Shown here: one piece after another, positions 1-64,000 of the stretch | Position numbering within the stretch: position 1 is the stretch's first letter | Layout of the letters: every line of letters starts with the position of its first letter | NCBI RefSeq assembly: GCF_014931565.1 | Contig: NZ_CP063353.1 | Location: 558,001 to 622,000, forward strand | DNA length: 64,000 nucleotides | Source of the DNA: Clostridium sp. 'deep sea' | GTDB lineage: Bacteria > Bacillota > UBA994 > PWPR01 | Direction of reading: 5' to 3' | The notes under the pieces: generated by a model | Database searches by the model: none | What the model saw: the letters and a program-made list of their open reading frames with translations, nothing else | Told to the model about the DNA's origin: nothing | Program-made: the position numbers and the translations under genes

Positions 1-328
1 AAAAGCTCTCCGCTCTAAAAAAATACCCATCCTTAGCAAAATTGGTACTCTTTACTAAGCGCAAATATTTATGTAGATTCGAATGACTACTAAAGGTAGA
101 AAATCTAAAATTTTTAGATCCTCCTTCAGCATTAAAACCACACACTATAGCAATAGCCTCTAATAAAGTAGACTTTCCTGATCCATTATCGCCTATAATA
201 AATGTCACTGAATTATTAGTATTTAAATAATTTAAATTCTTAACTGCAGATAAGCTAAATGGATATGTACTATAATCACGTATTATTTCTTTCTTTAGTT
301 CTATGCCTTTTAAAAATATGTTATCCAT
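1..328 (-). CDS. AAA/ABC-type ATPase, N-terminal part (cut by window edge)
   Basis: The reading frame starts at an ATG at 328 and stays open to base 1, so only about 109 N-terminal residues are present. A Walker A motif, GDNGSGKST, sits at residues 46-54. It is followed by a segment ending DGYFFRAESF that resembles the single-domain predicted ATPases of the COG3910 group. These are soluble P-loop proteins of unclear role, not transporters with a known partner. The stretch between this start and the SPFH gene carries a terminator and a separate 20-bp inverted repeat, so the gene is probably transcribed on its own. The family call rests on the P-loop and its flanks only. Confidence 0.75.
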   Translation of the reverse strand, partial: MDNIFLKGIELKKEIIRDYSTYPFSLSAVKNLNYLNTNNSVTFIIGDNGSGKSTLLEAIAIVCGFNAEGGSKNFRFSTFSSHSNLHKYLRLVKSTNFAKDGYFFRAESF

Positions 329-381
329 AAAATCACCGAGTAATTACCTTCCTTTTTAATTTTAAGTCAAAAAGAGAAAAT

Positions 382-444
382 AAACAATAATATAACACAT
401 ATTCTTTTTTGTTTTATTTAGGAGTATGTGTTATATTATTGTTT
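382..444. repeat. Perfect 20-bp inverted repeat
   Basis: Arms at 382-401 and 425-444 are exact reverse complements (AAACAATAATATAACACATA) around a 23-nt T-rich loop. It lies between the SPFH terminator and the start of the ATPase gene. It is too long and too AT-rich for a normal intrinsic terminator. It could be a hairpin in the ATPase leader or a remnant of a small mobile element. Confidence 0.6.
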
Positions 445-460
445 TTAGTAATGTTTATTA

Positions 461-493
461 AAAAAGAGGAACCAAATTTTTGGCTCCTCTTTA
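461..493 (-). terminator. Intrinsic terminator of the SPFH/NfeD operon
   Basis: On the minus strand an AAAGAGGAGCCAAA / TTTGGTTCCTCTTT stem is followed by a T run. It starts about 10 bases after the stop codon of the SPFH gene. Confidence 0.75.
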
Positions 494-502
494 TAGATTT
501 GT

Positions 503-1507
503 TTATTTCTCTTCTAAATTTTCAACTAACTGTTCAACTACGCTTGCCTTTGAGTTATCTTTTTTTAAGACTTCACCCAACCCAGCTACATAGCTGTAAA
601 CACTTGCTAGTTCACTAGGCATAAATATTTTTGTTGCTTTACCTTCACCTAATGCAACCATAGACTTAAATGATTCTAAAGCTAGGTACTCTTTGCTAGG
701 ATTAGCTTCATTAATTAATTTAATAGCTTTTGCTTGCGCTTCTTTAACCTTTATAATAGCTTCAGCTTGACCAGATGCCTCAAGAATACGCTTTTCTCTT
801 TCGGCTTGAGCATGTAATATTTGTTGCTCTCTTTGACCTTCTGCTTTTAAGATAGCAGCTCGTTTTTGACCTTCAGCTCTTTGAATAGAAGACTCGCGTT
901 CACCTTCAGCACGTAAAATAGTTTCACGACGTTCACGTTCAGCACGCATCTGTTTTTCCATAGCTTCTTGAATATCACGAGGAGGCATAATGTTTTTAAG
1001 TTCAACTCTATTAACTTTAATACCCCATTTATCGGTAGCTTCATCTAAGATTGCACGTAACTTTGTATTAACAATGTCACGAGATGTTAGTGTTTCATCT
1101 AAGTCAAGTTCACCAATAATATTACGTAATGTTGTAGCAGTTAAATTCTCAATAGCAGAAATTGGGTTAGAAATTTCATAAATATACTTTACTGAATCTG
1201 TAATTTGAAAATATACAACTGTATCAATTTGCATTGTTACATTATCTTTGGTAATTACAGGCTGGGGTGGAAAGTCAATAACCTTCTCACGCATATCTAA
1301 CCTAGCTCTCATTCTATCAATAAATGGAACTAAAAAGTTAAGTCCACTACCCATATTTTTATGAAACTTACCAAGTCTTTCAACTATGCCTTCTTCTGAT
1401 TGGCGAACTATTTTAATACTTCCGCCTAAAATACTTAAAATCACTAAAACAAAAATCACACCAACAATTGAACCTATAAGACCATTTGCAGCTATAAAAC
1501 CTAACAC
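503..1507 (-). CDS. SPFH-domain (stomatin/paraslipin-like) membrane protein
   Basis: A 334-residue protein with one N-terminal membrane segment (about residues 6-30), an SPFH/band-7 domain (about 35-190) and a long charged Ala/Glu/Arg-rich coiled coil (about 190-270). That is the layout of the paraslipin/QmcA type. Family members form ring-like scaffolds in the membrane that organise proteases or lipid domains. The start is a GTG with a good AGGGGAG site upstream. An NfeD gene lies just upstream on the same strand, the usual genetic partner of this family, so the two probably act together in the membrane. An HflC-like name is possible, but no HflK partner is present. Confidence 0.88.
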   Translation of the reverse strand: MLGFIAANGLIGSIVGVIFVLVILSILGGSIKIVRQSEEGIVERLGKFHKNMGSGLNFLVPFIDRMRARLDMREKVIDFPPQPVITKDNVTMQIDTVVYFQITDSVKYIYEISNPISAIENLTATTLRNIIGELDLDETLTSRDIVNTKLRAILDEATDKWGIKVNRVELKNIMPPRDIQEAMEKQMRAERERRETILRAEGERESSIQRAEGQKRAAILKAEGQREQQILHAQAEREKRILEASGQAEAIIKVKEAQAKAIKLINEANPSKEYLALESFKSMVALGEGKATKIFMPSELASVYSYVAGLGEVLKKDNSKASVVEQLVENLEEK

Positions 1508-1596
1508 GTATAACTCCCCTTTTGATTAATTATATGTTATTCAACGTTTACCATGTTTATATAAAAGTAGACGCTAAAATTACACTACACATTAAG

Positions 1597-2037
1597 TTAT
1601 TGTAAAAGCTCTACAATAACCTTTACTCCTTCAACTCTTCTAATAACAACAATAGCATTTTTATTAATAACTTCGCCATTTAAGCTACGAGCACTCCAAA
1701 TATCTCCGTCTACTTTAACTTGACCCTTGCTATGCATGTTATCAATATCAATAATTACTAAGGCATTTTTGCCAATTACTCGATTTACGGCTGTATGGGC
1801 CTCTGTTTGAACAGGAAATAACCCTTGCATAAATGGTTTTAGTGTAAAGAAAAATAACACTGAAGATAATAAGAAAGCCGCTACTTGAATCCAAATAATT
1901 GGAGTTACTAGCGCTACTAACATTGCTAAAATAGAGCCAGCTGCTATAGTTATTAAAAAGAATCCAACGGTTATAAATTCACCCACAAGCATTACAATTG
2001 CTAAAACTAACCAAAATAGCCATGGCTCAAAAGGCAT
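1597..2037 (-). CDS. NfeD-family membrane protein
   Basis: A 146-residue protein with three to four closely packed hydrophobic segments in residues 1-75 and a C-terminal soluble beta domain (about 85-146) of the OB-fold NfeD type. This is the short NfeD form, lacking the ClpP-like protease domain. Short NfeD proteins are encoded next to SPFH/paraslipin genes and are thought to anchor or modulate the SPFH oligomer. The ATG is preceded by AAGGAGTGATAT, a strong ribosome site. The gene is first of a two-gene unit with the SPFH gene 89 bp downstream. Confidence 0.87.
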   Translation of the reverse strand: MPFEPWLFWLVLAIVMLVGEFITVGFFLITIAAGSILAMLVALVTPIIWIQVAAFLLSSVLFFFTLKPFMQGLFPVQTEAHTAVNRVIGKNALVIIDIDNMHSKGQVKVDGDIWSARSLNGEVINKNAIVVIRRVEGVKVIVELLQ

Positions 2038-2370
2038 ATTATATCACTCCTTAAGTAGATTATATATAATGCGCACAAATAACCAATACGGTCTTTGTTA
2101 TCATTAATTACTCATACGATGATTATATACCCCTTATTAAACAATCTAAAACATATTATAAAGCATTTTTTACAAAAAAATTGATTTTCTTTTTAATGTT
2201 TTGCGATATGTCTTTTTATAGTAATCTCAACATCTAGTATAATAATGAAAATATTGATTAATATATCCCACTTACTAATTTATAGATTATCAACACTCAT
2301 GCTAACACTCAAAGGTATTCAAGTCAATATATATAGTTAGATAAGGTTTTAATATTTTTTATTTATTATA

Positions 2371-2399
2371 TTGACATAATAATAATAGGATGTTATATT
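2371..2399 (+). promoter_or_regulatory. Strong sigma-A promoter facing an empty region
   Basis: TTGACA at 2371-2376, a 17-base spacer and TATATT at 2394-2399 give a near-consensus promoter on the plus strand. No protein gene follows on that strand; it points toward the 3' end of phoU. Confidence 0.6.
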
Positions 2400-2405
2400 A
2401 GATGT

Positions 2406-2585
2406 GCATTAAAGAAGACATTTGAATAATTTCGTAATTTCTTAACTACATAAAAAAAGTTATTTTTCATTTATGAAAAATAACATATATAATAGCTGTC
2501 CTGTCTGAGCACTTGTGTTATTTTCTATTTTAAGATTCACTGCATAGTCTTTTAGATTAACATCAAGTGCTCAGTGCTTTCTTTA
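2406..2585 (+). ncRNA. Candidate small RNA antisense-adjacent to the phoU 3' end
   Basis: A transcript from the promoter at 2371-2399 would begin near 2406. It would carry a 12-bp hairpin (2459-2470 / 2473-2484) and then a 10-bp stem, TGAGCACTTG (2506-2515) with CAAGTGCTCA (2564-2573), closing a 48-nt loop. No reading frame with a ribosome site is present; the longest after the promoter is a few codons. The end point is a guess. The region also serves as the 3' trailer of the pst operon on the other strand, so the hairpins may belong to that transcript instead. Confidence 0.3.
2452..2484 (-). terminator. Probable terminator of the pst-phoU operon
   Basis: On the minus strand a GTTATTTTTCAT / ATGAAAAATAAC stem with a 2-nt loop is followed by seven T residues. 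It lies about 115 bases past the phoU stop. The stem is AT-rich, so strength is uncertain. Confidence 0.5.
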
Positions 2586-2599
2586 AATTATATCCTATA

Positions 2600-3256
2600 T
2601 TACCACTTTGAGGGTGGTTTTTCTCCGGTACTAATATAATATACCCATTCTGCTATGTTAGTAGCATGATCCCCTATTCTTTCTAAATAAAGTGACACGA
2701 GCTGAAGCTGAGTTGCTTGTTCTATAATTGTAGGATTACTCATCATTAAAAGCAATAACTCTCTAAAAATTTGTTTATTTAAATCATCTATAAAATCATC
2801 TTTTTTGCCAATTTTTTTGGCTAAATCTACATCTTCCTCAATTAAAGCAGTTAGTGAATCATGTAACATTTCTATAGCCATACCAGCCATACGCGGAATG
2901 TCAATAAGTGGCTTTACTAATTTTTGCCCTTTTAAATTAATAGTTACCCTACTAATATCTACAGCATGATCAGCTATTCTCTCTAAGTCGGTAATGACTT
3001 TTAGTGTGGCTCCAATTAACCTTAAATCTTTTGCTAATGGTTGTTGGGTTGCCAGTAGTGTTAAACATTCTTGCTCTAACTGTGTTTCTAAATTATCTAT
3101 ATTATCATCATTGGCTATTATTTTTTGGGCTAAATCTATATCTAAACTAGCTAAAGCATTAACAGATTGCTGAATAGTTTCCTCTACTAATGTTCCCATT
3201 TTTAAAAGCCTTAGAAATAACTGCTTAAGTTTTTCGTGAAAAACATCTCTTGTCAT
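2600..3256 (-). CDS. phoU: Phosphate-signalling protein PhoU
   Basis: A 218-residue all-helical protein with the two repeated three-helix PhoU domains. Each carries the characteristic metal-site neighbourhood, seen here as ERIADHAVDISR (about 91-102) and ERIGDHATNIAEW (about 192-204). PhoU couples the Pst transporter to the sensor kinase and keeps the Pho response off when phosphate is plentiful. Length is normal for the family. It is the last gene of the pst operon, 15 bp after pstB. The region downstream carries a terminator-like hairpin and an opposing promoter. Confidence 0.95.
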   Translation of the reverse strand: MTRDVFHEKLKQLFLRLLKMGTLVEETIQQSVNALASLDIDLAQKIIANDDNIDNLETQLEQECLTLLATQQPLAKDLRLIGATLKVITDLERIADHAVDISRVTINLKGQKLVKPLIDIPRMAGMAIEMLHDSLTALIEEDVDLAKKIGKKDDFIDDLNKQIFRELLLLMMSNPTIIEQATQLQLVSLYLERIGDHATNIAEWVYYISTGEKPPSKW

Positions 3257-3271
3257 TTTATAACCACCTTT

Positions 3272-4030
3272 CTAACCAAATCTACCTGTAATATAGTCTT
3301 CAGTTCGTTGATCTTGGGGTGAAGTAAATATTTTACTGGTATTGTTCATTTCAACCATATAACCATTAAGGAAAAATGCAGTTTTAGAAGATACTCTAGC
3401 AGCCTGCTGCATATTATGGGTAACTATAATAACAGTGTAATTCTTTGCTAATTTTTGAATTAAATCTTCTAATTTTGCTGTTGCAATTGGGTCTAGTGCA
3501 GAAGTTGGTTCATCCATTAATAGTATTTGAGGTTCAACAGCTAAACTACGGGCTATCACTAACCTTTGTTGCTGGCCACCAGATAATCCAATTGCGTTTT
3601 TATATAATCTATCTTTAACTTCATCCCATAAATGGGCTTGCTGTAGGCTTAATTGAACAAATTCATTCAACTTGCTTTTACTTTTTATACCATGCACTCT
3701 AGGTCCATAAGCTACATTATCATAAATACTCATAGGAAATGGATTTGGTTTTTGAAATACCATGCCAATTTGTTTACGCAGCTTAGTTACATCTAAAGAA
3801 TCTTTGTATATGTCAATGCCATTTACTTCTATTAAACCCTGTACCCTACTATTCTCTTTGGTATCATTCATTCTGTTTATACATCTTAAAAATGTTGATT
3901 TACCACAGCCCGAAGGGCCAATTAAAGCGGTAACAGTTTTTGATTCAATATCTGCATTTATGTTTTGTAATGCTTGAAACTCTCCATAGTAAAAGTTTAA
4001 ATCTCTTATTTTAATTTGTGTTTTATTCAT
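3272..4030 (-). CDS. pstB: Phosphate ABC transporter ATP-binding protein PstB
   Basis: A 252-residue ABC ATPase with Walker [10 protein letters not shown] (about 38-46), signature LSGGQQQRL (about 149-157), Walker [12 protein letters not shown] (about 170-180) and a switch histidine in VTHN. The segment [15 protein letters not shown] is typical of PstB. It powers high-affinity phosphate import through PstC/PstA at the cytoplasmic face. It follows pstA by 2 bp and precedes phoU by 15 bp, so it is clearly cotranscribed. Length and motifs are complete. Confidence 0.97.
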
Positions 4031-4032
4031 AA

Positions 4033-4851
4033 TTAACCTCTTCTTTTCGCTAAGCTTTGAAATAGATAAGCAAAACCATTAAGTGCTACTATTATAATTA
4101 GTAAAACAGTTGCCGTAGCATAAGCATTTTCAATAGATACACTTTCAGAAGATAAGATATATACATGTACTGGCATTGTTCTTCCTGAGTCAAAGATAGC
4201 CGATACTGAATTTAGGGTTGAACCAAACGTTAAAAACACCGCTGCTGTTTCTCCTATAATTCTTCCCATAGCTAAAATTACACCCGTTATAATGCCAGAT
4301 AAGGCAGCTGGAACAACTACTTTAACTATTGTTGTCCACTTACTAGCGCCTAAAGCTAAACTTGCATCTCTGTATGAATTTGGCACTGCTCTTATAGACT
4401 CCATAATGGTACGTGTTAATATTGGTAAGGCCATTAATGCCAAGGTAGCAGAGCCTGATAATAAGCTCCATGACCATCCAAATAGGGTAACAAACACATT
4501 AAAACCGAATAAACCAAATACTATAGAGGGTACCCCTGCAAGGGTTTCAATACCACTTACTAAAAGTCTCAATAAACGTCCTTTAGTAGCATACTCCTGT
4601 AGATAAATTGCCGCTGCAATACTGATAGGTACTGCTATTAATAAAGATGTTAATGTTAAATAAACAGTTGCCATAATAACATTGCTTATGCCACCACTTC
4701 TGCCCGCATCTATTGCTTTTTCACTTATAAATTTATAGTTAACGTATTCTAATCCACTTTTTAATACATGTGCAATTACTAAAAAGAGTGTCGCCATAAC
4801 TAAAAGAATACAAACCCAAGTTATTACATCCCATATTTTTATTTTATTCAT
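4033..4851 (-). CDS. pstA: Phosphate ABC transporter permease PstA
   Basis: A roughly 272-residue permease with six membrane segments and the binding-protein-dependent transport motif around [20 protein letters not shown], which contacts PstB. It forms the phosphate channel with PstC. I chose the ATG at 4851, which overlaps the pstC stop by a few bases; a GTG three codons upstream (4860) is possible. The overlap suggests translational coupling with pstC. Confidence 0.95.
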
Positions 4852-5713
4852 AGTAAACACCAGCTACCTTTTTCATAATTTTGTTAATCACTATATTAAC
4901 AAAAATAATAATCATCATTAGTACTGCCCCACAGGCAAACAATGCCTGACGGTGTAAACCCCATGAGTAACCAATTTCAAGGGCTATATTTCCCGTTATA
5001 GTTCTAACAGGTTCTAACAATGAGGTTGGAAAAACCTTGGCATTACCTGTAACCATTAAAACTGCCATTGTTTCACCAATAGCTCTTCCAAAGCCTAGTA
5101 TGAGAGCTGTAATTATACCAGGAGATGCTGCTGGCATCACAACCTTAAAAATGGTATACCATTTATCTGCACCTAAAGCATATGATCCATCTCTAAATTC
5201 CTTAGGAACTGCCCTTAAAGCATCAGTAGATATTCTTACAACAGTTGGAAGTATCATTATTGCTAAAACTATTCCTCCTGCCAAAACGCTATATCCCTGT
5301 TGACTACCTAAATACTTTCTTATTGCAGGAACTAATACTACCAGTCCCCAAAAGCCATATATAACAGAAGGAATACCTGCTAAAAGATCAACAAAGCACT
5401 GAAAAATAGTAGCTAACCTCTTAGGGCTAATCTCAGCCAGATAAATTGCACTTAATACGGCAATTGGTCCTCCAATTATTAAGGCGCATATTGTTACTGC
5501 CCCCGTACCCACAATCATTTTTAAGATACCCAGCTTTATAATATCTGAATCTGGTGACCACTGGGTTCCAAACAAGAACTTTACTACACCATACTCTGTA
5601 AATATTCTCCACCCTGCTGCGACAATAGAAACGGTTATAGCTACTACGGCAATTGCCGACAAAGAGGCACATGCCAATAATATTATTTTTATAAACTTTT
5701 CTTTCTTATTCAT
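4844..5713 (-). CDS. pstC: Phosphate ABC transporter permease PstC
   Basis: A 289-residue membrane protein with six predicted membrane segments, a long periplasmic loop after the first, and the EAA-type loop DGSYALGADKWYTIFKVVMP. It is the second channel subunit of the Pst importer. It lies 132 bp after pstS, and that gap contains a perfect 28-bp palindrome that could shape relative expression. It overlaps pstA at its 3' end. Confidence 0.95.
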   Translation of the reverse strand: MNKKEKFIKIILLACASLSAIAVVAITVSIVAAGWRIFTEYGVVKFLFGTQWSPDSDIIKLGILKMIVGTGAVTICALIIGGPIAVLSAIYLAEISPKRLATIFQCFVDLLAGIPSVIYGFWGLVVLVPAIRKYLGSQQGYSVLAGGIVLAIMILPTVVRISTDALRAVPKEFRDGSYALGADKWYTIFKVVMPAASPGIITALILGFGRAIGETMAVLMVTGNAKVFPTSLLEPVRTITGNIALEIGYSWGLHRQALFACGAVLMMIIIFVNIVINKIMKKVAGVYYE

Positions 5714-5786
5714 GAGGAAACTCCCCTATAGTAAAATCTTTTATTTAATATGGTCTTTATAATTAGCATTTCGTTAATTAGTGTTA

Positions 5787-5814
5787 GGCAGTTAAAGTAA
5801 TTACTTTAACTGCC
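5787..5814. repeat. 28-bp perfect palindrome between pstS and pstC
   Basis: GGCAGTTAAAGTAA is followed directly by its exact reverse complement. In the minus-strand mRNA it would fold into a hairpin just after the pstS stop. There is no T run, so it resembles an intercistronic mRNA-stabilising or processing hairpin more than a terminator. Such hairpins often follow binding-protein genes in ABC operons. Confidence 0.55.
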
Positions 5815-5845
5815 ATTTATAAGGTAATTAAATTTAAGATAATTA

Positions 5846-7429
5846 TTATTTAACTGCAATTACTTTGGCTTTTTCACACAATTCTTGCCCCTTATCACTC
5901 AATGTAAACTCTATAAACCACTTAGCAAGGCCTTTGGCATTACCTTTTGTGGCATAGTTAAAAGGACGAGCTACTGGGTAAGTCTCTTTTAAGATATTGG
6001 CAACCGTAGCCTCTGCATTTTCAACTATAACAGCCTTTACATTTTTATCTAGAGAACCTAAAGATATATAACCAATAGCATTTTCATCATTTTGCACAGC
6101 GGCTTTAACAGCCCCCGTAGAGCCTTGAGTTACTAAAGATGAATCAAAGTCATTTTCTTTACCTAATACAATGTCCTTAAAAGCCCCCCTTGTTCCGGAG
6201 CTGGCTTCACGATTAATTGCATTAATAGGTTTATCTGCCCCACCAAGTTCATTCCAATTTTTTATTTCACCTGTAAATATCCCGGAGATTTGCTCTATAG
6301 TTAATTGTTTAATGCTATTATTTTTATGAACCACTATTGCAATTCCATCTTTTGCAATGACTACAGGTACTAATCCGTCTTCTAGCTCTTTGCCTTTCAT
6401 TTCACGTGATAAAGCACCAATATCAGCTGCACCACTTAAGGCTGCTGTACCACCAGCTGACGAGCCACCTCCCTGTACATTAACAGTAATATTGGGGTGA
6501 ATTTTTTCAAATTTTTCTTTTAGTAAGTCCGACAAAGGCTGAACTGATGTAGAACCAGCAATGGTTAACGTTCCAGTAACTTTATTAACCGGAATAAGGC
6601 CAAGTGTTTCAGCTAAAAATTGACCCTCTTGAGATAAAGCAAAATCAATAAACTCTTTAGCTAAACCCTTGGGGGTACCATTTGTAGCATAATTAAAGGG
6701 GCGCGATACAGGATATGAACCACTTACAATATTTTCTATAGTTGCCTCTATCCCATTAACCTTAACTGCTTTAACAGTTGAATCTATGGAAGCTAAGGAT
6801 ATATAACCAATGGCATTGGGGTCGGCTTTAACAGCAGCTTTAACAGCGCCAGTAGAGCCTTGGGTTACTAAGGTAGATTCAAAATCATTTTCTTTACCTA
6901 ATACAATGTCCTTAAAAGCCCCTCTTGTTCCAGAGCTGGCTTCACGATTAATTGCATTAATGGGCTTATCTGCTCCGCCAAGATCTTTCCAGCTTTTCAC
7001 TTCACCAGTAAAAATACTAGCTATTTGTGCTATTGTTAAATCGTTTACACTGTTAGACTCATGGGTAACAATGGCTATGCCATCTTTAGCAATAACAATA
7101 GGCTTAAGGCCACTGTTCAGCTCTTTACTCTTTAGCTCACGAGACAAAGCACCAATGCCTGCAGCACCACTTATAGCAGCTGTACCTCCAGCAGATGAAC
7201 CGCCACCCTGTACATTAACAGTGACATTAGCATGGTGTTTTTCAAATGCCTCTTTTAATAAGTCCGAAAATGGCTGAACAGACGTTGACCCAGCGGTAGT
7301 TAATGTTCCGCTTAACTCATTATTATTAGGTGGATTTTCATTAGCCGGTGTTGCTGCATTATTTGTGCAACCAGCAAAAATTACTAAAATACTTACAATT
7401 ATTAAAACCAAGTTAAAAATTCTTTTCAA
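5846..7429 (-). CDS. pstS: Double-domain phosphate-binding lipoprotein PstS
   Basis: A 527-residue lipoprotein, about twice the usual PstS length. A signal peptide ends in a lipobox with Cys21. Two phosphate-binding domains follow in tandem: residues 41 to about 284 and 286-527. Each opens with GTLT-AGSTSVQP and contains VQGGGSSAGGTAA, NREASSGTRGAF and VTQGSTGAVKAAV, the residues that wrap the phosphate. The repeat period is 245 residues (735 bp), with about 100 nt differing at only six positions, pointing to recent duplication or gene conversion. The protein should sit on the outer face of the membrane and feed PstCA. A terminator separates it from phoR upstream, so it likely has its own control. 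Confidence 0.93.
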   Translation of the reverse strand: MKRIFNLVLIIVSILVIFAGCTNNAATPANENPPNNNELSGTLTTAGSTSVQPFSDLLKEAFEKHHANVTVNVQGGGSSAGGTAAISGAAGIGALSRELKSKELNSGLKPIVIAKDGIAIVTHESNSVNDLTIAQIASIFTGEVKSWKDLGGADKPINAINREASSGTRGAFKDIVLGKENDFESTLVTQGSTGAVKAAVKADPNAIGYISLASIDSTVKAVKVNGIEATIENIVSGSYPVSRPFNYATNGTPKGLAKEFIDFALSQEGQFLAETLGLIPVNKVTGTLTIAGSTSVQPLSDLLKEKFEKIHPNITVNVQGGGSSAGGTAALSGAADIGALSREMKGKELEDGLVPVVIAKDGIAIVVHKNNSIKQLTIEQISGIFTGEIKNWNELGGADKPINAINREASSGTRGAFKDIVLGKENDFDSSLVTQGSTGAVKAAVQNDENAIGYISLGSLDKNVKAVIVENAEATVANILKETYPVARPFNYATKGNAKGLAKWFIEFTLSDKGQELCEKAKVIAVK

Positions 7430-7473
7430 TGTGATTCCTCCTAGATACTTTTTAAGTACAGCTTTAAAGTAAC

Positions 7474-7506
7474 AAAAACACTATCTACTTTGATGTAGAT
7501 AGTGTT
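7474..7506 (-). terminator. Terminator or attenuator between phoR and pstS
   Basis: On the minus strand AACACTATCTAC (7495-7506) pairs perfectly with GTAGATAGTGTT (7477-7488) and is followed by TTTTTGTT. It lies 37 bp after the phoR stop and 48 bp before the pstS start, so pstS mRNA needs either a promoter in that short gap or read-through. Confidence 0.75.
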
Positions 7507-7542
7507 AATTAAAAGTTAAGACATTGTAAAGATACTTATTTA

Positions 7543-9321
7543 CTATAACAACATAAACTTTAAGATAACTTCCGTTCCGTGGCCTAATTCACTATTAATA
7601 ATTAACTCGCCATTTTGAGCTTCAATCAGGTTTTTAACAATGGCCAAGCCCAAACCATGTCCACCACTGTCTCGTGTTCTACCCCGGTCTGTTCGGTAAA
7701 ATTGCTCTGTTATTCTATTTAACTTACTGCTATCAATGCCATAACCAGAATCAAGTACTTTTAAACTTAAATAGTCTTTATCATAGCTAGTAGAGATAGT
7801 TATTACTCCATTATTAGGGGTATATTTTAAAGCATTGCTTATAACGTTATCGAGTATTTGCTCTACTCTAAAAAAATCAGCTTTAATAGAGCTAGTGTTT
7901 TTAACTTTATTATCAATTATAATATTCTTTTGTTTTGCTCTAGAACTATATCTAGTTAAAACATTAGTAATAACTTGTTCTATACTTACCTCACTAAGTG
8001 TTATATTTAGCTGACCTGCCTCTAGCTTAGCTAATTCTAACAAGTCATCAATTAGCTTTTTAAGCCGCTCTGTTTCTTTATATATTATTGATAAAAACTC
8101 TTTTATATTTTCATCGTCTTCATCCATATGCAAAATTGTTTCAACAAAACCAGCAATTGAGGTTATTGGTGTTCTTAAATCATGTGATACATTAGCAATT
8201 AAATCTTTTCTAGTTTGCTCAATGTGTCTTATTGCTGTAATATCATGCATTAGTAACATTATTCCTCTAAAATCTGTATTGTTATGAGTGTATAATGGAA
8301 CAGTCATAAGCTGAATTATATGACTACCTGTTTTTAACTGCAACATTATTTCATTATGGCTAGCTTGTTTATCTGCAAGAGCTTGTTCAACAATATTTAT
8401 AAGTTTAGTATTTCTTATTACTGTTACATATTCGGCATTTGATGTACCAGTATAAGATAATAATTTACGTGCTGCAGGATTAATAATTTTAGTGTAGCCT
8501 TTTTCATTTATATATAATAATCCATTAGCCATAGATGTAATTAAAGTAGTAAGTTCCATCTCTCTGTTTTCTATGTTATCAATATTCTCTTTAATTTGTA
8601 GCGACATATTATTAAAGGCTTTGATTAGCTGTTTTGTCTCAATATTAGAGGGCTTTATATTAAGTACTAAACCAGTTTTTCCTTTTGCAAGTAAACTAAA
8701 GGCATCATTAACAGATTCTAAAGGATTAACTAATCGCTTAATCAAAATAGAGTTTAAAAGAATAAGCAATATTACCCCTACTAAAGTTACTAAAACAATA
8801 CTAATCATCTGTTGATTTAATAGCTGGTCTATTTCACTTAAGGGTACTGCTAATCTTATAAAATAAATCTTATTATTTTGAGTTGCTACTTTAAATGCAT
8901 AATATAACATATCTGTTTTTAAGGTATTACTATGTCTTAAAGCCTCACCAGTACCTTTTAATATTGCATCGTTGATTTCTTTACGAGTAATATGGTTATC
9001 TAAAGCCCTAACATTAGGCACCTCGGAATCGGCTATAACTAAACCAGTGTGATCTACCAATGTTATTCGGGCATTTGTCACTGATGATAAATAGTTTATC
9101 TTTTCATCAGTATAGGTCTCTAAATCCACATCATTTTTATTGCTAAGCAGAATATCAGCTATTAGCCTACATTGGCTGTTCATTTTAGACTTTTGATTTT
9201 CAATATGATAGTCTTTAAAGTTACTACTGATAATAGTGGTATACAAAAAAACAATTGCTATTATAATTACAGTTGTTACAATAATAACTTGTTTTCTTAA
9301 AGAATATCTATCCATACTCAA
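7543..9321 (-). CDS. phoR: Phosphate-regulon sensor histidine kinase PhoR
   Basis: A 592-residue membrane kinase. In order: a membrane segment (about 12-30), an extracytoplasmic sensor domain, a second membrane segment (about 175-195), HAMP, a PAS domain (about 255-365), the HisKA helix with phospho-acceptor His in VSHDLRTPI, and a HATPase domain ending with GHGLGLAIVKNL. PhoR phosphorylates PhoP when phosphate is short. It directly abuts phoP and sits immediately upstream of pstSCAB-phoU, which makes the Pho assignment firm. Length and motifs are complete. Confidence 0.93.
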   Translation of the reverse strand: MSMDRYSLRKQVIIVTTVIIIAIVFLYTTIISSNFKDYHIENQKSKMNSQCRLIADILLSNKNDVDLETYTDEKINYLSSVTNARITLVDHTGLVIADSEVPNVRALDNHITRKEINDAILKGTGEALRHSNTLKTDMLYYAFKVATQNNKIYFIRLAVPLSEIDQLLNQQMISIVLVTLVGVILLILLNSILIKRLVNPLESVNDAFSLLAKGKTGLVLNIKPSNIETKQLIKAFNNMSLQIKENIDNIENREMELTTLITSMANGLLYINEKGYTKIINPAARKLLSYTGTSNAEYVTVIRNTKLINIVEQALADKQASHNEIMLQLKTGSHIIQLMTVPLYTHNNTDFRGIMLLMHDITAIRHIEQTRKDLIANVSHDLRTPITSIAGFVETILHMDEDDENIKEFLSIIYKETERLKKLIDDLLELAKLEAGQLNITLSEVSIEQVITNVLTRYSSRAKQKNIIIDNKVKNTSSIKADFFRVEQILDNVISNALKYTPNNGVITISTSYDKDYLSLKVLDSGYGIDSSKLNRITEQFYRTDRGRTRDSGGHGLGLAIVKNLIEAQNGELIINSELGHGTEVILKFMLL

Positions 9322-10011
9322 TTACCTTAATCTGTATCCTATACCTCGTACAGTTTCAATATAACCATCCATATCTTTTTCAAGGTTTAATTTATCTCTT
9401 AAATGACTTACGTGAACATCAATAATACGGGTATCTCCTACAAAAGTAGTACCCCACACGTTATCCATAATTTCATGACGATGTAATGCTTTGCCCTTAT
9501 TTTTAGCCAAAAAAACTAGTAGCTCGTACTCTAAAGATGTAAGTGTAATTTCTTTATTGTTTTTTAATACTCTTCTACCATCTATATCAATTACTACCTG
9601 GCCTATTACTAAAGAGTTATAGTGTCTCATGCGACTTTTGGGTTTTGTTTCAACTCTTCTAAGTACAGCTTTTACTCTTGCCAATAACTCTCTTACACTA
9701 AATGGCTTACTTAAATAATCATCTCCACCCAATTCTAAACCTACTATTTTATCCACTTCTGAGTCTTTAGCACTTAAAAAAATAATTGGGGTAGCATATT
9801 TTTGCTGGATAATACCACATAGCTCTAGTCCATCCATATCTGGCAACATAATATCTAAGATTAGTAAATCAAAATGCTCTTTATCTATCTTTAATAAAGC
9901 CTCTTCAGCACTAACAGCTTCCGAAACTGCATAATTGCTTTTTACAAGGTTGTATTTTAACAATTGTCTTATAGAAGGTTCGTCATCACAAATTAAAATT
10001 TTATTTTTCAT
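9322..10011 (-). CDS. phoP: Phosphate-regulon response regulator PhoP
   Basis: A 229-residue OmpR/PhoB-type regulator. The receiver domain has acidic residues near the N terminus, phospho-acceptor Asp53 in ILDIMLPDMDG and Lys in LSKPFSVREL. The C-terminal winged helix ends VRGIGYRLR. It would activate pst genes under phosphate limitation. It is 1 bp from phoR and 28 bp downstream of a hydroxyacid dehydrogenase gene, so all three may share a transcript. I did not find a clear array of PhoP half-sites upstream of pstS. Confidence 0.94.
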   Translation of the reverse strand: MKNKILICDDEPSIRQLLKYNLVKSNYAVSEAVSAEEALLKIDKEHFDLLILDIMLPDMDGLELCGIIQQKYATPIIFLSAKDSEVDKIVGLELGGDDYLSKPFSVRELLARVKAVLRRVETKPKSRMRHYNSLVIGQVVIDIDGRRVLKNNKEITLTSLEYELLVFLAKNKGKALHRHEIMDNVWGTTFVGDTRIIDVHVSHLRDKLNLEKDMDGYIETVRGIGYRLR

Positions 10012-10039
10012 GATTTTCTCCTTTCAATAGTTAGGATAA

Positions 10040-10999
10040 TTATACCTTAACTAAATGAACTGGCTCTTGTTCTTTACAAACTCTTAACATATCTTTAGTT
10101 GCTCTTAACGCTATGTTTTCTAAACATTCATAAGTTGAGCCACCTATATGGGGTGTAAACGTCACATTATTATAATTAAATATTTCATTATTAAAGTTAG
10201 GCGGTTCTTCCCAAAAAACATCACAGCATAACCATTTTAGTTTATTTTCTCTTAAAATTCGTTTTAGATCTTCCTCATTAACTATAGCTCCTCTAGCTAC
10301 ATTAATTAGTATGCCATTGTTACCAAGTTTTATCAGTTCCTTATAACCTATAAGTGATCTGGTATTGTTGTTTAAAGGTACATGGATAGAGATAATATTA
10401 GACCATTCTAATAAGCTGTTTAAATCGCAAAACTCAAACTCTGTGTTGTTTGCTGATTTATCAAAATACTTAATCTCACAACCAAAACACCTGCATAGCT
10501 GTGCTACTTTATAACCAATGTTTCCAAAACCAATTAGGCCTACCTTTTGGTTACCTAGCTCATTACCAATAGATTTAGCTGAGTCCCAATTTTTACTGCT
10601 AATTTGTTTATTTGCATAGCTAATTTTTCTTAAAGAGTCTAACATAAGCGCTATTGTTAGCTCAGCTACCGCAGTAGCATTACCAGCAGGCACATTTGTA
10701 ACTTTAATACCTTTTTCATAACAATATTTAACATCAACTTGATCTACCCCAACCCCATGCAAACTAATTACCTTGCAGTTTTTTAATTGATCTATTAAGT
10801 ATTTGTCTATAATACCAGAGCGCACTAAAATAGCATCGGCTTCAATTAAGGTATTAAACCAGTTTTCTTTAGTTTTATCTTGCAGGCTCTCAAAAGGCAA
10901 CGGTATGATATGTAACTCAGCTTCATTGCCTGTGGTTTTTAAAATTCTATCTTCAGCTACAGGTAAATCTGGTAGTGCTGTTGCCACAAATTTAAACAT
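10040..10999 (-). CDS. D-2-hydroxyacid dehydrogenase (phosphoglycerate-dehydrogenase-like)
   Basis: About 319 residues of the NAD-dependent D-2-hydroxyacid dehydrogenase family. The nucleotide-binding GFGNIG motif is near residue 140. The catalytic Arg lies in NVARGAIV and the catalytic His in HIGGSTYEC. The ACT domain of full SerA proteins is missing, so it may be a short phosphoglycerate dehydrogenase or act on another 2-hydroxyacid. I chose the ATG at 10999 because GGGGTGAG lies just upstream; an upstream start adds 15 residues with no ribosome site. It is divergent from the aminotransferase gene and may be cotranscribed with phoPR. Confidence 0.82.
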   Translation of the reverse strand: MFKFVATALPDLPVAEDRILKTTGNEAELHIIPLPFESLQDKTKENWFNTLIEADAILVRSGIIDKYLIDQLKNCKVISLHGVGVDQVDVKYCYEKGIKVTNVPAGNATAVAELTIALMLDSLRKISYANKQISSKNWDSAKSIGNELGNQKVGLIGFGNIGYKVAQLCRCFGCEIKYFDKSANNTEFEFCDLNSLLEWSNIISIHVPLNNNTRSLIGYKELIKLGNNGILINVARGAIVNEEDLKRILRENKLKWLCCDVFWEEPPNFNNEIFNYNNVTFTPHIGGSTYECLENIALRATKDMLRVCKEQEPVHLVKV

Positions 11000-11200
11000 A
11001 AACTCACCCCTTATTAAAGTAACACTTTTATTTTTTATGCGCAATAATAAACCTAAGTTTCACTCCAAGTTGTGCTAATACAATTGCAAAATCTAATGCT
11101 AGTACAATATAAAACTAGTACTTCTGTATCTTTTGAAAACTAAAATTATATGATAGAATTAAAGAGTCGGTAAAATATACAAATATAGGAGGTTATTATT

Positions 11201-12076
11201 ATGCCACAAACTGTGATTTATCTTGATGGTAAATTCTATAATAAAGACGAGGCTAAAGTATCAGTTTATGATCACGGTCTTTTATATGGCGATGGTATTT
11301 TTGAGGGTATCAGAATCTATAACGGTAGAATTTTTAAACTAGAGGAACATATTGATAGACTATATGATTCAGCCAAAGCAATTCTGTTAGACATTGGTAT
11401 GGATCGTGAAGAAATGATTAAAATTCACGTAGAAACTGCTCGTAAAAGTGGTTACCAAAACGCTTACATAAGAACAGTTATTACACGTGGTGTAGGAAAC
11501 CTAGGAATAGACCCAAGAAAAAGTGAAAAGCCTAGCATTATTATCATTTGTGATGAAATTGCTTTATATCCAGCCGAGAAATACGAAAAGGGCTTAAAAG
11601 TTGTAACAGTTGCAACTCAAAGAAATGGCGTTAACATGTTTAATGCAAGTGTTAAGAGTTTAAACTACTTAAATAATATTATGGGTAAAATTGAAGCTAA
11701 CTTAGCCGGTGCTGGCGAAGGTATTATGCTTAACTCTGTAGGATATGTAACAGAGGCTACTGCAGATAACGTATTTATCCTTAAAAATAACGTAATCATC
11801 ACCCCACCAAAATACTTAGGAATTTTAGCAGGTATTACTCGCGATACAATTATAAAATTAGCTCGTGAACAAGGTTATGAGGTTAAAGAAGATGTACTTA
11901 CTCGTTATGACCTATTTGTAGCTGATGAGTGTTTCTTAACTGGTAGTGGTGCAGAAGTAATTCCTGTAGTTGAAATTGATGGAAGAGTTATTGGCGACGG
12001 AACTCCTGGTAGTGTTACTAAAAAGCTTAATGCTACATATAGAGATTTTGTTGCTAATCATGGTACTAAATTATAA
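11201..12076 (+). CDS. ilvE: Class IV (branched-chain) aminotransferase
   Basis: A 291-residue fold-type IV PLP enzyme. The PLP lysine is Lys152 in NASVKSLNYLNN, with YGDGIFEGIR near residue 30 and EATADNVF near residue 195, both typical of IlvE. It transfers amino groups between glutamate and branched-chain 2-oxo acids. D-amino-acid aminotransferases share this fold, so substrate is inferred. It has an AGGAGGT site, stands alone on the plus strand and ends in a strong terminator. A weak TTGAAA/TAGAAT pair lies near 11133-11159. Confidence 0.88.
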   Translation: MPQTVIYLDGKFYNKDEAKVSVYDHGLLYGDGIFEGIRIYNGRIFKLEEHIDRLYDSAKAILLDIGMDREEMIKIHVETARKSGYQNAYIRTVITRGVGNLGIDPRKSEKPSIIIICDEIALYPAEKYEKGLKVVTVATQRNGVNMFNASVKSLNYLNNIMGKIEANLAGAGEGIMLNSVGYVTEATADNVFILKNNVIITPPKYLGILAGITRDTIIKLAREQGYEVKEDVLTRYDLFVADECFLTGSGAEVIPVVEIDGRVIGDGTPGSVTKKLNATYRDFVANHGTKL

Positions 12077-12090
12077 TAATTATTCTGTAA

Positions 12091-12127
12091 AATAAATGAG
12101 ATCGCCGTAAGGCGATCTCTTATTTTG
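12091..12127 (+). terminator. Intrinsic terminator of ilvE
   Basis: GAGATCGCC (12098-12106), loop GTAA, GGCGATCTC (12111-12119), then TTATTTTG. Flanking AAATAA/TTATTT extends the stem. The rest of the gap to 12283 holds nothing I recognise. Confidence 0.88.
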
Positions 12128-12283
12128 TGGTGTGCTGGCGCGGAAATAAAGTTATTTTAAAAATAATATGAGATCTTGTATTTTCGAATGTGCTATGACA
12201 AATTTTCGTTTAATATTATATCTTTAAGTCATTGGGCTAGCCATCTACTTTGTAGAGAGCAAATTCAATATTCGACTGTCAAT

Positions 12284-13210
12284 TTAATTTACCTCATAAC
12301 TCTTCTCAATGTACTTTTTTGACATTTCAAAATCATCATTATTTTTAAGTTTTACTTCAAAATCACCTGTACTCCAATGTCCAATATGTCTTACATCACG
12401 TAGTAATTCATTATAATTATTTAAATCAGTTAAATAATCATCTGGATTTAGTTTTAAATACAAGTAAATTAAGTTCTCTCCTGGTGATAGTGTTACACAT
12501 GCAAAGTTCTTAATCTTTTTAAATGCCAAATATAGTTTAGTCTCTTTTTCCTGTACATCATCACCTAAGTTAAGGATAAACTCACGAATACAATCAAGTC
12601 TATCACTCATTGAATTATTTAAACATTCCATCTGCTCTGCAAATGTTTTATCTTTATATTTTACTTTATGTGATGTACTTTTTTTACTAGAGCTAATTTT
12701 ATTATTAGCCTGTGTTGCATTAACTAATTCAAAGAGTATTAAGTCCTCATACTTGCGGTATCGAATTAACTCAATATTTCTATTAATTTGCTTTACTGCA
12801 TATGTATCATACTTATTAAAATCTCCAGCAATACACAGTAATCTTGCACCGCTCCAGTCTATTTTCTCAGATACTTCTTTTCCTATTTTTCTTTGCACTA
12901 ATAACTCAAACTCTGCTTTATGGTCAAGCAACCAGTCTAAATAAAACAAACCCTGATTAATAACATTTTCATTACTAGTCCTTTTATACTCCAATATAAC
13001 GGGGGCATTATTTTCATCAATACCTAAAGAATCAATTCTACCACCGTGTACTTTTCCTGTAGTGTATTCAGATGCTAAAAACTCAATAGCAAAAAATTCA
13101 CTCATATTATCTTCAATAAAATGTTGTAGTGATTTTTCAAGAGCTACAAATTTAGGCACTAGTTTTTTGGCATTAGTATTATTAATTTTAAATAAACTCA
13201 GTTCTCCCAT
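12284..13210 (-). CDS. Nuclease-like protein with C-terminal DUF5655-type domain, RM-associated
   Basis: A 308-residue protein. The N-terminal half has a PD-(D/E)xK-like arrangement: Asp60 in GGRIDSLG, then Glu74 and Lys76 in VILEYKR. The C-terminal third, ending GHWSTGDFEVKLKN and a helix, resembles DUF5655 proteins, often loosely called predicted transport proteins. It is last in the hsdM-hsdS-hsdR operon, 15 bp after hsdR, so a DNA-related defence accessory role is likely. Transport is unlikely because no membrane segment is visible. Function is otherwise unknown. Confidence 0.65.
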   Translation of the reverse strand: MGELSLFKINNTNAKKLVPKFVALEKSLQHFIEDNMSEFFAIEFLASEYTTGKVHGGRIDSLGIDENNAPVILEYKRTSNENVINQGLFYLDWLLDHKAEFELLVQRKIGKEVSEKIDWSGARLLCIAGDFNKYDTYAVKQINRNIELIRYRKYEDLILFELVNATQANNKISSSKKSTSHKVKYKDKTFAEQMECLNNSMSDRLDCIREFILNLGDDVQEKETKLYLAFKKIKNFACVTLSPGENLIYLYLKLNPDDYLTDLNNYNELLRDVRHIGHWSTGDFEVKLKNNDDFEMSKKYIEKSYEVN

Positions 13211-13225
13211 GTGTTCTCCTTTTAA

Positions 13226-16204
13226 TTAGGCACTATGTTTTTTCTTAAAGGCATCATAAACTTCAAACATTAATAAATCCATTAAGGTTCCTCTAAATTC
13301 TTTATCTTTTAATACCCGTCCATAAAAAGATTGATTTTTATCATACTCTTCAACAACGCCATCCATAAAACTCTTTTCAAAAGCTAGCTTAAATAAATCA
13401 TAAGTATTTACTTTCGACTTAAGTTCTAAATCTTCATTAGATAATAGATTACTTTTTATCTGACCGATTGATAGCTTCGCTGAATTACTAAAATCAGTAC
13501 CATACCGTTCATTTAACTTTTTAATGATATTACTAAGCAAATCTGCCTCTGGCTCAGCAACCATGCCAATATTACCAACTTGAATTTCTAAACCATTGTC
13601 ATCATCACTTTGTAAGCTAATTTTACCTTCTGTTTTCTTTTTAAGTTTATAATATTGTAAAACTACTTTATCTGTAATATCTACATTACCAGGGCTTTCG
13701 ATATCTATCTTTTTTATTACATAACGAGCATAAATACTTAGCCTATGTAAATCTGCATCTACTATAGGTGCAATTTGAATAATTAAATTATAAAAGCTAA
13801 CAAATTGTTTTAATAAGTTACGAAACTCTAGTTTTTGCTCTTTATTGAAATCTTTCAGTCTCTCAATAGCATAATCAACGCAGTTATTCATAATTGCTTT
13901 TTCTTTTACTGTATGTTTATCTTGGAATGTAAAATCAGTAAATAGAACTACATCTTTTTTATCAATTACTTGTTTACTGTAAATTTCATGCTCTAAAGTA
14001 TAGATTTCGTTTGGATCTATGTCATTATTTAATGTTGAAACCTTGTAAAATGGCAAAAAAGATTGTTTAATATCTTCTGGCTCATTAACAAAGTCTAAAA
14101 CAAAGGTATCTTCTTTACCAGCATAGGTTCGGTTTAACCGAGAGAGTGTTTGCACTGCCTTTACACCAGCCAACTTTTTATCTACATACATGGTATGTAA
14201 CTTGGGTTGGTCGAATCCAGTTTGATATTTATTGGCAACTATTAAAATTTTAATATCCTTTTCATCAAAATGCTCTGGTAGCTTACTATCTGCTATACCA
14301 TTATTCATGTTTGATTCAGTATAGTCTATTTCATCATCTTTAACTGTACCCGAAAATGCAGCCAAAGTTTTTACATCAGTATATTTTTTTCTTTTTAGGT
14401 AATCGTCAAATGCTAATTTATATCTCACCGCATGAAGTCTTGAAGATGTTACTAACATTGCTTTTGCCTGACCACCGATTTTAGGCATAATTGAATTGCG
14501 AAAATGCTCTATCATGATTTCAGTTTTTTGAGATATATTATGGGGGTGTAAACTTACATATCGAACAATAGACCTAGTAGCTTTAGCTTTATCAAAAGCG
14601 GGGTCAGTATCTATTTTCTTTATAACATTATAGTACATACTATAGGTCATGTAGTTTTGTAACACATCAAGTATAAAGCCCTCTTCAATAGCTTGTTTCA
14701 TACTATAGCTATGAAACGGATAATATTTACCATCTTCTCTTCGGTTACCAAATAACCTTAAAGTAGTACTTTTAGGGGTTGCCGTAAAGCCAAAGAAACT
14801 CACATGCGAATTATCTACAAATCTCTCTAGTTGCTCATTAATTAAATCCTCTTTATCTTTATGCTCTTGTTCTTCTTTACTAGCTAACTTAGTAGCTTGC
14901 TCAAGCGTTAAAGATTCTTTTAAAGCAATAATGTTTTTACCAGATGTTGATGAATGAGCTTCATCAATTACAATTGCATACTTTTTACCTTTAGTTCCTT
15001 CTAATTTTTTAAGAATATGAGGGAATTTTTGAATGGTACTGATAATAATTTTTGTGCCTTTTTCAAGCTCTGTAACAAGCTGATTAGAGTCTTTATCTAT
15101 TTTAGCAACTACACCTAATTTATGTTCTAGCTGATAGATTGAATCTTGTAATTGTTTATCTAACACCCTTCTATCGGTTACTACAATAACTCCATTAAAA
15201 ATAATGTCATTATTATCATTATGTAAAGAGGCTAAACGATGACTTAGCCATGTTATAGAGTTAGTTTTACCAGAGCCAGCTGAATGTTGTATTAAATATT
15301 TTTGTCCTGAACCATACTCTTTAACATGCTTTATAATATTACGTACCACATTAAGCTGATGATACCTCGGAAAAATAACTTTTTCAGTCATTATTTTATC
15401 ACCATTATTTAAGGTCTTTTCTTTTTTATCTATGTAAACAAACTTATGTAAAATCTCTAAAATAGAGTCTTTTTGCAGTACTTCTTCCCATAAATAATGG
15501 GTGTTTAACTTGCCTTCAACTTGTGGATTACCAGCTCCATCACCTATTCCTTTGTTAAAAGGTAAAAAATAGGTTTGCTGACCACTAAGCTTAGTTGTCA
15601 TATATACTTCATTTGTATCAACAGCAAAATTTACAATAGTTCTCTCTTTAAACTTAAATAGTTGCTCTTTATTACTGCGATCTGTTTTATATTGAGTAAT
15701 TGCATTTTTATAACTCTGCCCTGTAAACGAGTTTTTAAGCTCCATTGTGATTATTGGTATTCCGTTTAAGAATATTACTAAGTCAATGCGTTTCTTGTCT
15801 ATATAATTTAGTTCTTCAGTTATAGAGAGAATGTTTTGTTGGTAAAGCGTAAATTGATTAGGGTTAAGATTGGTTGGAGGTTTAAAATATACTAACTTTA
15901 GCTTAACCCCAAAATCTTTAAGCCCATGTTTTAAAACATCAATAACACCACGAGTTTTTAACTCACGGTGGATATTATTAATAACTTTGCTATGGTAATT
16001 ATCTTTGTAAATTTCTTTGAGTCTTTTTAGCTCTTTTGGCTGAGTAGTTTCTAAAAAGGAGAATAAACATTTTTTATCTATGGCAAATAACTTATCGTAA
16101 TCTTTATTAAAAGACTCACTATAACCACTATTAAGTAAATACTCTTTAATAATAGTTTGAAAAGGTCTTTCTTTAAGGTTTTCAGGAGTTATATTACTTA
16201 TCAT
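13226..16204 (-). CDS. hsdR: Type I restriction enzyme, R subunit
   Basis: A 992-residue HsdR. The N-terminal nuclease domain carries RIDLVIFLNG with ITMELKN (about 138-160), the D...ExK site. Two RecA-like translocase domains follow, with Walker A HSAGSGKTNS (about 308-317), DEAHSS (about 416-421) and the FFGFTATP motif. The C-terminal helical part docks on the methylase complex. It cleaves unmodified DNA far from the recognition site after ATP-driven translocation. It overlaps hsdS by 4 bases (ATGA), showing tight coupling. No frameshift is apparent. Confidence 0.95.
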   Translation of the reverse strand: MISNITPENLKERPFQTIIKEYLLNSGYSESFNKDYDKLFAIDKKCLFSFLETTQPKELKRLKEIYKDNYHSKVINNIHRELKTRGVIDVLKHGLKDFGVKLKLVYFKPPTNLNPNQFTLYQQNILSITEELNYIDKKRIDLVIFLNGIPIITMELKNSFTGQSYKNAITQYKTDRSNKEQLFKFKERTIVNFAVDTNEVYMTTKLSGQQTYFLPFNKGIGDGAGNPQVEGKLNTHYLWEEVLQKDSILEILHKFVYIDKKEKTLNNGDKIMTEKVIFPRYHQLNVVRNIIKHVKEYGSGQKYLIQHSAGSGKTNSITWLSHRLASLHNDNNDIIFNGVIVVTDRRVLDKQLQDSIYQLEHKLGVVAKIDKDSNQLVTELEKGTKIIISTIQKFPHILKKLEGTKGKKYAIVIDEAHSSTSGKNIIALKESLTLEQATKLASKEEQEHKDKEDLINEQLERFVDNSHVSFFGFTATPKSTTLRLFGNRREDGKYYPFHSYSMKQAIEEGFILDVLQNYMTYSMYYNVIKKIDTDPAFDKAKATRSIVRYVSLHPHNISQKTEIMIEHFRNSIMPKIGGQAKAMLVTSSRLHAVRYKLAFDDYLKRKKYTDVKTLAAFSGTVKDDEIDYTESNMNNGIADSKLPEHFDEKDIKILIVANKYQTGFDQPKLHTMYVDKKLAGVKAVQTLSRLNRTYAGKEDTFVLDFVNEPEDIKQSFLPFYKVSTLNNDIDPNEIYTLEHEIYSKQVIDKKDVVLFTDFTFQDKHTVKEKAIMNNCVDYAIERLKDFNKEQKLEFRNLLKQFVSFYNLIIQIAPIVDADLHRLSIYARYVIKKIDIESPGNVDITDKVVLQYYKLKKKTEGKISLQSDDDNGLEIQVGNIGMVAEPEADLLSNIIKKLNERYGTDFSNSAKLSIGQIKSNLLSNEDLELKSKVNTYDLFKLAFEKSFMDGVVEEYDKNQSFYGRVLKDKEFRGTLMDLLMFEVYDAFKKKHSA

Positions 16205-17553
16205 ATTGATTCTCCTTTCACAATTTGCCAGTCTCTTAAATCTATTTTACCTGTTACTGCTTCCGAGATTAGGCTTTGTTTAGCTTGTTTAAGTTTTTGG
16301 ATTTGATTTTTTATTTTATTAACTATACATTCTATTTCTAGAGTACTACAATCTAGAAATTCAACAATTTTACTCATTTCAACATCTGAAGGGATAATAA
16401 CATCAAATTCTTTAATATCTTTTTGGAAAAGGTGAGGTACTCCCATACCATCTTTTACTATACTTATATTGTTTTGGGTGTAGTTTGATAATATAAGGTA
16501 GTATACGTAAAGTGAATTGATTTCATGTTTACTCCTAATAATAGCAATAGAACTATTAACTGTGCCTTCGGACTTTAGGTCTCTAATAATGTTAACAGTT
16601 CCTAATGTACTTCCATCTTTTGTTAATAAAATATCTCCTTTTTTTAACTTTATATGTGGCGATTCTATATATCTTTTCTTACTTATATAATTAACATTTT
16701 CAAAATCTATATTTCTATTTTTTATATTAGGAGTTGACAAAAAAAAGTAACCTTTGTCTACGTACTCACTTGCTTTTAAACCTTTCCATCCAATTCTTGC
16801 TTTGATAGTTGAAATAAATTTAAGTCTTGATGTAATCCACCTGATTGGAATAATCCCATATATTGTCTTACTTTCCTTCATCTCTTCTGATTTTCTTTTT
16901 ACAAATTTACCATCAACTATTTTAACCTTGCCTGTTACTACTTCTGCTATAAGGCTTTTTTTAGCTTCCTCTAGCTTTTTTATTAAAAGCTCTTTTTTTA
17001 CTATGATTGAATCAAATTGAGCGGTTTTTATGTCTAGGAAGTTGGATATTTTTTGTTGTTCAAAAAAATATGGTATAGGTACATTAATCTTTTTCATCCT
17101 TTCTATATTTGTCGACCATAAGTCGTCTACTATTCCTGTACCCCATCTAAAAAACTCTTCAGAAAAATAATAATTTCTGAACAAATAATGCGCATAAAAA
17201 GGACAAATGTTATGTTTTGGTGCTAAAACATGGCATATTAATGATACAGAACCATCATATGGAGATACTCCACAAGAACCTTTTCTATCTGCTCGACTAT
17301 TGATAACAAAATCACCAGTGAGTACTTTTTTTCTATTGCTTCCATTATTCGTCTTTGCTACGTTCTCAAGCTGCTTCATAATACCACTTTTAGTTACGGA
17401 TAGTGGTATATAATCTTTATCACATACCTTGTCTTTTCTAACACTAAAATATTGTTGAATTCTTCTAGTAATCCATTCTTTTGGTATGGCTTGTAACCAC
17501 TCAACACCACTATCAACCATTTCATCATCTTTACGATACTTTATCTCATACAT
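16201..17553 (-). CDS. hsdS: Type I restriction enzyme, specificity subunit
   Basis: A 450-residue HsdS with two target-recognition domains (about 15-150 and 235-385). Each is followed by a conserved helical spacer: KSLIAEVVTGK near residue 193 and QSLISEAVTGK near residue 430. The repeated spacers set the distance between the two half-sites of the recognised sequence. The two recognition domains differ, so the target should be asymmetric and bipartite. It starts inside the hsdM stop (TAATG) and overlaps hsdR by 4 bases. No second, silent hsdS cassette is nearby. Confidence 0.93.
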   Translation of the reverse strand: MYEIKYRKDDEMVDSGVEWLQAIPKEWITRRIQQYFSVRKDKVCDKDYIPLSVTKSGIMKQLENVAKTNNGSNRKKVLTGDFVINSRADRKGSCGVSPYDGSVSLICHVLAPKHNICPFYAHYLFRNYYFSEEFFRWGTGIVDDLWSTNIERMKKINVPIPYFFEQQKISNFLDIKTAQFDSIIVKKELLIKKLEEAKKSLIAEVVTGKVKIVDGKFVKRKSEEMKESKTIYGIIPIRWITSRLKFISTIKARIGWKGLKASEYVDKGYFFLSTPNIKNRNIDFENVNYISKKRYIESPHIKLKKGDILLTKDGSTLGTVNIIRDLKSEGTVNSSIAIIRSKHEINSLYVYYLILSNYTQNNISIVKDGMGVPHLFQKDIKEFDVIIPSDVEMSKIVEFLDCSTLEIECIVNKIKNQIQKLKQAKQSLISEAVTGKIDLRDWQIVKGESI

Positions 17554-19640
17554 TAACCAAGCACCTTCTTTATCTCTGTTTGAATTTTTTGCTCTAATTC
17601 TGCAATCTCTTGCATAATTTCCGCAAATGGTCTTAGCTTTTCGTATTTATAAAAATAGCGGGTAAAAGGTATTTCATAACCAATTTTAGTTTTTTTATGG
17701 TCTATCCAAAACTCTTTAACATGTGGTTTAACCTCACGTTCAACATAGTTTAAAATATTTTGCTGTTCACGTTTAATTTGGCGTGAGGTATCGTAACTGT
17801 GACCTAAACTAGCTAGAGACAAAGGTATAGTTTCGGTATCTCGTAGTGTAGTGTCAGCCTCTTTTACTTTACTCTTATAACAATAATCAGCGGTTTCATC
17901 TCGCTCTGCTAAACCCATTAATACTGCTTTTGTTAAAGAATTACTAAGCTTAAGGTCTTTTAAAATATCATTAAGCACCTTTTTAAAGTTGGTTCTATTT
18001 TTATACAGTTTATCACCAATATGCTGTTGCAATGTACTAATAATGTTTGCTTGTAGCTCTTTACCTTTAGTTTGTTTTTCAAGTTCAAATAGTTCTTTTT
18101 TCTTAATTAGCTGTTTATTCTTTTTAAGCTGTAATTCTGCTAGTTTATCTTCATCATACAGTTTTGCAAAAACTGACTCAGCATATATATTTTCAATTCG
18201 CTCTTCACTAATTTTAAAGTTAAGTTTTAAGGGGCGTTCTATTGTTATTTTTACATAACCAAACTCTTTATTATCGAATATTTTACAATATTCACCCTCT
18301 TTAAACTCTCCGTAAATGCGAGTGATTTCAGCTATATCTTTTTCACTTATTTCATTACGCTTACTACCTAAAGACTTACGCATTTTATGATAAAACTTAG
18401 TAGCATCAACTAATTGTATTTTTCCTTTACGAACTGGTCCGTTTAAAATATTATTGTTTTTACGATTGGTTAACACCCAAATATAGGTAGCAATACCTGT
18501 GTTATAAAATAAATCAGTTGGTAAAGCAATAATACCTTCTAGCAAATCATTTTCAATTAACCAACGACGTATTTCCGATTCACCAGAGCCTGCATCACCT
18601 GTAAACAATGGAGAACCATTAAAAATTATGGCCATACGAGAGCCTTTTTCATCGTGCATCATTTTTGAAACCATGTGCTGTAAAAATAGCAGTGAACCAT
18701 CAGAAGTTCGTGGTGTACCTGCAATAAATCTGTTATCTAAACTGTATCCTTCTTTATTAACAATTTTATGTTTATCTTTTTTCCAATCTACCCCAAAAGG
18801 AGGGTTCATTAATGCAAAACGCACTTTAAGCCTTGAATGTCCATCTTGGGTAAAGGAGTTGCCTAAAACTATATTTTTGGCTTGTTGCCCTTTTATTAAA
18901 ATATCCGACTTACATATAGCATAAGATTCGGGATTAATCTCCTGACCAAAAACCTCTACTTGAGCATTTGGATTTAACTTTTTAATATACTTAGATGCAA
19001 CTGAAAGCATACCACCAGTTCCACAAGCAAAATCTCCCACAGTAAATATACTACCAGGTGTAGATAACTCATCTTCCATTCCATTAAATATTAAATTAAC
19101 CATTAGCTTTATAACTTCACGTGGAGTATAATGGTCACCTGCTTCGGCATTCTCAGAAAAACGTCTAATTAATTCCTCGAATATGTAACCCATTTCAGTA
19201 TTGCTAACTACCTCTGGGTGAAAATCTACAGTACTAAATTCTTTAATAATTAAATATAGTAAATTATTTTCATCTAATTTTTTTATCTGTTTTGCAAAGT
19301 CAAAATTCTCAATTATTTCTCTTACATTTGAAGAAAATCCTTGTAGATAGTTTTCGAAATTTGCTTTTATATTTGATGAATCATTTAATAAACTATTAAA
19401 ATTAATAAAACTAGATTTATTTGAGAAATTGAAACCGGCTGTTTTATTTAAGATAGGTTCAATATCAGTTGTTTTAGCTTTTTCTATTACAGTTTTTTTT
19501 GTATCTTTAAGTAAACAATCGAAGCGTCTTATAACTGCCATAGGCAACATAACATCTCTATATTTTTCTGGTTTATATGGCCCACGTAGTAATTCTGCAA
19601 TCTTCCATATAAAATTCACCTTATCATTGAAGTTTTGCAT
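17553..19640 (-). CDS. hsdM: Type I restriction-modification methyltransferase subunit
   Basis: A 695-residue N6-adenine methyltransferase. There is an N-terminal HsdM helical domain, an AdoMet-binding motif DFACGTGGML (about 203-212) and the catalytic NPPFGVDW (about 280-287). The C-terminal coiled-coil region (about 500-695) is longer than in classical HsdM, close to the longer HsdM class. With HsdS it methylates the host recognition site. It is first in the RM operon, and a perfect 12-bp inverted repeat sits just upstream of its ribosome site. The neighbouring non-coding region has many repeats, consistent with an acquired island. Confidence 0.94.
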   Translation of the reverse strand: MQNFNDKVNFIWKIAELLRGPYKPEKYRDVMLPMAVIRRFDCLLKDTKKTVIEKAKTTDIEPILNKTAGFNFSNKSSFINFNSLLNDSSNIKANFENYLQGFSSNVREIIENFDFAKQIKKLDENNLLYLIIKEFSTVDFHPEVVSNTEMGYIFEELIRRFSENAEAGDHYTPREVIKLMVNLIFNGMEDELSTPGSIFTVGDFACGTGGMLSVASKYIKKLNPNAQVEVFGQEINPESYAICKSDILIKGQQAKNIVLGNSFTQDGHSRLKVRFALMNPPFGVDWKKDKHKIVNKEGYSLDNRFIAGTPRTSDGSLLFLQHMVSKMMHDEKGSRMAIIFNGSPLFTGDAGSGESEIRRWLIENDLLEGIIALPTDLFYNTGIATYIWVLTNRKNNNILNGPVRKGKIQLVDATKFYHKMRKSLGSKRNEISEKDIAEITRIYGEFKEGEYCKIFDNKEFGYVKITIERPLKLNFKISEERIENIYAESVFAKLYDEDKLAELQLKKNKQLIKKKELFELEKQTKGKELQANIISTLQQHIGDKLYKNRTNFKKVLNDILKDLKLSNSLTKAVLMGLAERDETADYCYKSKVKEADTTLRDTETIPLSLASLGHSYDTSRQIKREQQNILNYVEREVKPHVKEFWIDHKKTKIGYEIPFTRYFYKYEKLRPFAEIMQEIAELEQKIQTEIKKVLG

Positions 19641-19658
19641 GATATGATTCTCCTCAGC

Positions 19659-19685
19659 TAATAAACTATAATATATAGTTTATTA
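19659..19685. promoter_or_regulatory. 12-bp inverted repeat upstream of hsdM
   Basis: TAATAAACTATA (19659-19670) and its exact reverse complement (19674-19685) with a 3-nt centre. It lies 19 bp before the hsdM start. It could be an operator or an mRNA hairpin that tunes methylase expression. No controller gene is adjacent. Confidence 0.45.
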
Positions 19686-19802
19686 TATTTTTATATATAA
19701 TTATTAATTTTTAACACTAAATTGATTTTAACTTATATGGCATATTTATTCCAGATATAGTAATAAAAAAGACGTTAATTATTTAAATAAACATTTTAAA
19801 AA

Positions 19803-19826
19803 GGCAAATATAGAATTTGCCCCTAT
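19803..19826. repeat. REP-like hairpin (copy 1)
   Basis: GGCAAAT (19803-19809) pairs with ATTTGCC (19815-19821) and is followed by CCTA. Same build as the other copies: a short stem, a 5-6 nt loop and a C-rich CTA(C) tail. Confidence 0.5.
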
Positions 19827-19852
19827 GATATTTACTTATGGTAATTTACGTT

Positions 19853-19899
19853 TCCTTAATTAACCACAAATGAATGACACAGAGGTCATTCACTACGGG
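19853..19899. repeat. REP-like hairpin (copy 2)
   Basis: Stem TGAATGAC (19871-19878) with GTCATTCA (19885-19892), loop ACAGAG, then CTACG. The 5' flank CCTTAATTAACCACA matches copies 3 and 4. Against those copies one base pair of the stem has changed on both sides (C to T and G to A), so pairing is kept. Confidence 0.65.
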
Positions 19900-19946
19900 A
19901 TCATACTTTGATAATGGGCTGAGACTTGATTATTACAATTACGTGA

Positions 19947-20149
19947 GGTGGAATTTCTCCATAAAAAAACAGTTGAACAAGGAAAAATATACTATGAGAT
20001 GAATTATAATGCGGAGTCAGAATGAGTAACAGGACGTTACGAAAGCACTGCTTAGCCATGGACGGCGTTTCAGTGCGGTCTGACGGAGCTTTATAATGAA
20101 TCCATAGTATCTGACGAAGTGAGTTGTTTTATTAGGGAGTTATTTCACC
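19947..20149. repeat. ~200-bp imperfect inverted repeat with internal three-way junction
   Basis: Outer arms 19947-19960 and 20136-20149 are similar reverse complements (11 of 14). An exact 8-bp pair, ATACTATG/CATAGTAT, is at 19989-19996 and 20103-20110. Inside, GTCAGA (20016-20021) pairs with TCTGAC (20079-20084), enclosing two hairpins: GTAAC/GTTAC (20026-20040) and GCACTG/CAGTGC (20045-20076). No reading frame fits. It may be a structured RNA or a miniature mobile element; I do not recognise a known family. It fills most of the non-coding stretch between hsdM and trmL. Confidence 0.45.
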
Positions 20150-20250
20150 GTATTCAAAATTCATTATTATTTAAATGTTTTCACTACAAAAAAAGCTTGT
20201 TTTACTATTCTTTTTTAAGGTACCTTATTTTTCTTATGAAAAAAAGGTTT

Positions 20251-20703
20251 TTATTCAAACCCATTTTGTCTCCATGCCTCATACACTACAATTGCTGCTG
20301 CATTAGATAAGTTTAGCGACCTTAAATTGCCCTTCATGGGTAAGGTAATACATCTCTCGGCGTGTTTATGAAGCAGTGGCTCTGGTAAACCCTTGGTTTC
20401 GCAGCCAAACAATATATAATCATTAGGTTTATATTTAAAATCTGTATATAGGTTAGTACTTTTAGTTGTTGCCAAATAAAAATCTGCATCTCCCATATAC
20501 ACTAAAAATTCCTCGAGACTTTCGTGTACGGTTACATCAACACTCGACCAATAATCTAGCCCTGCACGCTTTAAATGTTTATCCGAAATAGAAAACCCTA
20601 GGGGCTTAACTAAGTGCAGTTTAGAGCCAGTTATTGCGCACGTACGGGCAATATTGCCAGTGTTGGGGGGTATTACAGGTTCTACTAAAACAATATTAAA
20701 CAT
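20251..20703 (-). CDS. trmL: tRNA (cytidine/uridine-34 2'-O)-methyltransferase TrmL
   Basis: About 150 residues of the SPOUT superfamily. It starts MFNIVLVEPVIPPNTGNIAR, the classic TrmL opening, with GCETKGLP and a C-terminal NLSNAAAIVVYEAWRQ that forms the knotted AdoMet site. It methylates the ribose of the wobble base in leucine tRNAs as a dimer. The start at 20703 has AGGAGA upstream; a longer frame upstream has a hydrophobic tail with no family match and runs into the lexA promoter. It is divergent from lexA. Confidence 0.92.
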   Translation of the reverse strand: MFNIVLVEPVIPPNTGNIARTCAITGSKLHLVKPLGFSISDKHLKRAGLDYWSSVDVTVHESLEEFLVYMGDADFYLATTKSTNLYTDFKYKPNDYILFGCETKGLPEPLLHKHAERCITLPMKGNLRSLNLSNAAAIVVYEAWRQNGFE

Positions 20704-20718
20704 TTTTATCTCTCCTAG

Positions 20719-20732
20719 CAAACAATTGTTTT
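20719..20732. promoter_or_regulatory. LexA (SOS) box
   Basis: CAAACAATTGTTTT is centred on a palindrome AAAC-AATT-GTTT, close to the Gram-positive SOS consensus CGAACnnnnGTTCG. It overlaps the -35 box of the lexA promoter, as expected for autoregulation. Confidence 0.55.
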
Positions 20733-20760
20733 GACAACTTAATATTTTCACTGATATAAT
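20731..20760 (+). promoter_or_regulatory. lexA promoter
   Basis: TTGACA at 20731-20736 and TATAAT at 20755-20760 with an 18-base spacer and an upstream TG (extended -10). It lies 30 bp before the lexA start. Confidence 0.8.
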
Positions 20761-20789
20761 AACAAAAAAAGAGCAAAGCAGGGATAGGT

Positions 20790-21401
20790 ATGAAAAAATC
20801 TTTAACCAAGAGACAAGAACAAATTTATAACTACATATGTGAAGCAAGTCAGGACAATGGTTATCCGCCATCAGTTCGAGAGATTTGTGCCAAAGTTGGC
20901 TTAAAATCTAGCGCTACTGTTTATAATCATTTGGTTCGGCTTGAAGAAAAAGGCTACATAAGGCGCGACCCTGCCAAGCCAAGAGCAATTGAAATTTTAG
21001 ATGAAAATGTGCAATTACTTAACTCAGGCATAGCCAAAATACCGTTAGTAGGTAGAGTAACTGCTGGTATGCCAATTCTAGCTCAAGAAAACATAGAAGA
21101 GTATTTTCCACTACCCACTTATATGGTGAAAAGTGATACTATGTTTATGCTGCAAATATCCGGCGAAAGTATGATTGAGCGAGGCATTAACGATGGCGAC
21201 TTTGTAATTGTACGTCAGCAAAAAATTGCTGAAAACGGAGACATAGTTGTTGCTATGCTTGATGATGAAGCTACAGTAAAAACCTTTTACAAAGAAAGCG
21301 ACCATGTTAGGCTTCAACCCGAAAACCCAGCATATCCACCCATTATTGCTAAAAACGTTTCAATTCTTGGTAAAGTTATAGGTTTATTTAGGCAGATGTA
21401 A
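20790..21401 (+). CDS. lexA: SOS repressor LexA
   Basis: A 203-residue LexA. The N-terminal winged helix has its recognition segment around [12 protein letters not shown] (39-51). The self-cleavage site is Ala92-Gly93 in GRVTAGMP, and the catalytic pair is Ser127 (GESM) and Lys164 (ATVKTF). RecA filaments trigger self-cleavage after DNA damage and release SOS genes. All catalytic residues are present. A LexA-like box overlaps its own strong promoter. It stands alone, ending in a terminator. Confidence 0.96.
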
Positions 21402-21422
21402 TTTGCTTTAATAAAAATCACT

Positions 21423-21456
21423 AAAATCACAGCCTTTTGGGGATGTGATTTTTTAT
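21423..21456 (+). terminator. Intrinsic terminator of lexA
   Basis: AAAATCACAGCC / GGATGTGATTTTTT folds into a stem with a short T/G loop and a T run, 22 bp after the lexA stop. Confidence 0.75.
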
Positions 21457-21472
21457 ATTACACATTGCTTAT

Positions 21473-21537
21473 TGTAAATAAACCACTTTACCTTAATTTC
21501 CACATATGAACGACACAGAGGTCGTTCACTACAAACT
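21473..21537. repeat. 65-bp direct repeat with REP-like hairpin (copy 3)
   Basis: Identical over 65 bp to 22204-22268. The core stem is TGAACGAC (21507-21514) with GTCGTTCA (21521-21528), loop ACAGAG, then CTACA. Identity of the whole unit, including flanks, shows a recent duplication. Confidence 0.85.
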
Positions 21538-21562
21538 CTACATACTATTTTAACTTTTAATT

Positions 21563-21609
21563 CTAGTCCACCCCACTACTTTATGTAAAGTATCGTAGGG
21601 ATAACCTCC
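21563..21609 (-). pseudogene. 47-bp remnant of the ynbB-type gene
   Basis: These 47 bases are identical to 23178-23224 inside the intact gene, in the same orientation. The 65-bp repeat that flanks the intact gene's 3' end is also present just to the left (21473-21537), and weak similarity bridges the two. The simplest reading is a second copy of the ynbB locus that has lost almost all of its coding sequence. Confidence 0.65.
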
Positions 21610-21748
21610 GTAAAGATACAATTGTATCGGTGTATGTTTAAATATGATAACTTTACTAAATGACTTGATACTATTTAAGTAAACGATTACTATTATAACT
21701 TATTATGGTAATATAGATGTATATAATAAATATTAGGAGTGCTGGCTT

Positions 21749-22123
21749 GTGAAAAAACCTTTATTTTTATCATATATAGTAACCGTATTAATTTCAATTC
21801 CTATTTTCACCTTTTCAATTACAAAAGCTTATCGGTATCCATTAATTCTTATATTAGCTGGTTCTATGTTTCTTATAGCAGAGCTCTTATTAAAACCAAA
21901 AATAAAACCAGATTTATTAGTAGATATCCAAAAAAATCAATTGATTATGACTCTAATTGCCTTTATCTTAAGTTTATCATTCTGTTTTATTAAAGCACCA
22001 GAACATTTTAGTTATTTGAAAACTATTGTTATTACAATTGTTACATATTATATTGTGCAATCAATAACGATAGTACCTTATTATTTTAAACATAGAGGTT
22101 CAAAATCAAATGTTGCAAGTTGA
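21749..22123 (+). CDS. Small membrane protein of unknown function
   Basis: A 124-residue, strongly hydrophobic protein with about four predicted membrane segments (about 5-25, 30-48, 64-82, 88-108) and a basic C terminus. I recognise no family. The start is a GTG with AGGAGTG eight bases upstream. It lies between two copies of a 65-bp direct repeat and next to a gene remnant, so this small locus may have been inserted or rearranged recently. A short stem, AAGACC-AGTT-GGTCTT-like, follows near 22145 without a clear T run. Confidence 0.7.
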   Translation: MKKPLFLSYIVTVLISIPIFTFSITKAYRYPLILILAGSMFLIAELLLKPKIKPDLLVDIQKNQLIMTLIAFILSLSFCFIKAPEHFSYLKTIVITIVTYYIVQSITIVPYYFKHRGSKSNVAS

Positions 22124-22203
22124 AATTCAAATTGCTGTACTAATAAGACCAGTTCGGTCTTCATCATCAGCTAATAATACCCGACATTTTGTTAACAGAC
22201 TAA

Positions 22204-22268
22204 TGTAAATAAACCACTTTACCTTAATTTCCACATATGAACGACACAGAGGTCGTTCACTACAAACT
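22204..22268. repeat. 65-bp direct repeat with REP-like hairpin (copy 4)
   Basis: Exact partner of 21473-21537. Core stem TGAACGAC (22238-22245) / GTCGTTCA (22252-22259), then CTACA. It lies just downstream of the ynbB-type gene. Confidence 0.85.
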
Positions 22269-22294
22269 TTAAATACTTTTATTGTTACTTATAA

Positions 22295-23578
22295 TTAAAC
22301 TTCAAGAACACCCTTTTTTATCATGTGATTTAGTGCAGTTATTATGCCTAACTCTATATGCTCTAACATTTGTCCACCCTGCATGTATACTGTATAAGGC
22401 TCAATTACGGGAGCGTCGGCTGAAAATTCTATTGAAGCACCCTGTATAAATGTACCGGCTGCCATTATAACTTCGTGATCATAACCTGGTAACATTCCTG
22501 GTATAGGATTAGCCATAGAGTCAACTGGTGAACCCTTTTGAATGCCCTCACAAAAGGCAATTAATTGCTCTTTATTTTTCATGTTTACTGACTGAATGAT
22601 ATCGTATCTTTGCTCATTTGCTTTAGGATCAACAGTTAGGTTTAGTTTTTCGAAAATATTGGCAGCAAAAACCGCCCCCATTAAGGCTTGACCCACTACA
22701 TGGGGAGCTAAAAATAAGCCGTGATAAAAGCTTCTTATAATATTTTGGGTTCCACCCATATCTCTGCCTAACCCTGGTGCTACACAGTAGTCCATAATAT
22801 CATTTATAAATTGCTCTTTACCTACTATATAACCACCCCATAGTGCTAAACCACCACCAGGGTTTTTTATTAAAGAGCCAGCCATCACGTCTGCTCCTAC
22901 TGAGGTAGGCTCAAGCTTTTCAACAAACTCTCCATAGCAGTTATCTACAAAAATAATTATATTAGGGTTTACTTTTTTAATTGCTTTAAATACAGGCTCT
23001 ACCTCAGCACAACTCCATGCTCTACGGGTGGTATATCCACGCGAACGTTGAAAATGTACCATTTTAGTTTTAGCTGTAATGTTATTTACAATACTAGTTG
23101 TATCTAAATCACCACTTTTAGTGGTATTAATAACCTTTACTTTAACACCTTTATTTAATAGAGAGTGTTTAGAGTCACTAGTCCACCCCACTACTTTATG
23201 TAAAGTATCGTAGGGATAACCTCCAGCAAAGATTAGCTCGTCTCCAGCTAATAACAAACCCTGCATAGCTGCCGAGATAGCATGGGTACCAGAAACAAAC
23301 TGACCTCTTACTACTGCTGACTCGCTATAAAACACTTCTGCATATATCTCATCAAGAGTATCTCTGCCTAAATCACTATAGCCATAACCAGTGCTACCCT
23401 GTAGATGCATGTCTGTAACACCGTGCTCCTGAAAAGATTTTAATACCCTTGCTTGATTATACCTTGCTGTTTCACGTATCTCTTTAAAGCTTTGCTCGCA
23501 GCTTAATAAGGCATTATCTGCAAGAGTTAAAAGTTGATTATTTACATTTAATATCTCTTTTAAGGCTAAAAAACTCAT
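22295..23578 (-). CDS. ynbB: YnbB-type PLP enzyme (methionine gamma-lyase family)
   Basis: A 427-residue fold-type I PLP protein of the group annotated as aluminium-resistance or methionine gamma-lyase-like. Motifs include QGSTGYGYSDLGRDTLDEIY near residue 60, FVSGTHAISAAMQGLL near 93 and the PLP lysine segment GSLIKNPGGGLA near 235. The true substrate is not established. A strong GGAGG site precedes the ATG. It sits close to lexA, an order common in Firmicutes. A fragment of the same gene survives at 21563-21609. Confidence 0.88.
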   Translation of the reverse strand: MSFLALKEILNVNNQLLTLADNALLSCEQSFKEIRETARYNQARVLKSFQEHGVTDMHLQGSTGYGYSDLGRDTLDEIYAEVFYSESAVVRGQFVSGTHAISAAMQGLLLAGDELIFAGGYPYDTLHKVVGWTSDSKHSLLNKGVKVKVINTTKSGDLDTTSIVNNITAKTKMVHFQRSRGYTTRRAWSCAEVEPVFKAIKKVNPNIIIFVDNCYGEFVEKLEPTSVGADVMAGSLIKNPGGGLALWGGYIVGKEQFINDIMDYCVAPGLGRDMGGTQNIIRSFYHGLFLAPHVVGQALMGAVFAANIFEKLNLTVDPKANEQRYDIIQSVNMKNKEQLIAFCEGIQKGSPVDSMANPIPGMLPGYDHEVIMAAGTFIQGASIEFSADAPVIEPYTVYMQGGQMLEHIELGIITALNHMIKKGVLEV

Positions 23579-23632
23579 TGTTTTCCTCCAAATTTTACTT
23601 ATTGTATTGTAGCATATCTTATCAAAAATTAT

Positions 23633-23671
23633 AAGCAGACTTGCTCTTTAGGGAGCAAGTCTGCTTTAATT
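23633..23671. terminator. Intrinsic terminator, probably bidirectional
   Basis: A perfect 14-bp stem, AAGCAGACTTGCTC (23633-23646) with GAGCAAGTCTGCTT (23653-23666), is flanked by T runs in both directions. On the minus strand it would end transcription from the 23812-24411 gene before ynbB. Confidence 0.75.
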
Positions 23672-23682
23672 TTTTGGGGTGT

Positions 23683-23779
23683 GAATACCTAAAGGTATTC
23701 GTTTTGTGTTTGCTACGCTCTCGGTTTGTGTTATTTTTTCGTTGCACTTAAAATAACGTGGTGTGATTGCTTGGCAATC
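23683..23779. repeat. Three short hairpins in a row
   Basis: GAATACC/GGTATTC (23683-23700), GTTATTTT/AAAATAAC (23730-23757) and GATTGC/GCAATC (23765-23779). The first and third both follow GGTGTG. No reading frame fits. It lies between a hypothetical gene and the ynbB terminator. Confidence 0.45.
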
Positions 23780-23811
23780 GTAATATAACACTAGAGATTA
23801 TTGTGAAATTA

Positions 23812-24411
23812 TTAATTAGTACTATTTATTTTAGTATAATTTAGCTTAAGGAAATAGGCATATTTATAATTCTCTATTTTTTCTGGCTCTTTGCAGTTCT
23901 CTTTTAAATTAACTAAATACGATAAAATAGTATATTCCTCATCAACTTTTGGACTAAAATTAGTTTTTGTCTCTATAGAGTATTCATTAATATTAAAATT
24001 TAAATCCTCCATAGAAGTATAGCCTACATAGGTATCATTTTTCAGAGCAAATATCATGTTAATCTTACCGTTATCTTTTTGCTGTGTAATTACATGAAGA
24101 CCAATATCGACATCAAGATTACTATTCTCATAAATACACTTTTTAGATTTTTCAAGTACTTTTTTTAAATGTCCATCTTCATAAAGCTCAAAAATAACCT
24201 TAACCTCATAGCTATCGCTTAAATTTTGTATAGTATATTCCTTCAAATTATAATTTGCATTTTCGTAACTGTAACTTGTATTAATGTTTTTGTTTTCAAT
24301 GATGTATGGTTTTATCACTGGCTTAGTTTTGTTAAAAGGCAATGCAAAAAATATTACTAATGCACAAACTATAAATAGTGAAGTATATACTAAAGTTTTT
24401 TTTGAAATCAT
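23812..24411 (-). CDS. Hypothetical membrane-anchored protein
   Basis: A 199-residue protein with one N-terminal membrane segment (about 8-26) and a polar, Lys/Asn/Glu-rich, beta-rich outer domain. There is no lipobox cysteine and no family I recognise. It is probably anchored on the outer face of the membrane. It is flanked by terminators on both sides, so it is likely transcribed alone. The frame is long and has codon use like its neighbours, which supports it as real. Confidence 0.65.
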   Translation of the reverse strand: MISKKTLVYTSLFIVCALVIFFALPFNKTKPVIKPYIIENKNINTSYSYENANYNLKEYTIQNLSDSYEVKVIFELYEDGHLKKVLEKSKKCIYENSNLDVDIGLHVITQQKDNGKINMIFALKNDTYVGYTSMEDLNFNINEYSIETKTNFSPKVDEEYTILSYLVNLKENCKEPEKIENYKYAYFLKLNYTKINSTN

Positions 24412-24659
24412 ATTATATCATCTCCAAGATAAAACAGATTATATTACTATACAGCTAAATAATAGATATTAACTTATATATTACTAAAACAGTTACAAAT
24501 GTTCAATGAATTTTAACATGATTTGATTTAGAAACTATTAAAATATTTCTTAATAAAGTAGAGTATCGCCCAACCTAGGCTCATAGAATTGAGTTTAGAT
24601 AAAGGCATAGCATTGATTTTTGCGTGCAAAATATCTTACATTAAAAAATACGCATAAAT

Positions 24660-24709
24660 TAAAAAACTCATACAGATAATATTGCTAATATATCTTTTTG
24701 AGTTTTTTA
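24660..24709 (-). terminator. Terminator of the AraC/UvrA-like/serine-hydrolase operon
   Basis: AAAAAACTCA (24661-24670) pairs with TGAGTTTTTT (24699-24708), with an AGAT/ATCT inner stem. On the minus strand it follows the serine-hydrolase stop by about 25 bp. The remainder of 24412-24734 shows nothing else I can identify. Confidence 0.7.
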
Positions 24710-24734
24710 GTGTATAACGCCTTGCTAAACTTAA

Positions 24735-25739
24735 TTATGACAGCACAGCTGGTAAAACACAGTCAACCAACAAAGGCAACCTATCCTTTGACTTCATAGT
24801 AATCTTTGAGGCTATTACAACTACTAAATCTTTATCTGGAATACAGAAGATATGGTTGCCACCTGAGCCTGCTGCCATGTATCCTTTAATATTATCTTCA
24901 TCTATTAACCACCATAAATAACCGTACTTATTCTCATTCATTGCAGTAGATTCTTTAATCCAGCTTTTAGAGATTACTTGCTTATTAAGCCATTTACCGT
25001 TGTTTAAATACAACAAGCCAAAGCGAGCCATATCTCTAACGCTTAGGTTTAAACCCCAGCCACCCGTATTATGACCTTGAGGGTCTTTGATCCAGCCAGA
25101 ATTTTTATTGCTAAAGACATCATTAAGGCTAAAACCTACTTGTTTATGATCTGCAATTGGCTCTATACCAATTGCTGTAAACAAATGTTTATTGGCAAAC
25201 TCGCGGGCACACATGCCTGTGGCTTTTGTGATAATAGCAGACAATAAATGAGTACCTGCAGTATTATACTTAAACCTCCCTATTGCCTGATTACCACTAT
25301 ATTGATCAAGGACATACTTAGCCCAATCTTTTTGTCGCCTTAACCTATCTAATGGATCATACTTCCACGGTACGGGAGCAGTCATTGTTAAAAGTTGTTT
25401 TATAGTAATAGAGCGTTTTACAATATCTCTAAAATCAGTTGGATAATTAGGAAAAAAGTCTACTACCTTTTCATTAACACTTTTTATTAAACCTTTATCT
25501 ATGGCAATGCCAATTAAAGCTGAGGTGAAGCTTTTCGTTACAGAGGCAATGATATGGTTATCATTTTGTTTATAACCATTAAAGTATTTTTCGTAAACCA
25601 CAAAGCCTTTACGCATAATCATTAAGCCATTTATGCTTTTGTATTGAGCATTAATAGTTTGCTCAAACTTAGGTATCAAATTTTGCATGTCTACTTCATT
25701 TAACTCTTTATGAATAAACTCAAACTTAGCTTTACTCAT
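24735..25739 (-). CDS. Beta-lactamase-fold serine hydrolase
   Basis: A 334-residue class C beta-lactamase/esterase-type protein. The catalytic SxxK motif is Ser66-Val-Thr-Lys69 in ASVTKSF, the YxN-like motif is KYNTAG near residue 158, and the third motif is GSGGNH near 303. No signal peptide is seen, so it is probably cytoplasmic. It could be an esterase or peptidase rather than a true beta-lactamase. Its start overlaps the end of the UvrA-like ATPase by 8 bases, so the two are co-translated. A GGGAGG site precedes the ATG. Confidence 0.85.
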   Translation of the reverse strand: MSKAKFEFIHKELNEVDMQNLIPKFEQTINAQYKSINGLMIMRKGFVVYEKYFNGYKQNDNHIIASVTKSFTSALIGIAIDKGLIKSVNEKVVDFFPNYPTDFRDIVKRSITIKQLLTMTAPVPWKYDPLDRLRRQKDWAKYVLDQYSGNQAIGRFKYNTAGTHLLSAIITKATGMCAREFANKHLFTAIGIEPIADHKQVGFSLNDVFSNKNSGWIKDPQGHNTGGWGLNLSVRDMARFGLLYLNNGKWLNKQVISKSWIKESTAMNENKYGYLWWLIDEDNIKGYMAAGSGGNHIFCIPDKDLVVVIASKITMKSKDRLPLLVDCVLPAVLS

Positions 25740-28092
25740 TATCTAAAAACCTCCCAGTAACTGAAGTTTTACTAATTTTTAGGTCAGCTGGTGAACCTTC
25801 AGCTATAATTAATCCACCTTCTGCACCACCTTTAGGGCCAAGCTCAATTAACCAATCACACACCGATAATACATTTGGATCATGTTCTATTACAATTACT
25901 GAGTTACCTTTAGCTACTAGTTCGTCGAGTAACTTAATTAACTTTGAGCTATCATATAGGCTAAGTCCTACAGTTGGTTCATCTAACACATAAAGGATAT
26001 TGCCTTTTCTCTTTTTACCTATTTCTTTAGCCAGTTTAATTCTTTGTGCTTCACCACCGCTAAGAGTAGGTGTTGGTTGACCTAGCTTAATATAGCCCAT
26101 TCCAATACTATTTAGTATTTTTAAAGTATTATTAATATACTGATTATCTTTAAAAAAGGTGACTGCCTCTGCTACAGTCATATTTAAGATATCTACAATG
26201 TTTTTGTTATGATAGGTAACAGCTAAAGCTGTTTCATTATATCTTTTACCATTACATTCTTTACACACATTGTAAATAAAAAAGTTACCACCAAGCCATA
26301 GTTTTTCTTGACCAGTACCACCACACTCTGGGCAAGCACCTTTAGAGTTAAAGGAAAAATGCCCCGCTGATAACTGTTGTTCACGAGCTGATTTTTGCTC
26401 AGCAAAGATTTTGCGAATTTTCTCCCATAAACCTATATATGACACCACATTAGAGTTTTTATTTCTGCCTATGGGCATTTGAGCTACCTCAATATAACCA
26501 GAGATATTTTCTAAACCACTTAGGTTATTGTGATACTTAGTGTTTTTATTAAAATGACTTTTTAAGCCAGTTATTAAGGTATTGGATATTAAAGAGCTTT
26601 TTCCACTACCCGATACTCCAGCTATACCAACTAAAGCATTTAAAGGAATGTTTACAGAAATATTTTTAAGGTTATTGCTATTTGCATTCTTTATTGTAAT
26701 GTTATTATTGGTTTTCATAATTCTTTTAAGTTGTCGTTTGGGCATTTTGATTTTACCAGCGAGATACTGCCCAGTAATTGATTCCTTACATGCTAATAGC
26801 CCCTGATAATTACCTTCATAAACTATAAAACCACCCTCTACTCCAGCTTTAGGCCCTATATCTATGATATAATCTGCTATTTCAATGGTGTTTTTATCGT
26901 GTTCTACTATTATTACCGTATTTCCTAAGTCTTTTAACCTTTTTAACGACTCTAAAATATGAATTTTTTCTGACTCATGTAAGCCAGCAGTTGGTTCATC
27001 GAGTACATATATTAATGACTCCATTTTACTGTGTAAATGGGTGTATAAAAAGAGTCGTTGTAGCTCACCACCACTTAAACTAGCTACCTCTCGGTAGAGG
27101 CTTAAATGGCCTAAATGAGAGCTACATAAACTATTTAGTTTTAATTGAATATCTTGTAGTAAATTTGCTGCTAAAGTTGTTTTTATTTTTTCTGCTAACT
27201 CTATCACAAATTGCTGTAGCTCTTTAAGCGTCATGTTACAAAGTTGCCCAATATGTTTACCATTTAACAATACCCTTTGAGCCTCTTTACCAATACGGTA
27301 GCCATCGCAATCTGTACATTTTACCTTGTTATATAATCCACCTGAATTATCTTCATATTTTAGGTAACGTGCTTCAAAAATTCTGTGCAAACAATAGCTT
27401 CTGTGTTGACTATTATTGCTTACATATTTGCCATATAAAATATCTATTTTAACCTCATCAGGAATTGAGTAAAAGGCTGTGTTTAAATATTCCTTATATT
27501 TTTTGTAGAATAGTTTTTTAAACCCAGGTGATGGATTTACTATTTCAAATACCTCTTTTAGGGTTGTTTTTTGGTTTGGTATGAGCTTTTGCAAGTCTAT
27601 TTCATAGTAAAAGCCTTTGCCAGAGCACTTAAGACACATGCCATCGGAATTATTATATAAAAAGTAGCTGGTAGGTAAATGTTCTTCTTTATTACCACAG
27701 TTAGGGCATTTTTCATTTAAAAGAACTGTATCACAAACAGAACATAGCGTTGTACCCTCAAGTGAATACAATAGTGCTAACATTTTCAGCAAACTTGTTT
27801 TTGTACCTACGGTAGAGCGAGGATTACTTTGGCGAATTATATTTTGCTGTACTGCTATTGTTGGTCCTAAGCCTGCTATACTCTCATATTTTTCTTCAGC
27901 ATTTAATTCTGCAAATACTCCTAAAGACTGTAGGTATTGTTTACGCCCTTCTTCAAAAACTATATCAAAGGCAAGACTTGATTTACCTGACCCACTTACT
28001 CCTGTTATAACAACTATTTTATTTTTTGGTATCAAAACGTTTAGATTCTTTAGATTATGAATACATGCACCTGTTATTTTTATGTTTTTCAT
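25732..28092 (-). CDS. UvrA-like (UvrA2/DrrC-type) ABC ATPase
   Basis: A 786-residue UvrA paralogue, shorter than the roughly 940 residues of true UvrA. Two ABC modules are seen, with Walker A GVSGSGKSSLA (about 33-43) and GVSGSGKSSLI (about 495-505). Signatures are LSGGELQRL and LSGGEAQRIKLA. Zinc-finger cysteines occur in CSVCDTVLLNEKCPNC and CPECGGTGQ. The reduced size fits the UvrA2/DrrC class, which lacks the UvrB-binding region and is linked to resistance against DNA-binding drugs. Its neighbours, an AraC/GyrI regulator and a serine hydrolase, suggest an inducible response to a toxic small molecule. Confidence 0.9.
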   Translation of the reverse strand: MKNIKITGACIHNLKNLNVLIPKNKIVVITGVSGSGKSSLAFDIVFEEGRKQYLQSLGVFAELNAEEKYESIAGLGPTIAVQQNIIRQSNPRSTVGTKTSLLKMLALLYSLEGTTLCSVCDTVLLNEKCPNCGNKEEHLPTSYFLYNNSDGMCLKCSGKGFYYEIDLQKLIPNQKTTLKEVFEIVNPSPGFKKLFYKKYKEYLNTAFYSIPDEVKIDILYGKYVSNNSQHRSYCLHRIFEARYLKYEDNSGGLYNKVKCTDCDGYRIGKEAQRVLLNGKHIGQLCNMTLKELQQFVIELAEKIKTTLAANLLQDIQLKLNSLCSSHLGHLSLYREVASLSGGELQRLFLYTHLHSKMESLIYVLDEPTAGLHESEKIHILESLKRLKDLGNTVIIVEHDKNTIEIADYIIDIGPKAGVEGGFIVYEGNYQGLLACKESITGQYLAGKIKMPKRQLKRIMKTNNNITIKNANSNNLKNISVNIPLNALVGIAGVSGSGKSSLISNTLITGLKSHFNKNTKYHNNLSGLENISGYIEVAQMPIGRNKNSNVVSYIGLWEKIRKIFAEQKSAREQQLSAGHFSFNSKGACPECGGTGQEKLWLGGNFFIYNVCKECNGKRYNETALAVTYHNKNIVDILNMTVAEAVTFFKDNQYINNTLKILNSIGMGYIKLGQPTPTLSGGEAQRIKLAKEIGKKRKGNILYVLDEPTVGLSLYDSSKLIKLLDELVAKGNSVIVIEHDPNVLSVCDWLIELGPKGGAEGGLIIAEGSPADLKISKTSVTGRFLDNE

Positions 28093-28124
28093 AGTCCACC
28101 TCTTAATGTAGGCTTTAATTGAGG

Positions 28125-29057
28125 TTACATGGCTTTAATTGGCAAATAGATATCTGTGAAGTGTAGATTTTGGGCATGATTGTTAGGGTTATTCATATAC
28201 ATCTCAAAATTATAACCATTGTTTGGCTGAAAACCACTTTTGGGTAACCACTCACCGTATAAATAGTCCCACGCTTTACTATAATCAATAGGGTTTTTGA
28301 GCTCAAAGTGTCCAATTGCATATTTACCACTAGGTATTGTTAAAAAACCTATTTTACCTTCAACTTTTGCTGTAGCATTTACTACTAAACAAACACTAGT
28401 TTTAAGGTTATGTTTTTTAGTAAATTCGGGATTATCATGGTAAATAGCAAAGGGCTTTAATTCTCTCGTAACAAGATTACTAGATTTCGCAAAGTCTAAA
28501 AGTTCACCTAACATCTTCGGGAATTTACTAACTAATTCTTCATAACATCCTAAATGTCTTAAATATATTGCCTTTATTTCTTTAATATTTTTAACCTCAA
28601 TACTGCCTTTTATTTGTGTGTGTTTATTACTGCACACCCCTTTATTGTAGCCTGCTAATTTTATATTGGCTTTGCCATTCTTGCTCTCTATTATGTCTTT
28701 TACATAATTTTTTCTTATCTCAGAAGCACTTACGGAATAGTGCTTTTTAAAAGAGCGAGCAAATACAGCCGAATCAGAATAACCAAACATCATGGCTATA
28801 TCTGTAATACTCATTGCTGGGTTATGCCTAATAAAGCTCATAGCTCTCTCTAAACGTATTCTATTAATATAGCTTAATATGGTTTCTTTAATTATGCCTC
28901 TAAAAATTCTACAAAAGTGATATTTTGAAAAGCCAGAAATAGCTGCAAGTGTGTTTAATGATAAATCTCCATTTAAGTTAGCTTCAATATAGTCCTGAAC
29001 TTTATTTATTCTAAATATGTATTCATTGTAAACTTGTTCTTTATATTTTTGGTTCAT
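28125..29057 (-). CDS. AraC-type regulator with GyrI-like ligand domain
   Basis: A 310-residue regulator. The N-terminal double helix-turn-helix (about 10-110) includes FSKYHFCRIFRG and FGYSDSAVFARSFKKHY. The C-terminal domain (about 150-310) looks like the GyrI/BmrR effector-binding fold, which holds bulky cationic drugs. It is first in an operon with the UvrA-like ATPase and serine hydrolase and probably activates them on sensing a compound. The start has AGGAGTG upstream. Two further regulators of this type occur in the window. Confidence 0.9.
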   Translation of the reverse strand: MNQKYKEQVYNEYIFRINKVQDYIEANLNGDLSLNTLAAISGFSKYHFCRIFRGIIKETILSYINRIRLERAMSFIRHNPAMSITDIAMMFGYSDSAVFARSFKKHYSVSASEIRKNYVKDIIESKNGKANIKLAGYNKGVCSNKHTQIKGSIEVKNIKEIKAIYLRHLGCYEELVSKFPKMLGELLDFAKSSNLVTRELKPFAIYHDNPEFTKKHNLKTSVCLVVNATAKVEGKIGFLTIPSGKYAIGHFELKNPIDYSKAWDYLYGEWLPKSGFQPNNGYNFEMYMNNPNNHAQNLHFTDIYLPIKAM

Positions 29058-29504
29058 GTTATCACTCCTACCTAAAAAGTATTACATATAAGAAAAGATA
29101 TCATTAACTAAAATTAGATGCAAACTACATTTACCAAGTAAATGAATAGTACCATAACAGATATGATTTGTGGTTTAAAAATGTATATTATGAAAGCTAT
29201 CATTTAAAAATTAAACTTGCAGTAAATTGTTAATGTTATATTCGCATCACAAAGTGCGCAAAGAGAAAAGAAGATGGTAATGCAGAAGTAATCCTTACGC
29301 ATCAGCACCTTCATCTATAGTCAATCCATGTTGCAAAATACGGTAACTGCACAGTTATGGTATAGGCACAAAGGGCACGAAGAGGTTGCAGGATTATCTC
29401 AATTAGTGATTTAAAAATCTTACTTATAGCTTAACCACTCTTTTACTATACAATGATAATTATTGCATAAATGATACTTACAGTTACCATGCCTACTTTG
29501 TAGT

Positions 29505-29990
29505 GGCTGGTCTTGTGCCAGCCTAAATCTTTCAATCAACGAAAAGTTATATTTATAAACCTGTAGTTATAGAAATTACTATAACTCATTCTTAGTGTTC
29601 TTGTTGGTAAAAAAAATCTTTTATTCTTATTATTTTTAAAGTAAATCTACTCTTTAAACAGGAGGACATTAAGCCCTCCACTACGTTAAACATTACTGCT
29701 TTGTAGTGACTGCTCTGCCAGTACAATAGAAGTACAAAGTTGTAGAACAATTATTATTAAAATGAGTTTTACTTTACAAATATGCTTTAAAGTGTTTGAT
29801 AAACGATTGCTATATTGCGGGTTGATATGGAATCAACCCCTACATTGCGATAGTTGTTAACATTTACTCTTTACTCTTTTCTTCGTGTTCTTGGTGCTCT
29901 TTGTGGTTTAAAAAATCTTTTAATCTTTTATTTCTCAAAGTAAATCTACTATCAAAGAAGGAGGACATTAAGCCCTCCACTACGGTAAAA
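29505..29990. repeat. Cluster of REP-like hairpins in a 970-bp non-coding region
   Basis: Five hairpins of one style: 29514-29532 (reverse orientation, after TTGTAGT), 29661-29679, 29702-29723 (weak, reverse), 29819-29839 and 29960-29978. Forward copies end in CACTACG or CCCTACA. About 110 bp around the second and fifth (29591-29699 and 29881-29998) are direct repeats of each other. No protein gene is credible between 29058 and 30027; 29058-29500 holds only scattered weak palindromes. Confidence 0.65.
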
Positions 29991-30027
29991 GTTACTGCAC
30001 ATAATTACTGGGGTTTAACTCCTTTTG

Positions 30028-31362
30028 CTAAACTACTGCTCTTTCGGTATCTCTTTGTTTATATTTGCATAAGAGCATATAAGCAATTACAAATGTACCA
30101 AGTTCGGTTACTGAGGCTATTAACCAAATGCCATTTTGCCCAAAAAGCAATGGTAGTAAGAAAATATTGATTGATAATAAAATTAATCCACGCATTGACG
30201 AAATTAGAGCTGACTGTTTAGCGAATCCAATAGATGTAAAGAAAAATGAACTAATCATATTGTAACCTGTTAAAATAAATGAAAAAGCAAACAGCTTAAA
30301 ACCATTCATAACTAAGTTGATTAAACCAGTATCTTTTGTGAAAATCATGGCGTAGTATTTTCCGGCAAATATAACTAAACCAAAAAACAAAAAACCTAAA
30401 ACTAATACAATTTTACTGGTATAACTTCTTACCTTGTCACAGAGTTCATTTTCTTGTGCTCCAAAGTGATAGCTTATCATAGGCGAAATGCCTTGACCAA
30501 ATCCCGTAACTATCATTTCATATATATAACGAGAATAACCTATAATGGTCATTGCCGCTATACCATCTAAGCCAATCCTTTTCAAGATTACTAGATTTAA
30601 AAAGAACATGGTGATTGAAAATGCAATTTGCCCTATAAACTCCGAACTACCATTAGTAAAAGTTTGTATTAGGTCAGCCTTATTAAACTGATATTTACCA
30701 AACTTAAACATTGTTTTGGGATTTAAAAAGTAAGTTACCATTAACAAAGTACCAGCTAATACAGCTATGGCCGATGAATAAGCAGCTCCACTAACTCCCA
30801 GCTTTAATACCACCATAAAAACATAATCTAAAACTATATTTATAACAGTTGTTACTATGGTATTTAACATAAATAAGCTATGTTTAGACTCGGTTCGTAA
30901 AAACATACCGAATATAACATTTAGCAGCATAAAGGGATAAATCCATAACATAATTTTATAATACTGCAACATTGTTTTTTCAGTAAAACTATTAAGCTTA
31001 GTTATACTTAAAATTGGTTTTAGAGCCACAATAAAAATGACGCTTAAAAGCAGTAATACAACAAATGCAGTAACTAAGGTTTGATTAAAGACATTTATGC
31101 TCTTATTTTTTTGCTGTTCGCCTAGTTTTCTGCCTGCTATTGAACTACCACCTACTCCTATCATTATGCCGACTGCTAAAAAAACATATAGAATTGGTAG
31201 CCCTAAATTTATAGCTGCTAATGCCTCTTTATTAATAATGGTTGATACAAAATAACCGTCAACTATAGTAACACATGAGGTTAACACCATGGCAATAATT
31301 GCTGGAATAGAAAACCTAAATATAAAACCTATAGTGTTGTTTTTTATTGCTGTTGTATTCAT
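30028..31362 (-). CDS. MATE-family efflux transporter
   Basis: About 444 residues with 12 predicted membrane segments in two halves and the MATE opening NTIGFIFRFSIPAIIAMVL. It would export cationic drugs or metabolites using Na+ or H+. I chose the ATG at 31362 because AAAGGAG lies just upstream; an upstream start adds 11 residues and lacks a site. The gene is close to an AraC/GyrI-type regulator on the same strand, a common pairing for inducible efflux. The substrate cannot be told from sequence. Confidence 0.9.
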   Translation of the reverse strand: MNTTAIKNNTIGFIFRFSIPAIIAMVLTSCVTIVDGYFVSTIINKEALAAINLGLPILYVFLAVGIMIGVGGSSIAGRKLGEQQKNKSINVFNQTLVTAFVVLLLLSVIFIVALKPILSITKLNSFTEKTMLQYYKIMLWIYPFMLLNVIFGMFLRTESKHSLFMLNTIVTTVINIVLDYVFMVVLKLGVSGAAYSSAIAVLAGTLLMVTYFLNPKTMFKFGKYQFNKADLIQTFTNGSSEFIGQIAFSITMFFLNLVILKRIGLDGIAAMTIIGYSRYIYEMIVTGFGQGISPMISYHFGAQENELCDKVRSYTSKIVLVLGFLFFGLVIFAGKYYAMIFTKDTGLINLVMNGFKLFAFSFILTGYNMISSFFFTSIGFAKQSALISSMRGLILLSINIFLLPLLFGQNGIWLIASVTELGTFVIAYMLLCKYKQRDTERAVV

Positions 31363-31437
31363 AAAAACTCCTTTCACTCTTATGATTTCAATCAAGAGTA
31401 TAAAGGAGTTTATAAATTAATACTTCTGAATTAGTGC

Positions 31438-32277
31438 TTAAACTACCGGAATGTAAATATCCATAGAGAAAAAATTATTTTTCACATCAGCTATAATGTA
31501 TTTTGCTACAACTTTTCGGTTTTTAAGATCTGGTAAATAAACTGAATCGGGTAGCCATATGCCTAATAAACCTTGAAAGGTCTCAAATATATTAGTATTA
31601 GGACCAGTGTAAGTGTAAGATACATACTTACCACCCTCTATTATTGTTGTTAAACAATCTTTAGCTATTGGTTTAGTAGTACTTATTGCTAAATCCGTAA
31701 AACATCGTTCCGGATCTGTTAATATAGGGTCGTCATATGATATTTCATAATAAACACTAGTATTCTCAATATACGTTTGATGTTTCTCGCAAAATCTCGA
31801 CCAATAATAACCTAAATTATGATAATCCCCTATAAACCTTTGAAAGATTACTTGTTGATCTTTTAGATTAACTAGTTTTACCTTTTCATTATAGTAATCA
31901 TAACTTACTTTTGAGAGGTCCACATAGTAATTTTTATTATGTCTTATTGCATTACTCTGTCGATTTCTTTTAAACTCAAGCGGTGATTTACCATAACGCT
32001 GTTTAAATGCTGTACTAAAATTTGATGAGCTATACCCAAAACGGTTACCAATTTCAGTTATAGTTTTATTATGTTCTACTATAATTTGTAACGCGCTTTT
32101 TTCTATGCGTAACCTTTTTATAAAGGCATATACACTTTCACCAACTACTGATTTAAATAAACGGTTAAAATAATACTTAGAAAAATGACAATGCTCTGCA
32201 ATCTGTTCAACCGTTAAATCCTCTGCCAAGTTTTCTAAAATATAATTTATAGCCTTAATAATAATATCATTTAGCAA
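31438..32277 (-). CDS. AraC-type regulator with GyrI-like ligand domain
   Basis: About 280 residues. The N-terminal AraC double helix-turn-helix has HFSKYYFNRLFKS and FGYSSSNFSTAFKQRYGKSP. The C-terminal effector-binding domain ends FSMDIYIPV, as in GyrI-like proteins. I favour a TTG start at 32277, seven bases after AAAGGTGG; the GTG at 32289 lies within that site. The ribosome site is buried in a 33-bp inverted repeat. Its likely target is the MATE gene just downstream. Confidence 0.85.
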   Translation of the reverse strand: MLNDIIIKAINYILENLAEDLTVEQIAEHCHFSKYYFNRLFKSVVGESVYAFIKRLRIEKSALQIIVEHNKTITEIGNRFGYSSSNFSTAFKQRYGKSPLEFKRNRQSNAIRHNKNYYVDLSKVSYDYYNEKVKLVNLKDQQVIFQRFIGDYHNLGYYWSRFCEKHQTYIENTSVYYEISYDDPILTDPERCFTDLAISTTKPIAKDCLTTIIEGGKYVSYTYTGPNTNIFETFQGLLGIWLPDSVYLPDLKNRKVVAKYIIADVKNNFFSMDIYIPVV

Positions 32278-32282
32278 ACTAA

Positions 32283-32315
32283 ATACCACCTTTTATACGT
32301 TATAAAAGATGGTAT
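32283..32315. promoter_or_regulatory. Inverted repeat covering a regulator's ribosome site
   Basis: ATACCACCTTTTATA (32283-32297) and TATAAAAGATGGTAT (32301-32315) pair at 14 of 15 positions around a 3-nt loop. On the minus-strand mRNA the stem includes the AAAGGTGG of the AraC gene. It could be an operator, a translation-blocking hairpin, or both. Confidence 0.5.
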
Positions 32316-32348
32316 ATGTAATAAAATTATTTGTCAAATAAGTAGTAA

Positions 32349-32915
32349 TTATTCCGTAGAGTTCCAGCCACCAGACCATATTTTATTCCCATGTTGATTA
32401 TAGGCATATTCAACATGTTCACCTTCAACTGAAACAAGTTTCTCTGATTTAAATAAAACAAAATTATTACTAATACCTTTACAATATTCAAAATTACCAT
32501 CTGGAGACTTCTCATTTATTTCAAATATGTAGTATATCATTTGTCTCCTACGATTAGTAACATCACTAAACCCACCTAATTGATCAATATAGGATTTATT
32601 TTGATTGATAATATCAACGTCATAACCATTACCATACGTTTTACCACCACATATTAAGATATAGCTAACATCAGTATTAAAATAGGTGCTATGAGAAAAG
32701 CACCAAATCCCTCGCTTTAGCTCACCTTCTTTATCCATTGAATGAATCTTTTTAATAATCAATTCTGGTATATCTTCTGTTTTAGTAATTTTTAAAAATT
32801 TATTGCTTTTAGCTAAAGTTAGCACATCATTACTTGCTATAGTACTTGAAAATAGCATAATAGTTAAAATTAGTACAAATATTCCTAACAAAATAATAGT
32901 TGTTTTGTTTCTCAA
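32349..32915 (-). CDS. Hypothetical exported or membrane-anchored protein
   Basis: A 188-residue protein with an N-terminal membrane segment (about 7-25), then a polar domain of about 160 residues with no motif I know. Likely anchored outside the membrane. GGAGGAA lies near the start. It stands between the AraC gene and a 200-bp spacer (32916-33116) in which I see nothing definite. Codon use resembles its neighbours, and the length supports a real gene. Confidence 0.6.
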   Translation of the reverse strand: MRNKTTIILLGIFVLILTIMLFSSTIASNDVLTLAKSNKFLKITKTEDIPELIIKKIHSMDKEGELKRGIWCFSHSTYFNTDVSYILICGGKTYGNGYDVDIINQNKSYIDQLGGFSDVTNRRRQMIYYIFEINEKSPDGNFEYCKGISNNFVLFKSEKLVSVEGEHVEYAYNQHGNKIWSGGWNSTE

Positions 32916-33116
32916 ATTTAGTTCCTCCTACAAAATACTATACCATCATATTATAACAAATGTGTTTTATACATGTGTATATAATGAATAAGTTAAGTAT
33001 TATAATGATTGTTATATATGTAGCAACATATTCTGTTTATAAGAAACATTCTTGTTTTCATATTTATATAAAGTACAATATATTCTATTAAAAGCTTTAA
33101 TTTACTATGAACTAAT

Positions 33117-33719
33117 TTAGTAATTATAAGAGTACTCCGTTAATAAACTATTTAACCTCTTTACCCCCAAACCATTATCATTAGACAATGCTATTACAGG
33201 TATTTGCGGGTATGCTTTTCGGATTAGCTTTACTCCCTTTTTGGCACTCTTTTTATCAGCAAAGGTAGCACATATTATGCTTTTATTATTTTTTTTGCGT
33301 TGATACTCTATTATTTCTTTTTCAATATCTAACATATTTAAGCCGTAATTATTATTAAACTGATAGGCATTAATGGTATGTACTAAAATATCGCATTTAG
33401 ATAGTTGATAAAAAAGCTGCCATAATGAGTCACGAAGCTCTGGCTTATCATACGCATCATCTATTAATCCTACCGAATCTATCATGTCGTATTTATAGTA
33501 TTTGCCTTTACATCCTAATAAAAATATATAGTGTGTTATATTATCAGTAGTATAGGCTTTATGGGAAACTTTCTCTTGCTCTAGGTAGGCTACATTATGG
33601 TTTTCTTCACTACCAGCGTGTGAAACTAAAACCTGTTTATTGCTATTGTATTTTGCTAAGGACATTATTAACGATGACTTACCGGAGTTTACTTGACCTG
33701 TAAATAAACATTTAATCAT
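33117..33719 (-). CDS. EutP/PduV-like small GTPase
   Basis: A 200-residue P-loop GTPase with Walker A GQVNSGKSS (about 7-15), a DSVGLID switch-II-like segment and a degenerate TFADKKSA specificity region. The best match is the EutP/PduV group, small Ras-like proteins usually found with microcompartment operons. No shell genes occur here. Instead it follows the SpoVK-like AAA+ gene by 11 bp and is surely cotranscribed with it. Function is unknown; the GTPase fold is fairly sure. Confidence 0.7.
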   Translation of the reverse strand: MIKCLFTGQVNSGKSSLIMSLAKYNSNKQVLVSHAGSEENHNVAYLEQEKVSHKAYTTDNITHYIFLLGCKGKYYKYDMIDSVGLIDDAYDKPELRDSLWQLFYQLSKCDILVHTINAYQFNNNYGLNMLDIEKEIIEYQRKKNNKSIICATFADKKSAKKGVKLIRKAYPQIPVIALSNDNGLGVKRLNSLLTEYSYNY

Positions 33720-33730
33720 AAATAGCTCCT

Positions 33731-34702
33731 TTATTGTAGGTCACTTGATTCTATTGTTATTACGGAACGCTCTGTATACTTTTTTTGCTCTAAAAGCCGT
33801 AAGGCCTGACTTCTAATAGATTTTTCAACTAAGTTTCTTATGTATCGAGCATTACCAAAGTTTTTTGATGCCATTAGTTTTTTAGCCTCTAGTTTTACAG
33901 TTAGGTATCTTATAGCATCCTCACTTAATTTGTAGTCTCTTTCTTGATACATAATTGTTGCTATTTTCATTAGTTCGGCTACTTCATAGTCTTTATAGTC
34001 TACTTGAAGCGGAAATCTTGAACTTAATCCAGGATTAAGTCTCATAAAAGATTCCATCTCTACCCTGTAACCAGCAAGTATTACTACAAACTTATTTTTA
34101 TGATCCTCCATTGCCTTTACTAGGGTATCTATAGCCTCTTTACCAAAGTCTTTTTCTCCACCCCTGCCAAGTGAGTAAGCCTCATCTATAAATAATACGC
34201 CACCCATGGCCTTTTTTATTACTTCTCTGGTTTTATTGGCGGTATGACCAATATATTCGCCTACTAAATCAGCTCTTTCTACCTCAATCATATGTCCTTG
34301 TTTTAAGATTTTTAGTTGAGCTAAAACCTGAGCTAGTATTCTTGCTACAGATGTTTTTCCTGTACCCGGATTACCCTTAAATACCATATGTAAAACCATA
34401 TCTTCACATCTATAACCATAAGTTTTTCGATAATTATTGGCCAAAACACAAGCATATAATTCTTTTATTAGTTTTCTGATATCTGTTAGCCCAACTAAGC
34501 TATTCATTTCTACCATTAGGCTCTCAAGTGAAGGAAAATCAATCTCGTTATCTTTATTTTCTTTTTTCACTGGTCTAATAAAGTTATTATCTTGAGCTTG
34601 CCAATGTCTAAAGGCATTTAGGCTGGTTATATTGCCAGTAGTTACTTCATTATAAATATTTTCATACTTTTCATTAAAGTCTTTTGGTACATAACTATTC
34701 AT
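33731..34702 (-). CDS. spoVK: SpoVK/CbbX-type AAA+ ATPase
   Basis: About 323 residues. Walker A GNPGTGKTS and Walker B VLFIDEAYSLG are clear, with arginine-finger region LSSRFPLQV. This matches stage V sporulation protein K and relatives, ring ATPases that remodel protein complexes during spore maturation. I start it at the ATG at 34702, preceded by GGGTGG. The open frame runs on to 34921, but those codons lie in a palindromic element and have no family match. It is located after hfq, as in many Clostridia, and paired with a small GTPase. Confidence 0.82.
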   Translation of the reverse strand: MNSYVPKDFNEKYENIYNEVTTGNITSLNAFRHWQAQDNNFIRPVKKENKDNEIDFPSLESLMVEMNSLVGLTDIRKLIKELYACVLANNYRKTYGYRCEDMVLHMVFKGNPGTGKTSVARILAQVLAQLKILKQGHMIEVERADLVGEYIGHTANKTREVIKKAMGGVLFIDEAYSLGRGGEKDFGKEAIDTLVKAMEDHKNKFVVILAGYRVEMESFMRLNPGLSSRFPLQVDYKDYEVAELMKIATIMYQERDYKLSEDAIRYLTVKLEAKKLMASKNFGNARYIRNLVEKSIRSQALRLLEQKKYTERSVITIESSDLQ

Positions 34703-34801
34703 ATATTCCACCCACAATCTAATGCTATAGTGACAATAGTTATTGTATGCTGGTATGCTTGTTTTTGTGAGTGATAGGGGTATTGCTTTTTTCCACGGAC
34801 G

Positions 34802-34918
34802 CTTATGAGAATGATCTATCTCTGCGTTGTACGTAAAAACATCTATAAAAATATATATAATCATATTATTTTTATAGATGTTTTTACTACGCCTTAATCT
34901 AGGAACATTCTCATAAGC
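34802..34918. mobile_element. 117-bp palindromic element upstream of the SpoVK-like gene
   Basis: Outer arms CTTATGAGAATG (34802-34813) and CATTCTCATAAG (34907-34918) are exact, and a second exact arm pair of 21 bp lies at 34832-34852 and 34867-34887. Intervening segments match only in part. The whole unit folds into one long hairpin, as in miniature inverted-repeat elements. There is no transposase. It adds a spurious open extension to the gene beside it. Confidence 0.55.
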
Positions 34919-35196
34919 CACGGCATAATGATACGTTGTGGTGGTTATTTTAGCTTACGGGAGGGACATTTCTTGACGATATTCCTTAAGTAAATTTACA
35001 TCTTGAACATACTTCTATATTTGGCACCGTGGTGGGAGCTATAACCCGAATGATGTGTCCCATATTAAAAACTGGCATTTGCAATCGTTGCTTACGCAAA
35101 CAATAGCAATCCAAAGACTTTGCGAAATAGATTTTCGATAAACTCTATGTTAAATCAAACACCTTTATACAAAGCGTTAGGTGCATTATTAAAAAA

Positions 35197-35222
35197 TGGC
35201 GAACACAAGGTTCGCCACTACG
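35197..35222. repeat. REP-like hairpin
   Basis: TGGCGAAC (35197-35204) with GTTCGCCA (35210-35217), loop ACAAG, then CTACG. Same build as the copies near 20, 22 and 29.5 kb. The rest of 34922-35296 holds no gene I can support. Confidence 0.6.
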
Positions 35223-35296
35223 AGGTTTGTTTTACTTATTTACAACAATATCAATTAACTCTTCTTTTTGATACTTACCCGATTTTAGTTTTACTT

Positions 35297-35413
35297 TTAC
35301 GGAGTAAATACCTCAGTAAGTAAACTTTCTTCTCTTAATAGTGTTAGATAATCTATCACTTTTGTGGTTTTATTTAATTTTTCTATTTCATTAGCGTAAT
35401 AATCTTTTTTCAT
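35297..35413 (-). CDS. Possible 38-residue small protein
   Basis: A short frame beginning MKKDYYANEIEKLN, charged and helix-prone, ending in VFTP. An AGAGG lies about seven bases before the ATG. It falls between the hfq terminator and the palindromic element upstream of the SpoVK-like gene. Nothing in it matches a family I know. It could equally be a chance frame in non-coding DNA. Confidence 0.35.
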   Translation of the reverse strand: MKKDYYANEIEKLNKTTKVIDYLTLLREESLLTEVFTP

Positions 35414-35530
35414 ATGATAACCTCTACTCTCTAGGCTGTTAATATGAGTTTACTTGAAATTGTACTAATTAGCAAACATAATTAAGACCTGCCTAACTTA
35501 CTCATTTGCCAAGCAAATAACCACATCAAC

Positions 35531-35563
35531 AAAAAAAAGTTGCTATAAATAGCAACTTTTTTT
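35531..35563 (-). terminator. Intrinsic terminator of the mut-mia-hfq operon
   Basis: AAAAAAAGTTGCTA / TAGCAACTTTTTTT with loop TAAA is symmetric, giving a T run on the minus strand. It begins 11 bp after the hfq stop. Confidence 0.88.
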
Positions 35564-35573
35564 GCGTTAGTTC

Positions 35574-35828
35574 TTAAAAATCGGTTTCTCCCTCATCTTC
35601 ATCAGGTTCGTATAATTTTACGTATCTACTTGGAATAATTGTTGAAACAGCATGTTTATATACCATTTGCTGTTTGCCTTCTACATCTAACAAAACTGTA
35701 AAATTATCGAATGATTTTACTAGGCCTCTTATTTGATAGCCGTTTGTTAAGAAAATGGTTGTTGCGATGTTTTCTTTTCTAACATAGTTTAAAAATGTAT
35801 CTTGTAAGTTTCCGCCAACTTTACTCAA
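35574..35828 (-). CDS. hfq: RNA chaperone Hfq
   Basis: An 84-residue Sm-like protein. Sm1 contains [18 protein letters not shown] and Sm2 the YKHAVSTI variant of the usual KHA motif. The short acidic tail (PDEDEGE) is typical of Gram-positive Hfq. It forms hexamers that bind small RNAs and mRNAs. It lies 38 bp after miaA, the standard order, and ends the operon. Confidence 0.97.
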
Positions 35829-35866
35829 GGTGTATGCCCCCTTTATCTATCTGCTTGTAAATTCTA

Positions 35867-36808
35867 CTATAATATCAAAATTCCTGCTAATTGCTTTATT
35901 ATCTTGTCGACTAAATTCGACACCTGACTATTTTCGTGCACCTCTAGCCAGGTTATTTCTTTGTTTCTTCTAAACCAAGTTCTTTGTCTTTTAGCGTATT
36001 TTCGGGTTTCAAGCTTAATTACATTTACCATTTCGTGGTAGCTGGTTTTGCCTTTAAAATAGTCTATTACTTCTTTATAACCTAAGGCTTGAACTGCCAC
36101 TGGTCCTAAAAGATTATTAGCATATAGCTGCCTAACTTCTTCAATTAAGCCTTCGTTCATCATAATGTCAACTCTTCTATTAATACGGTCTACTAACAAA
36201 TCTCTATCCATATGTAATCCAAAAACAAAAAATTGGTATTTACTATTTATTTTATTTTCTTGACCTGTGTTTATTCTATCACCTGTTTGTAGATATACCT
36301 CAAGTGCTCTTATGATTCTTTTTCTATCATTTACAGCAAGCCTTTTAGCTGCCTCTGGCTGATAATAGGCAAGCTCTTTTAGTAACATTTCATTACCGTA
36401 TTTATCTGCAGCTATATTGAGATTTTCTCTTAAAAGAGGGTCTATTTTTTTATCTTTAAAGTTATAACCATATACTAAAGCATTAATATAGAGACCAGTT
36501 CCCCCTACAATTATGGGTGTTTTGCCTCTGTCATGGATATTTTCTATTTTTTCATAGGCTATTCTTTGATACTCAGCCACACTAAAAGAATCTGTTGGTT
36601 CAACTATATCTAACATATGGTGAACTATACCATCTCGTTCTTTAAGTGAGGCTTTTGCTGTTCCTATATTTAAGTGTTTAAAAACCTGCATAGAATCGGC
36701 AGAAATTATTTCTCCGTTTAATTGTTTAGCAAGCTCTATGCTTAAACTGGTTTTACCCACAGCTGTAGGTCCTATTATTACTATAACTTTATTCATTTTA
36801 TGCCTCAT
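35867..36808 (-). CDS. miaA: tRNA dimethylallyltransferase MiaA
   Basis: A 313-residue enzyme with the P-loop GPTAVGKTS (about 12-20), the SADSMQVF substrate segment and the C-terminal RKYAKRQRTWFRR tRNA-binding motif. It adds dimethylallyl to A37 of tRNAs reading UNN codons; MiaB, encoded upstream, then methylthiolates this base. Its start overlaps the mutL stop (ATGA). A second ATG four codons in has an AGG at better spacing and may be the real start. Confidence 0.96.
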   Translation of the reverse strand: MRHKMNKVIVIIGPTAVGKTSLSIELAKQLNGEIISADSMQVFKHLNIGTAKASLKERDGIVHHMLDIVEPTDSFSVAEYQRIAYEKIENIHDRGKTPIIVGGTGLYINALVYGYNFKDKKIDPLLRENLNIAADKYGNEMLLKELAYYQPEAAKRLAVNDRKRIIRALEVYLQTGDRINTGQENKINSKYQFFVFGLHMDRDLLVDRINRRVDIMMNEGLIEEVRQLYANNLLGPVAVQALGYKEVIDYFKGKTSYHEMVNVIKLETRKYAKRQRTWFRRNKEITWLEVHENSQVSNLVDKIIKQLAGILIL

Positions 36809-38652
36809 ACTCTGTTAAATTTACGCTCTAAGTCATTAAAACTAATTTTCCATATAATTGGTCTACCGTGGGGGCAAAAACGCCAGTTAGGGGTATTTGC
36901 TAAGTCCTTAATAAGGCTGAGCATTTCTGCTCTGGTTAAGGCTTGGTGAATTTTAATTGCTGATTTACATGAAAGACGAATAAGTATATTATCATACCAT
37001 TTATTTATGTTCAATTCATTACTAAATACCTCGGAAATAACCTCTTTCAACTCTTCTATAGACAATCTACCCGCTAAAAAGTCTGGTATACCTCTTATTA
37101 AAAAACTGTTAGTTCCAAAAGGTTCAATTATAATGCCTATTTTTTTAATATCGTCTATATAGTCTTTTATAAGATTAAAAGTTAGTTTAGAGAAAGATAT
37201 TGTTAGTGGCACAGCAAAATATTGAATATGGTGTTGATTGTTCTTTTGCCGTAGCCGCTCTACAATAATTCTCTCATGTGCTGCATGTTGATCTATTACA
37301 GCCATTCCTTCTTTATTTTGAATTACAATAAAACTATTATGAACCTGTCCTAATAACATAAACTGACTGAGTTCTTCTGGTATGTTCACTGTTTTTAAGT
37401 GAGTAACTGCTTGGTACTCATTATAATTAGTATTTGCTAAACCACTAGTTACTAAGTTTGGTCTAGCTGAAGCAAACTGCTTATTCGCAGAACTTTCAGC
37501 TATCTCAAACTCATTTTTCTTATCACTTACATAGCTCTCAAATATATTGCTTTCATTTATCATGTTCATTTGGGTAAACTGCTGTTGTGGTGTTACTGTT
37601 TGTTCTAAAACACTAGTTGTAGGCTCATCGTTTACTGCAGCAACTTCACTATTTGTTAGTTTAATGCTCTTAGCCAACGCTTCCCGTACAGCAGCGGTTA
37701 TTAAGGCATGTACATCCCCTTTATTGGCAAACCTAACTTCACTCTTAGTAGGGTGCACATTTACATCTACATCGGTAGTAGGTATTGTTATGTCTAGAAA
37801 AGCTGATGGATATGTTCTTGGTGGTAACATATTACCATAAGCTGCCTCAAGTGCATGCCTAATATTGTTATCTCCTATTATTCTTTTATTAATAAAAAAA
37901 TATTGGTTTCTTCTATTGTGCTGGCTATACTTAGGCTCAGATATATATCCTTGCACATAATAACCATTACGGGTAAAGCTTAGTTCAAGTAAATTGTTAA
38001 CTAGTTTAACATCAAATAAAGCAGTAATACTGTTTCTTAAATCGCCATTACCATTGGTATATACAATTTCTTTACCGTTTCTAAAGTACTTAAAAGCAAC
38101 ATTAGGATGAGACAAAGCTACCTGTTTAAATAGAGCAGAAATACGCTGAGCCTCCGCCCTTGCTGAGCTCATAAATTTAAGGCGTGCTGGGGTATTATAA
38201 AAGAGTTTTTCTACCTTTATAGTTGTTCCTATTTTGCACGCTACCACTTGGTGCTTTAAAAACTCGCCACCTTCAAAAACCATAAGATGTCCTTCTGCAC
38301 TATCTTTAGTTCTTGATTTAATAGTTACTTTACTAACTGAGGCAATGCTTGGCAACGCCTCACCTCTAAAACCTAAGCTTGTTAAATTATAGAGATCTTC
38401 TTCTTGTTTAATTTTGCTTGTGGCATGCCTAATAAAAGCTGTTTTCATATCTTCATAGGCTATTCCCAGTCCATTATCGATAACCTCTATTTCTGTTAAA
38501 CCTCCATCGTGTATAGCTATCTCTATACGGGTAGCTTCAGCGTCAATAGAGTTTTCCATTAGCTCTTTTAGTACAGATGCTGGTCGTTCTATAACCTCAC
38601 CAGCAGCAATCTGGTTTATTAAGTTATTTGGTAATATCTTAATTTTTGTCAT
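36805..38652 (-). CDS. mutL: DNA mismatch repair protein MutL
   Basis: A 615-residue GHKL ATPase. The N-terminal half has ELMENSIDAEATRIEI, DNGLGI and GFRGEALPSIASV. A variable linker (about 330-420) leads to the C-terminal dimerisation and endonuclease domain with DQHAAHERI and CPHGRPI, the metal-site motifs of nicking MutL proteins. It acts with MutS to direct repair after replication errors. It overlaps mutS by 14 bases. Confidence 0.96.
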   Translation of the reverse strand: MTKIKILPNNLINQIAAGEVIERPASVLKELMENSIDAEATRIEIAIHDGGLTEIEVIDNGLGIAYEDMKTAFIRHATSKIKQEEDLYNLTSLGFRGEALPSIASVSKVTIKSRTKDSAEGHLMVFEGGEFLKHQVVACKIGTTIKVEKLFYNTPARLKFMSSARAEAQRISALFKQVALSHPNVAFKYFRNGKEIVYTNGNGDLRNSITALFDVKLVNNLLELSFTRNGYYVQGYISEPKYSQHNRRNQYFFINKRIIGDNNIRHALEAAYGNMLPPRTYPSAFLDITIPTTDVDVNVHPTKSEVRFANKGDVHALITAAVREALAKSIKLTNSEVAAVNDEPTTSVLEQTVTPQQQFTQMNMINESNIFESYVSDKKNEFEIAESSANKQFASARPNLVTSGLANTNYNEYQAVTHLKTVNIPEELSQFMLLGQVHNSFIVIQNKEGMAVIDQHAAHERIIVERLRQKNNQHHIQYFAVPLTISFSKLTFNLIKDYIDDIKKIGIIIEPFGTNSFLIRGIPDFLAGRLSIEELKEVISEVFSNELNINKWYDNILIRLSCKSAIKIHQALTRAEMLSLIKDLANTPNWRFCPHGRPIIWKISFNDLERKFNRV

Positions 38653-41221
38653 TGTTTTTCTCTCTTATAATTTCGCTTTGCCATTTAACTATATATGTTA
38701 GGGCGTTAAAAGGTGTTAAGTGTTCTGCATTAATTGCCATAATTTCGTCTTCAACTTTAGAGTTTTTTTGTGATTCAAACCTCAAAGGAATACTCATTTG
38801 AACCTCACTTGTAGCTGCCACTTCATTTTTACCACTCTCAAGTAACTCAAGGTATTTACTAGCTGAACTAATAACTTCTTTAGGTATACCAGCTAATCTA
38901 CAAACATGTATTCCGTAGCTTCTATTACTTGGGCCAGGGATTATTTTGTGTAAAAACACAATATCTTGACCATCTTCATGAACAGCAACAGAGTAATTAT
39001 TTATTTCCTGATATAAATCTGCAAGATCAACAAGTTCATGGTAATGGGTAGCAAATAACACCCTACAACCAACTGTTACTAAAAATTCTGATACTGCCCT
39101 AGCAATACTCATACCGTCATAAGTACTTGTACCTCTGCCTATTTCATCTAAGATAACAAAGCTCTTTTTTGTGGCATTTTTACATATATTAGCTACCTCT
39201 TTCATTTCAACCATAAAGGTACTGTGACCCGAAAAAATATCATCGGAGGCTCCAACTCTAGTAAATAATCTATCTACGATGCCTATTGTTGCTTGTGAAG
39301 CCGGCACAAAAGAGCCAATTTGAGCCATTAATATTATTAATGCTACTTGCCTCATATAGGTAGATTTACCCGACATATTGGGTCCAGTTATAATATGAAA
39401 AATATCATTATCTGCTATAGATACGGTATTAGGTATAAAGCTACCTATTTCTACTACCTGTTCAATCACTGGGTGGCGCCCGTTTACTATCTTTATGTTA
39501 TTTTCATAGTTAACACAGGGCCTTACAAAATCGTACTTAATTGCTACCTGAGCAAAGGAACTTAATGAATCAATAGTTGCAATTGATTGGGCTATTCTTT
39601 GTAGGGCATAAACATGCTGAAGTATTTCTTTTATGATATTACTAAATACCTCAAACTCAAGCTTATTAAGCTTTTCTTCTGCGGTTAAAATATCTTCTTC
39701 TTTTTGCTTTAACTCTGGAGTTATATATCTCTCTGCATTAGAGAGGGTTTGTTTTCTAATATAGTGTTCAGGGGTTAAATGCAAATTGCTTTTAGTTATC
39801 TCTAGGTAATAACCAAAAACTTTATTAAAACCTATTTTTAAAGACTTAATTCCAGTCTGCTGACGCTCATTGGCCTCTAATTTAGCTATCCACTGCTGAC
39901 CATTATCTTTTATATCTTTAAGTCGGTCTATTTCATCGTTATAGCCAGTCTCAATTATGCCCCCATCTTTTACAGATGTTGGTGGATCTTGCATAATTGC
40001 TTTATCTAAGTATTTAGTTAAATCACTTAGCTCGTTTAGTGAACTAAGCAACTCACTTAAAAGACTAGACCTACAGCTTTTGCGTAACGGGTATAACTGC
40101 TCTGCTTGTTGTAACGATATAATTAAAGACCTAACGTCTTTACCATTTGCATTACCTAAAGCTAGTTTTCCAACAATACGTTCTATGTCTAAAATGTTTT
40201 TTAGTATGTCTCTTATGTTTGTAAATAATGGGGTATCGTTTGTAAGCTCTTCCACAACCTCTAAACGTTTGTTAATTCTATCTACATTCATTAAAGGGTT
40301 AAGGATAAGTTCCCTTACATATCTACTACCCATGGGGGTTACAGCATTATCTAATAACCAAAATAACGAACCCCTTTTTTTGTTATCTCTCATTGTTTCT
40401 GTTAGCTCCAAATTACGCTTAGTTATATTATCTATTTTCATATACTCAGAGCTAACCACTGGTTCAATATTAGTTATACGAGTTAATAAACTTTTTTGCG
40501 TTTTATTAATGTATTGTAGTAATAGGTATGAGGCCTCTTTACCTAGGTTTAAATGGTCACAATTTACAAAAGAAATCCTACTAATAATACTATTTATTAA
40601 ATTTTTATTGCTCTCACTTACATAGTTAATTGGAATATTATTGGTGTTAACTACTACATCAATTTGTTTAATTCTGTTTAACTCAAAATTAGTAACCAAC
40701 TCCGCTGGACTAAATTTTAAAAACTCGTCAGACAATAACTCTAGTAAATTACCATCTGTAAACTGACCACACCTAAAGTAGCCAGTTGATACATCTACTA
40801 TACTAAAACCATATCCTTCATAGTCATGAAAAATAGACATTAAAAAGTTATTTTGATCTGGGTCTAAATAGTCCCCATCTGCTAAAGTGCCAGGTGTTAT
40901 TATATTAACAACATCTCTTTTTACTAAGCCCTTTGCTTGTTTTGCATCTTCTACTTGCTCACAAATAGCAACCCTTTTACCACAGGAAATAAGTTTTTGA
41001 ATATAATTATTAGCTGAGTGATAAGGTACTCCACACATTGGTATTTTTTTACCTTTACCACCATCGCGTGCTGTTAATACAATATTTAAAGCATCTGATG
41101 CATATTTAGCATCATCAAAAAACATTTCATAAAAATCGCCTAATCTAAAAAATAAAATACAATCTTTATATCTACTTTTGATCTCTAAATACTGCCTTAA
41201 CATAGGCGTATATTGAGTCAT
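38639..41221 (-). CDS. mutS: DNA mismatch recognition protein MutS
   Basis: An 860-residue MutS. The mismatch-binding domain has FFRLGDFYEMFFDDA (the FxE motif), followed by connector, lever and clamp domains. The ATPase has GPNMSGKSTYMRQ (about 613-625), ILDEIGRGTSTYDG and a trailing helix-turn-helix. Length is normal for MutS1. It lies 17 bp after miaB and overlaps mutL. Confidence 0.97.
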   Translation of the reverse strand: MTQYTPMLRQYLEIKSRYKDCILFFRLGDFYEMFFDDAKYASDALNIVLTARDGGKGKKIPMCGVPYHSANNYIQKLISCGKRVAICEQVEDAKQAKGLVKRDVVNIITPGTLADGDYLDPDQNNFLMSIFHDYEGYGFSIVDVSTGYFRCGQFTDGNLLELLSDEFLKFSPAELVTNFELNRIKQIDVVVNTNNIPINYVSESNKNLINSIISRISFVNCDHLNLGKEASYLLLQYINKTQKSLLTRITNIEPVVSSEYMKIDNITKRNLELTETMRDNKKRGSLFWLLDNAVTPMGSRYVRELILNPLMNVDRINKRLEVVEELTNDTPLFTNIRDILKNILDIERIVGKLALGNANGKDVRSLIISLQQAEQLYPLRKSCRSSLLSELLSSLNELSDLTKYLDKAIMQDPPTSVKDGGIIETGYNDEIDRLKDIKDNGQQWIAKLEANERQQTGIKSLKIGFNKVFGYYLEITKSNLHLTPEHYIRKQTLSNAERYITPELKQKEEDILTAEEKLNKLEFEVFSNIIKEILQHVYALQRIAQSIATIDSLSSFAQVAIKYDFVRPCVNYENNIKIVNGRHPVIEQVVEIGSFIPNTVSIADNDIFHIITGPNMSGKSTYMRQVALIILMAQIGSFVPASQATIGIVDRLFTRVGASDDIFSGHSTFMVEMKEVANICKNATKKSFVILDEIGRGTSTYDGMSIARAVSEFLVTVGCRVLFATHYHELVDLADLYQEINNYSVAVHEDGQDIVFLHKIIPGPSNRSYGIHVCRLAGIPKEVISSASKYLELLESGKNEVAATSEVQMSIPLRFESQKNSKVEDEIMAINAEHLTPFNALTYIVKWQSEIIREKNNDKN

Positions 41222-41238
41222 AGTTATCCTCCATTAGT

Positions 41239-42558
41239 TTATAACGCTTCTGCCCAGAGGGTGAAGTTGCTTACTTTGTTTATTTTTACTCTTACAATAT
41301 CACCTGTTTTATAGTCCCCTACTAAATGAACTAGTTTATAGGTATCTGTTCTGGCACTTAATACGTTATCATTTCTTTTACTAGAGCCTTCAATCATTAC
41401 ATCTAGCTCTTTACCAAAGTAAGATTCATTGCTAGTTAACATTAAGCTTTGAACTTTTTTAATTAGCGTGTGTAATCTCTCTTTTTTAACTGCTTCTGGC
41501 ACTTGGTTTTCATACTTAGCGGCAGGGGTTCCTTCTCGTTTAGAATAAGCAAAGGTAAAAGCAGCATCAAACTTAACAGCATTTACTACATCTAGGGTAT
41601 CTAAAAAGTCTTGCTCGGTTTCACCCGGAAAACCTACTATTATATCTGTAGTAATTGTACAATTTGGGATTTCTTTTCTTACCTTTAAAGCCAGCTCTAA
41701 ATACTGCTCTTTTGTATACTTGCGGTTCATAGCCTTAAGCACGTTTGTACTTCCAGACTGCATAGGCAAATGTATATGATTACAAATATTATCATATTTT
41801 TTAACTATCTCTATTAGTTTATCACTCATATCCTTAGGGTGTGGTGTCATAAACCTAATTCTTAACAGACCCTTAATATTTGCTAACTGTTCTAATAGTG
41901 TTTCGAAAGAAATATTGCTACTAAGGTCGTTTCCATAGGAGTTTACATTTTGACCCAATAATGTTACCTCTTTATAACCATTAGCTACTAAACCTTTAAC
42001 TTCATTTACAATATCCTCTTGTTTTCTGCTACGCTCTCTACCTCTTACATGCGGCACAATGCAATAGGTACAAAAGTTATTACAGCCATAAGTTATATTA
42101 ATGCTGGCTTTATGTTTATATTTTCGGTTTTTAGGTAGGTTTTCAACAACTAAACCATCTATATCATGAATCTCGAATATTTTTTCATTTTTAAGCAAAG
42201 CCTTGTCAAAAAGATCTGCAAATTCGTGTAAATTATGGGTGCCAAAAATTAAATCAAGTTTGGGAAAATTACTCTTTAGTTTTTTGGCAACCTGTATTTG
42301 TTGAGGCATACACCCACCTATACCAATAATTAAAGAAGGTTTCAGCTGTTTTAGTTGCATAAGGTCACCCATTTTGCCATAAATACGTTGCTCAGCATGT
42401 TCTCTTACAGCACAGGTTACCAATAATATTACATCTGCATACTCTAAGTTATCTGTGTGAATATAACCTTTTTTATACAAAATTCCTGCTAAAGTTTCAC
42501 TATCTGCTTCATTCATTTGACAGCCATAAGTAATTATGTGGTAGTATTTTTCGTTCAT
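41239..42558 (-). CDS. miaB: tRNA-2-methylthio-N6-dimethylallyladenosine synthase MiaB
   Basis: A 439-residue radical-SAM methylthiotransferase. The N-terminal cluster domain has cysteines in TYGCQMNEADSE, VTCAVRE and GGCMPQQ. The radical SAM cluster is CNNFCTYCIVP, and a C-terminal TRAM domain binds RNA. It completes the ms2i6A37 modification begun by MiaA in the same operon. RimO, a paralogue, is encoded at the other end of the window. Confidence 0.96.
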   Translation of the reverse strand: MNEKYYHIITYGCQMNEADSETLAGILYKKGYIHTDNLEYADVILLVTCAVREHAEQRIYGKMGDLMQLKQLKPSLIIGIGGCMPQQIQVAKKLKSNFPKLDLIFGTHNLHEFADLFDKALLKNEKIFEIHDIDGLVVENLPKNRKYKHKASINITYGCNNFCTYCIVPHVRGRERSRKQEDIVNEVKGLVANGYKEVTLLGQNVNSYGNDLSSNISFETLLEQLANIKGLLRIRFMTPHPKDMSDKLIEIVKKYDNICNHIHLPMQSGSTNVLKAMNRKYTKEQYLELALKVRKEIPNCTITTDIIVGFPGETEQDFLDTLDVVNAVKFDAAFTFAYSKREGTPAAKYENQVPEAVKKERLHTLIKKVQSLMLTSNESYFGKELDVMIEGSSKRNDNVLSARTDTYKLVHLVGDYKTGDIVRVKINKVSNFTLWAEAL

Positions 42559-42579
42559 TGTAACTGTCCTCTCAGGGAA

Positions 42580-43653
42580 TTATTTTGTAAACTGATACTT
42601 ATAATCAGTAATTATTTTTAGTGCTTTTTCAATTGGTAATGCCTCAATAAAACACTCATCTCTACCTAAGGTATCAACAGCCTTAAATACAGCATTGATA
42701 ATAGCTTCTTCTACAGCCTCAACTGTAGCAGCAAAAAACTTGCTCATGGTAGCACCATCACCAACCATAGTATTTACTAAAGCTTCACCTTTTAAAGTTT
42801 TATCATAGGTTCTAGTATTCGACAAGGCAATAATAAAATCTCCACTACCATGAGTAGCTATAGAACCAGTTCTGGCGAGCCCCATTGCACCTCTACGAGC
42901 AATTCTTTTTAATTGTCTACTATCGAATGGGGCATCGGTTGCAACAAGTATTACAATTGAACCACTGCCATCTAACTCCTTACTATCTTTATCTATAATT
43001 CTACCAACAGGTATACCATCTATAGTTAAATGCTCACGTTTTCCAAAATTTGCCTGAACTAAAGCACCAACATGATACTCTTTGCCCTCTGCCTCAAGCA
43101 AACGTGATGCTGTACCAATACCGCCTTTATAACCAAAGGCTACCATACCAGTACCTCCACCAACACAGCCCTCATCAACTTCTCCTGTTTTGGCAATGTT
43201 TAAGGCCTCAAGAACATGCTCTTGATTAACAAATCTTTTCTCTATTTCGTTTAGTTTACCATCATTACATTCAGCAACAAAAGGGTTAACAGAACGAAGC
43301 CCCTCATTATTTTCAACCATATAAGAAATTAATCCATCAGCCACCTTGCCAATGTTTAATGTATTTGTTAACATTATTGGAGTTTCAATTACCCCTAGCT
43401 CTTCAACTTGGGCTAGACCCATGGCTTTTCCATAGCCATTTTGTACATGGATAGCAGCAGCACACTTATGATTATAGATATCATTATGTGGTATGATGGC
43501 AGTAACACCAGTTCGGGCGCATCCGTTAGTATTATTATTAATAGTAACATGTCCAACTCTAATACCTGGAACATCGGTAATTGCGTTGTACTTACCAGGT
43601 TTCATTGTACCAATATTAATGCCATATTCTCTAGCTCTTTTACGTGTGTTCAT
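42580..43653 (-). CDS. P1-family (DmpA-type) aminopeptidase
   Basis: About 357 residues of peptidase family S58. It has DVPGIRVGHVTI near the start, GCVGGGTGMVAFGYKGGIGT around the autoprocessing region, and SGSIVILVATDAPF. Members cleave themselves before a nucleophilic Ser/Thr and act as aminopeptidases or beta-peptidases. I chose the ATG at 43653, preceded by GGAGGTAACAAC; an upstream start adds 14 residues without a site. It heads the miaB-mutS-mutL-miaA-hfq run, 21 bp before miaB. Confidence 0.85.
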   Translation of the reverse strand: MNTRKRAREYGINIGTMKPGKYNAITDVPGIRVGHVTINNNTNGCARTGVTAIIPHNDIYNHKCAAAIHVQNGYGKAMGLAQVEELGVIETPIMLTNTLNIGKVADGLISYMVENNEGLRSVNPFVAECNDGKLNEIEKRFVNQEHVLEALNIAKTGEVDEGCVGGGTGMVAFGYKGGIGTASRLLEAEGKEYHVGALVQANFGKREHLTIDGIPVGRIIDKDSKELDGSGSIVILVATDAPFDSRQLKRIARRGAMGLARTGSIATHGSGDFIIALSNTRTYDKTLKGEALVNTMVGDGATMSKFFAATVEAVEEAIINAVFKAVDTLGRDECFIEALPIEKALKIITDYKYQFTK

Positions 43654-43679
43654 GTTGTTACCTCCGTATTTTGTATTGC

Positions 43680-43700
43680 ACGATTTATTAAACAAATCGT
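43680..43700. promoter_or_regulatory. Short inverted repeat between divergent genes
   Basis: ACGATTT and AAATCGT are separated by seven bases in the 80-bp gap between the divergent peptidase and YitT genes. It could be an operator, but it is short and may be chance. Confidence 0.25.
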
Positions 43701-43743
43701 TGCTTAATTTACAATAATATATATTATAAAGGATGTGTTTAAA

Positions 43744-44595
43744 TTGTTGCTAAAAAAAATTGCAAATTTCTTTGGAATTCTTGTCGGTAGTTTAATAACT
43801 GCCATTGGTGTTAGTTCGTTACTAGTACCAAATAAAATCGCTTCGGGCGGTGCTAGCGGTATAGCAACTCTATTATATCATCTTTTTGAGTGGTCACCGG
43901 GTATAATTTTGCTAAGTATTAATATTCCATTGCTTATTTTAAGTGGTCTGTTAGTAAACTGGCGTTTTGCTATAAACTCGGTAGTGGGTAGTATTGCCAC
44001 CTCTGGCTTTGTTTTTTACCTTGAGGGAATACCTGCTTTAACTACTGACCCTTTACTTGCTACACTCTATGGTGGAATTATAACTGGTGCTGGTATTGGT
44101 ATAGTATTTAGATCACGTGGCTCTACGGGGGGAACAGATTTACTAGCAAGAATCTTAACCAAGTATACACCTATTTCAATAGGGCAAGCCCTAATGTCCA
44201 TAGATTTATTTGTAGTAGGTGGTGCAGCAATAGTATTTAATGCTGAGTATGCTATGTATGCTTTAATAGGTTTATATTTAACTGCCAAGGTTATAGACAT
44301 TGTTCAAGAAGGCATATCTTATACCAAGCAGGTTACTATTATCAGTAATAATATAGAAGATATAACAGCGGGCATATTTCAAAAACTAGGTAGAGGAGTA
44401 ACCTACTTTTATACTAAAGGTGGGTACACTGGCTCTGAAAAGCTGACAGCAATAGTGATAGTACGCAGAAATGAACTATCTAAGTTAAAAGCAGTAATAA
44501 AAGATATTGATAAAGATGCTTTTGTTATTGTAGCTCAAGTGCATCAAGTATTAGGTGAAGGCTTTCAAAAAATGCCTGCGGAAATTGAAGAGTAA
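43744..44595 (+). CDS. YitT-family membrane protein
   Basis: About 283 residues. The N-terminal five to six membrane segments form the YitT/DUF161 domain, with GSLITAIGVSSLLVPNKIASGG near the start and FRSRGSTGGTDLLARIL in the middle. The C-terminal cytoplasmic DUF2179 domain runs from about residue 210. The function of the family is not settled. AAAGGATGTG six bases before the TTG at 43744 favours that start; a GTG at 43735 lies within the site. It is divergent from the P1 peptidase gene. Confidence 0.85.
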   Translation: MLLKKIANFFGILVGSLITAIGVSSLLVPNKIASGGASGIATLLYHLFEWSPGIILLSINIPLLILSGLLVNWRFAINSVVGSIATSGFVFYLEGIPALTTDPLLATLYGGIITGAGIGIVFRSRGSTGGTDLLARILTKYTPISIGQALMSIDLFVVGGAAIVFNAEYAMYALIGLYLTAKVIDIVQEGISYTKQVTIISNNIEDITAGIFQKLGRGVTYFYTKGGYTGSEKLTAIVIVRRNELSKLKAVIKDIDKDAFVIVAQVHQVLGEGFQKMPAEIEE

Positions 44596-44616
44596 ACTCG
44601 TTAATTAATTCTAAAA

Positions 44617-44652
44617 AATGGGATTTGAACTGTTGCTAGTTCGAATCCCATT
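44617..44652. terminator. Hairpin after yitT
   Basis: AATGGGATTTGAAC (44617-44630) and GTTCGAATCCCATT (44639-44652) pair at 13 of 14 positions. The A run to the left gives a T run on the minus strand, and CTATATTT follows on the plus strand, so it could stop transcription either way. One arm resembles a tRNA T-arm, but no tRNA surrounds it. A second weaker hairpin lies at 44683-44709. Confidence 0.5.
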
Positions 44653-44780
44653 CTATATTTACTGTAAAACTAATTGGCATAAGAAAAGTTCCACATAAAA
44701 ATGTAGAACTTGTTTAATCTATTTGTTTTGAAGTTTAATCCCATCTTATTATCTAATTAAGAGCAAACAGACACGGTTTT

Positions 44781-44906
44781 TTAGTCGTTACCAGGGAAAA
44801 AAACCCAACATCTAATATCACATACCCCTAAAAACTTGGGTGGAAGCAAATCACCACAATCCCAAAATCCACACACTTTTTTGCTAGAGTTGATTAAGTA
44901 TTTCAT
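44781..44906 (-). CDS. Possible 41-residue Cys/Trp-containing micropeptide
   Basis: The frame begins MKYLINSSKKVCGFWDCGD and contains four cysteines, LLPPK and a C-terminal CWVFFPGND. GGAGG six bases before the ATG is one of the best ribosome sites in this region, which is the main support. No family is recognised. A second small frame at 46044-46157 shares a C-x(3-4)-C-x-D-x-x-P-P-K pattern. It lies downstream of a phosphotransferase gene on the same strand. It could be a peptide signal, a modified peptide or a metal-binding microprotein; it may also be chance. Confidence 0.45.
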   Translation of the reverse strand: MKYLINSSKKVCGFWDCGDLLPPKFLGVCDIRCWVFFPGND

Positions 44907-45042
44907 AATACACCTCCATATAGGATATTTAGGTATATAGTTATTTATACACCTATTATCATACTACAGTAGTTGTTATTATTTGTATAGTATATTATAG
45001 GAATATAATCCATATTATTGAAATGATTATTTTACTTATGGC

Positions 45043-45783
45043 TTACTGCTCATTGGGGCACTCCCCTTTACGAGTAAAACGTATTACTTCTAAAAAATCA
45101 GCTATTTCTGCTCTCTTTATATTCATTTTTGCCAAATATAAATCTGGCAGTTCATTTTGTATCTTTATAAACTGTTCTTTATTTTCTACATATACTGGAA
45201 CAGGTGTGTATTGTACTAAAAAAACTGTTCTTGCAACATCGTACAAATAATGTCCATAACAAATATTCATAAAATCAATTACAATAGCTCGTGCATCATT
45301 AATTAAAATATTACCGGGGTGAAAATCACCATGACAAAGTGAATTACCACTAGGCAGTTCAGCTATTAATTGCATAACATTTTCTTTTTCCTGTGGTTTT
45401 AGGGTGGAGTGTTTTATATTATTATTTAAAAATTCTTTGTAACACAAAATCTTATTATTATTAATTTTATTCGTTAGTATTAATTTATGTAAATCTGCCA
45501 TATACTTAGCACAACTTTTTATATCACCTGTTTTAAAAACTTGCTCTAATAATGAAATGCCCTTTACTTTGTCATAAACTATGCCATATCGGCCGTTATA
45601 GTTAATTATTTCATAGGATTTAGGTTTGTTAAATTGCATATTATTTATAACACTAGAGTTAAGAAATTCTTTTTTAACTGATTCTTGGGGATAACCTTCA
45701 ACAAAAAGTTTTAACACCTTATTATCTTGCCATTCATACACAGTAGCTGTATTTCCTACTCCAATTACTTTTAGGTCATTCAT
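45043..45783 (-). CDS. APH-type phosphotransferase
   Basis: A 246-residue kinase-like protein of the aminoglycoside phosphotransferase/choline kinase fold. The N-terminal lobe has VIGVGNTATVYEW with a following VLKLF lysine. The catalytic loop is CHGDFHPGNILI (about 153-164), and the metal-binding Asp is in VIDFMNICYG. The substrate is unknown: a drug, a sugar or a small metabolite. AAGGAG precedes the ATG. Possible micropeptide genes lie on both sides on the same strand. Confidence 0.82.
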   Translation of the reverse strand: MNDLKVIGVGNTATVYEWQDNKVLKLFVEGYPQESVKKEFLNSSVINNMQFNKPKSYEIINYNGRYGIVYDKVKGISLLEQVFKTGDIKSCAKYMADLHKLILTNKINNNKILCYKEFLNNNIKHSTLKPQEKENVMQLIAELPSGNSLCHGDFHPGNILINDARAIVIDFMNICYGHYLYDVARTVFLVQYTPVPVYVENKEQFIKIQNELPDLYLAKMNIKRAEIADFLEVIRFTRKGECPNEQ

Positions 45784-46043
45784 CTTTTTCTCCTTAAATT
45801 TTATGATTTACTTAAAATATAATGAAGTTATGTAATGCTATACTAAATATAACATAAATCAGTTATATATTAACCAAAAAATTTAATTTGATCATGTCCA
45901 CGTGTAGATTTCTTTATTTTAAGTTTTTTACTATTTTGCTTAACTCTCAATATCATAAACATACCATAGGTAATACATAAAATAGGCAATAAATTAGCTC
46001 AAATAAGTACTAATTTACTGCCAATTTTAAAAGGTTGAAGTTC

Positions 46044-46157
46044 TTATTCTGATTCATCTGGATCTTTCGGTTTTTTGGGGGGCATAAAATCTGGACAATT
46101 AAACATACAATAAGGCACTGCATTTTTACAATTAACTAAAAAATATATTTTTATCAC
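46044..46157 (-). CDS. Possible 37-residue Cys-containing micropeptide
   Basis: The frame has a hydrophobic start (IKIYFLVNC), then CMFNCPDFMPPK and an acidic tail KDPDESE. The GTG start at 46157 lacks a well-spaced ribosome site: GAGGGTGAT covers the start itself, so the exact start is uncertain. The PDFMPPK part resembles GDLLPPK in the frame at 44781-44906. It lies 78 bp downstream of the AraC-type gene and upstream of the phosphotransferase. Confidence 0.3.
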   Translation of the reverse strand: MIKIYFLVNCKNAVPYCMFNCPDFMPPKKPKDPDESE

Positions 46158-46235
46158 CCTCTTTTTAATTACCTGCTTTTATACTTATGAAGTAAATAAA
46201 AGTTTATGCATATTTTTTGCTCTGTAACAACATCT

Positions 46236-47075
46236 TTATAACACAGGTATCCACAGCTCACTATCTATTTCATGATTAGGTGGATAATAACATTCTACAC
46301 ACGGGCAGTTTGCTAAATTATATTGAGAATATGGTAGCCATTCACTATATACTCTCTGCCATGCTTCAGGTACATTTGAAAATACTGCCCATTTATTCGC
46401 AGGTAGGATAAGGTTCTCTAAGTCGTAGTTAACTTTACCATTGTACCTAATACCTATAAAATAATTAAATTCTTCATCTGTAATACTCGCTATCTTGCCA
46501 CAAACACCAAGAAGATTAATTAATCCATCATTTTTCTCGCTTTGTAAACCTATACTAATTAACTCATCTACTAAGCCATTTTCATGTGCCTGTTGCCAAA
46601 GCTTTGGTATTGTTTGAAATGCATCCTTTGTTATCACCTTAAAGGACTTGCCTATTATTTTTTGATTTGGTAGTTTTTCAATCTTGTATAGCATTTCTGT
46701 TACCCCTTTTATAGTTATTTGAAAGGATATTTTAGGATATGCCTTTAGCTTTATTCCTTTGTTTCTTGCTAATGAAGGATTTACACCATGAGCTTTATAA
46801 AAGGCTCTTGTGAACGAATCTGCAGAGCTATAGCCATATTTAATTGCTATATCTAACACACGAAGATTAGTATGTTGTAAATCGAAAGCAGCTTTAGTAA
46901 GCCGCCTTCGCCTTATGTATTCCGAAATATTAATACTTGTTAAGGCTGAGAACAGACGCGAAAAATGGTATTCAGAGCTTAAAGCCTTTTTCGCAATTTG
47001 CTGGTAATTAATTACACCCTCTAGGTTATCCTCTACATACTCTATCGCTGTATTCATTCGTTGAATCAAATCCAT
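46236..47075 (-). CDS. AraC-type regulator with GyrI-like ligand domain
   Basis: A 279-residue regulator. The N-terminal AraC domain (about 8-105) includes EYHFSRLFSALT and YGYSSADSFTRAFYKAHG. The C-terminal domain (about 120-279) is of the GyrI-like effector type and ends in a DSELWIPV strand. It probably senses a small hydrophobic or cationic compound. It is the third such regulator in the window. No transporter is adjacent, so its target is unclear; the small reading frames and phosphotransferase downstream are candidates. Confidence 0.88.
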   Translation of the reverse strand: MDLIQRMNTAIEYVEDNLEGVINYQQIAKKALSSEYHFSRLFSALTSINISEYIRRRRLTKAAFDLQHTNLRVLDIAIKYGYSSADSFTRAFYKAHGVNPSLARNKGIKLKAYPKISFQITIKGVTEMLYKIEKLPNQKIIGKSFKVITKDAFQTIPKLWQQAHENGLVDELISIGLQSEKNDGLINLLGVCGKIASITDEEFNYFIGIRYNGKVNYDLENLILPANKWAVFSNVPEAWQRVYSEWLPYSQYNLANCPCVECYYPPNHEIDSELWIPVL

Positions 47076-47164
47076 AATAACACCCCTTTCCCCTATAAAG
47101 TTATCAGAAAATTTTTAATGAGGTACGATATTTACTGCCCCAAAAAGTAGTGTTGTATAATTCA

Positions 47165-47196
47165 CAAAAAAAAGCTTACCCGTAACGGGCAAGCTT
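47165..47196 (-). terminator. Terminator of the mcm-mmd-pduL operon
   Basis: On the minus strand AAGCTTGCCCG / CGGGTAAGCTT with loop TTA is followed by eight T residues. It lies about 18 bp after the pduL stop. Confidence 0.9.
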
Positions 47197-47214
47197 TCTC
47201 TTTATAACTAGTTT

Positions 47215-47787
47215 TTATTTAGCTAATTTAACTACATCACCATTTTTAAGCATAGCAGCATTAGCTTCATCTATATCAACATGCATTTCCATAGCAAAAC
47301 TATCTTTTACTCTAACTAATACATTGTTGAATACTACACTTCTCTGATTATCTACAGTTTGAATATTAACAATGTCATTATCTTTAAGGCCATAAGCAAT
47401 AGCATCTTCTGTATGCATATGAATGTGCCTTGCAGCAACAATCACACCATTCTTCAACTCTACAGAACCATAAGGACCTTTTAAGGTTACTCCCGGGGTG
47501 CCTGCTAAGTCACCCGAATTGCGAACAGGAGCTTTAACGCCTAACTTAAAGCTATCTGTTAAGGAAATTTCCACTTGTGTTACAGGTCTTACAGGACCTA
47601 AAATTCTAACCTTAGGAAAACATCCTTTAGGGCCACAAATTTCAACACATTCCTCACAGGCATACTGACCAGGTTGTTTTAAATCTTTTTTATTAGTTAA
47701 CTCATAACCAGGTCCAAATAAAGCTTCTAAATCAGCTTGGCTAACGTGTAAGTGGCGATTTGAAACACCAATAACGATATCCTTCAT
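47215..47787 (-). CDS. pduL: Phosphate propanoyltransferase PduL
   Basis: A 190-residue PduL-type phosphotransacylase. It has the two beta-barrel halves and the metal-binding histidines in NRHLHVS (His12, His14) and AARHIHMH near residue 120. It converts propionyl-CoA and phosphate to propionyl-phosphate, which a kinase elsewhere would use to make ATP. The N terminus begins directly with the catalytic domain and lacks the encapsulation peptide of microcompartment PduL, so it is the cytosolic form. It ends the methylmalonyl-CoA operon. An acetyl-CoA substrate is also possible. Confidence 0.9.
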   Translation of the reverse strand: MKDIVIGVSNRHLHVSQADLEALFGPGYELTNKKDLKQPGQYACEECVEICGPKGCFPKVRILGPVRPVTQVEISLTDSFKLGVKAPVRNSGDLAGTPGVTLKGPYGSVELKNGVIVAARHIHMHTEDAIAYGLKDNDIVNIQTVDNQRSVVFNNVLVRVKDSFAMEMHVDIDEANAAMLKNGDVVKLAK

Positions 47788-47805
47788 GTGTATTCTCCTC
47801 TATCT

Positions 47806-48939
47806 TTATCCTAATATCGATAATAAAATACCCGCAGCTACAGCAGAACCTATAACACCCGCAACGTTTGGTCCCATTGCATGCATTAATAAGTAATTCT
47901 GTGGATTCTCTTCTCGACCTACTTTTTGAGCAACCCTAGCAGCCATTGGAACAGCTGATACACCAGCAGCACCAATTAATGGGTTAATTTCACCCTTGGT
48001 AATTTTACACATAAGTCTTCCTAGTAATACACCACCAGCAGTACCCATACAGAATGCTATTAATCCCAATGCTATTATTTCAAGTGTTTGCAACTTTAAA
48101 AATACCCCAGCATTAGCCGTAGCACCAACAGTTAAACCTAAGAAAATCATAATAATATTCATTAGTTGATTAGAAGCAGTATCAACCAGTCTACCTGTAA
48201 CTCCACTCTCTTTCATTAAGTTACCAAACATTAACATACCTAATAATGGAACAGCTTTAGGTAGCAATAAACCACATATAATTGTTACAATTATAGGGAA
48301 CAACACCTTTTCTTTTTTAGAAACAGGTCTTAACTGTTTCATAACAATTTGGCGTTCTTCTTTTGTAGTTAAAGCTCTCATAATTGGCGGCTGAATAATT
48401 GGCACTAACGCCATATACGAGTACGCAGCTACTGCTAAAGGTCCAATATAGTCTTGAGCTAATTTAGAAGCTAAGAATATTACTGTAGGACCGTCAGCTC
48501 CACCTATCATAGCAATAGCAGCAGCAACTTTAGGATCGAATCCTATTAACAAAGCACCAATCAATGTTACAAAAATGCCAATTTGAGCAGCAGCACCTAA
48601 AAGAAATGTTTTAGGATTAGCAATTAATGGTCCAAAGTCTGTTAAAGCTCCAACACCCATAAAGATTAATGGTGGATATATACCTAGTTTTACACCTTTA
48701 TATAGGTAATAAAACAGTCCACCAACCTCTTTACCGTGTTCAGCAGCAAAAATACCTGTTAGCGGTAAGTTAGCTAATAACATACCAAAACTAATTGGTA
48801 ATAACAATAGTGGTTCAAATTCTTTAACAATTGCTAGGTATATTAAAAAACATGCAACACCTAACATAATTAATTGCTGAACAGAAATGTTAGCAAATCC
48901 TGTGTCCGACAAGAATTTTATAAATGTTTCACCAAGCAA
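47806..48939 (-). CDS. mmdB: Sodium-pumping decarboxylase, beta subunit
   Basis: A 377-residue membrane protein with about nine to eleven segments of the OadB/MmdB/GcdB family. It has [17 protein letters not shown], the Na+-channel region with its essential Asp, and a conserved C-terminal [18 protein letters not shown]. It couples decarboxylation of carboxybiotin to export of Na+. Neighbouring mmdA and mce indicate methylmalonyl-CoA as substrate rather than oxaloacetate. Confidence 0.94.
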
Positions 48940-48967
48940 CAGTATCCCCCCAATGATGCATCTTTAT

Positions 48968-49369
48968 CTATTTTATTACAATCATGATGTCACCAGCATT
49001 AACGTTACTGCCTTTACTAACAGCAACACTTTCAATAACGCCATCCTGCGGTGCCATAACTTCATTCTCCATTTTCATTGCTTCTAAAATCATAATAACA
49101 TCATTTTTCTTAACTGATTGTCCTTCTGACACTTTTACATCTAAAACTACTCCAGGCATAGGAGCAGTAACTGATGCTGCACCTGCGCTTACTGTAGTTA
49201 CTTTTTTAGCTTGTTTTGGTGCAGCTTTCGCAGCAGGTTTTCTTGCAGGAGCTGGAGCTGGTTTAGCTGCAGGTCTGCTTTGTACTGGAGCAACAGCTCC
49301 ATCATTTCCTAGCTCTTCTACTTCAACTTCGTAAACTTCGCCGTTTACTGTAATATTAAATTTACGCAC
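48968..49369 (-). CDS. mmdC: Biotin carrier subunit of methylmalonyl-CoA decarboxylase
   Basis: A 133-residue biotinyl protein. A short N-terminal domain is followed by an Ala/Pro/Lys-rich flexible linker (about 31-56) and the biotinyl domain with EAMKMEN, biotin on Lys99. It swings the carboxyl group from MmdA to the membrane MmdB subunit. It lies between mmdD and mmdB in the usual order. Confidence 0.94.
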   Translation of the reverse strand: MRKFNITVNGEVYEVEVEELGNDGAVAPVQSRPAAKPAPAPARKPAAKAAPKQAKKVTTVSAGAASVTAPMPGVVLDVKVSEGQSVKKNDVIMILEAMKMENEVMAPQDGVIESVAVSKGSNVNAGDIMIVIK

Positions 49370-49390
49370 TATAATATTCTCCTTTGCACA

Positions 49391-49735
49391 TTACATTTTA
49401 TTTGTAATATTAGCTTGCAATAATTCTTGTTTGCCAACTTCTCGCCAGTTAGACTTTTGTACACGATTTATTGATATTACGTTAAAGCTTACAGGTGGTT
49501 TACCTAAGTAAACAGCTATTGCTGTACTTATAGCAGCTACTAAAGCACCATTATCTACATTATCTTCTACCACTGTTTCTTCAATAGCTACAGGCTTTGT
49601 AACTGGTTCAGCCTTTTTTTCTTTGTACAAGAATAATTTCATTAAATACATTACAAATGCTAGTACTATAAGTGTAGCTAATACTACTGTCATACCAACT
49701 GCTAATATTAAAAAACCAAAACCTAAATTATCCAT
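49391..49735 (-). CDS. mmdD: Methylmalonyl-CoA decarboxylase, delta (OadG-type) subunit
   Basis: A 114-residue protein with one N-terminal membrane segment (about 8-32) and a cytoplasmic tail ending [11 protein letters not shown], as in OadG/MmdD subunits. It holds the carboxyltransferase to the membrane complex. The small size and position between mmdA and mmdC fit the family. Confidence 0.88.
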
Positions 49736-49749
49736 ACTTAAAAGCTCCT

Positions 49750-51294
49750 TTATAGAGGAATATTACCATGCTTTTTGCGGTATCTGTTTTCGCGCTTTGT
49801 AGCACAAGAAGCTAAAGCATTTATTAAGCTAATTCTGGTTTGACGTGGGTCAATTACATCATCAATTAAACCACGTGAAGCTGCAACATAAGGATTTGCA
49901 AATTTATCTCTATACTCAGCAATTTTTTCTTGACGTTTTGTAGGTGGATCATCTGAGTTAGCAATATCTTTTCTAAATATGATATTAGCAGCCCCATCTG
50001 GTCCCATTACTGCTATTTCTGCGTTTGGCCAAGCATAACTAATGTCTGCTCCTAAAGATTTACTACACATAGCTAAATAAGCACCACCATATGCTTTACG
50101 TAGAATTAAAGAAATTTTAGGAACATTAGCTTCTGAATATGCATATAAAAGCTTAGCACCATGACGAATAACTCCACCATACTCTTGACTTACGCCAGGT
50201 AAATAACCAGGTACATCAATTAAAGTCACTAAAGGTATATTAAAAGCATCGCAGAACCTTATAAATCGAGATCCTTTATCAGAAGCATTAATATCTAAAC
50301 AACCAGCCATAAATACGGGGTTATTAGCAACAATACCAATTGTGCTTCCGTTTAAGCGAGCAAATCCTACTACTATATTACGAGCAAAATGCTCTTGCAC
50401 TTCCATAAAAACACCATCATCAGATATTTCAGCAATTACATCACGAACATCATAACCTTTGTTAGGGTTAAGAGGTACAATATCTAATAATGATTCATTA
50501 ACTCTATCAATGCCATCACTTGATTGCTCAAATGGAGTTTCATCTAAATTATTAAGTGGTAAATAGTCAACTAATTGACGAACTTTTAATAAAGTATCTT
50601 CTTCATCTTCACCTAAAAAATGAGAAACACCACTAGTTTGGTTATGAACCATACCACCACCAAGCGCATCTGCACTTACTTCTTCACCAGTTACAGCTTT
50701 TATAACTTGTGGTCCAGTAATAAACATTTGACTTGTTGTTTTTGACATAAAAATAAAATCTGTTAATGCAGGTGAATAAACAGCACCACCAGCACAAGGC
50801 CCAAGAATAACAGAAATTTGAGGAATAACTCCTGATGCCATGGTATTACGGAAGAAAATCTCACCATAACCATTTAAGGCATCTACACCCTCTTGTATTC
50901 TTGCTCCACCAGAGTCATTTATACCAATTAATGGAGCGCCATTTTTAATAGCTAAATCCATAACTCGGCAGATTTTTTTAGCATGCATTTCACCTAAAGT
51001 ACCAGCAATTACTGTAAAATCTTGGGCAAACACATAAACTAAACGACCATGAATAGTACCATATCCAGTAACAACACCCTCACCAGGTGAGTCTACTTTG
51101 TCCATACCAAAGTCATTGCAGCGATGTTTTACAAACATTCCTATTTCAACAAAGCTACCTTCGTCTAAAAGAACATTTAAACGTTCGCGTGCAGTCATCT
51201 TTGATTTAGCATGTTGTTTTTCTATTCTTTTCTCTCCGCCACCCATAATTACCTGTTGGCGTTTTTCATTAAGCTGTTGGATAAGATTCTCCAT
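49750..51294 (-). CDS. mmdA: Methylmalonyl-CoA decarboxylase, alpha (carboxyltransferase) subunit
   Basis: A 514-residue carboxyltransferase with the two crotonase-like halves. It has [19 protein letters not shown] near the start, [25 protein letters not shown] and, in the C half, [16 protein letters not shown]. It moves the carboxyl of methylmalonyl-CoA to biotin on MmdC. Propionyl-CoA carboxylase beta chains are close relatives; the Na+-pump genes beside it decide in favour of MmdA. Confidence 0.94.
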
Positions 51295-51315
51295 AAATAT
51301 ATATCCTCCTTAGCC

Positions 51316-51723
51316 TTATCTTTCACAAAGTTCAATTAAAATGCCGTTAGCAGATTTAGGATGTATGAATACGATTTTTGCTCCGTGAGCACCAGGTTGT
51401 GCTGTATCGCTAAGTAAGCGCACACCTTTTTCTTTTAAAGATGCTATAACACTTTCAATATCATTCACTCTAAATGCTAGGTGAGCAATACCTTCACCAC
51501 GTTTTTCAATGTGACGTGCAATAGGTCCATCAACAGTTGTAGATTCTAATAATTCAATATTACTTTCACCTACAGGTAAAAAAGCAACCTTTACCTTTTG
51601 AGATGGTACTTCTTCAATGCCTGTTGGCTCTATACCTAAGGTATCACGGTAGAACTTTAAGGCACTTTCAATACTCTTTACAGCTACTCCTAGATGATCA
51701 ATTTTTTCTAGCAAATCATTCAT
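51316..51723 (-). CDS. mce: Methylmalonyl-CoA epimerase
   Basis: A 135-residue glyoxalase-fold protein. It has KIDHLGVAVKSIESAL at the start, VAFLPVGESNIELLE in the middle and IAHLAFRVNDIE, which carries metal ligands. It interconverts (R)- and (S)-methylmalonyl-CoA, linking the mutase to the decarboxylase. It lies 21 bp before mmdA. A 280-bp repeat-filled gap separates it from meaB, the only large break in the operon. Confidence 0.95.
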   Translation of the reverse strand: MNDLLEKIDHLGVAVKSIESALKFYRDTLGIEPTGIEEVPSQKVKVAFLPVGESNIELLESTTVDGPIARHIEKRGEGIAHLAFRVNDIESVIASLKEKGVRLLSDTAQPGAHGAKIVFIHPKSANGILIELCER

Positions 51724-51785
51724 CTCCTTTGAATTTTGTTGGTAAGTCTAATAATGCACATTGTTTATTATAAATCTCTAATATT

Positions 51786-52040
51786 GCGTACAGCTTTCGG
51801 CAGAACGCTTTATTGTTGCTTGTTTATTGTAGCGTTTTGCTTTCAGCAGAACGCGTTACTGCTGTTTGTTTATTGTAGCGTTTTGCTTTCAGCAGAACGC
51901 TTTATTGTTGCTTGTTTATTGTAGCGTTTTGTCTTCGACAGAACGCGTTATTGTTGCTAGGTTTACTGAAGCGTTTTGTCTTCGGCAGAACGCTTTATTG
52001 TTGCTAGGTTTCCTGAAGCGTTTTGTCTTCGGCAGAACGC
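51786..52040. repeat. Six tandem 46-47 bp hairpin repeats
   Basis: Units begin at 51786, 51832, 51878, 51924, 51971 and 52018; the last is partial. Each starts GCGTTTTG (the first is diverged), continues with TCTTCGGCAGAACGC or a variant, and ends near TTTATTGTA or a variant. GCGTTTTG can pair with CAGAACGC, so every unit can form a hairpin. The last unit lies inside the 3' end of meaB and encodes its final residues. The period is not a multiple of three, so the array is a DNA or RNA feature, not a repeated protein. Confidence 0.9.
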
Positions 52041-52990
52041 TTTATTAAAGACTTTAAAATTATTTGTGCAGTTTCGTGTGGTGTAGTTTGATGATTATAA
52101 ATTTTGTTAATGCTTTCATCTAGTTCATTACTGCTCATTTGATTATTAATCTGTTTAATTAATTCATTTTTAATAATCTCATTCAATTCATTCTCTAATT
52201 GTTCTTTTCTTCTTGCTTCGTGCTTTCCAGATTTTAATGCTTTTTCATACAACTCTAAAATGCTATCTGCTAGTTTATCAATCCCCTCGTTATTGAGAGC
52301 ACTAACAGGTATTACTGGTGGTCTTTCATCAACCTTATAGTTACTAAGTTCAATCATGAGTTTTAGTTCACGAACCGTTCTCAACGCACCATTAGTATCA
52401 GCTTTATTTACAACAAATATATCAGCTATTTCCATAACACCAGCTTTTAGAGTTTGAATGTGGTCTCCTAACCCAGGTACAGATACTACAATAACTGTAT
52501 CGGCAGTTTTTACTATATCTGTTTCTGCTTGCCCAATGCCAACCGTCTCAATAATTATTAAATCATAACCAGCGGCATCTAATACCTTTATTGTGTCTCT
52601 AGTAGCAGCAGTTAAACCACCTAAGCTACCTCTAGTACCCATAGATCTAATGTAAACACCCTCATCTGTTGTTAACTCAGGCATTCTTATCCTATCACCT
52701 AAAATAGCTCCTCCAGTAAAGGGGCTACTTGGATCAACTAAAATTAAACCACATTTTTTATTCATTTTTCGCATAGTACGTACTAATGCACCAACCATAG
52801 TACTTTTACCAGCCCCAGGAGGACCGGTAATGCCTATGACCTGTGCGTTTCCACACTTGGGGTATAACCCCTCTAAAATCTTGCTTGCATCTGGGTCTTC
52901 ATTTTCAATATAGCTAATAGCTCTAGCTATATATCTTTTATTACCAGCAAGCACTTCAGCAATTATTTTCTCATAATTACTTTGTTTCAT
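52004..52990 (-). CDS. meaB: Methylmalonyl-CoA mutase GTPase chaperone MeaB
   Basis: A 328-residue G3E-type GTPase with Walker [10 protein letters not shown] (about 54-62), [12 protein letters not shown] and NKAD for guanine. It loads and protects the B12 cofactor of the mutase. Its start overlaps the end of the small mutase subunit by 14 bases. The last residues ([12 protein letters not shown]) are encoded by the tandem repeat array, so the natural C terminus may have been altered by repeat growth. Confidence 0.94.
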
Positions 52991-53381
52991 TGTACAATTG
53001 GTTAATGAATTTTACAGTTACTTCTGTAGGTGTTCCTGGGCCAAATATCTCTACAATGCCACTCTCTTTTAAGAAAGGTATATCTGACTGTGGAATAACT
53101 CCACCACCAAAAACTTTTATATCAGAAGCATTTTTTTGCTCTAAAATCTCAATTACTTTAGGGAACAAGTGATTATGCGCACCAGATAAACAAGATAAAC
53201 CTATAAAATCTACGTCCTCTTGAATAGCAGCTTCAACAATCTGCTCTGGTGTTTGTCTTAACCCTGTATAAACAACTTCCATACCAGCATCACGTAAAGA
53301 ACGAGCTACTACTTTAGCGCCTCTATCGTGACCATCTAGACCAGGTTTAGCGATTAGTACTCTTATTTTCTTTTCTGCCAT
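52977..53381 (-). CDS. mcmA2: Methylmalonyl-CoA mutase, B12-binding subunit
   Basis: A 134-residue B12-binding domain with the DxHxxG motif in [12 protein letters not shown] (His ligand to cobalt), GLSCLSGAH and a following GGG segment. In many organisms this is fused to the catalytic chain; here it is a separate protein, the split form seen in archaea and Clostridia. It lies 12 bp after the large subunit and overlaps meaB. Confidence 0.95.
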
Positions 53382-53393
53382 TTAAATTACCCC

Positions 53394-55070
53394 TTATAAA
53401 ATTTCTGCAGGTCTGTATTCGCCAAATACTTCACGTAATACACCACATATTTCGCCTAGGGTAGCATATTCTTTAACAGCACTTATTATATAAGGCATTA
53501 AGTTATCTGTACCCTCTGCAGCTTTTCTTAAATCTTCTAACCTTGATGTAACAAGATCATTGTTACGTTTAGTTTTTAGATTATGGAGTCTATTAATCTG
53601 ACGAACTTGAACTTCATCACTAATCTTTAATAAGTTCTCTGGGGGGGCTTCTTTTACTGTAAATTTGTTAACACCAACAATAACATTTTCATCAGCCTCA
53701 ACACCCATTTGATAATTATAAGCACTGTCAGCAATTTCTTGTTGAATATAACCTAATTCAATTGCTTTTACAGCTCCACCCATTTCATCAATTTTAGTAA
53801 TGTATTCCATAGCTTTATCTTCAATTTGTTTAGTTAATGCCTCAAGATAATAAGAACCACCTAATGGATCTGGTGTATCAGCAACACCACTTTCATAAGC
53901 AATAATTTGCTGTGTTCTTAAAGCAATACGTACCGATTCTTCTGTAGGTAATGCTAAAGCTTCATCTTTTGAGTTTGTGTGTAAAGATTGTGTTCCACCT
54001 AAAACTGCTGCCAAAGCTTGTAAGGTAACTCTAATGATGTTGTTATCTGGTTGCTGAGCTGTTAATGTTGATCCACCTGTTTGGGTGTGGAAACGTAACA
54101 TCATAGACTTATCTTTTTTAGCATGGAATCTATCTTTCATTAATTTAGCCCATAATCGTCTTGCTGCTCTAAACTTAGCAATTTCTTCAATAAAGTTTAA
54201 ATGAGAGTTAAAGAAGAAAGATAATCTTGAAGCAAATTTATCTACTTCTAAACCAGCTTCTAAAGCAGCCTCTACGTAGGCAATAGCATCGGCTATTGTA
54301 AATGCTACTTCTTGAGCTGCTGATGAGCCAGCTTCACGAATATGGTAACCACTAATACTAATAGTGTTCCAACGAGGAACATTCTGAGAGCAATACTCAA
54401 ATATATTAGTAATTAAACGCATAGATTGTTTTGGTGGGTAAATATATGTTCCACGAGCAATATATTCTTTTAAAATATCGTTTTGAATTGTTCCGGCAAT
54501 TTTATCAAGACCAACGCCCTGTTTTTCAGCTACACATATATACATAGCTAATAATACAGATGCAGGCGCATTTATAGTCATTGAAGTACTTACTTTATCT
54601 AAAGGAATACCATCAAATAAAGTTTCCATATCTGCTAATGAATCAATAGCTACCCCTACTTTACCAACTTCACCCTCTGCTAGAGAATGATCTGAATCAT
54701 AACCGATTTGGGTAGGTAAATCAAAGGCTACACTTAAGCCAGTTTGACCCTGCTCTAATAAGTACTTGTATCTTTTGTTCGACTCAGCTGCATCTGCCAT
54801 TCCAGCGTACTGTCGCATTGTCCAAAAACGACCACGATACATAGTAGAATAAACACCACGTGTAAATGGATAAGAACCAGGCATGCCTAGCTCACTTAAA
54901 TATTTTGACTCTTCAGCATCTAATGGTGTGTAGATATTATCTACTGGAAAGTCAGAACTAGTTGTAAACTGTTCTCTTCGCTCAGGACCTCTTGACAACA
55001 TCTTGTTTAAGGGACCCGCTGTCCATTGTTCTTTAGCTTCCTGAATCAGTTTCTTATTTTCATCGCACAT
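53394..55070 (-). CDS. mcmA1: Methylmalonyl-CoA mutase, large catalytic subunit
   Basis: A 558-residue TIM-barrel chain. It has [20 protein letters not shown] near residue 70, [18 protein letters not shown] near 333 and a C-terminal LGGSYYLE segment. It rearranges succinyl-CoA and (R)-methylmalonyl-CoA with adenosyl-B12 held by the small subunit. TMYRGR and the TQTGG segment fit the methylmalonyl-CoA group rather than isobutyryl-CoA mutase. It is first in the operon, behind a promoter with two operator-like repeats. Confidence 0.94.
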
Positions 55071-55130
55071 AATAACACTCCTTGTATTTAAAGAGATAAA
55101 TGTTTCTTCTATATTATTATAACAGCATTT

Positions 55131-55159
55131 GCCCTCCCTACACTATAAATAGGGAGGGC
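55131..55159. repeat. GC-rich hairpin in the mcm leader
   Basis: GCCCTCCCTA (55131-55140) pairs with TAGGGAGGGC (55150-55159) around a 9-nt loop, 61 bp before the mcmA1 start. There is no T run in either direction, so it is not a plain terminator; a leader hairpin affecting mRNA stability is possible. Confidence 0.5.
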
Positions 55160-55234
55160 TAGGATATCTTTTACAGATTATTTAAGTTATTTAACTTATT
55201 CATATGCTAAACCTTCTGTTATAAATTATTTTGA

Positions 55235-55279
55235 ATACTGTATACAAGTAGCATACTGTATACAGTACCCATTTGTCAA
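55235..55279 (-). promoter_or_regulatory. mcm operon promoter with paired operators
   Basis: On the minus strand TTGACA (55274-55279) and TATGCT (55250-55255) are 18 bases apart. A perfect 14-bp palindrome, TACTGTATACAGTA (55254-55267), fills part of the spacer, and a second copy of the 12-mer ATACTGTATACA lies at 55235-55246, 18 bp away. The spacing puts both copies on the same face of the helix, suggesting a dimeric repressor or activator. Confidence 0.55.
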
Positions 55280-55318
55280 AAGTTTTTTGTTACTTTATTG
55301 ATTTATTTTTAGCATATT

Positions 55319-55846
55319 TTATGCAGTTACTAATTCATAACCAGCTTTAATTGCTTTCTTATTTAATTCCTCTGTTCCTTTAGGAACTCTACGTAACACG
55401 GCCTCTTCTAAACTATCAAAAGTAATAACATTACTAGCTTTAACTAAGGCGCCTAAAGCTACCATATTGGCTACAATAATTCTTCCGAGAGTATCTCTAG
55501 CAGTAAGAAGTATTGGGGCACTAATAACCTTACACTTATCATTACCAGAAAGTTCAATACACTCATCTATTACCAATACACCATCATCAGCCATATCTTT
55601 AGCATATTTTTCATAAGCTTCTTGAGTTAAAGCTAACATAACATCTGGTTGAGTTACTTTAGGATAATCGATACTTTCTTCGCTAATAATAACCTCAGCT
55701 TTACTGGCTCCACCACGTGCTTCTGGTCCATAAGACTGACTTTGTACAGCATTTTTACCAGACATAATTCCTGCTTCAGCTAAGATAATTCCTGCTAAAA
55801 GCATTCCTTGACCACCAGAACCACTAAGTCTAATTTGTACTGACAT
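55319..55846 (-). CDS. korC: 2-oxoacid:ferredoxin oxidoreductase, gamma subunit
   Basis: About 175 residues of the POR/KOR gamma family, beginning VQIRLSGSGGQGMLLAG and containing SYGPEARGGASKAEVIIS, both hallmarks of this subunit. It completes the CoA-binding part of the enzyme. I start it at the internal ATG near 55846, which has GGGAG upstream; a TTG start would add ten residues. It is last of the gntR-korDABC operon. Confidence 0.93.
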   Translation of the reverse strand: MSVQIRLSGSGGQGMLLAGIILAEAGIMSGKNAVQSQSYGPEARGGASKAEVIISEESIDYPKVTQPDVMLALTQEAYEKYAKDMADDGVLVIDECIELSGNDKCKVISAPILLTARDTLGRIIVANMVALGALVKASNVITFDSLEEAVLRRVPKGTEELNKKAIKAGYELVTA

Positions 55847-55847
55847 G

Positions 55848-56669
55848 TTATTTAGCTCCCTTCTGTGCAAGCTCAATTACCTTATTATACTCTTTTGTAT
55901 ATTCAGAAGCTGGCTCATAATGTAAAACACCTATAGGATATTTACCCTCTGTTTTTTCAGCTGGTAATTTTTTAAAAGCTGTTACATTTAAAGCATTTTT
56001 CTTATGCTGCTCCATCATAATTACAGGAGTTTTAAGTTTATTTTTACGGCCATAGTATGTTGGGCAATGAGACATAGCTTCAACAACACTAAATCCATCA
56101 TTTTCTACAGCTTTAACAATAAGGTCTGTTAACATATTTACATGGTAAGATGTTCCACGAGCTACAAAGGTAGCACCAGCACCTTTTGCTAATTCACAAA
56201 GATCAAAGTTTCTGTCTATGTTTCCGTATGGAGCTGTACTTGCATAACTACCAACTGGAGTCATTGGAGAATACTGTCCATTTGTCATACCATAAATATT
56301 GTTATTAAAAATTATAGTTGTAATATCAATATTTCGACGACAAGCATGAATTAAGTGATTACCACCAATTGCAGATCCATCACCGTCACCTGTAATAACA
56401 ATTACTTTAAGCTCAGGGTTAGCTAATTTAATACCTGTAGCAAAAGCAATAGCTCTACCGTGTGTTGTGTGTAGTGTATTAAAGTTTAGGTAACCAGGAA
56501 TTCTTGAAGAACATCCAATACCAGAAACAATCACAGTTTTTACAGGGTCTAATTGTAATTTATCAATAGCGTGTACTAAAGCGTTCATTATTGTACCATG
56601 ACCACAACCTGGACATAAAATATGCTTTAGCTTATCCTCGCGTAAATATTTCTTTAAATCATTAAGCAT
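55848..56669 (-). CDS. korB: 2-oxoacid:ferredoxin oxidoreductase, beta (TPP) subunit
   Basis: A 273-residue chain with the thiamine-diphosphate motif TGDGDGSAIGGNHLIHACRR, FNNNIYGMTNGQYSPM and an N-terminal CPGCGHG. It binds TPP and carries out oxidative decarboxylation of a 2-oxo acid. It overlaps korA by 8 bases. 2-Oxoglutarate is the favoured substrate because the product succinyl-CoA feeds the next operon; a branched-chain 2-oxo acid cannot be excluded. Confidence 0.94.
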   Translation of the reverse strand: MLNDLKKYLREDKLKHILCPGCGHGTIMNALVHAIDKLQLDPVKTVIVSGIGCSSRIPGYLNFNTLHTTHGRAIAFATGIKLANPELKVIVITGDGDGSAIGGNHLIHACRRNIDITTIIFNNNIYGMTNGQYSPMTPVGSYASTAPYGNIDRNFDLCELAKGAGATFVARGTSYHVNMLTDLIVKAVENDGFSVVEAMSHCPTYYGRKNKLKTPVIMMEQHKKNALNVTAFKKLPAEKTEGKYPIGVLHYEPASEYTKEYNKVIELAQKGAK

Positions 56670-57804
56670 TTTTATAAACCTCCTTAATGCAGTTAAGGAT
56701 TTGAACAGGTTTCATTAATTCTCCATCGTATCTGTTTTCAGCAAATACAGGAGCTTTACCGTTCATTAATCTCTCAACTTCATAAACAAGTTGACCTTGG
56801 TTTTGCTCTGGAACTATAACAGCTTTAACTTGATCTGCATATTTTTCAATATACTTATCGGCAAATGGCCAAATAGTTTTTAGTCTTAACAAACCAACCT
56901 TTTTACCTTCAGCTCTAGCAGATCTCATAGCATTTGCAGCTACTCGTGATACAGAACCATAGGCAACAATCATAACATCAGCATCAGCCATTTCAATTTC
57001 TTCAACCTCTACGATGTCATCTTTGTGTAACTCAATTTTATCTCTTAATCTATCCATTAAGTACTGAACTTTATTTATATCAGTAGTTGGAAACCCAGTG
57101 AAATCGTGAGCTAAACCAGTTACATGATATGGGTAACCAGAGCCAAACCTTGCTAAATTAGGGGCTTTATCTGCATCCGCTTTATATGGTAAATACTCCT
57201 CGGGTGCAACTTCTGGATTTTTTCTTTCAATGATTCCTTCAACTGTTTCAGGAATTTCAATAGCTTCTCTCATGTGTCCAATTACTTCATCAAGTAATAC
57301 TACAACTGGTGTACTATATTTTTCAGCTAAATTAAAAGCTCTTATTGTAGTATGATAAGCATCTGGTACAGAGTAAGGCGCTAAAGCAATAATTGGATGA
57401 TCACCATGTGTTCCCCAACGTGCCTGCATAACATCACCTTGAGCTGTTGCTGTTGGTAGACCTGTAGAAGGGCCACCCCTCATTACATTAACAATTACAC
57501 ATGGAACTTCAGCCATGATAGCAAATCCTAAGTTTTCTTGTTTTAATGAATAACCTGGTCCACTTGTTGCTGTCATTGATTTTAAGCCAGCTAAAGAACC
57601 ACCAATAGTAGCAGCCATACCAGCGATTTCATCTTCCATTTGAACAAATTTACCACCAATTTTAGGTAAATTTAAGGCACACAATTCAGCAAGTTCTGTT
57701 GATGGTGTTATTGGATACCCTGCAAAAAACTTAAGACCTGCAGCTAAAGCACCTTGTACACAGGCCTCATTTCCTTGTAATAATTTAATGTTTTTTTCTG
57801 CCAT
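56662..57804 (-). CDS. korA: 2-oxoacid:ferredoxin oxidoreductase, alpha subunit
   Basis: A 380-residue chain starting LLQGNEACVQGALAAGLKFF, with GYPITPSTELAE and TATSGPGYSLKQENLG. It supplies the pyrimidine-binding domain and the C-terminal transketolase-like domain that pair with KorB. The gene overlaps korD by one base and korB by eight, so the subunits are translated together. Confidence 0.94.
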   Translation of the reverse strand: MAEKNIKLLQGNEACVQGALAAGLKFFAGYPITPSTELAELCALNLPKIGGKFVQMEDEIAGMAATIGGSLAGLKSMTATSGPGYSLKQENLGFAIMAEVPCVIVNVMRGGPSTGLPTATAQGDVMQARWGTHGDHPIIALAPYSVPDAYHTTIRAFNLAEKYSTPVVVLLDEVIGHMREAIEIPETVEGIIERKNPEVAPEEYLPYKADADKAPNLARFGSGYPYHVTGLAHDFTGFPTTDINKVQYLMDRLRDKIELHKDDIVEVEEIEMADADVMIVAYGSVSRVAANAMRSARAEGKKVGLLRLKTIWPFADKYIEKYADQVKAVIVPEQNQGQLVYEVERLMNGKAPVFAENRYDGELMKPVQILNCIKEVYKNA

Positions 57805-58010
57805 TACTCATTCACCTCTTCAACATTGATAGCCAAGTCAGGACATCTCTTTTCACACATTCTACATAAGATGCAGGCATCTGCGTCCTTAACACTAGGC
57901 TTTCCACTATTATCGGTTTCGAAAACATTTTTGGGGCAAAAAGTTGAACAAATACCGCATCTCTTGCACCAATCGTAGTTAATGGTTATAACAGCCTTCT
58001 TCCTACTCAT
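57804..58010 (-). CDS. korD: 2-oxoacid:ferredoxin oxidoreductase, delta (ferredoxin) subunit
   Basis: A 68-residue protein with two 4Fe-4S motifs, CKRCGICSTFCP and CILCRMCEKRCP. It carries electrons from the TPP site to free ferredoxin. Its start overlaps the gntR stop by 4 bases, so the regulator and the enzyme share one transcript. Confidence 0.94.
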   Translation of the reverse strand: MSRKKAVITINYDWCKRCGICSTFCPKNVFETDNSGKPSVKDADACILCRMCEKRCPDLAINVEEVNE

Positions 58011-58978
58011 TTTACTCGCTCCTTACTAGACCTTCTTTTAAAGTTTAGCACTGCTTTTTTTAAGGTATTTACAGATCCTACATCAGGTCTGTAAACAAAT
58101 TCAATTACTTCAGTATCTTCGTTGGCCAATGCCATAACCTCTTTTTTACGACCAGGGGAGGTTAAGATAAAGTTACATGAAGTAATAAATTTTCTAAGTT
58201 CATCAATATCTTTTGTTACGGTATAGTTAAAAACTTTTACTTTAATACCTGCTGATATAATAAGTTGATGTACCATTTCTGCAAATATATCAGTAATACA
58301 GATTAATCCTAAACACTCATCTTTCTTTAACTGCGCAATTCTAATCATTGTTTCTAATTGTGGTGCCAAAGATATTGCCAAAACACCTATCTCATAAGTC
58401 CCTACTAAAGATTTAACTTGATCGTAGTGAAAATATGTTGTAACAATTAGGTCGAATTTTTTAATGTACTTTAAGAACTGTTGTCTATCTTTTATTTCAG
58501 AAATAACAAGAGGTTCTACATAAATACCAGATTCACTTGATAACTCTTTTGCAAAGAAATCAACTTGTTCATTGTTACATTCTATAAACAATATATTTAC
58601 TTTACGTAATTCTTCACTTTTTTTATTAATGATTTGTGAAACCATTGAGAGAATATCTTCATTACTATATCCTTGTTGAATTGCTTCTTCAATAGCATCA
58701 TCCATTAACTTAGAAAGCATCTTTTTTTGATTAGATAAAGTTTCCTCAACAACAAACGTTCCTTTACCCTGCCTTGAAATTAGTCGGTTTTCATCTTCTA
58801 ACTCCTTGTAAGCCATGCTTACAGTATTACGACTAACCCCAAGCATTTTCGCAAAATCACGCTCTGGAGGCAACTTGTAACCAGGGTGCCAATTATGATT
58901 ATTAATTTGTGCACATATATACTGTTTTATTTGTATATATAACGGAACGCCAGATTTTCTATTAATTTCAATTGACAT
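58007..58978 (-). CDS. GntR-family regulator of the kor operon
   Basis: A 323-residue protein. The N-terminal winged helix (about 8-78) includes LPPERDFAKMLGVSRNTVSM, typical of GntR. The C-terminal 240 residues look like an alpha/beta ligand-binding domain (NILFIECNN, LIVTTYFHYDQVK, FILTSPGRKKEV), not the usual FadR, HutC or MocR effector domain. It is first in its operon and overlaps korD, so it most likely controls the oxidoreductase genes in response to a metabolite. An inverted repeat covers its own transcription start. Confidence 0.85.
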   Translation of the reverse strand: MSIEINRKSGVPLYIQIKQYICAQINNHNWHPGYKLPPERDFAKMLGVSRNTVSMAYKELEDENRLISRQGKGTFVVEETLSNQKKMLSKLMDDAIEEAIQQGYSNEDILSMVSQIINKKSEELRKVNILFIECNNEQVDFFAKELSSESGIYVEPLVISEIKDRQQFLKYIKKFDLIVTTYFHYDQVKSLVGTYEIGVLAISLAPQLETMIRIAQLKKDECLGLICITDIFAEMVHQLIISAGIKVKVFNYTVTKDIDELRKFITSCNFILTSPGRKKEVMALANEDTEVIEFVYRPDVGSVNTLKKAVLNFKRRSSKERVK

Positions 58979-59001
58979 GCAGCACTTCCCTTCCCAGTTA
59001 T

Positions 59002-59038
59002 GGAGTAATGGACTAATCCATTGCTCCGATATATTATA
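59002..59038 (-). promoter_or_regulatory. gntR-kor promoter with operator
   Basis: On the minus strand TATAAT (59033-59038) would start transcription near 59026. The inverted repeat GGAGTAATGGA (59002-59012) / TCCATTGCTCC (59017-59027), matching at 10 of 11 positions, lies right at the start point. No good -35 box is present. Autoregulation by the GntR protein is the simplest reading. Confidence 0.5.
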
Positions 59039-59223
59039 CTACAGAAATCTAAAAAAGAACACCTTTTTTTTAAACTTTAACACTGTGATTAATTTAGACT
59101 TTTTGCTACTAAAATTTCATGATAATTATAGCCTAGGTTTTAGTAATTCTTAACTTACACACCATTTTACTTTTATTAAATAATCTGTAAATACAAGTTA
59201 TTGCTTAGTAAATTTCAACATAT

Positions 59224-59265
59224 AAAAAAAGGCTTAGGTTAATAGCTAAGCTATACCTAAACCTT
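59224..59265 (-). terminator. Terminator after pgsA
   Basis: On the minus strand AAGGTTTAGGT pairs with AACCTAAGCCTT, with an inner ATAGC/GCTAT stem, followed by seven T residues. It begins about 5 bp after the pgsA stop and separates that operon from gntR-kor. Confidence 0.85.
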
Positions 59266-59269
59266 ATCT

Positions 59270-59806
59270 TTATTTAAAAACATGTCTTGCATTGTAAAAG
59301 TAATCAATGCCAGATAATACAGTTGCTAGAGTGGCAATATATAACATTGAGGTTCCTACTGTAAACCAAATTCCAGATGTCATTATCCTAGCTAAAATCA
59401 AGATTGTGATTGCAACTATTTGAGTAACAGTTTTAATTTTACCGTATTTACTTGCTGCAATAACTACCCCTTCACTAGCAACAATGGCTCTTAAACCCGT
59501 AACAGCAAACTCTCTTGTTAATATCAATAATACAACAATAGGTGACACCTCACCAGTGGCTATCATAGTAACTAATACACTTACTACCAGTAGTTTATCC
59601 GCTAAAGGATCGAGTAGTTTACCTAAATTAGATACTAAATTAAACCTTCTAGCTATAAAACCATCTAAAAAATCTGTTAAAGACGCTACTAAAAAAATAA
59701 TTAAGGCAATTTTATTAGCAGACTGCGAACCGTCCATTAAAAAATTGACCAAAAACGGCAGGGTTAATATGCGAACAAATGTTATAATATTAGGCACGTT
59801 TTTCAA
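59270..59806 (-). CDS. pgsA: CDP-diacylglycerol-glycerol-3-phosphate phosphatidyltransferase
   Basis: A 178-residue membrane enzyme with about five to six segments and the CDP-alcohol phosphotransferase motif in DFLDGFIARR...GKLLDPLADKLL (DGxxAR then GxxxDxxxD). It makes phosphatidylglycerol-phosphate, the first step to acidic phospholipids. It overlaps the rimO stop by 17 bases and ends its operon. Confidence 0.95.
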   Translation of the reverse strand: MKNVPNIITFVRILTLPFLVNFLMDGSQSANKIALIIFLVASLTDFLDGFIARRFNLVSNLGKLLDPLADKLLVVSVLVTMIATGEVSPIVVLLILTREFAVTGLRAIVASEGVVIAASKYGKIKTVTQIVAITILILARIMTSGIWFTVGTSMLYIATLATVLSGIDYFYNARHVFK

Positions 59807-61148
59807 TATGCAACATTCTCCCTTTTAGATAATCAAAGTCTATTTCATCTATCTCTACAATTATTACATCGCCTTTTTTCGCATTAACAACATTAGCAAC
59901 ATAACATATATTATCTATTTCTGGGGCATCCCCTTCTCCTCTACCAAGCCACAAATCTCCATCTTGCTCAAGCAGTAAAATTGGAAGCTGTTTTTTTAGT
60001 AGTTCCCGTTTTTTATTAAGCGCTATATATAATTGTTCATCTTTAATAGTATTATATCTGTCTAAACTTGTTTGAGTATCAACCTGATTTTTCATGCTAT
60101 ATGCTCTTGTGCCCTCTTCGGCAGAAAAACAAAACACACCCAAATGATTAAACTTCACTTCATTAATAAAGTTCACTAAGTGATTGAACTGCTCATCAGT
60201 TTCTCCCGGAAAACCGACCATGACTGTAGTTCTTAATGTAATATTTGGAACTCTTCTTTGCAAGTCACAAAACCAATCAACATTAACTTTATTTATGGCA
60301 TTGCGATTCATATTCTTCAAAACTTGAGGGTGAGAATGTTGAATTGGTATATCTAAATATGAAGCAATTCTTTCTTCACTAGAAATTAAGTCTAATAGCT
60401 CATTTGTTATATTGTCTTGGTAACAATAAAGCAGTCTAAACCACCTTATCTCTTTAATCTCTAAAAGTCGTTTTAATAAATCTACTAATTTAGGTTCACC
60501 CCATAAATCTACCCCATATGCCGTAGTATTTTGAGCAACCAGGTTTATTTCCTTAATACCAGATTGCGCTAATTTTTTCACTTCATTTAGAATACTCTCC
60601 ACAGTTCTACTTTGATAACGACCTCTAAGCATAGGAATAACACAGTAGGAGCAAAAACTATCACAGCCTTCAGCAATCTTTACATAAGCTGTAACATCGC
60701 CTTGACTCACTATACGCTCCGCAAATCTGTCACTTAGTTGTGGATCACTGCAATATATTTTATCATTTTTATTATTTTGAACATCTTTTATAATGTTAGA
60801 TATTTTATCGATATCCCCTACACCTACAAAGGCATCTACTTCAGTTAGTTCCTTTGCCAGCTCATTAGCATATCTTTGAGCTAAACAGCCCGATACAATT
60901 ACCTTGTGGCAGCTACCATTTTTTTTATACTCAATTGCATCTAAAATATAGTCAATCGATTCTTGTTTTGCTGAGTTAATAAAGCCACAAGTATTTATAA
61001 TTATAACATCAGCTTCCTCTGCTTTAGTAGTTATATCAAAATTACTTTTTAATAATAAACCACCCATAATTTCTGCATCTACATCGTTTTTATCGCAACC
61101 TAATTTTACAATATGAATTTTCACTTTGTTATTTATTGTTTTTTTCAT
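59790..61148 (-). CDS. rimO: Ribosomal protein S12 methylthiotransferase RimO
   Basis: About 452 residues. The N-terminal cluster cysteines are in KLGCDKNDVDAE, INTCGFI and SGCLAQRY; the radical SAM motif is CDSFCSYCVIP; a TRAM domain is C-terminal. KLGC-KN-VD near the start is the RimO signature that separates it from MiaB. It methylthiolates an aspartate of ribosomal protein S12. I chose the ATG at 61148, preceded by AAAAAGGG; the longer frame reads back into corA. It overlaps corA by 20 bases. Confidence 0.94.
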   Translation of the reverse strand: MKKTINNKVKIHIVKLGCDKNDVDAEIMGGLLLKSNFDITTKAEEADVIIINTCGFINSAKQESIDYILDAIEYKKNGSCHKVIVSGCLAQRYANELAKELTEVDAFVGVGDIDKISNIIKDVQNNKNDKIYCSDPQLSDRFAERIVSQGDVTAYVKIAEGCDSFCSYCVIPMLRGRYQSRTVESILNEVKKLAQSGIKEINLVAQNTTAYGVDLWGEPKLVDLLKRLLEIKEIRWFRLLYCYQDNITNELLDLISSEERIASYLDIPIQHSHPQVLKNMNRNAINKVNVDWFCDLQRRVPNITLRTTVMVGFPGETDEQFNHLVNFINEVKFNHLGVFCFSAEEGTRAYSMKNQVDTQTSLDRYNTIKDEQLYIALNKKRELLKKQLPILLLEQDGDLWLGRGEGDAPEIDNICYVANVVNAKKGDVIIVEIDEIDFDYLKGRMLHIEKRA

Positions 61149-62172
61149 TTTTACCCTTTTTAAATAATTTGTTTTTTTGCCTAAAATACCATCCTCTAAC
61201 CTTAAAAATTTTATTGAGAATGATAGATATGGCAATTGTAACAACTATGATTATAGGGTATCCATACTTAAAGTTCAATTCTGGCATATGTTTAAAGTTC
61301 ATACCATACCAACCTGTTATAAATGTTAAAGGTAAAAAAATTGTAGATACTAACGTTAATTGATGTATAACCTCATTCATTTTAAAAGATAATTCATTCA
61401 TTCTATTAGAAACCACTGTCATGTAAGAATCCTGTAAACTACTAATGGAGTCTCTAATAATATCAATATTTTCTCTAATAGCAAAAGACCTATCTTCAAG
61501 TATTTTTAATGAACGAGTAGCTCTTAAACTAAGCTTAGAACTATTTAAAACAGCAAAATGATGGTATTGGTCACAAATTGGTCTTATACTTCTTTTAAGC
61601 TCATTACAATAGCTTCTAAAATTTATTAAATCATCTAGTACTTCTTCGTTACTTTCCTTAAGTATTACTTTTTCTATACCTTCAACTCTATTTTCTAAAA
61701 GGTCAACAACTTGATTAAAAGCACCTAAATGTTCTTGTAGAATATAAATTGCCATCATAGAATGGTCATTTTTTACGTATGGTATAATAGTAGCCATAGT
61801 TTCTCTTATTCTATTAATAAGAGATATTTCACCTCTATGTACAGTTATTAAGTATCCCTTACCAATAAAAATATCTAGTTCTTTTTTTATGCTACTAAGA
61901 TTTACATGGTTTAACTCATAAAAATGAGTAGCGATAAATATATACTCTTCATATTCATCAATAACAGGATATTCAGTATAGTGTTTGCTTGTTAGAATGG
62001 TTAAGTTATCTAGGTCAAAGTATTGACACAATTTTTCCCATTCTTCTTCATTAGGTTGATCCATATCAATCCAAATTAATCCTGGTTGAAATCGATATTT
62101 TTCCATATACTCTTCCCAATTAACATTTTGAGCAACTACTTGTTCATCTTTACATAATGTAACACGAATCAA
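61129..62172 (-). CDS. corA: CorA-type divalent cation transporter
   Basis: A 347-residue protein with a large cytoplasmic alpha/beta and coiled domain (1-285) and two C-terminal membrane segments (about 288-308 and 318-338). The first ends in the GMN selectivity motif, here YGMNF. The basic tail (KKGKNEKNN) is typical. It forms pentamers and imports Mg2+, or exports metal ions in some members. The gene lies between the RodZ-like gene and rimO, an unusual place for corA. Confidence 0.92.
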   Translation of the reverse strand: MIRVTLCKDEQVVAQNVNWEEYMEKYRFQPGLIWIDMDQPNEEEWEKLCQYFDLDNLTILTSKHYTEYPVIDEYEEYIFIATHFYELNHVNLSSIKKELDIFIGKGYLITVHRGEISLINRIRETMATIIPYVKNDHSMMAIYILQEHLGAFNQVVDLLENRVEGIEKVILKESNEEVLDDLINFRSYCNELKRSIRPICDQYHHFAVLNSSKLSLRATRSLKILEDRSFAIRENIDIIRDSISSLQDSYMTVVSNRMNELSFKMNEVIHQLTLVSTIFLPLTFITGWYGMNFKHMPELNFKYGYPIIIVVTIAISIILNKIFKVRGWYFRQKNKLFKKGKNEKNNK

Positions 62173-62191
62173 CTAAACCCCTCCAAGCAAC

Positions 62192-62599
62192 CTAAAAAAG
62201 CAAAGAAGCTGGTGTTTTTTGAGATAGCATAAATGCTGCTATTATACAGCCCACTATTATTATGCCAAATACTACCCAAACAATTGCACTTTTACCACTT
62301 TTTTTTCCATCATTTGGTTTAATATTTTTTTGAGTAACTTCTTCAATATCGCCTTCAGCACTTGATTTTTTAGTTTCACTTTCATATAAAGCTAATACAT
62401 GGTCATAATCTACCTTTAATTCACGAGAAATTGTCCTTAAAAATCCCCTTAAATAAACCTCACCAGGTAAACTCTCAAAATTTCCTTCTTCTATAGCTTT
62501 TAAATAAAGTATTCTTATTTTGGTGCTTTCATATAGTTCTTCGTAGCTTATATTTAACTCTTCTCTTCTACTTTTTAAATAAATACCAACTTCAGACAA
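62192..62599 (-). CDS. RodZ-like helix-turn-helix membrane protein
   Basis: A 135-residue protein. The N-terminal helix-turn-helix (about 5-70) has SRREELNISYEELYESTKIR and GEVYLRGFLRTISREL, the HTH_25 form of RodZ. A polar linker and one membrane segment (about 108-126) follow. It lacks the periplasmic domain of full RodZ. It may link MreB to the membrane in cell-shape control. It lies 11 bp after ftsK, a common arrangement in Clostridia. Confidence 0.85.
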   Translation of the reverse strand: MSEVGIYLKSRREELNISYEELYESTKIRILYLKAIEEGNFESLPGEVYLRGFLRTISRELKVDYDHVLALYESETKKSSAEGDIEEVTQKNIKPNDGKKSGKSAIVWVVFGIIIVGCIIAAFMLSQKTPASLLF

Positions 62600-62610
62600 T
62601 TTTATTCCCC

Positions 62611-64000
62611 CTACTCTTTATTATTTAATATTTTGCTTACTATTTCAGTGTCTGCAAATACCTTACGTGGTTTACTTCCTTCGTACCCACCTACAATACC
62701 AGCCTGCTCTAATTGATCAATTATTCTAGCTGCTCTTGCATAACCAACTCTAAATCTTCGTTGAATCATGGATATAGAGGCTGAATTATTATCCACAATT
62801 AACTTAACTGCATCATTAAAATACTCATCCACATCACTATCAATTGCACCTGTATTTTTTGTTTTTTCTTCAAAGTCTTCTTTAACATATTGAGCACTAG
62901 TTTGATTTGTAATTGACTTTACTACGTCAGCAACCTCTTGCTCTGAAATATATGCTCCTTGAACTCTAATTGGCTTGCTTTTTCCTGGTTCTGCATATAA
63001 CATATCACCTTTACCCAATAGCTTTTCTGCCCCTGACATATCTAATATAGTTCTACTATCTATTGCCGAGGAAACAGCAAATGCAATTCTAGCAGGTATA
63101 TTTGCTTTAATAAGCCCAGTTATTACATCCACCGATGGTCTTTGAGTACCAATTACTAAGTGAATACCCGCAGCTCGTCCCATTTGAGCAATTCTACAAA
63201 TTGCATCTTCTACATCTTTTGAGGCAACCATCATTAAGTCAGCTAACTCATCTATAATAACAATAATAAACGGTAACTTCTCACTATCTTGCTCTGGATT
63301 AACAACAATATCCTTAGCAATAATTTCGTTATACCTATTAATATCTCTTGCTCCACGTTTTGCTAACTTTTCATAACGCTTGTCCATCTCCTGCACTACC
63401 CAAAATAAAGCTGACGATGCCTTTTTCGGGTCTGTAACAACTGGTGTAAGAAGATGTGGTAGTCCATTATAGCAGCTTAACTCAACTCGCTTTGGATCAA
63501 TCATAACAAATTTCACATCAGTAGGAGCATACCTAAATAAAATGCTATTAATAATTACATTAATACATACCGATTTTCCTGAGCCTGTTGCCCCAGCTAT
63601 CAGCATATGTGGAGTTTTACATATATCAGCAATAATAGGCCTACCCGATATATCTAAACCTAAACCTACAACAACATTTCCACTTTTAGCTTGATATTCT
63701 TCACTTGTTAAAACTTGCTTTAAAAATACAACACTATTAGAGGTATTAGGAACCTCAATTCCGATAGCAGCCTTGCCTGGGATAGGGGCTTCTATTCTTA
63801 TGTTAGCTACCGCTAAACTTAATGCTATATCATCCTCTAAAGAAGACACTCTACTTACTTTAACTCCAGCAGCTATTTGCAGTTCATATCTAGTTATTGT
63901 TGGACCTACTGAAACTCGTGTTACCCTAGATTCAATCTTAAAGTTTTTGAGAGTTTCTTCTATTTTTGAAGCCTGTTCTCTAATACTATGCTGATTGTTC
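62611..64000 (-). CDS. ftsK: DNA translocase FtsK/SpoIIIE, C-terminal part (cut by window edge)
   Basis: About 463 residues are present and the frame is open to the right edge, so the membrane domain and most of the linker are outside. Present are the alpha/beta motor domains with IRIEAPIPGKAAIGIEVPN, Walker A GATGSGKSVCI, MIDPKRVELS and Walker B IVIIDELADLMM, plus the C-terminal gamma winged helix (ISMIQRRFRVGYARAARIID) that reads polar DNA motifs. It pumps chromosomal DNA through the septum at division or into the forespore. Whether this copy is FtsK or SpoIIIE cannot be told here. Confidence 0.94.
   Translation of the reverse strand, partial: NNQHSIREQASKIEETLKNFKIESRVTRVSVGPTITRYELQIAAGVKVSRVSSLEDDIALSLAVANIRIEAPIPGKAAIGIEVPNTSNSVVFLKQVLTSEEYQAKSGNVVVGLGLDISGRPIIADICKTPHMLIAGATGSGKSVCINVIINSILFRYAPTDVKFVMIDPKRVELSCYNGLPHLLTPVVTDPKKASSALFWVVQEMDKRYEKLAKRGARDINRYNEIIAKDIVVNPEQDSEKLPFIIVIIDELADLMMVASKDVEDAICRIAQMGRAAGIHLVIGTQRPSVDVITGLIKANIPARIAFAVSSAIDSRTILDMSGAEKLLGKGDMLYAEPGKSKPIRVQGAYISEQEVADVVKSITNQTSAQYVKEDFEEKTKNTGAIDSDVDEYFNDAVKLIVDNNSASISMIQRRFRVGYARAARIIDQLEQAGIVGGYEGSKPRKVFADTEIVSKILNNKE

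Follow-up and report, generated by a model that had tools for sequence, protein, structure and literature searches.

Two small Cys-containing frames lie on either side of a kinase gene in a stretch of 64,000 nucleotides from the chromosome of Clostridium sp. 'deep sea', the window analysed here, and they raise the question of whether both encode precursors of modified peptides and which enzymes could act on them. The original prediction had described the frames, here called P1 and P2, as possibly one family of small modified peptides associated with the neighbouring APH and AraC genes. In our analysis, the family reading gained from a leader shared with peptides encoded next to radical SAM enzymes elsewhere in the genome, while the association with the neighbouring genes was not supported. 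We consider it rather likely that P1 is an orphan RiPP precursor, for a Cys peptide modified by a radical SAM/SPASM enzyme, and that P2 is a second one, probably decaying or weakly started. Our confidence goes no further because a short leader, seen in a single genome, carries the argument.

Two small frames in a species-specific block

The features of the locus are listed below in window coordinates.

44596..47214, no strand assigned: species-specific block of ~2.6 kb between YitT and PduL, missing at this place in the two nearest relatives
44686..44711, minus strand: hairpin terminator downstream of P1 with an 11-bp stem
44781..44906, minus strand: P1, a Cys-containing ORF of 41 aa and candidate orphan RiPP precursor, with leader MKYLIN and core C12-X3-D16, C17-X-D19, C29-D30
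44911..44917, minus strand: P1 ribosome-binding site GGAGGTG, 4 nt upstream of the ATG
44994..45022, minus strand: putative weak P1 promoter TTCAAT-17-TATAAT, seen by eye only and under the scan threshold
45043..45783, minus strand: APH-family kinase between P2 and P1 (PF01636, E 6.5e-15)
45985..46022, minus strand: strong hairpin soon after the P2 stop (z -5.5)
46044..46157, minus strand: P2 frame of 37 aa as in the ORF list, with a GTG start at 46157; a start at the ATA at 46148 gives MYFLVNCKNAVPYCMFNCPDFMPPKKPKDPDESE
46146..46148, minus strand: ATA codon in place of the expected ATG of a leader-bearing precursor, a lost or non-canonical start
46153..46162, minus strand: P2 ribosome site AGAGGGTGAT, overlapping the listed GTG
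46236..47075, minus strand: regulator with AraC HTH and GyrI-like domains, upstream of P2 (E 1.1e-17 and 2.1e-19)

Both frames were recovered on the minus strand where the original prediction had placed them, P1 with the GGAGG site that it had called excellent. P1 reads MKYLINSSKKVCGFWDCGDLLPPKFLGVCDIRCWVFFPGND, with 41 codons, four Cys and an ATG at 44906-44904. For a gene, its codon usage scores low, at -1.4 where the mean is 6.9 (sd 4.8), which counts against the precursor reading; low codon-usage scores are common among small precursors. The AlphaFold model of P1 was also poor (pLDDT 60).

Read from the GTG at 46157, P2 is MIKIYFLVNCKNAVPYCMFNCPDFMPPKKPKDPDESE, with the three Cys described earlier. 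It had been thought to be without a clear ribosome site, and for the listed GTG, which the site overlaps, this stands. The same site is, however, well spaced for the ATA at 46148-46146, the only start for which its spacing is right, and the resulting peptide begins MYFLVNCKNAVPY. The start codon of P2 thus appears to have been lost, and it is doubtful whether P2 works as a gene, since the start best placed for its ribosome site is an ATA. Past a TAA and a TGA in the P2 frame, the stretch 45870-46043 (minus strand) resembles a membrane segment with a basic tail, a length reached in 161 of 1000 shuffles.

The domain matches agree with the APH and AraC/GyrI genes proposed on the same strand; the nearest NCBIfam model to the APH gene, TIGR02172, lies far under its cut-off. 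The order of the block is YitT-[P1-APH-P2-AraC/GyrI]-PduL. In the two nearest relatives, one of the same genus and one of the same family, YitT and PduL are adjacent, with only a short intergenic stretch between them.

Likeness of the two peptides and searches for homologues

The motif C-x-D-[LF]-[LM]-P-P-K, proposed as common to both frames, was confirmed in P1 and P2. A narrow DNA pattern for it occurs twice in the window and in none of 100 shuffles, although the pattern was picked after the fact. The looser form C-x-D-x-x-P-P-K occurs four times in the entire 3.83-Mb genome, P1 and P2 among them; a third match is antisense to a mutase-like gene, and the fourth presumably belongs to RapZ.

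Aligned with each other, P1 and P2 score 42 with the GTG start, a value reached by 19 of 20,000 shuffles, and 45 with the ATA start (3 of 20,000). They form the top non-repeat pair among the window's 1,619 pairs of non-genic small ORFs. Among 4,449 neighbouring same-strand pairs that share no DNA words, taken from the sampled genome outside the window, 13 score at least 42, and several of these are real paralogues. A window is thus expected to hold about 0.1-0.2 such pairs, which makes the likeness by itself suggestive, not conclusive. Aligned as DNA, the regions of P1 and P2 did not rise above shuffles. The highest-scoring small-ORF pair of the window (29592-29980, minus strand; MFYN...VEGLMSSCLKSRFTLK and MEGLMSSFFDSRFTLR) lies in diverged direct-repeat DNA.

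Homologues were sought with P1, P2, the P1-P2 alignment and the P2 read-through as queries, against targets that included relatives, the phylum, viral contigs, species genomes, plasmids, phages and the PDB. Neither P1 nor P2 had a detectable homologue in 60 relatives, 398 genomes of the phylum, viral contigs or 84,980 species genomes, and none was found for P1 in the plasmids or phages searched. The top matches, on inspection, were chance frames, and the PDB likewise gave chance matches only. Pfam, NCBIfam and PHROGs gave no match to either peptide, and Rfam nothing credible. The lack of a match between either peptide and any NCBIfam precursor model was counted against the precursor reading. 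The TIGR04333 family model matched neither peptide, nor anything else in the genome at E<=1, and across the 398 genomes it returned background only, none above the cut-off. The original prediction had named the lack of a conserved frame among relatives as a ground for rejecting it. To the letter, this is what was found, because the region is missing in the relatives, not broken.

A leader shared with maturase-adjacent precursors

A background set of small ORFs preceded by ribosome sites brought to light a Cys peptide at 547,337 and, with it, a maturase cluster on the same chromosome (544956-555107), which ends 2.9 kb upstream of the window start. This cluster encodes Cys precursors and Clo7bot-like radical SAM/SPASM maturases, three of each, together with an ABC exporter and two further proteins (360 and 322 aa) that have neither an annotation nor an NCBIfam match. 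The precursors are MKFIVKPKPVNKDYEPWCPTFCPCRWPNRMV (547337), MLFLVNTKKAKERQYCCDPYARFCEFVN (551648) and MRFIFNASENADTECTRYCEYLYCDDKAFLCVPKVCRPLLKAM (553582), each followed by a maturase gene, and all three have the layout of P1: a ribosome site, a short Cys ORF and a hairpin. The maturases, at 547-555 kb and thus ~48 kb from P1 and P2, are mutually 50-56% identical and best match TIGR04334 (E 5e-100, 3e-111 and 7e-106), all under the strict cut-off of the model. The maturase structure model was of low quality beyond the core and uninformative for the N-terminus. No maturase was found in the window itself, which counts against the precursor reading and leaves P1 and P2 without an adjacent enzyme; a maturase gene adjacent to the precursor is usual, not universal. 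A second, different RiPP-like locus was observed at ~3060.5-3065.5 kb, where MKYKTPSLISIEEISRGCSGGNCCNGKP... and MKYNVPRIKSLEEVSRGCGAGDCCNGKP... surround one radical SAM protein. It also holds a 300-aa ORF with radical-SAM/SPASM-like Cys motifs and no Pfam match, as well as ABC transporter genes. At ~355.0-355.9 kb lie three small ORFs in tandem, nearly identical and ending ...SMYTSPSILATYPENQYNGSKEIGGDWGLWSKSSP, which may be an array of repeated peptides.

The precursors at 551648 and 553582 begin MLFLVN and MRFIFN, P1 begins MKYLIN, and P2 read from the ATA begins MYFLVN. The leader M-x-[FY]-[LI]-[hydrophobic]-N is thus common to P1, P2 and two of the three cluster precursors. P1 and P2 look like stray precursors because this is the short leader of peptides encoded next to radical SAM enzymes. 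Among 1,804 SD-preceded ORFs of at least 20 aa in 1.64 Mb of the same genome, M-x-aromatic-hydrophobic-hydrophobic-N with a standard start was found in four: P1, 551648, 553582 and a Cys-less 25-aa ORF, which is a chance match. P2 fits the pattern only through its ATA start. In ungapped comparison of residues 2-11, P1 against 553582 scores 19 and P2 against 551648 scores 25, and none of 1,801 background starts is as high in either case; P1 against 551648 scores 17, equalled by one of the 1,801. With a broader leader that also admits Clo7bot-like and D/E-P variants, at least two Cys are present in 7 of 9 short SD-preceded ORFs, against 78 of 378 (p 5e-4, or 0.002 without P1). These p-values are optimistic because the patterns were drawn after the sequences had been seen.

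As a short ORF with a ribosome site, a leader and a Cys core, P1 has the makeup of the precursor class, and P2 has it only with the ATA start. Both share a leader with maturase-adjacent precursors of the same genome, a short motif defined post hoc. That the leader has only ~6 informative residues was counted against the precursor reading. Similarity over the whole peptide is weak (P1-551648 equalled in 314, P2-551648 in 74 and P1-553582 in 351 of 5000 shuffles), as expected if the leader alone is conserved.

An orphan array comparable to P1 and P2 lies between thrS and infC (~410.1-410.9 kb) and encodes three Cys peptides, MKFLLEP..., MTYLVDPSKK... and MVFLMDP..., with strong ribosome sites; no maturase was found within the 20-kb stretch around it. 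The array resembles P1 in its leader (MTYLVDPSKK vs MKYLINSSKK), ribosome sites, Cys in the C-terminal half and the lack of an adjacent maturase, but its leader carries D/E-P in place of N, and its core is K-x-C-G-V-H-T-x-x-C-P-Y. Among known systems, Clo7bot (TIGR04333) with CtpM (TIGR04334) shares with P1 and P2 short Cys peptides and an M-x-[FY]-[IL]-hydrophobic leader; related maturases are encoded in the same genome as P1 and P2. However, P1 and P2 have no TIGR04333 match, carry N where Clo7bot has K-P after the leader strand, and have few Cys, a P-P-K stretch and no adjacent maturase. Papers searched for Clo7bot or orphan precursors yielded nothing of use, and the chemistry of the Clo7bot branch was not found in them. 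The PapA/PapB (freyrasin) ranthipeptides are characterized by Cys-Xn-Asp spacings and a leader Asn (PMC9413430, PMC8326336), both of which are also present in P1 and P2. They differ in that the maturases described here fit TIGR04334 far better than the PapB model (3e-111 vs 3e-36), and in their repeated CX3D motif, which is absent here except for the sole C12-X3-D16 of P1.

Proposed route, rival readings and significance

In the proposed route, which is drawn from sequence, residues 1 to ~11 (M-x-[FY]-[LI]-hydrophobic-N...) would serve as leader and the Cys/Asp-rich remainder as core. P1 would be translated from its own ribosome site and, having its own terminator and no neighbouring maturase, would be modified, if at all, in trans, after recognition by a Clo7bot-like maturase, one of the three at 547-555 kb. 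In PapB, the related enzyme that has been studied best, the substrate is directed by its leader, of which an Asn has been proposed as needed for recognition, and Cys is joined to Asp or Glu 0-6 residues downstream (PMC9413430). The likely chemistry here would be a thioether bridge from Cys to a nearby residue such as Asp; the spacings are C12-X3-D16, C17-X1-D19 and C29-D30 in P1 and C18-X1-D20 in P2. Given the linkage made by PapB, the C-x-D of the shared motif would gain a natural meaning, as the portion that fits a Cys-Asp bridge. A putative product would probably leave through the ABC exporter of the maturase cluster, and any role for it is conjectural. Within this family precursors outnumber enzymes, and one enzyme each is not needed, as shown by a Paraclostridium plasmid that carries nine tandem precursors with one ctpM maturase.

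The main competitor of the precursor reading is chance, in which P1 is either a genuine but unrelated small orphan gene or a frame that is spurious, P2 goes untranslated, and motif and leader are coincidental. We regard this as possible, if rather unlikely. The want of homologues across all genome sets searched, the 13 near pairs that score as high without shared DNA words, the low codon score of P1 and the abnormal start of P2, around which open frames are no longer than in shuffles, are all compatible with it. It does not account well for a leader match to maturase-adjacent precursors that is unequalled by any background start, nor for the combination of ribosome site, Cys and terminator in both P1 and P2. 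Much less probable is the idea that the peptides are small functional proteins (signal, immunity or regulator) of the APH kinase or the AraC/GyrI regulator, despite their interleaved order on one strand within a single species-specific block. No P1- or P2-like frame was found beside APH in 45 APH relatives with flanks and 5 other APH loci, P1 has its own terminator, and a strong hairpin separates P2 from APH. With no such frame in these ~50 loci, and with the block missing from both of the nearest relatives, the proposed APH/AraC link is not supported; on present evidence, kinase and regulator are bystanders.

Two further identities were judged more improbable still. P1 and P2 could be eroded N-terminal zinc ribbons, with P2 starting a broken membrane protein whose frame runs through the TAA and TGA to 45873, and we hold this to be very improbable. 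KYxINxxKKV...FxxCGxxLPPK looks similar by eye, and the frame downstream of P2 is like a membrane segment with a basic tail, but zinc-ribbon profile scores were equalled by 41 (P1) and 88 (P2) of 500 shuffles, and a 102-codon frame with two stops arises in 161 of 1,000. The P2 read-through also has no Pfam or NCBIfam match. The PF13240 domain was rejected, as neither peptide showed CxxC...CxxC with an above-chance profile score, and so was a broken 92-aa membrane protein beginning with P2, which did no better than shuffles. The faintest probability of all was given to AgrD-type autoinducer precursors (thiolactone peptides), suggested by two AgrB genes in the genome and by a Cys with four residues followed by P-P-K, which is loosely AgrD-like. 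The genome's own AgrDs (MKKLFKKSLIISALTALCVLFAASSSAATLISVWDQPKIPKSLIIEE; MKFMRKHCPRYLFGITLVALSQILAYSSSWLLFNEVEPPKSLLK) adjoin AgrB and differ in appearance, whereas P1 and P2 have neither a nearby AgrB nor an amphipathic N-terminus, so that position and sequence contradict this identity and it was rejected. The two agrBD-type quorum-sensing loci (~2203.6 kb and 22.2 kb) contain ordinary AgrD-like peptides and histidine-kinase-like genes.

Should leader-tagged precursors distant from maturases prove to be true substrates, then such genomes make more peptides than are now counted, and the missing precursors would be recovered by simply searching for the leader and filtering for ribosome sites. 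P1 and a maturase make a pair of a size that allows a direct co-expression test. RiPP mining normally seeks precursors beside their enzymes. A more speculative extension, which we consider unlikely at present, is a dispersed RiPP system in which a few Clo7bot-like maturases serve scattered leader-tagged Cys precursors (P1, P2 and the thrS-infC array), with new cores, C-x-D-[LF]-[LM]-P-P-K being one example, arriving on species-specific inserts. If this were true, most products of the system would be missed by gene-cluster mining.
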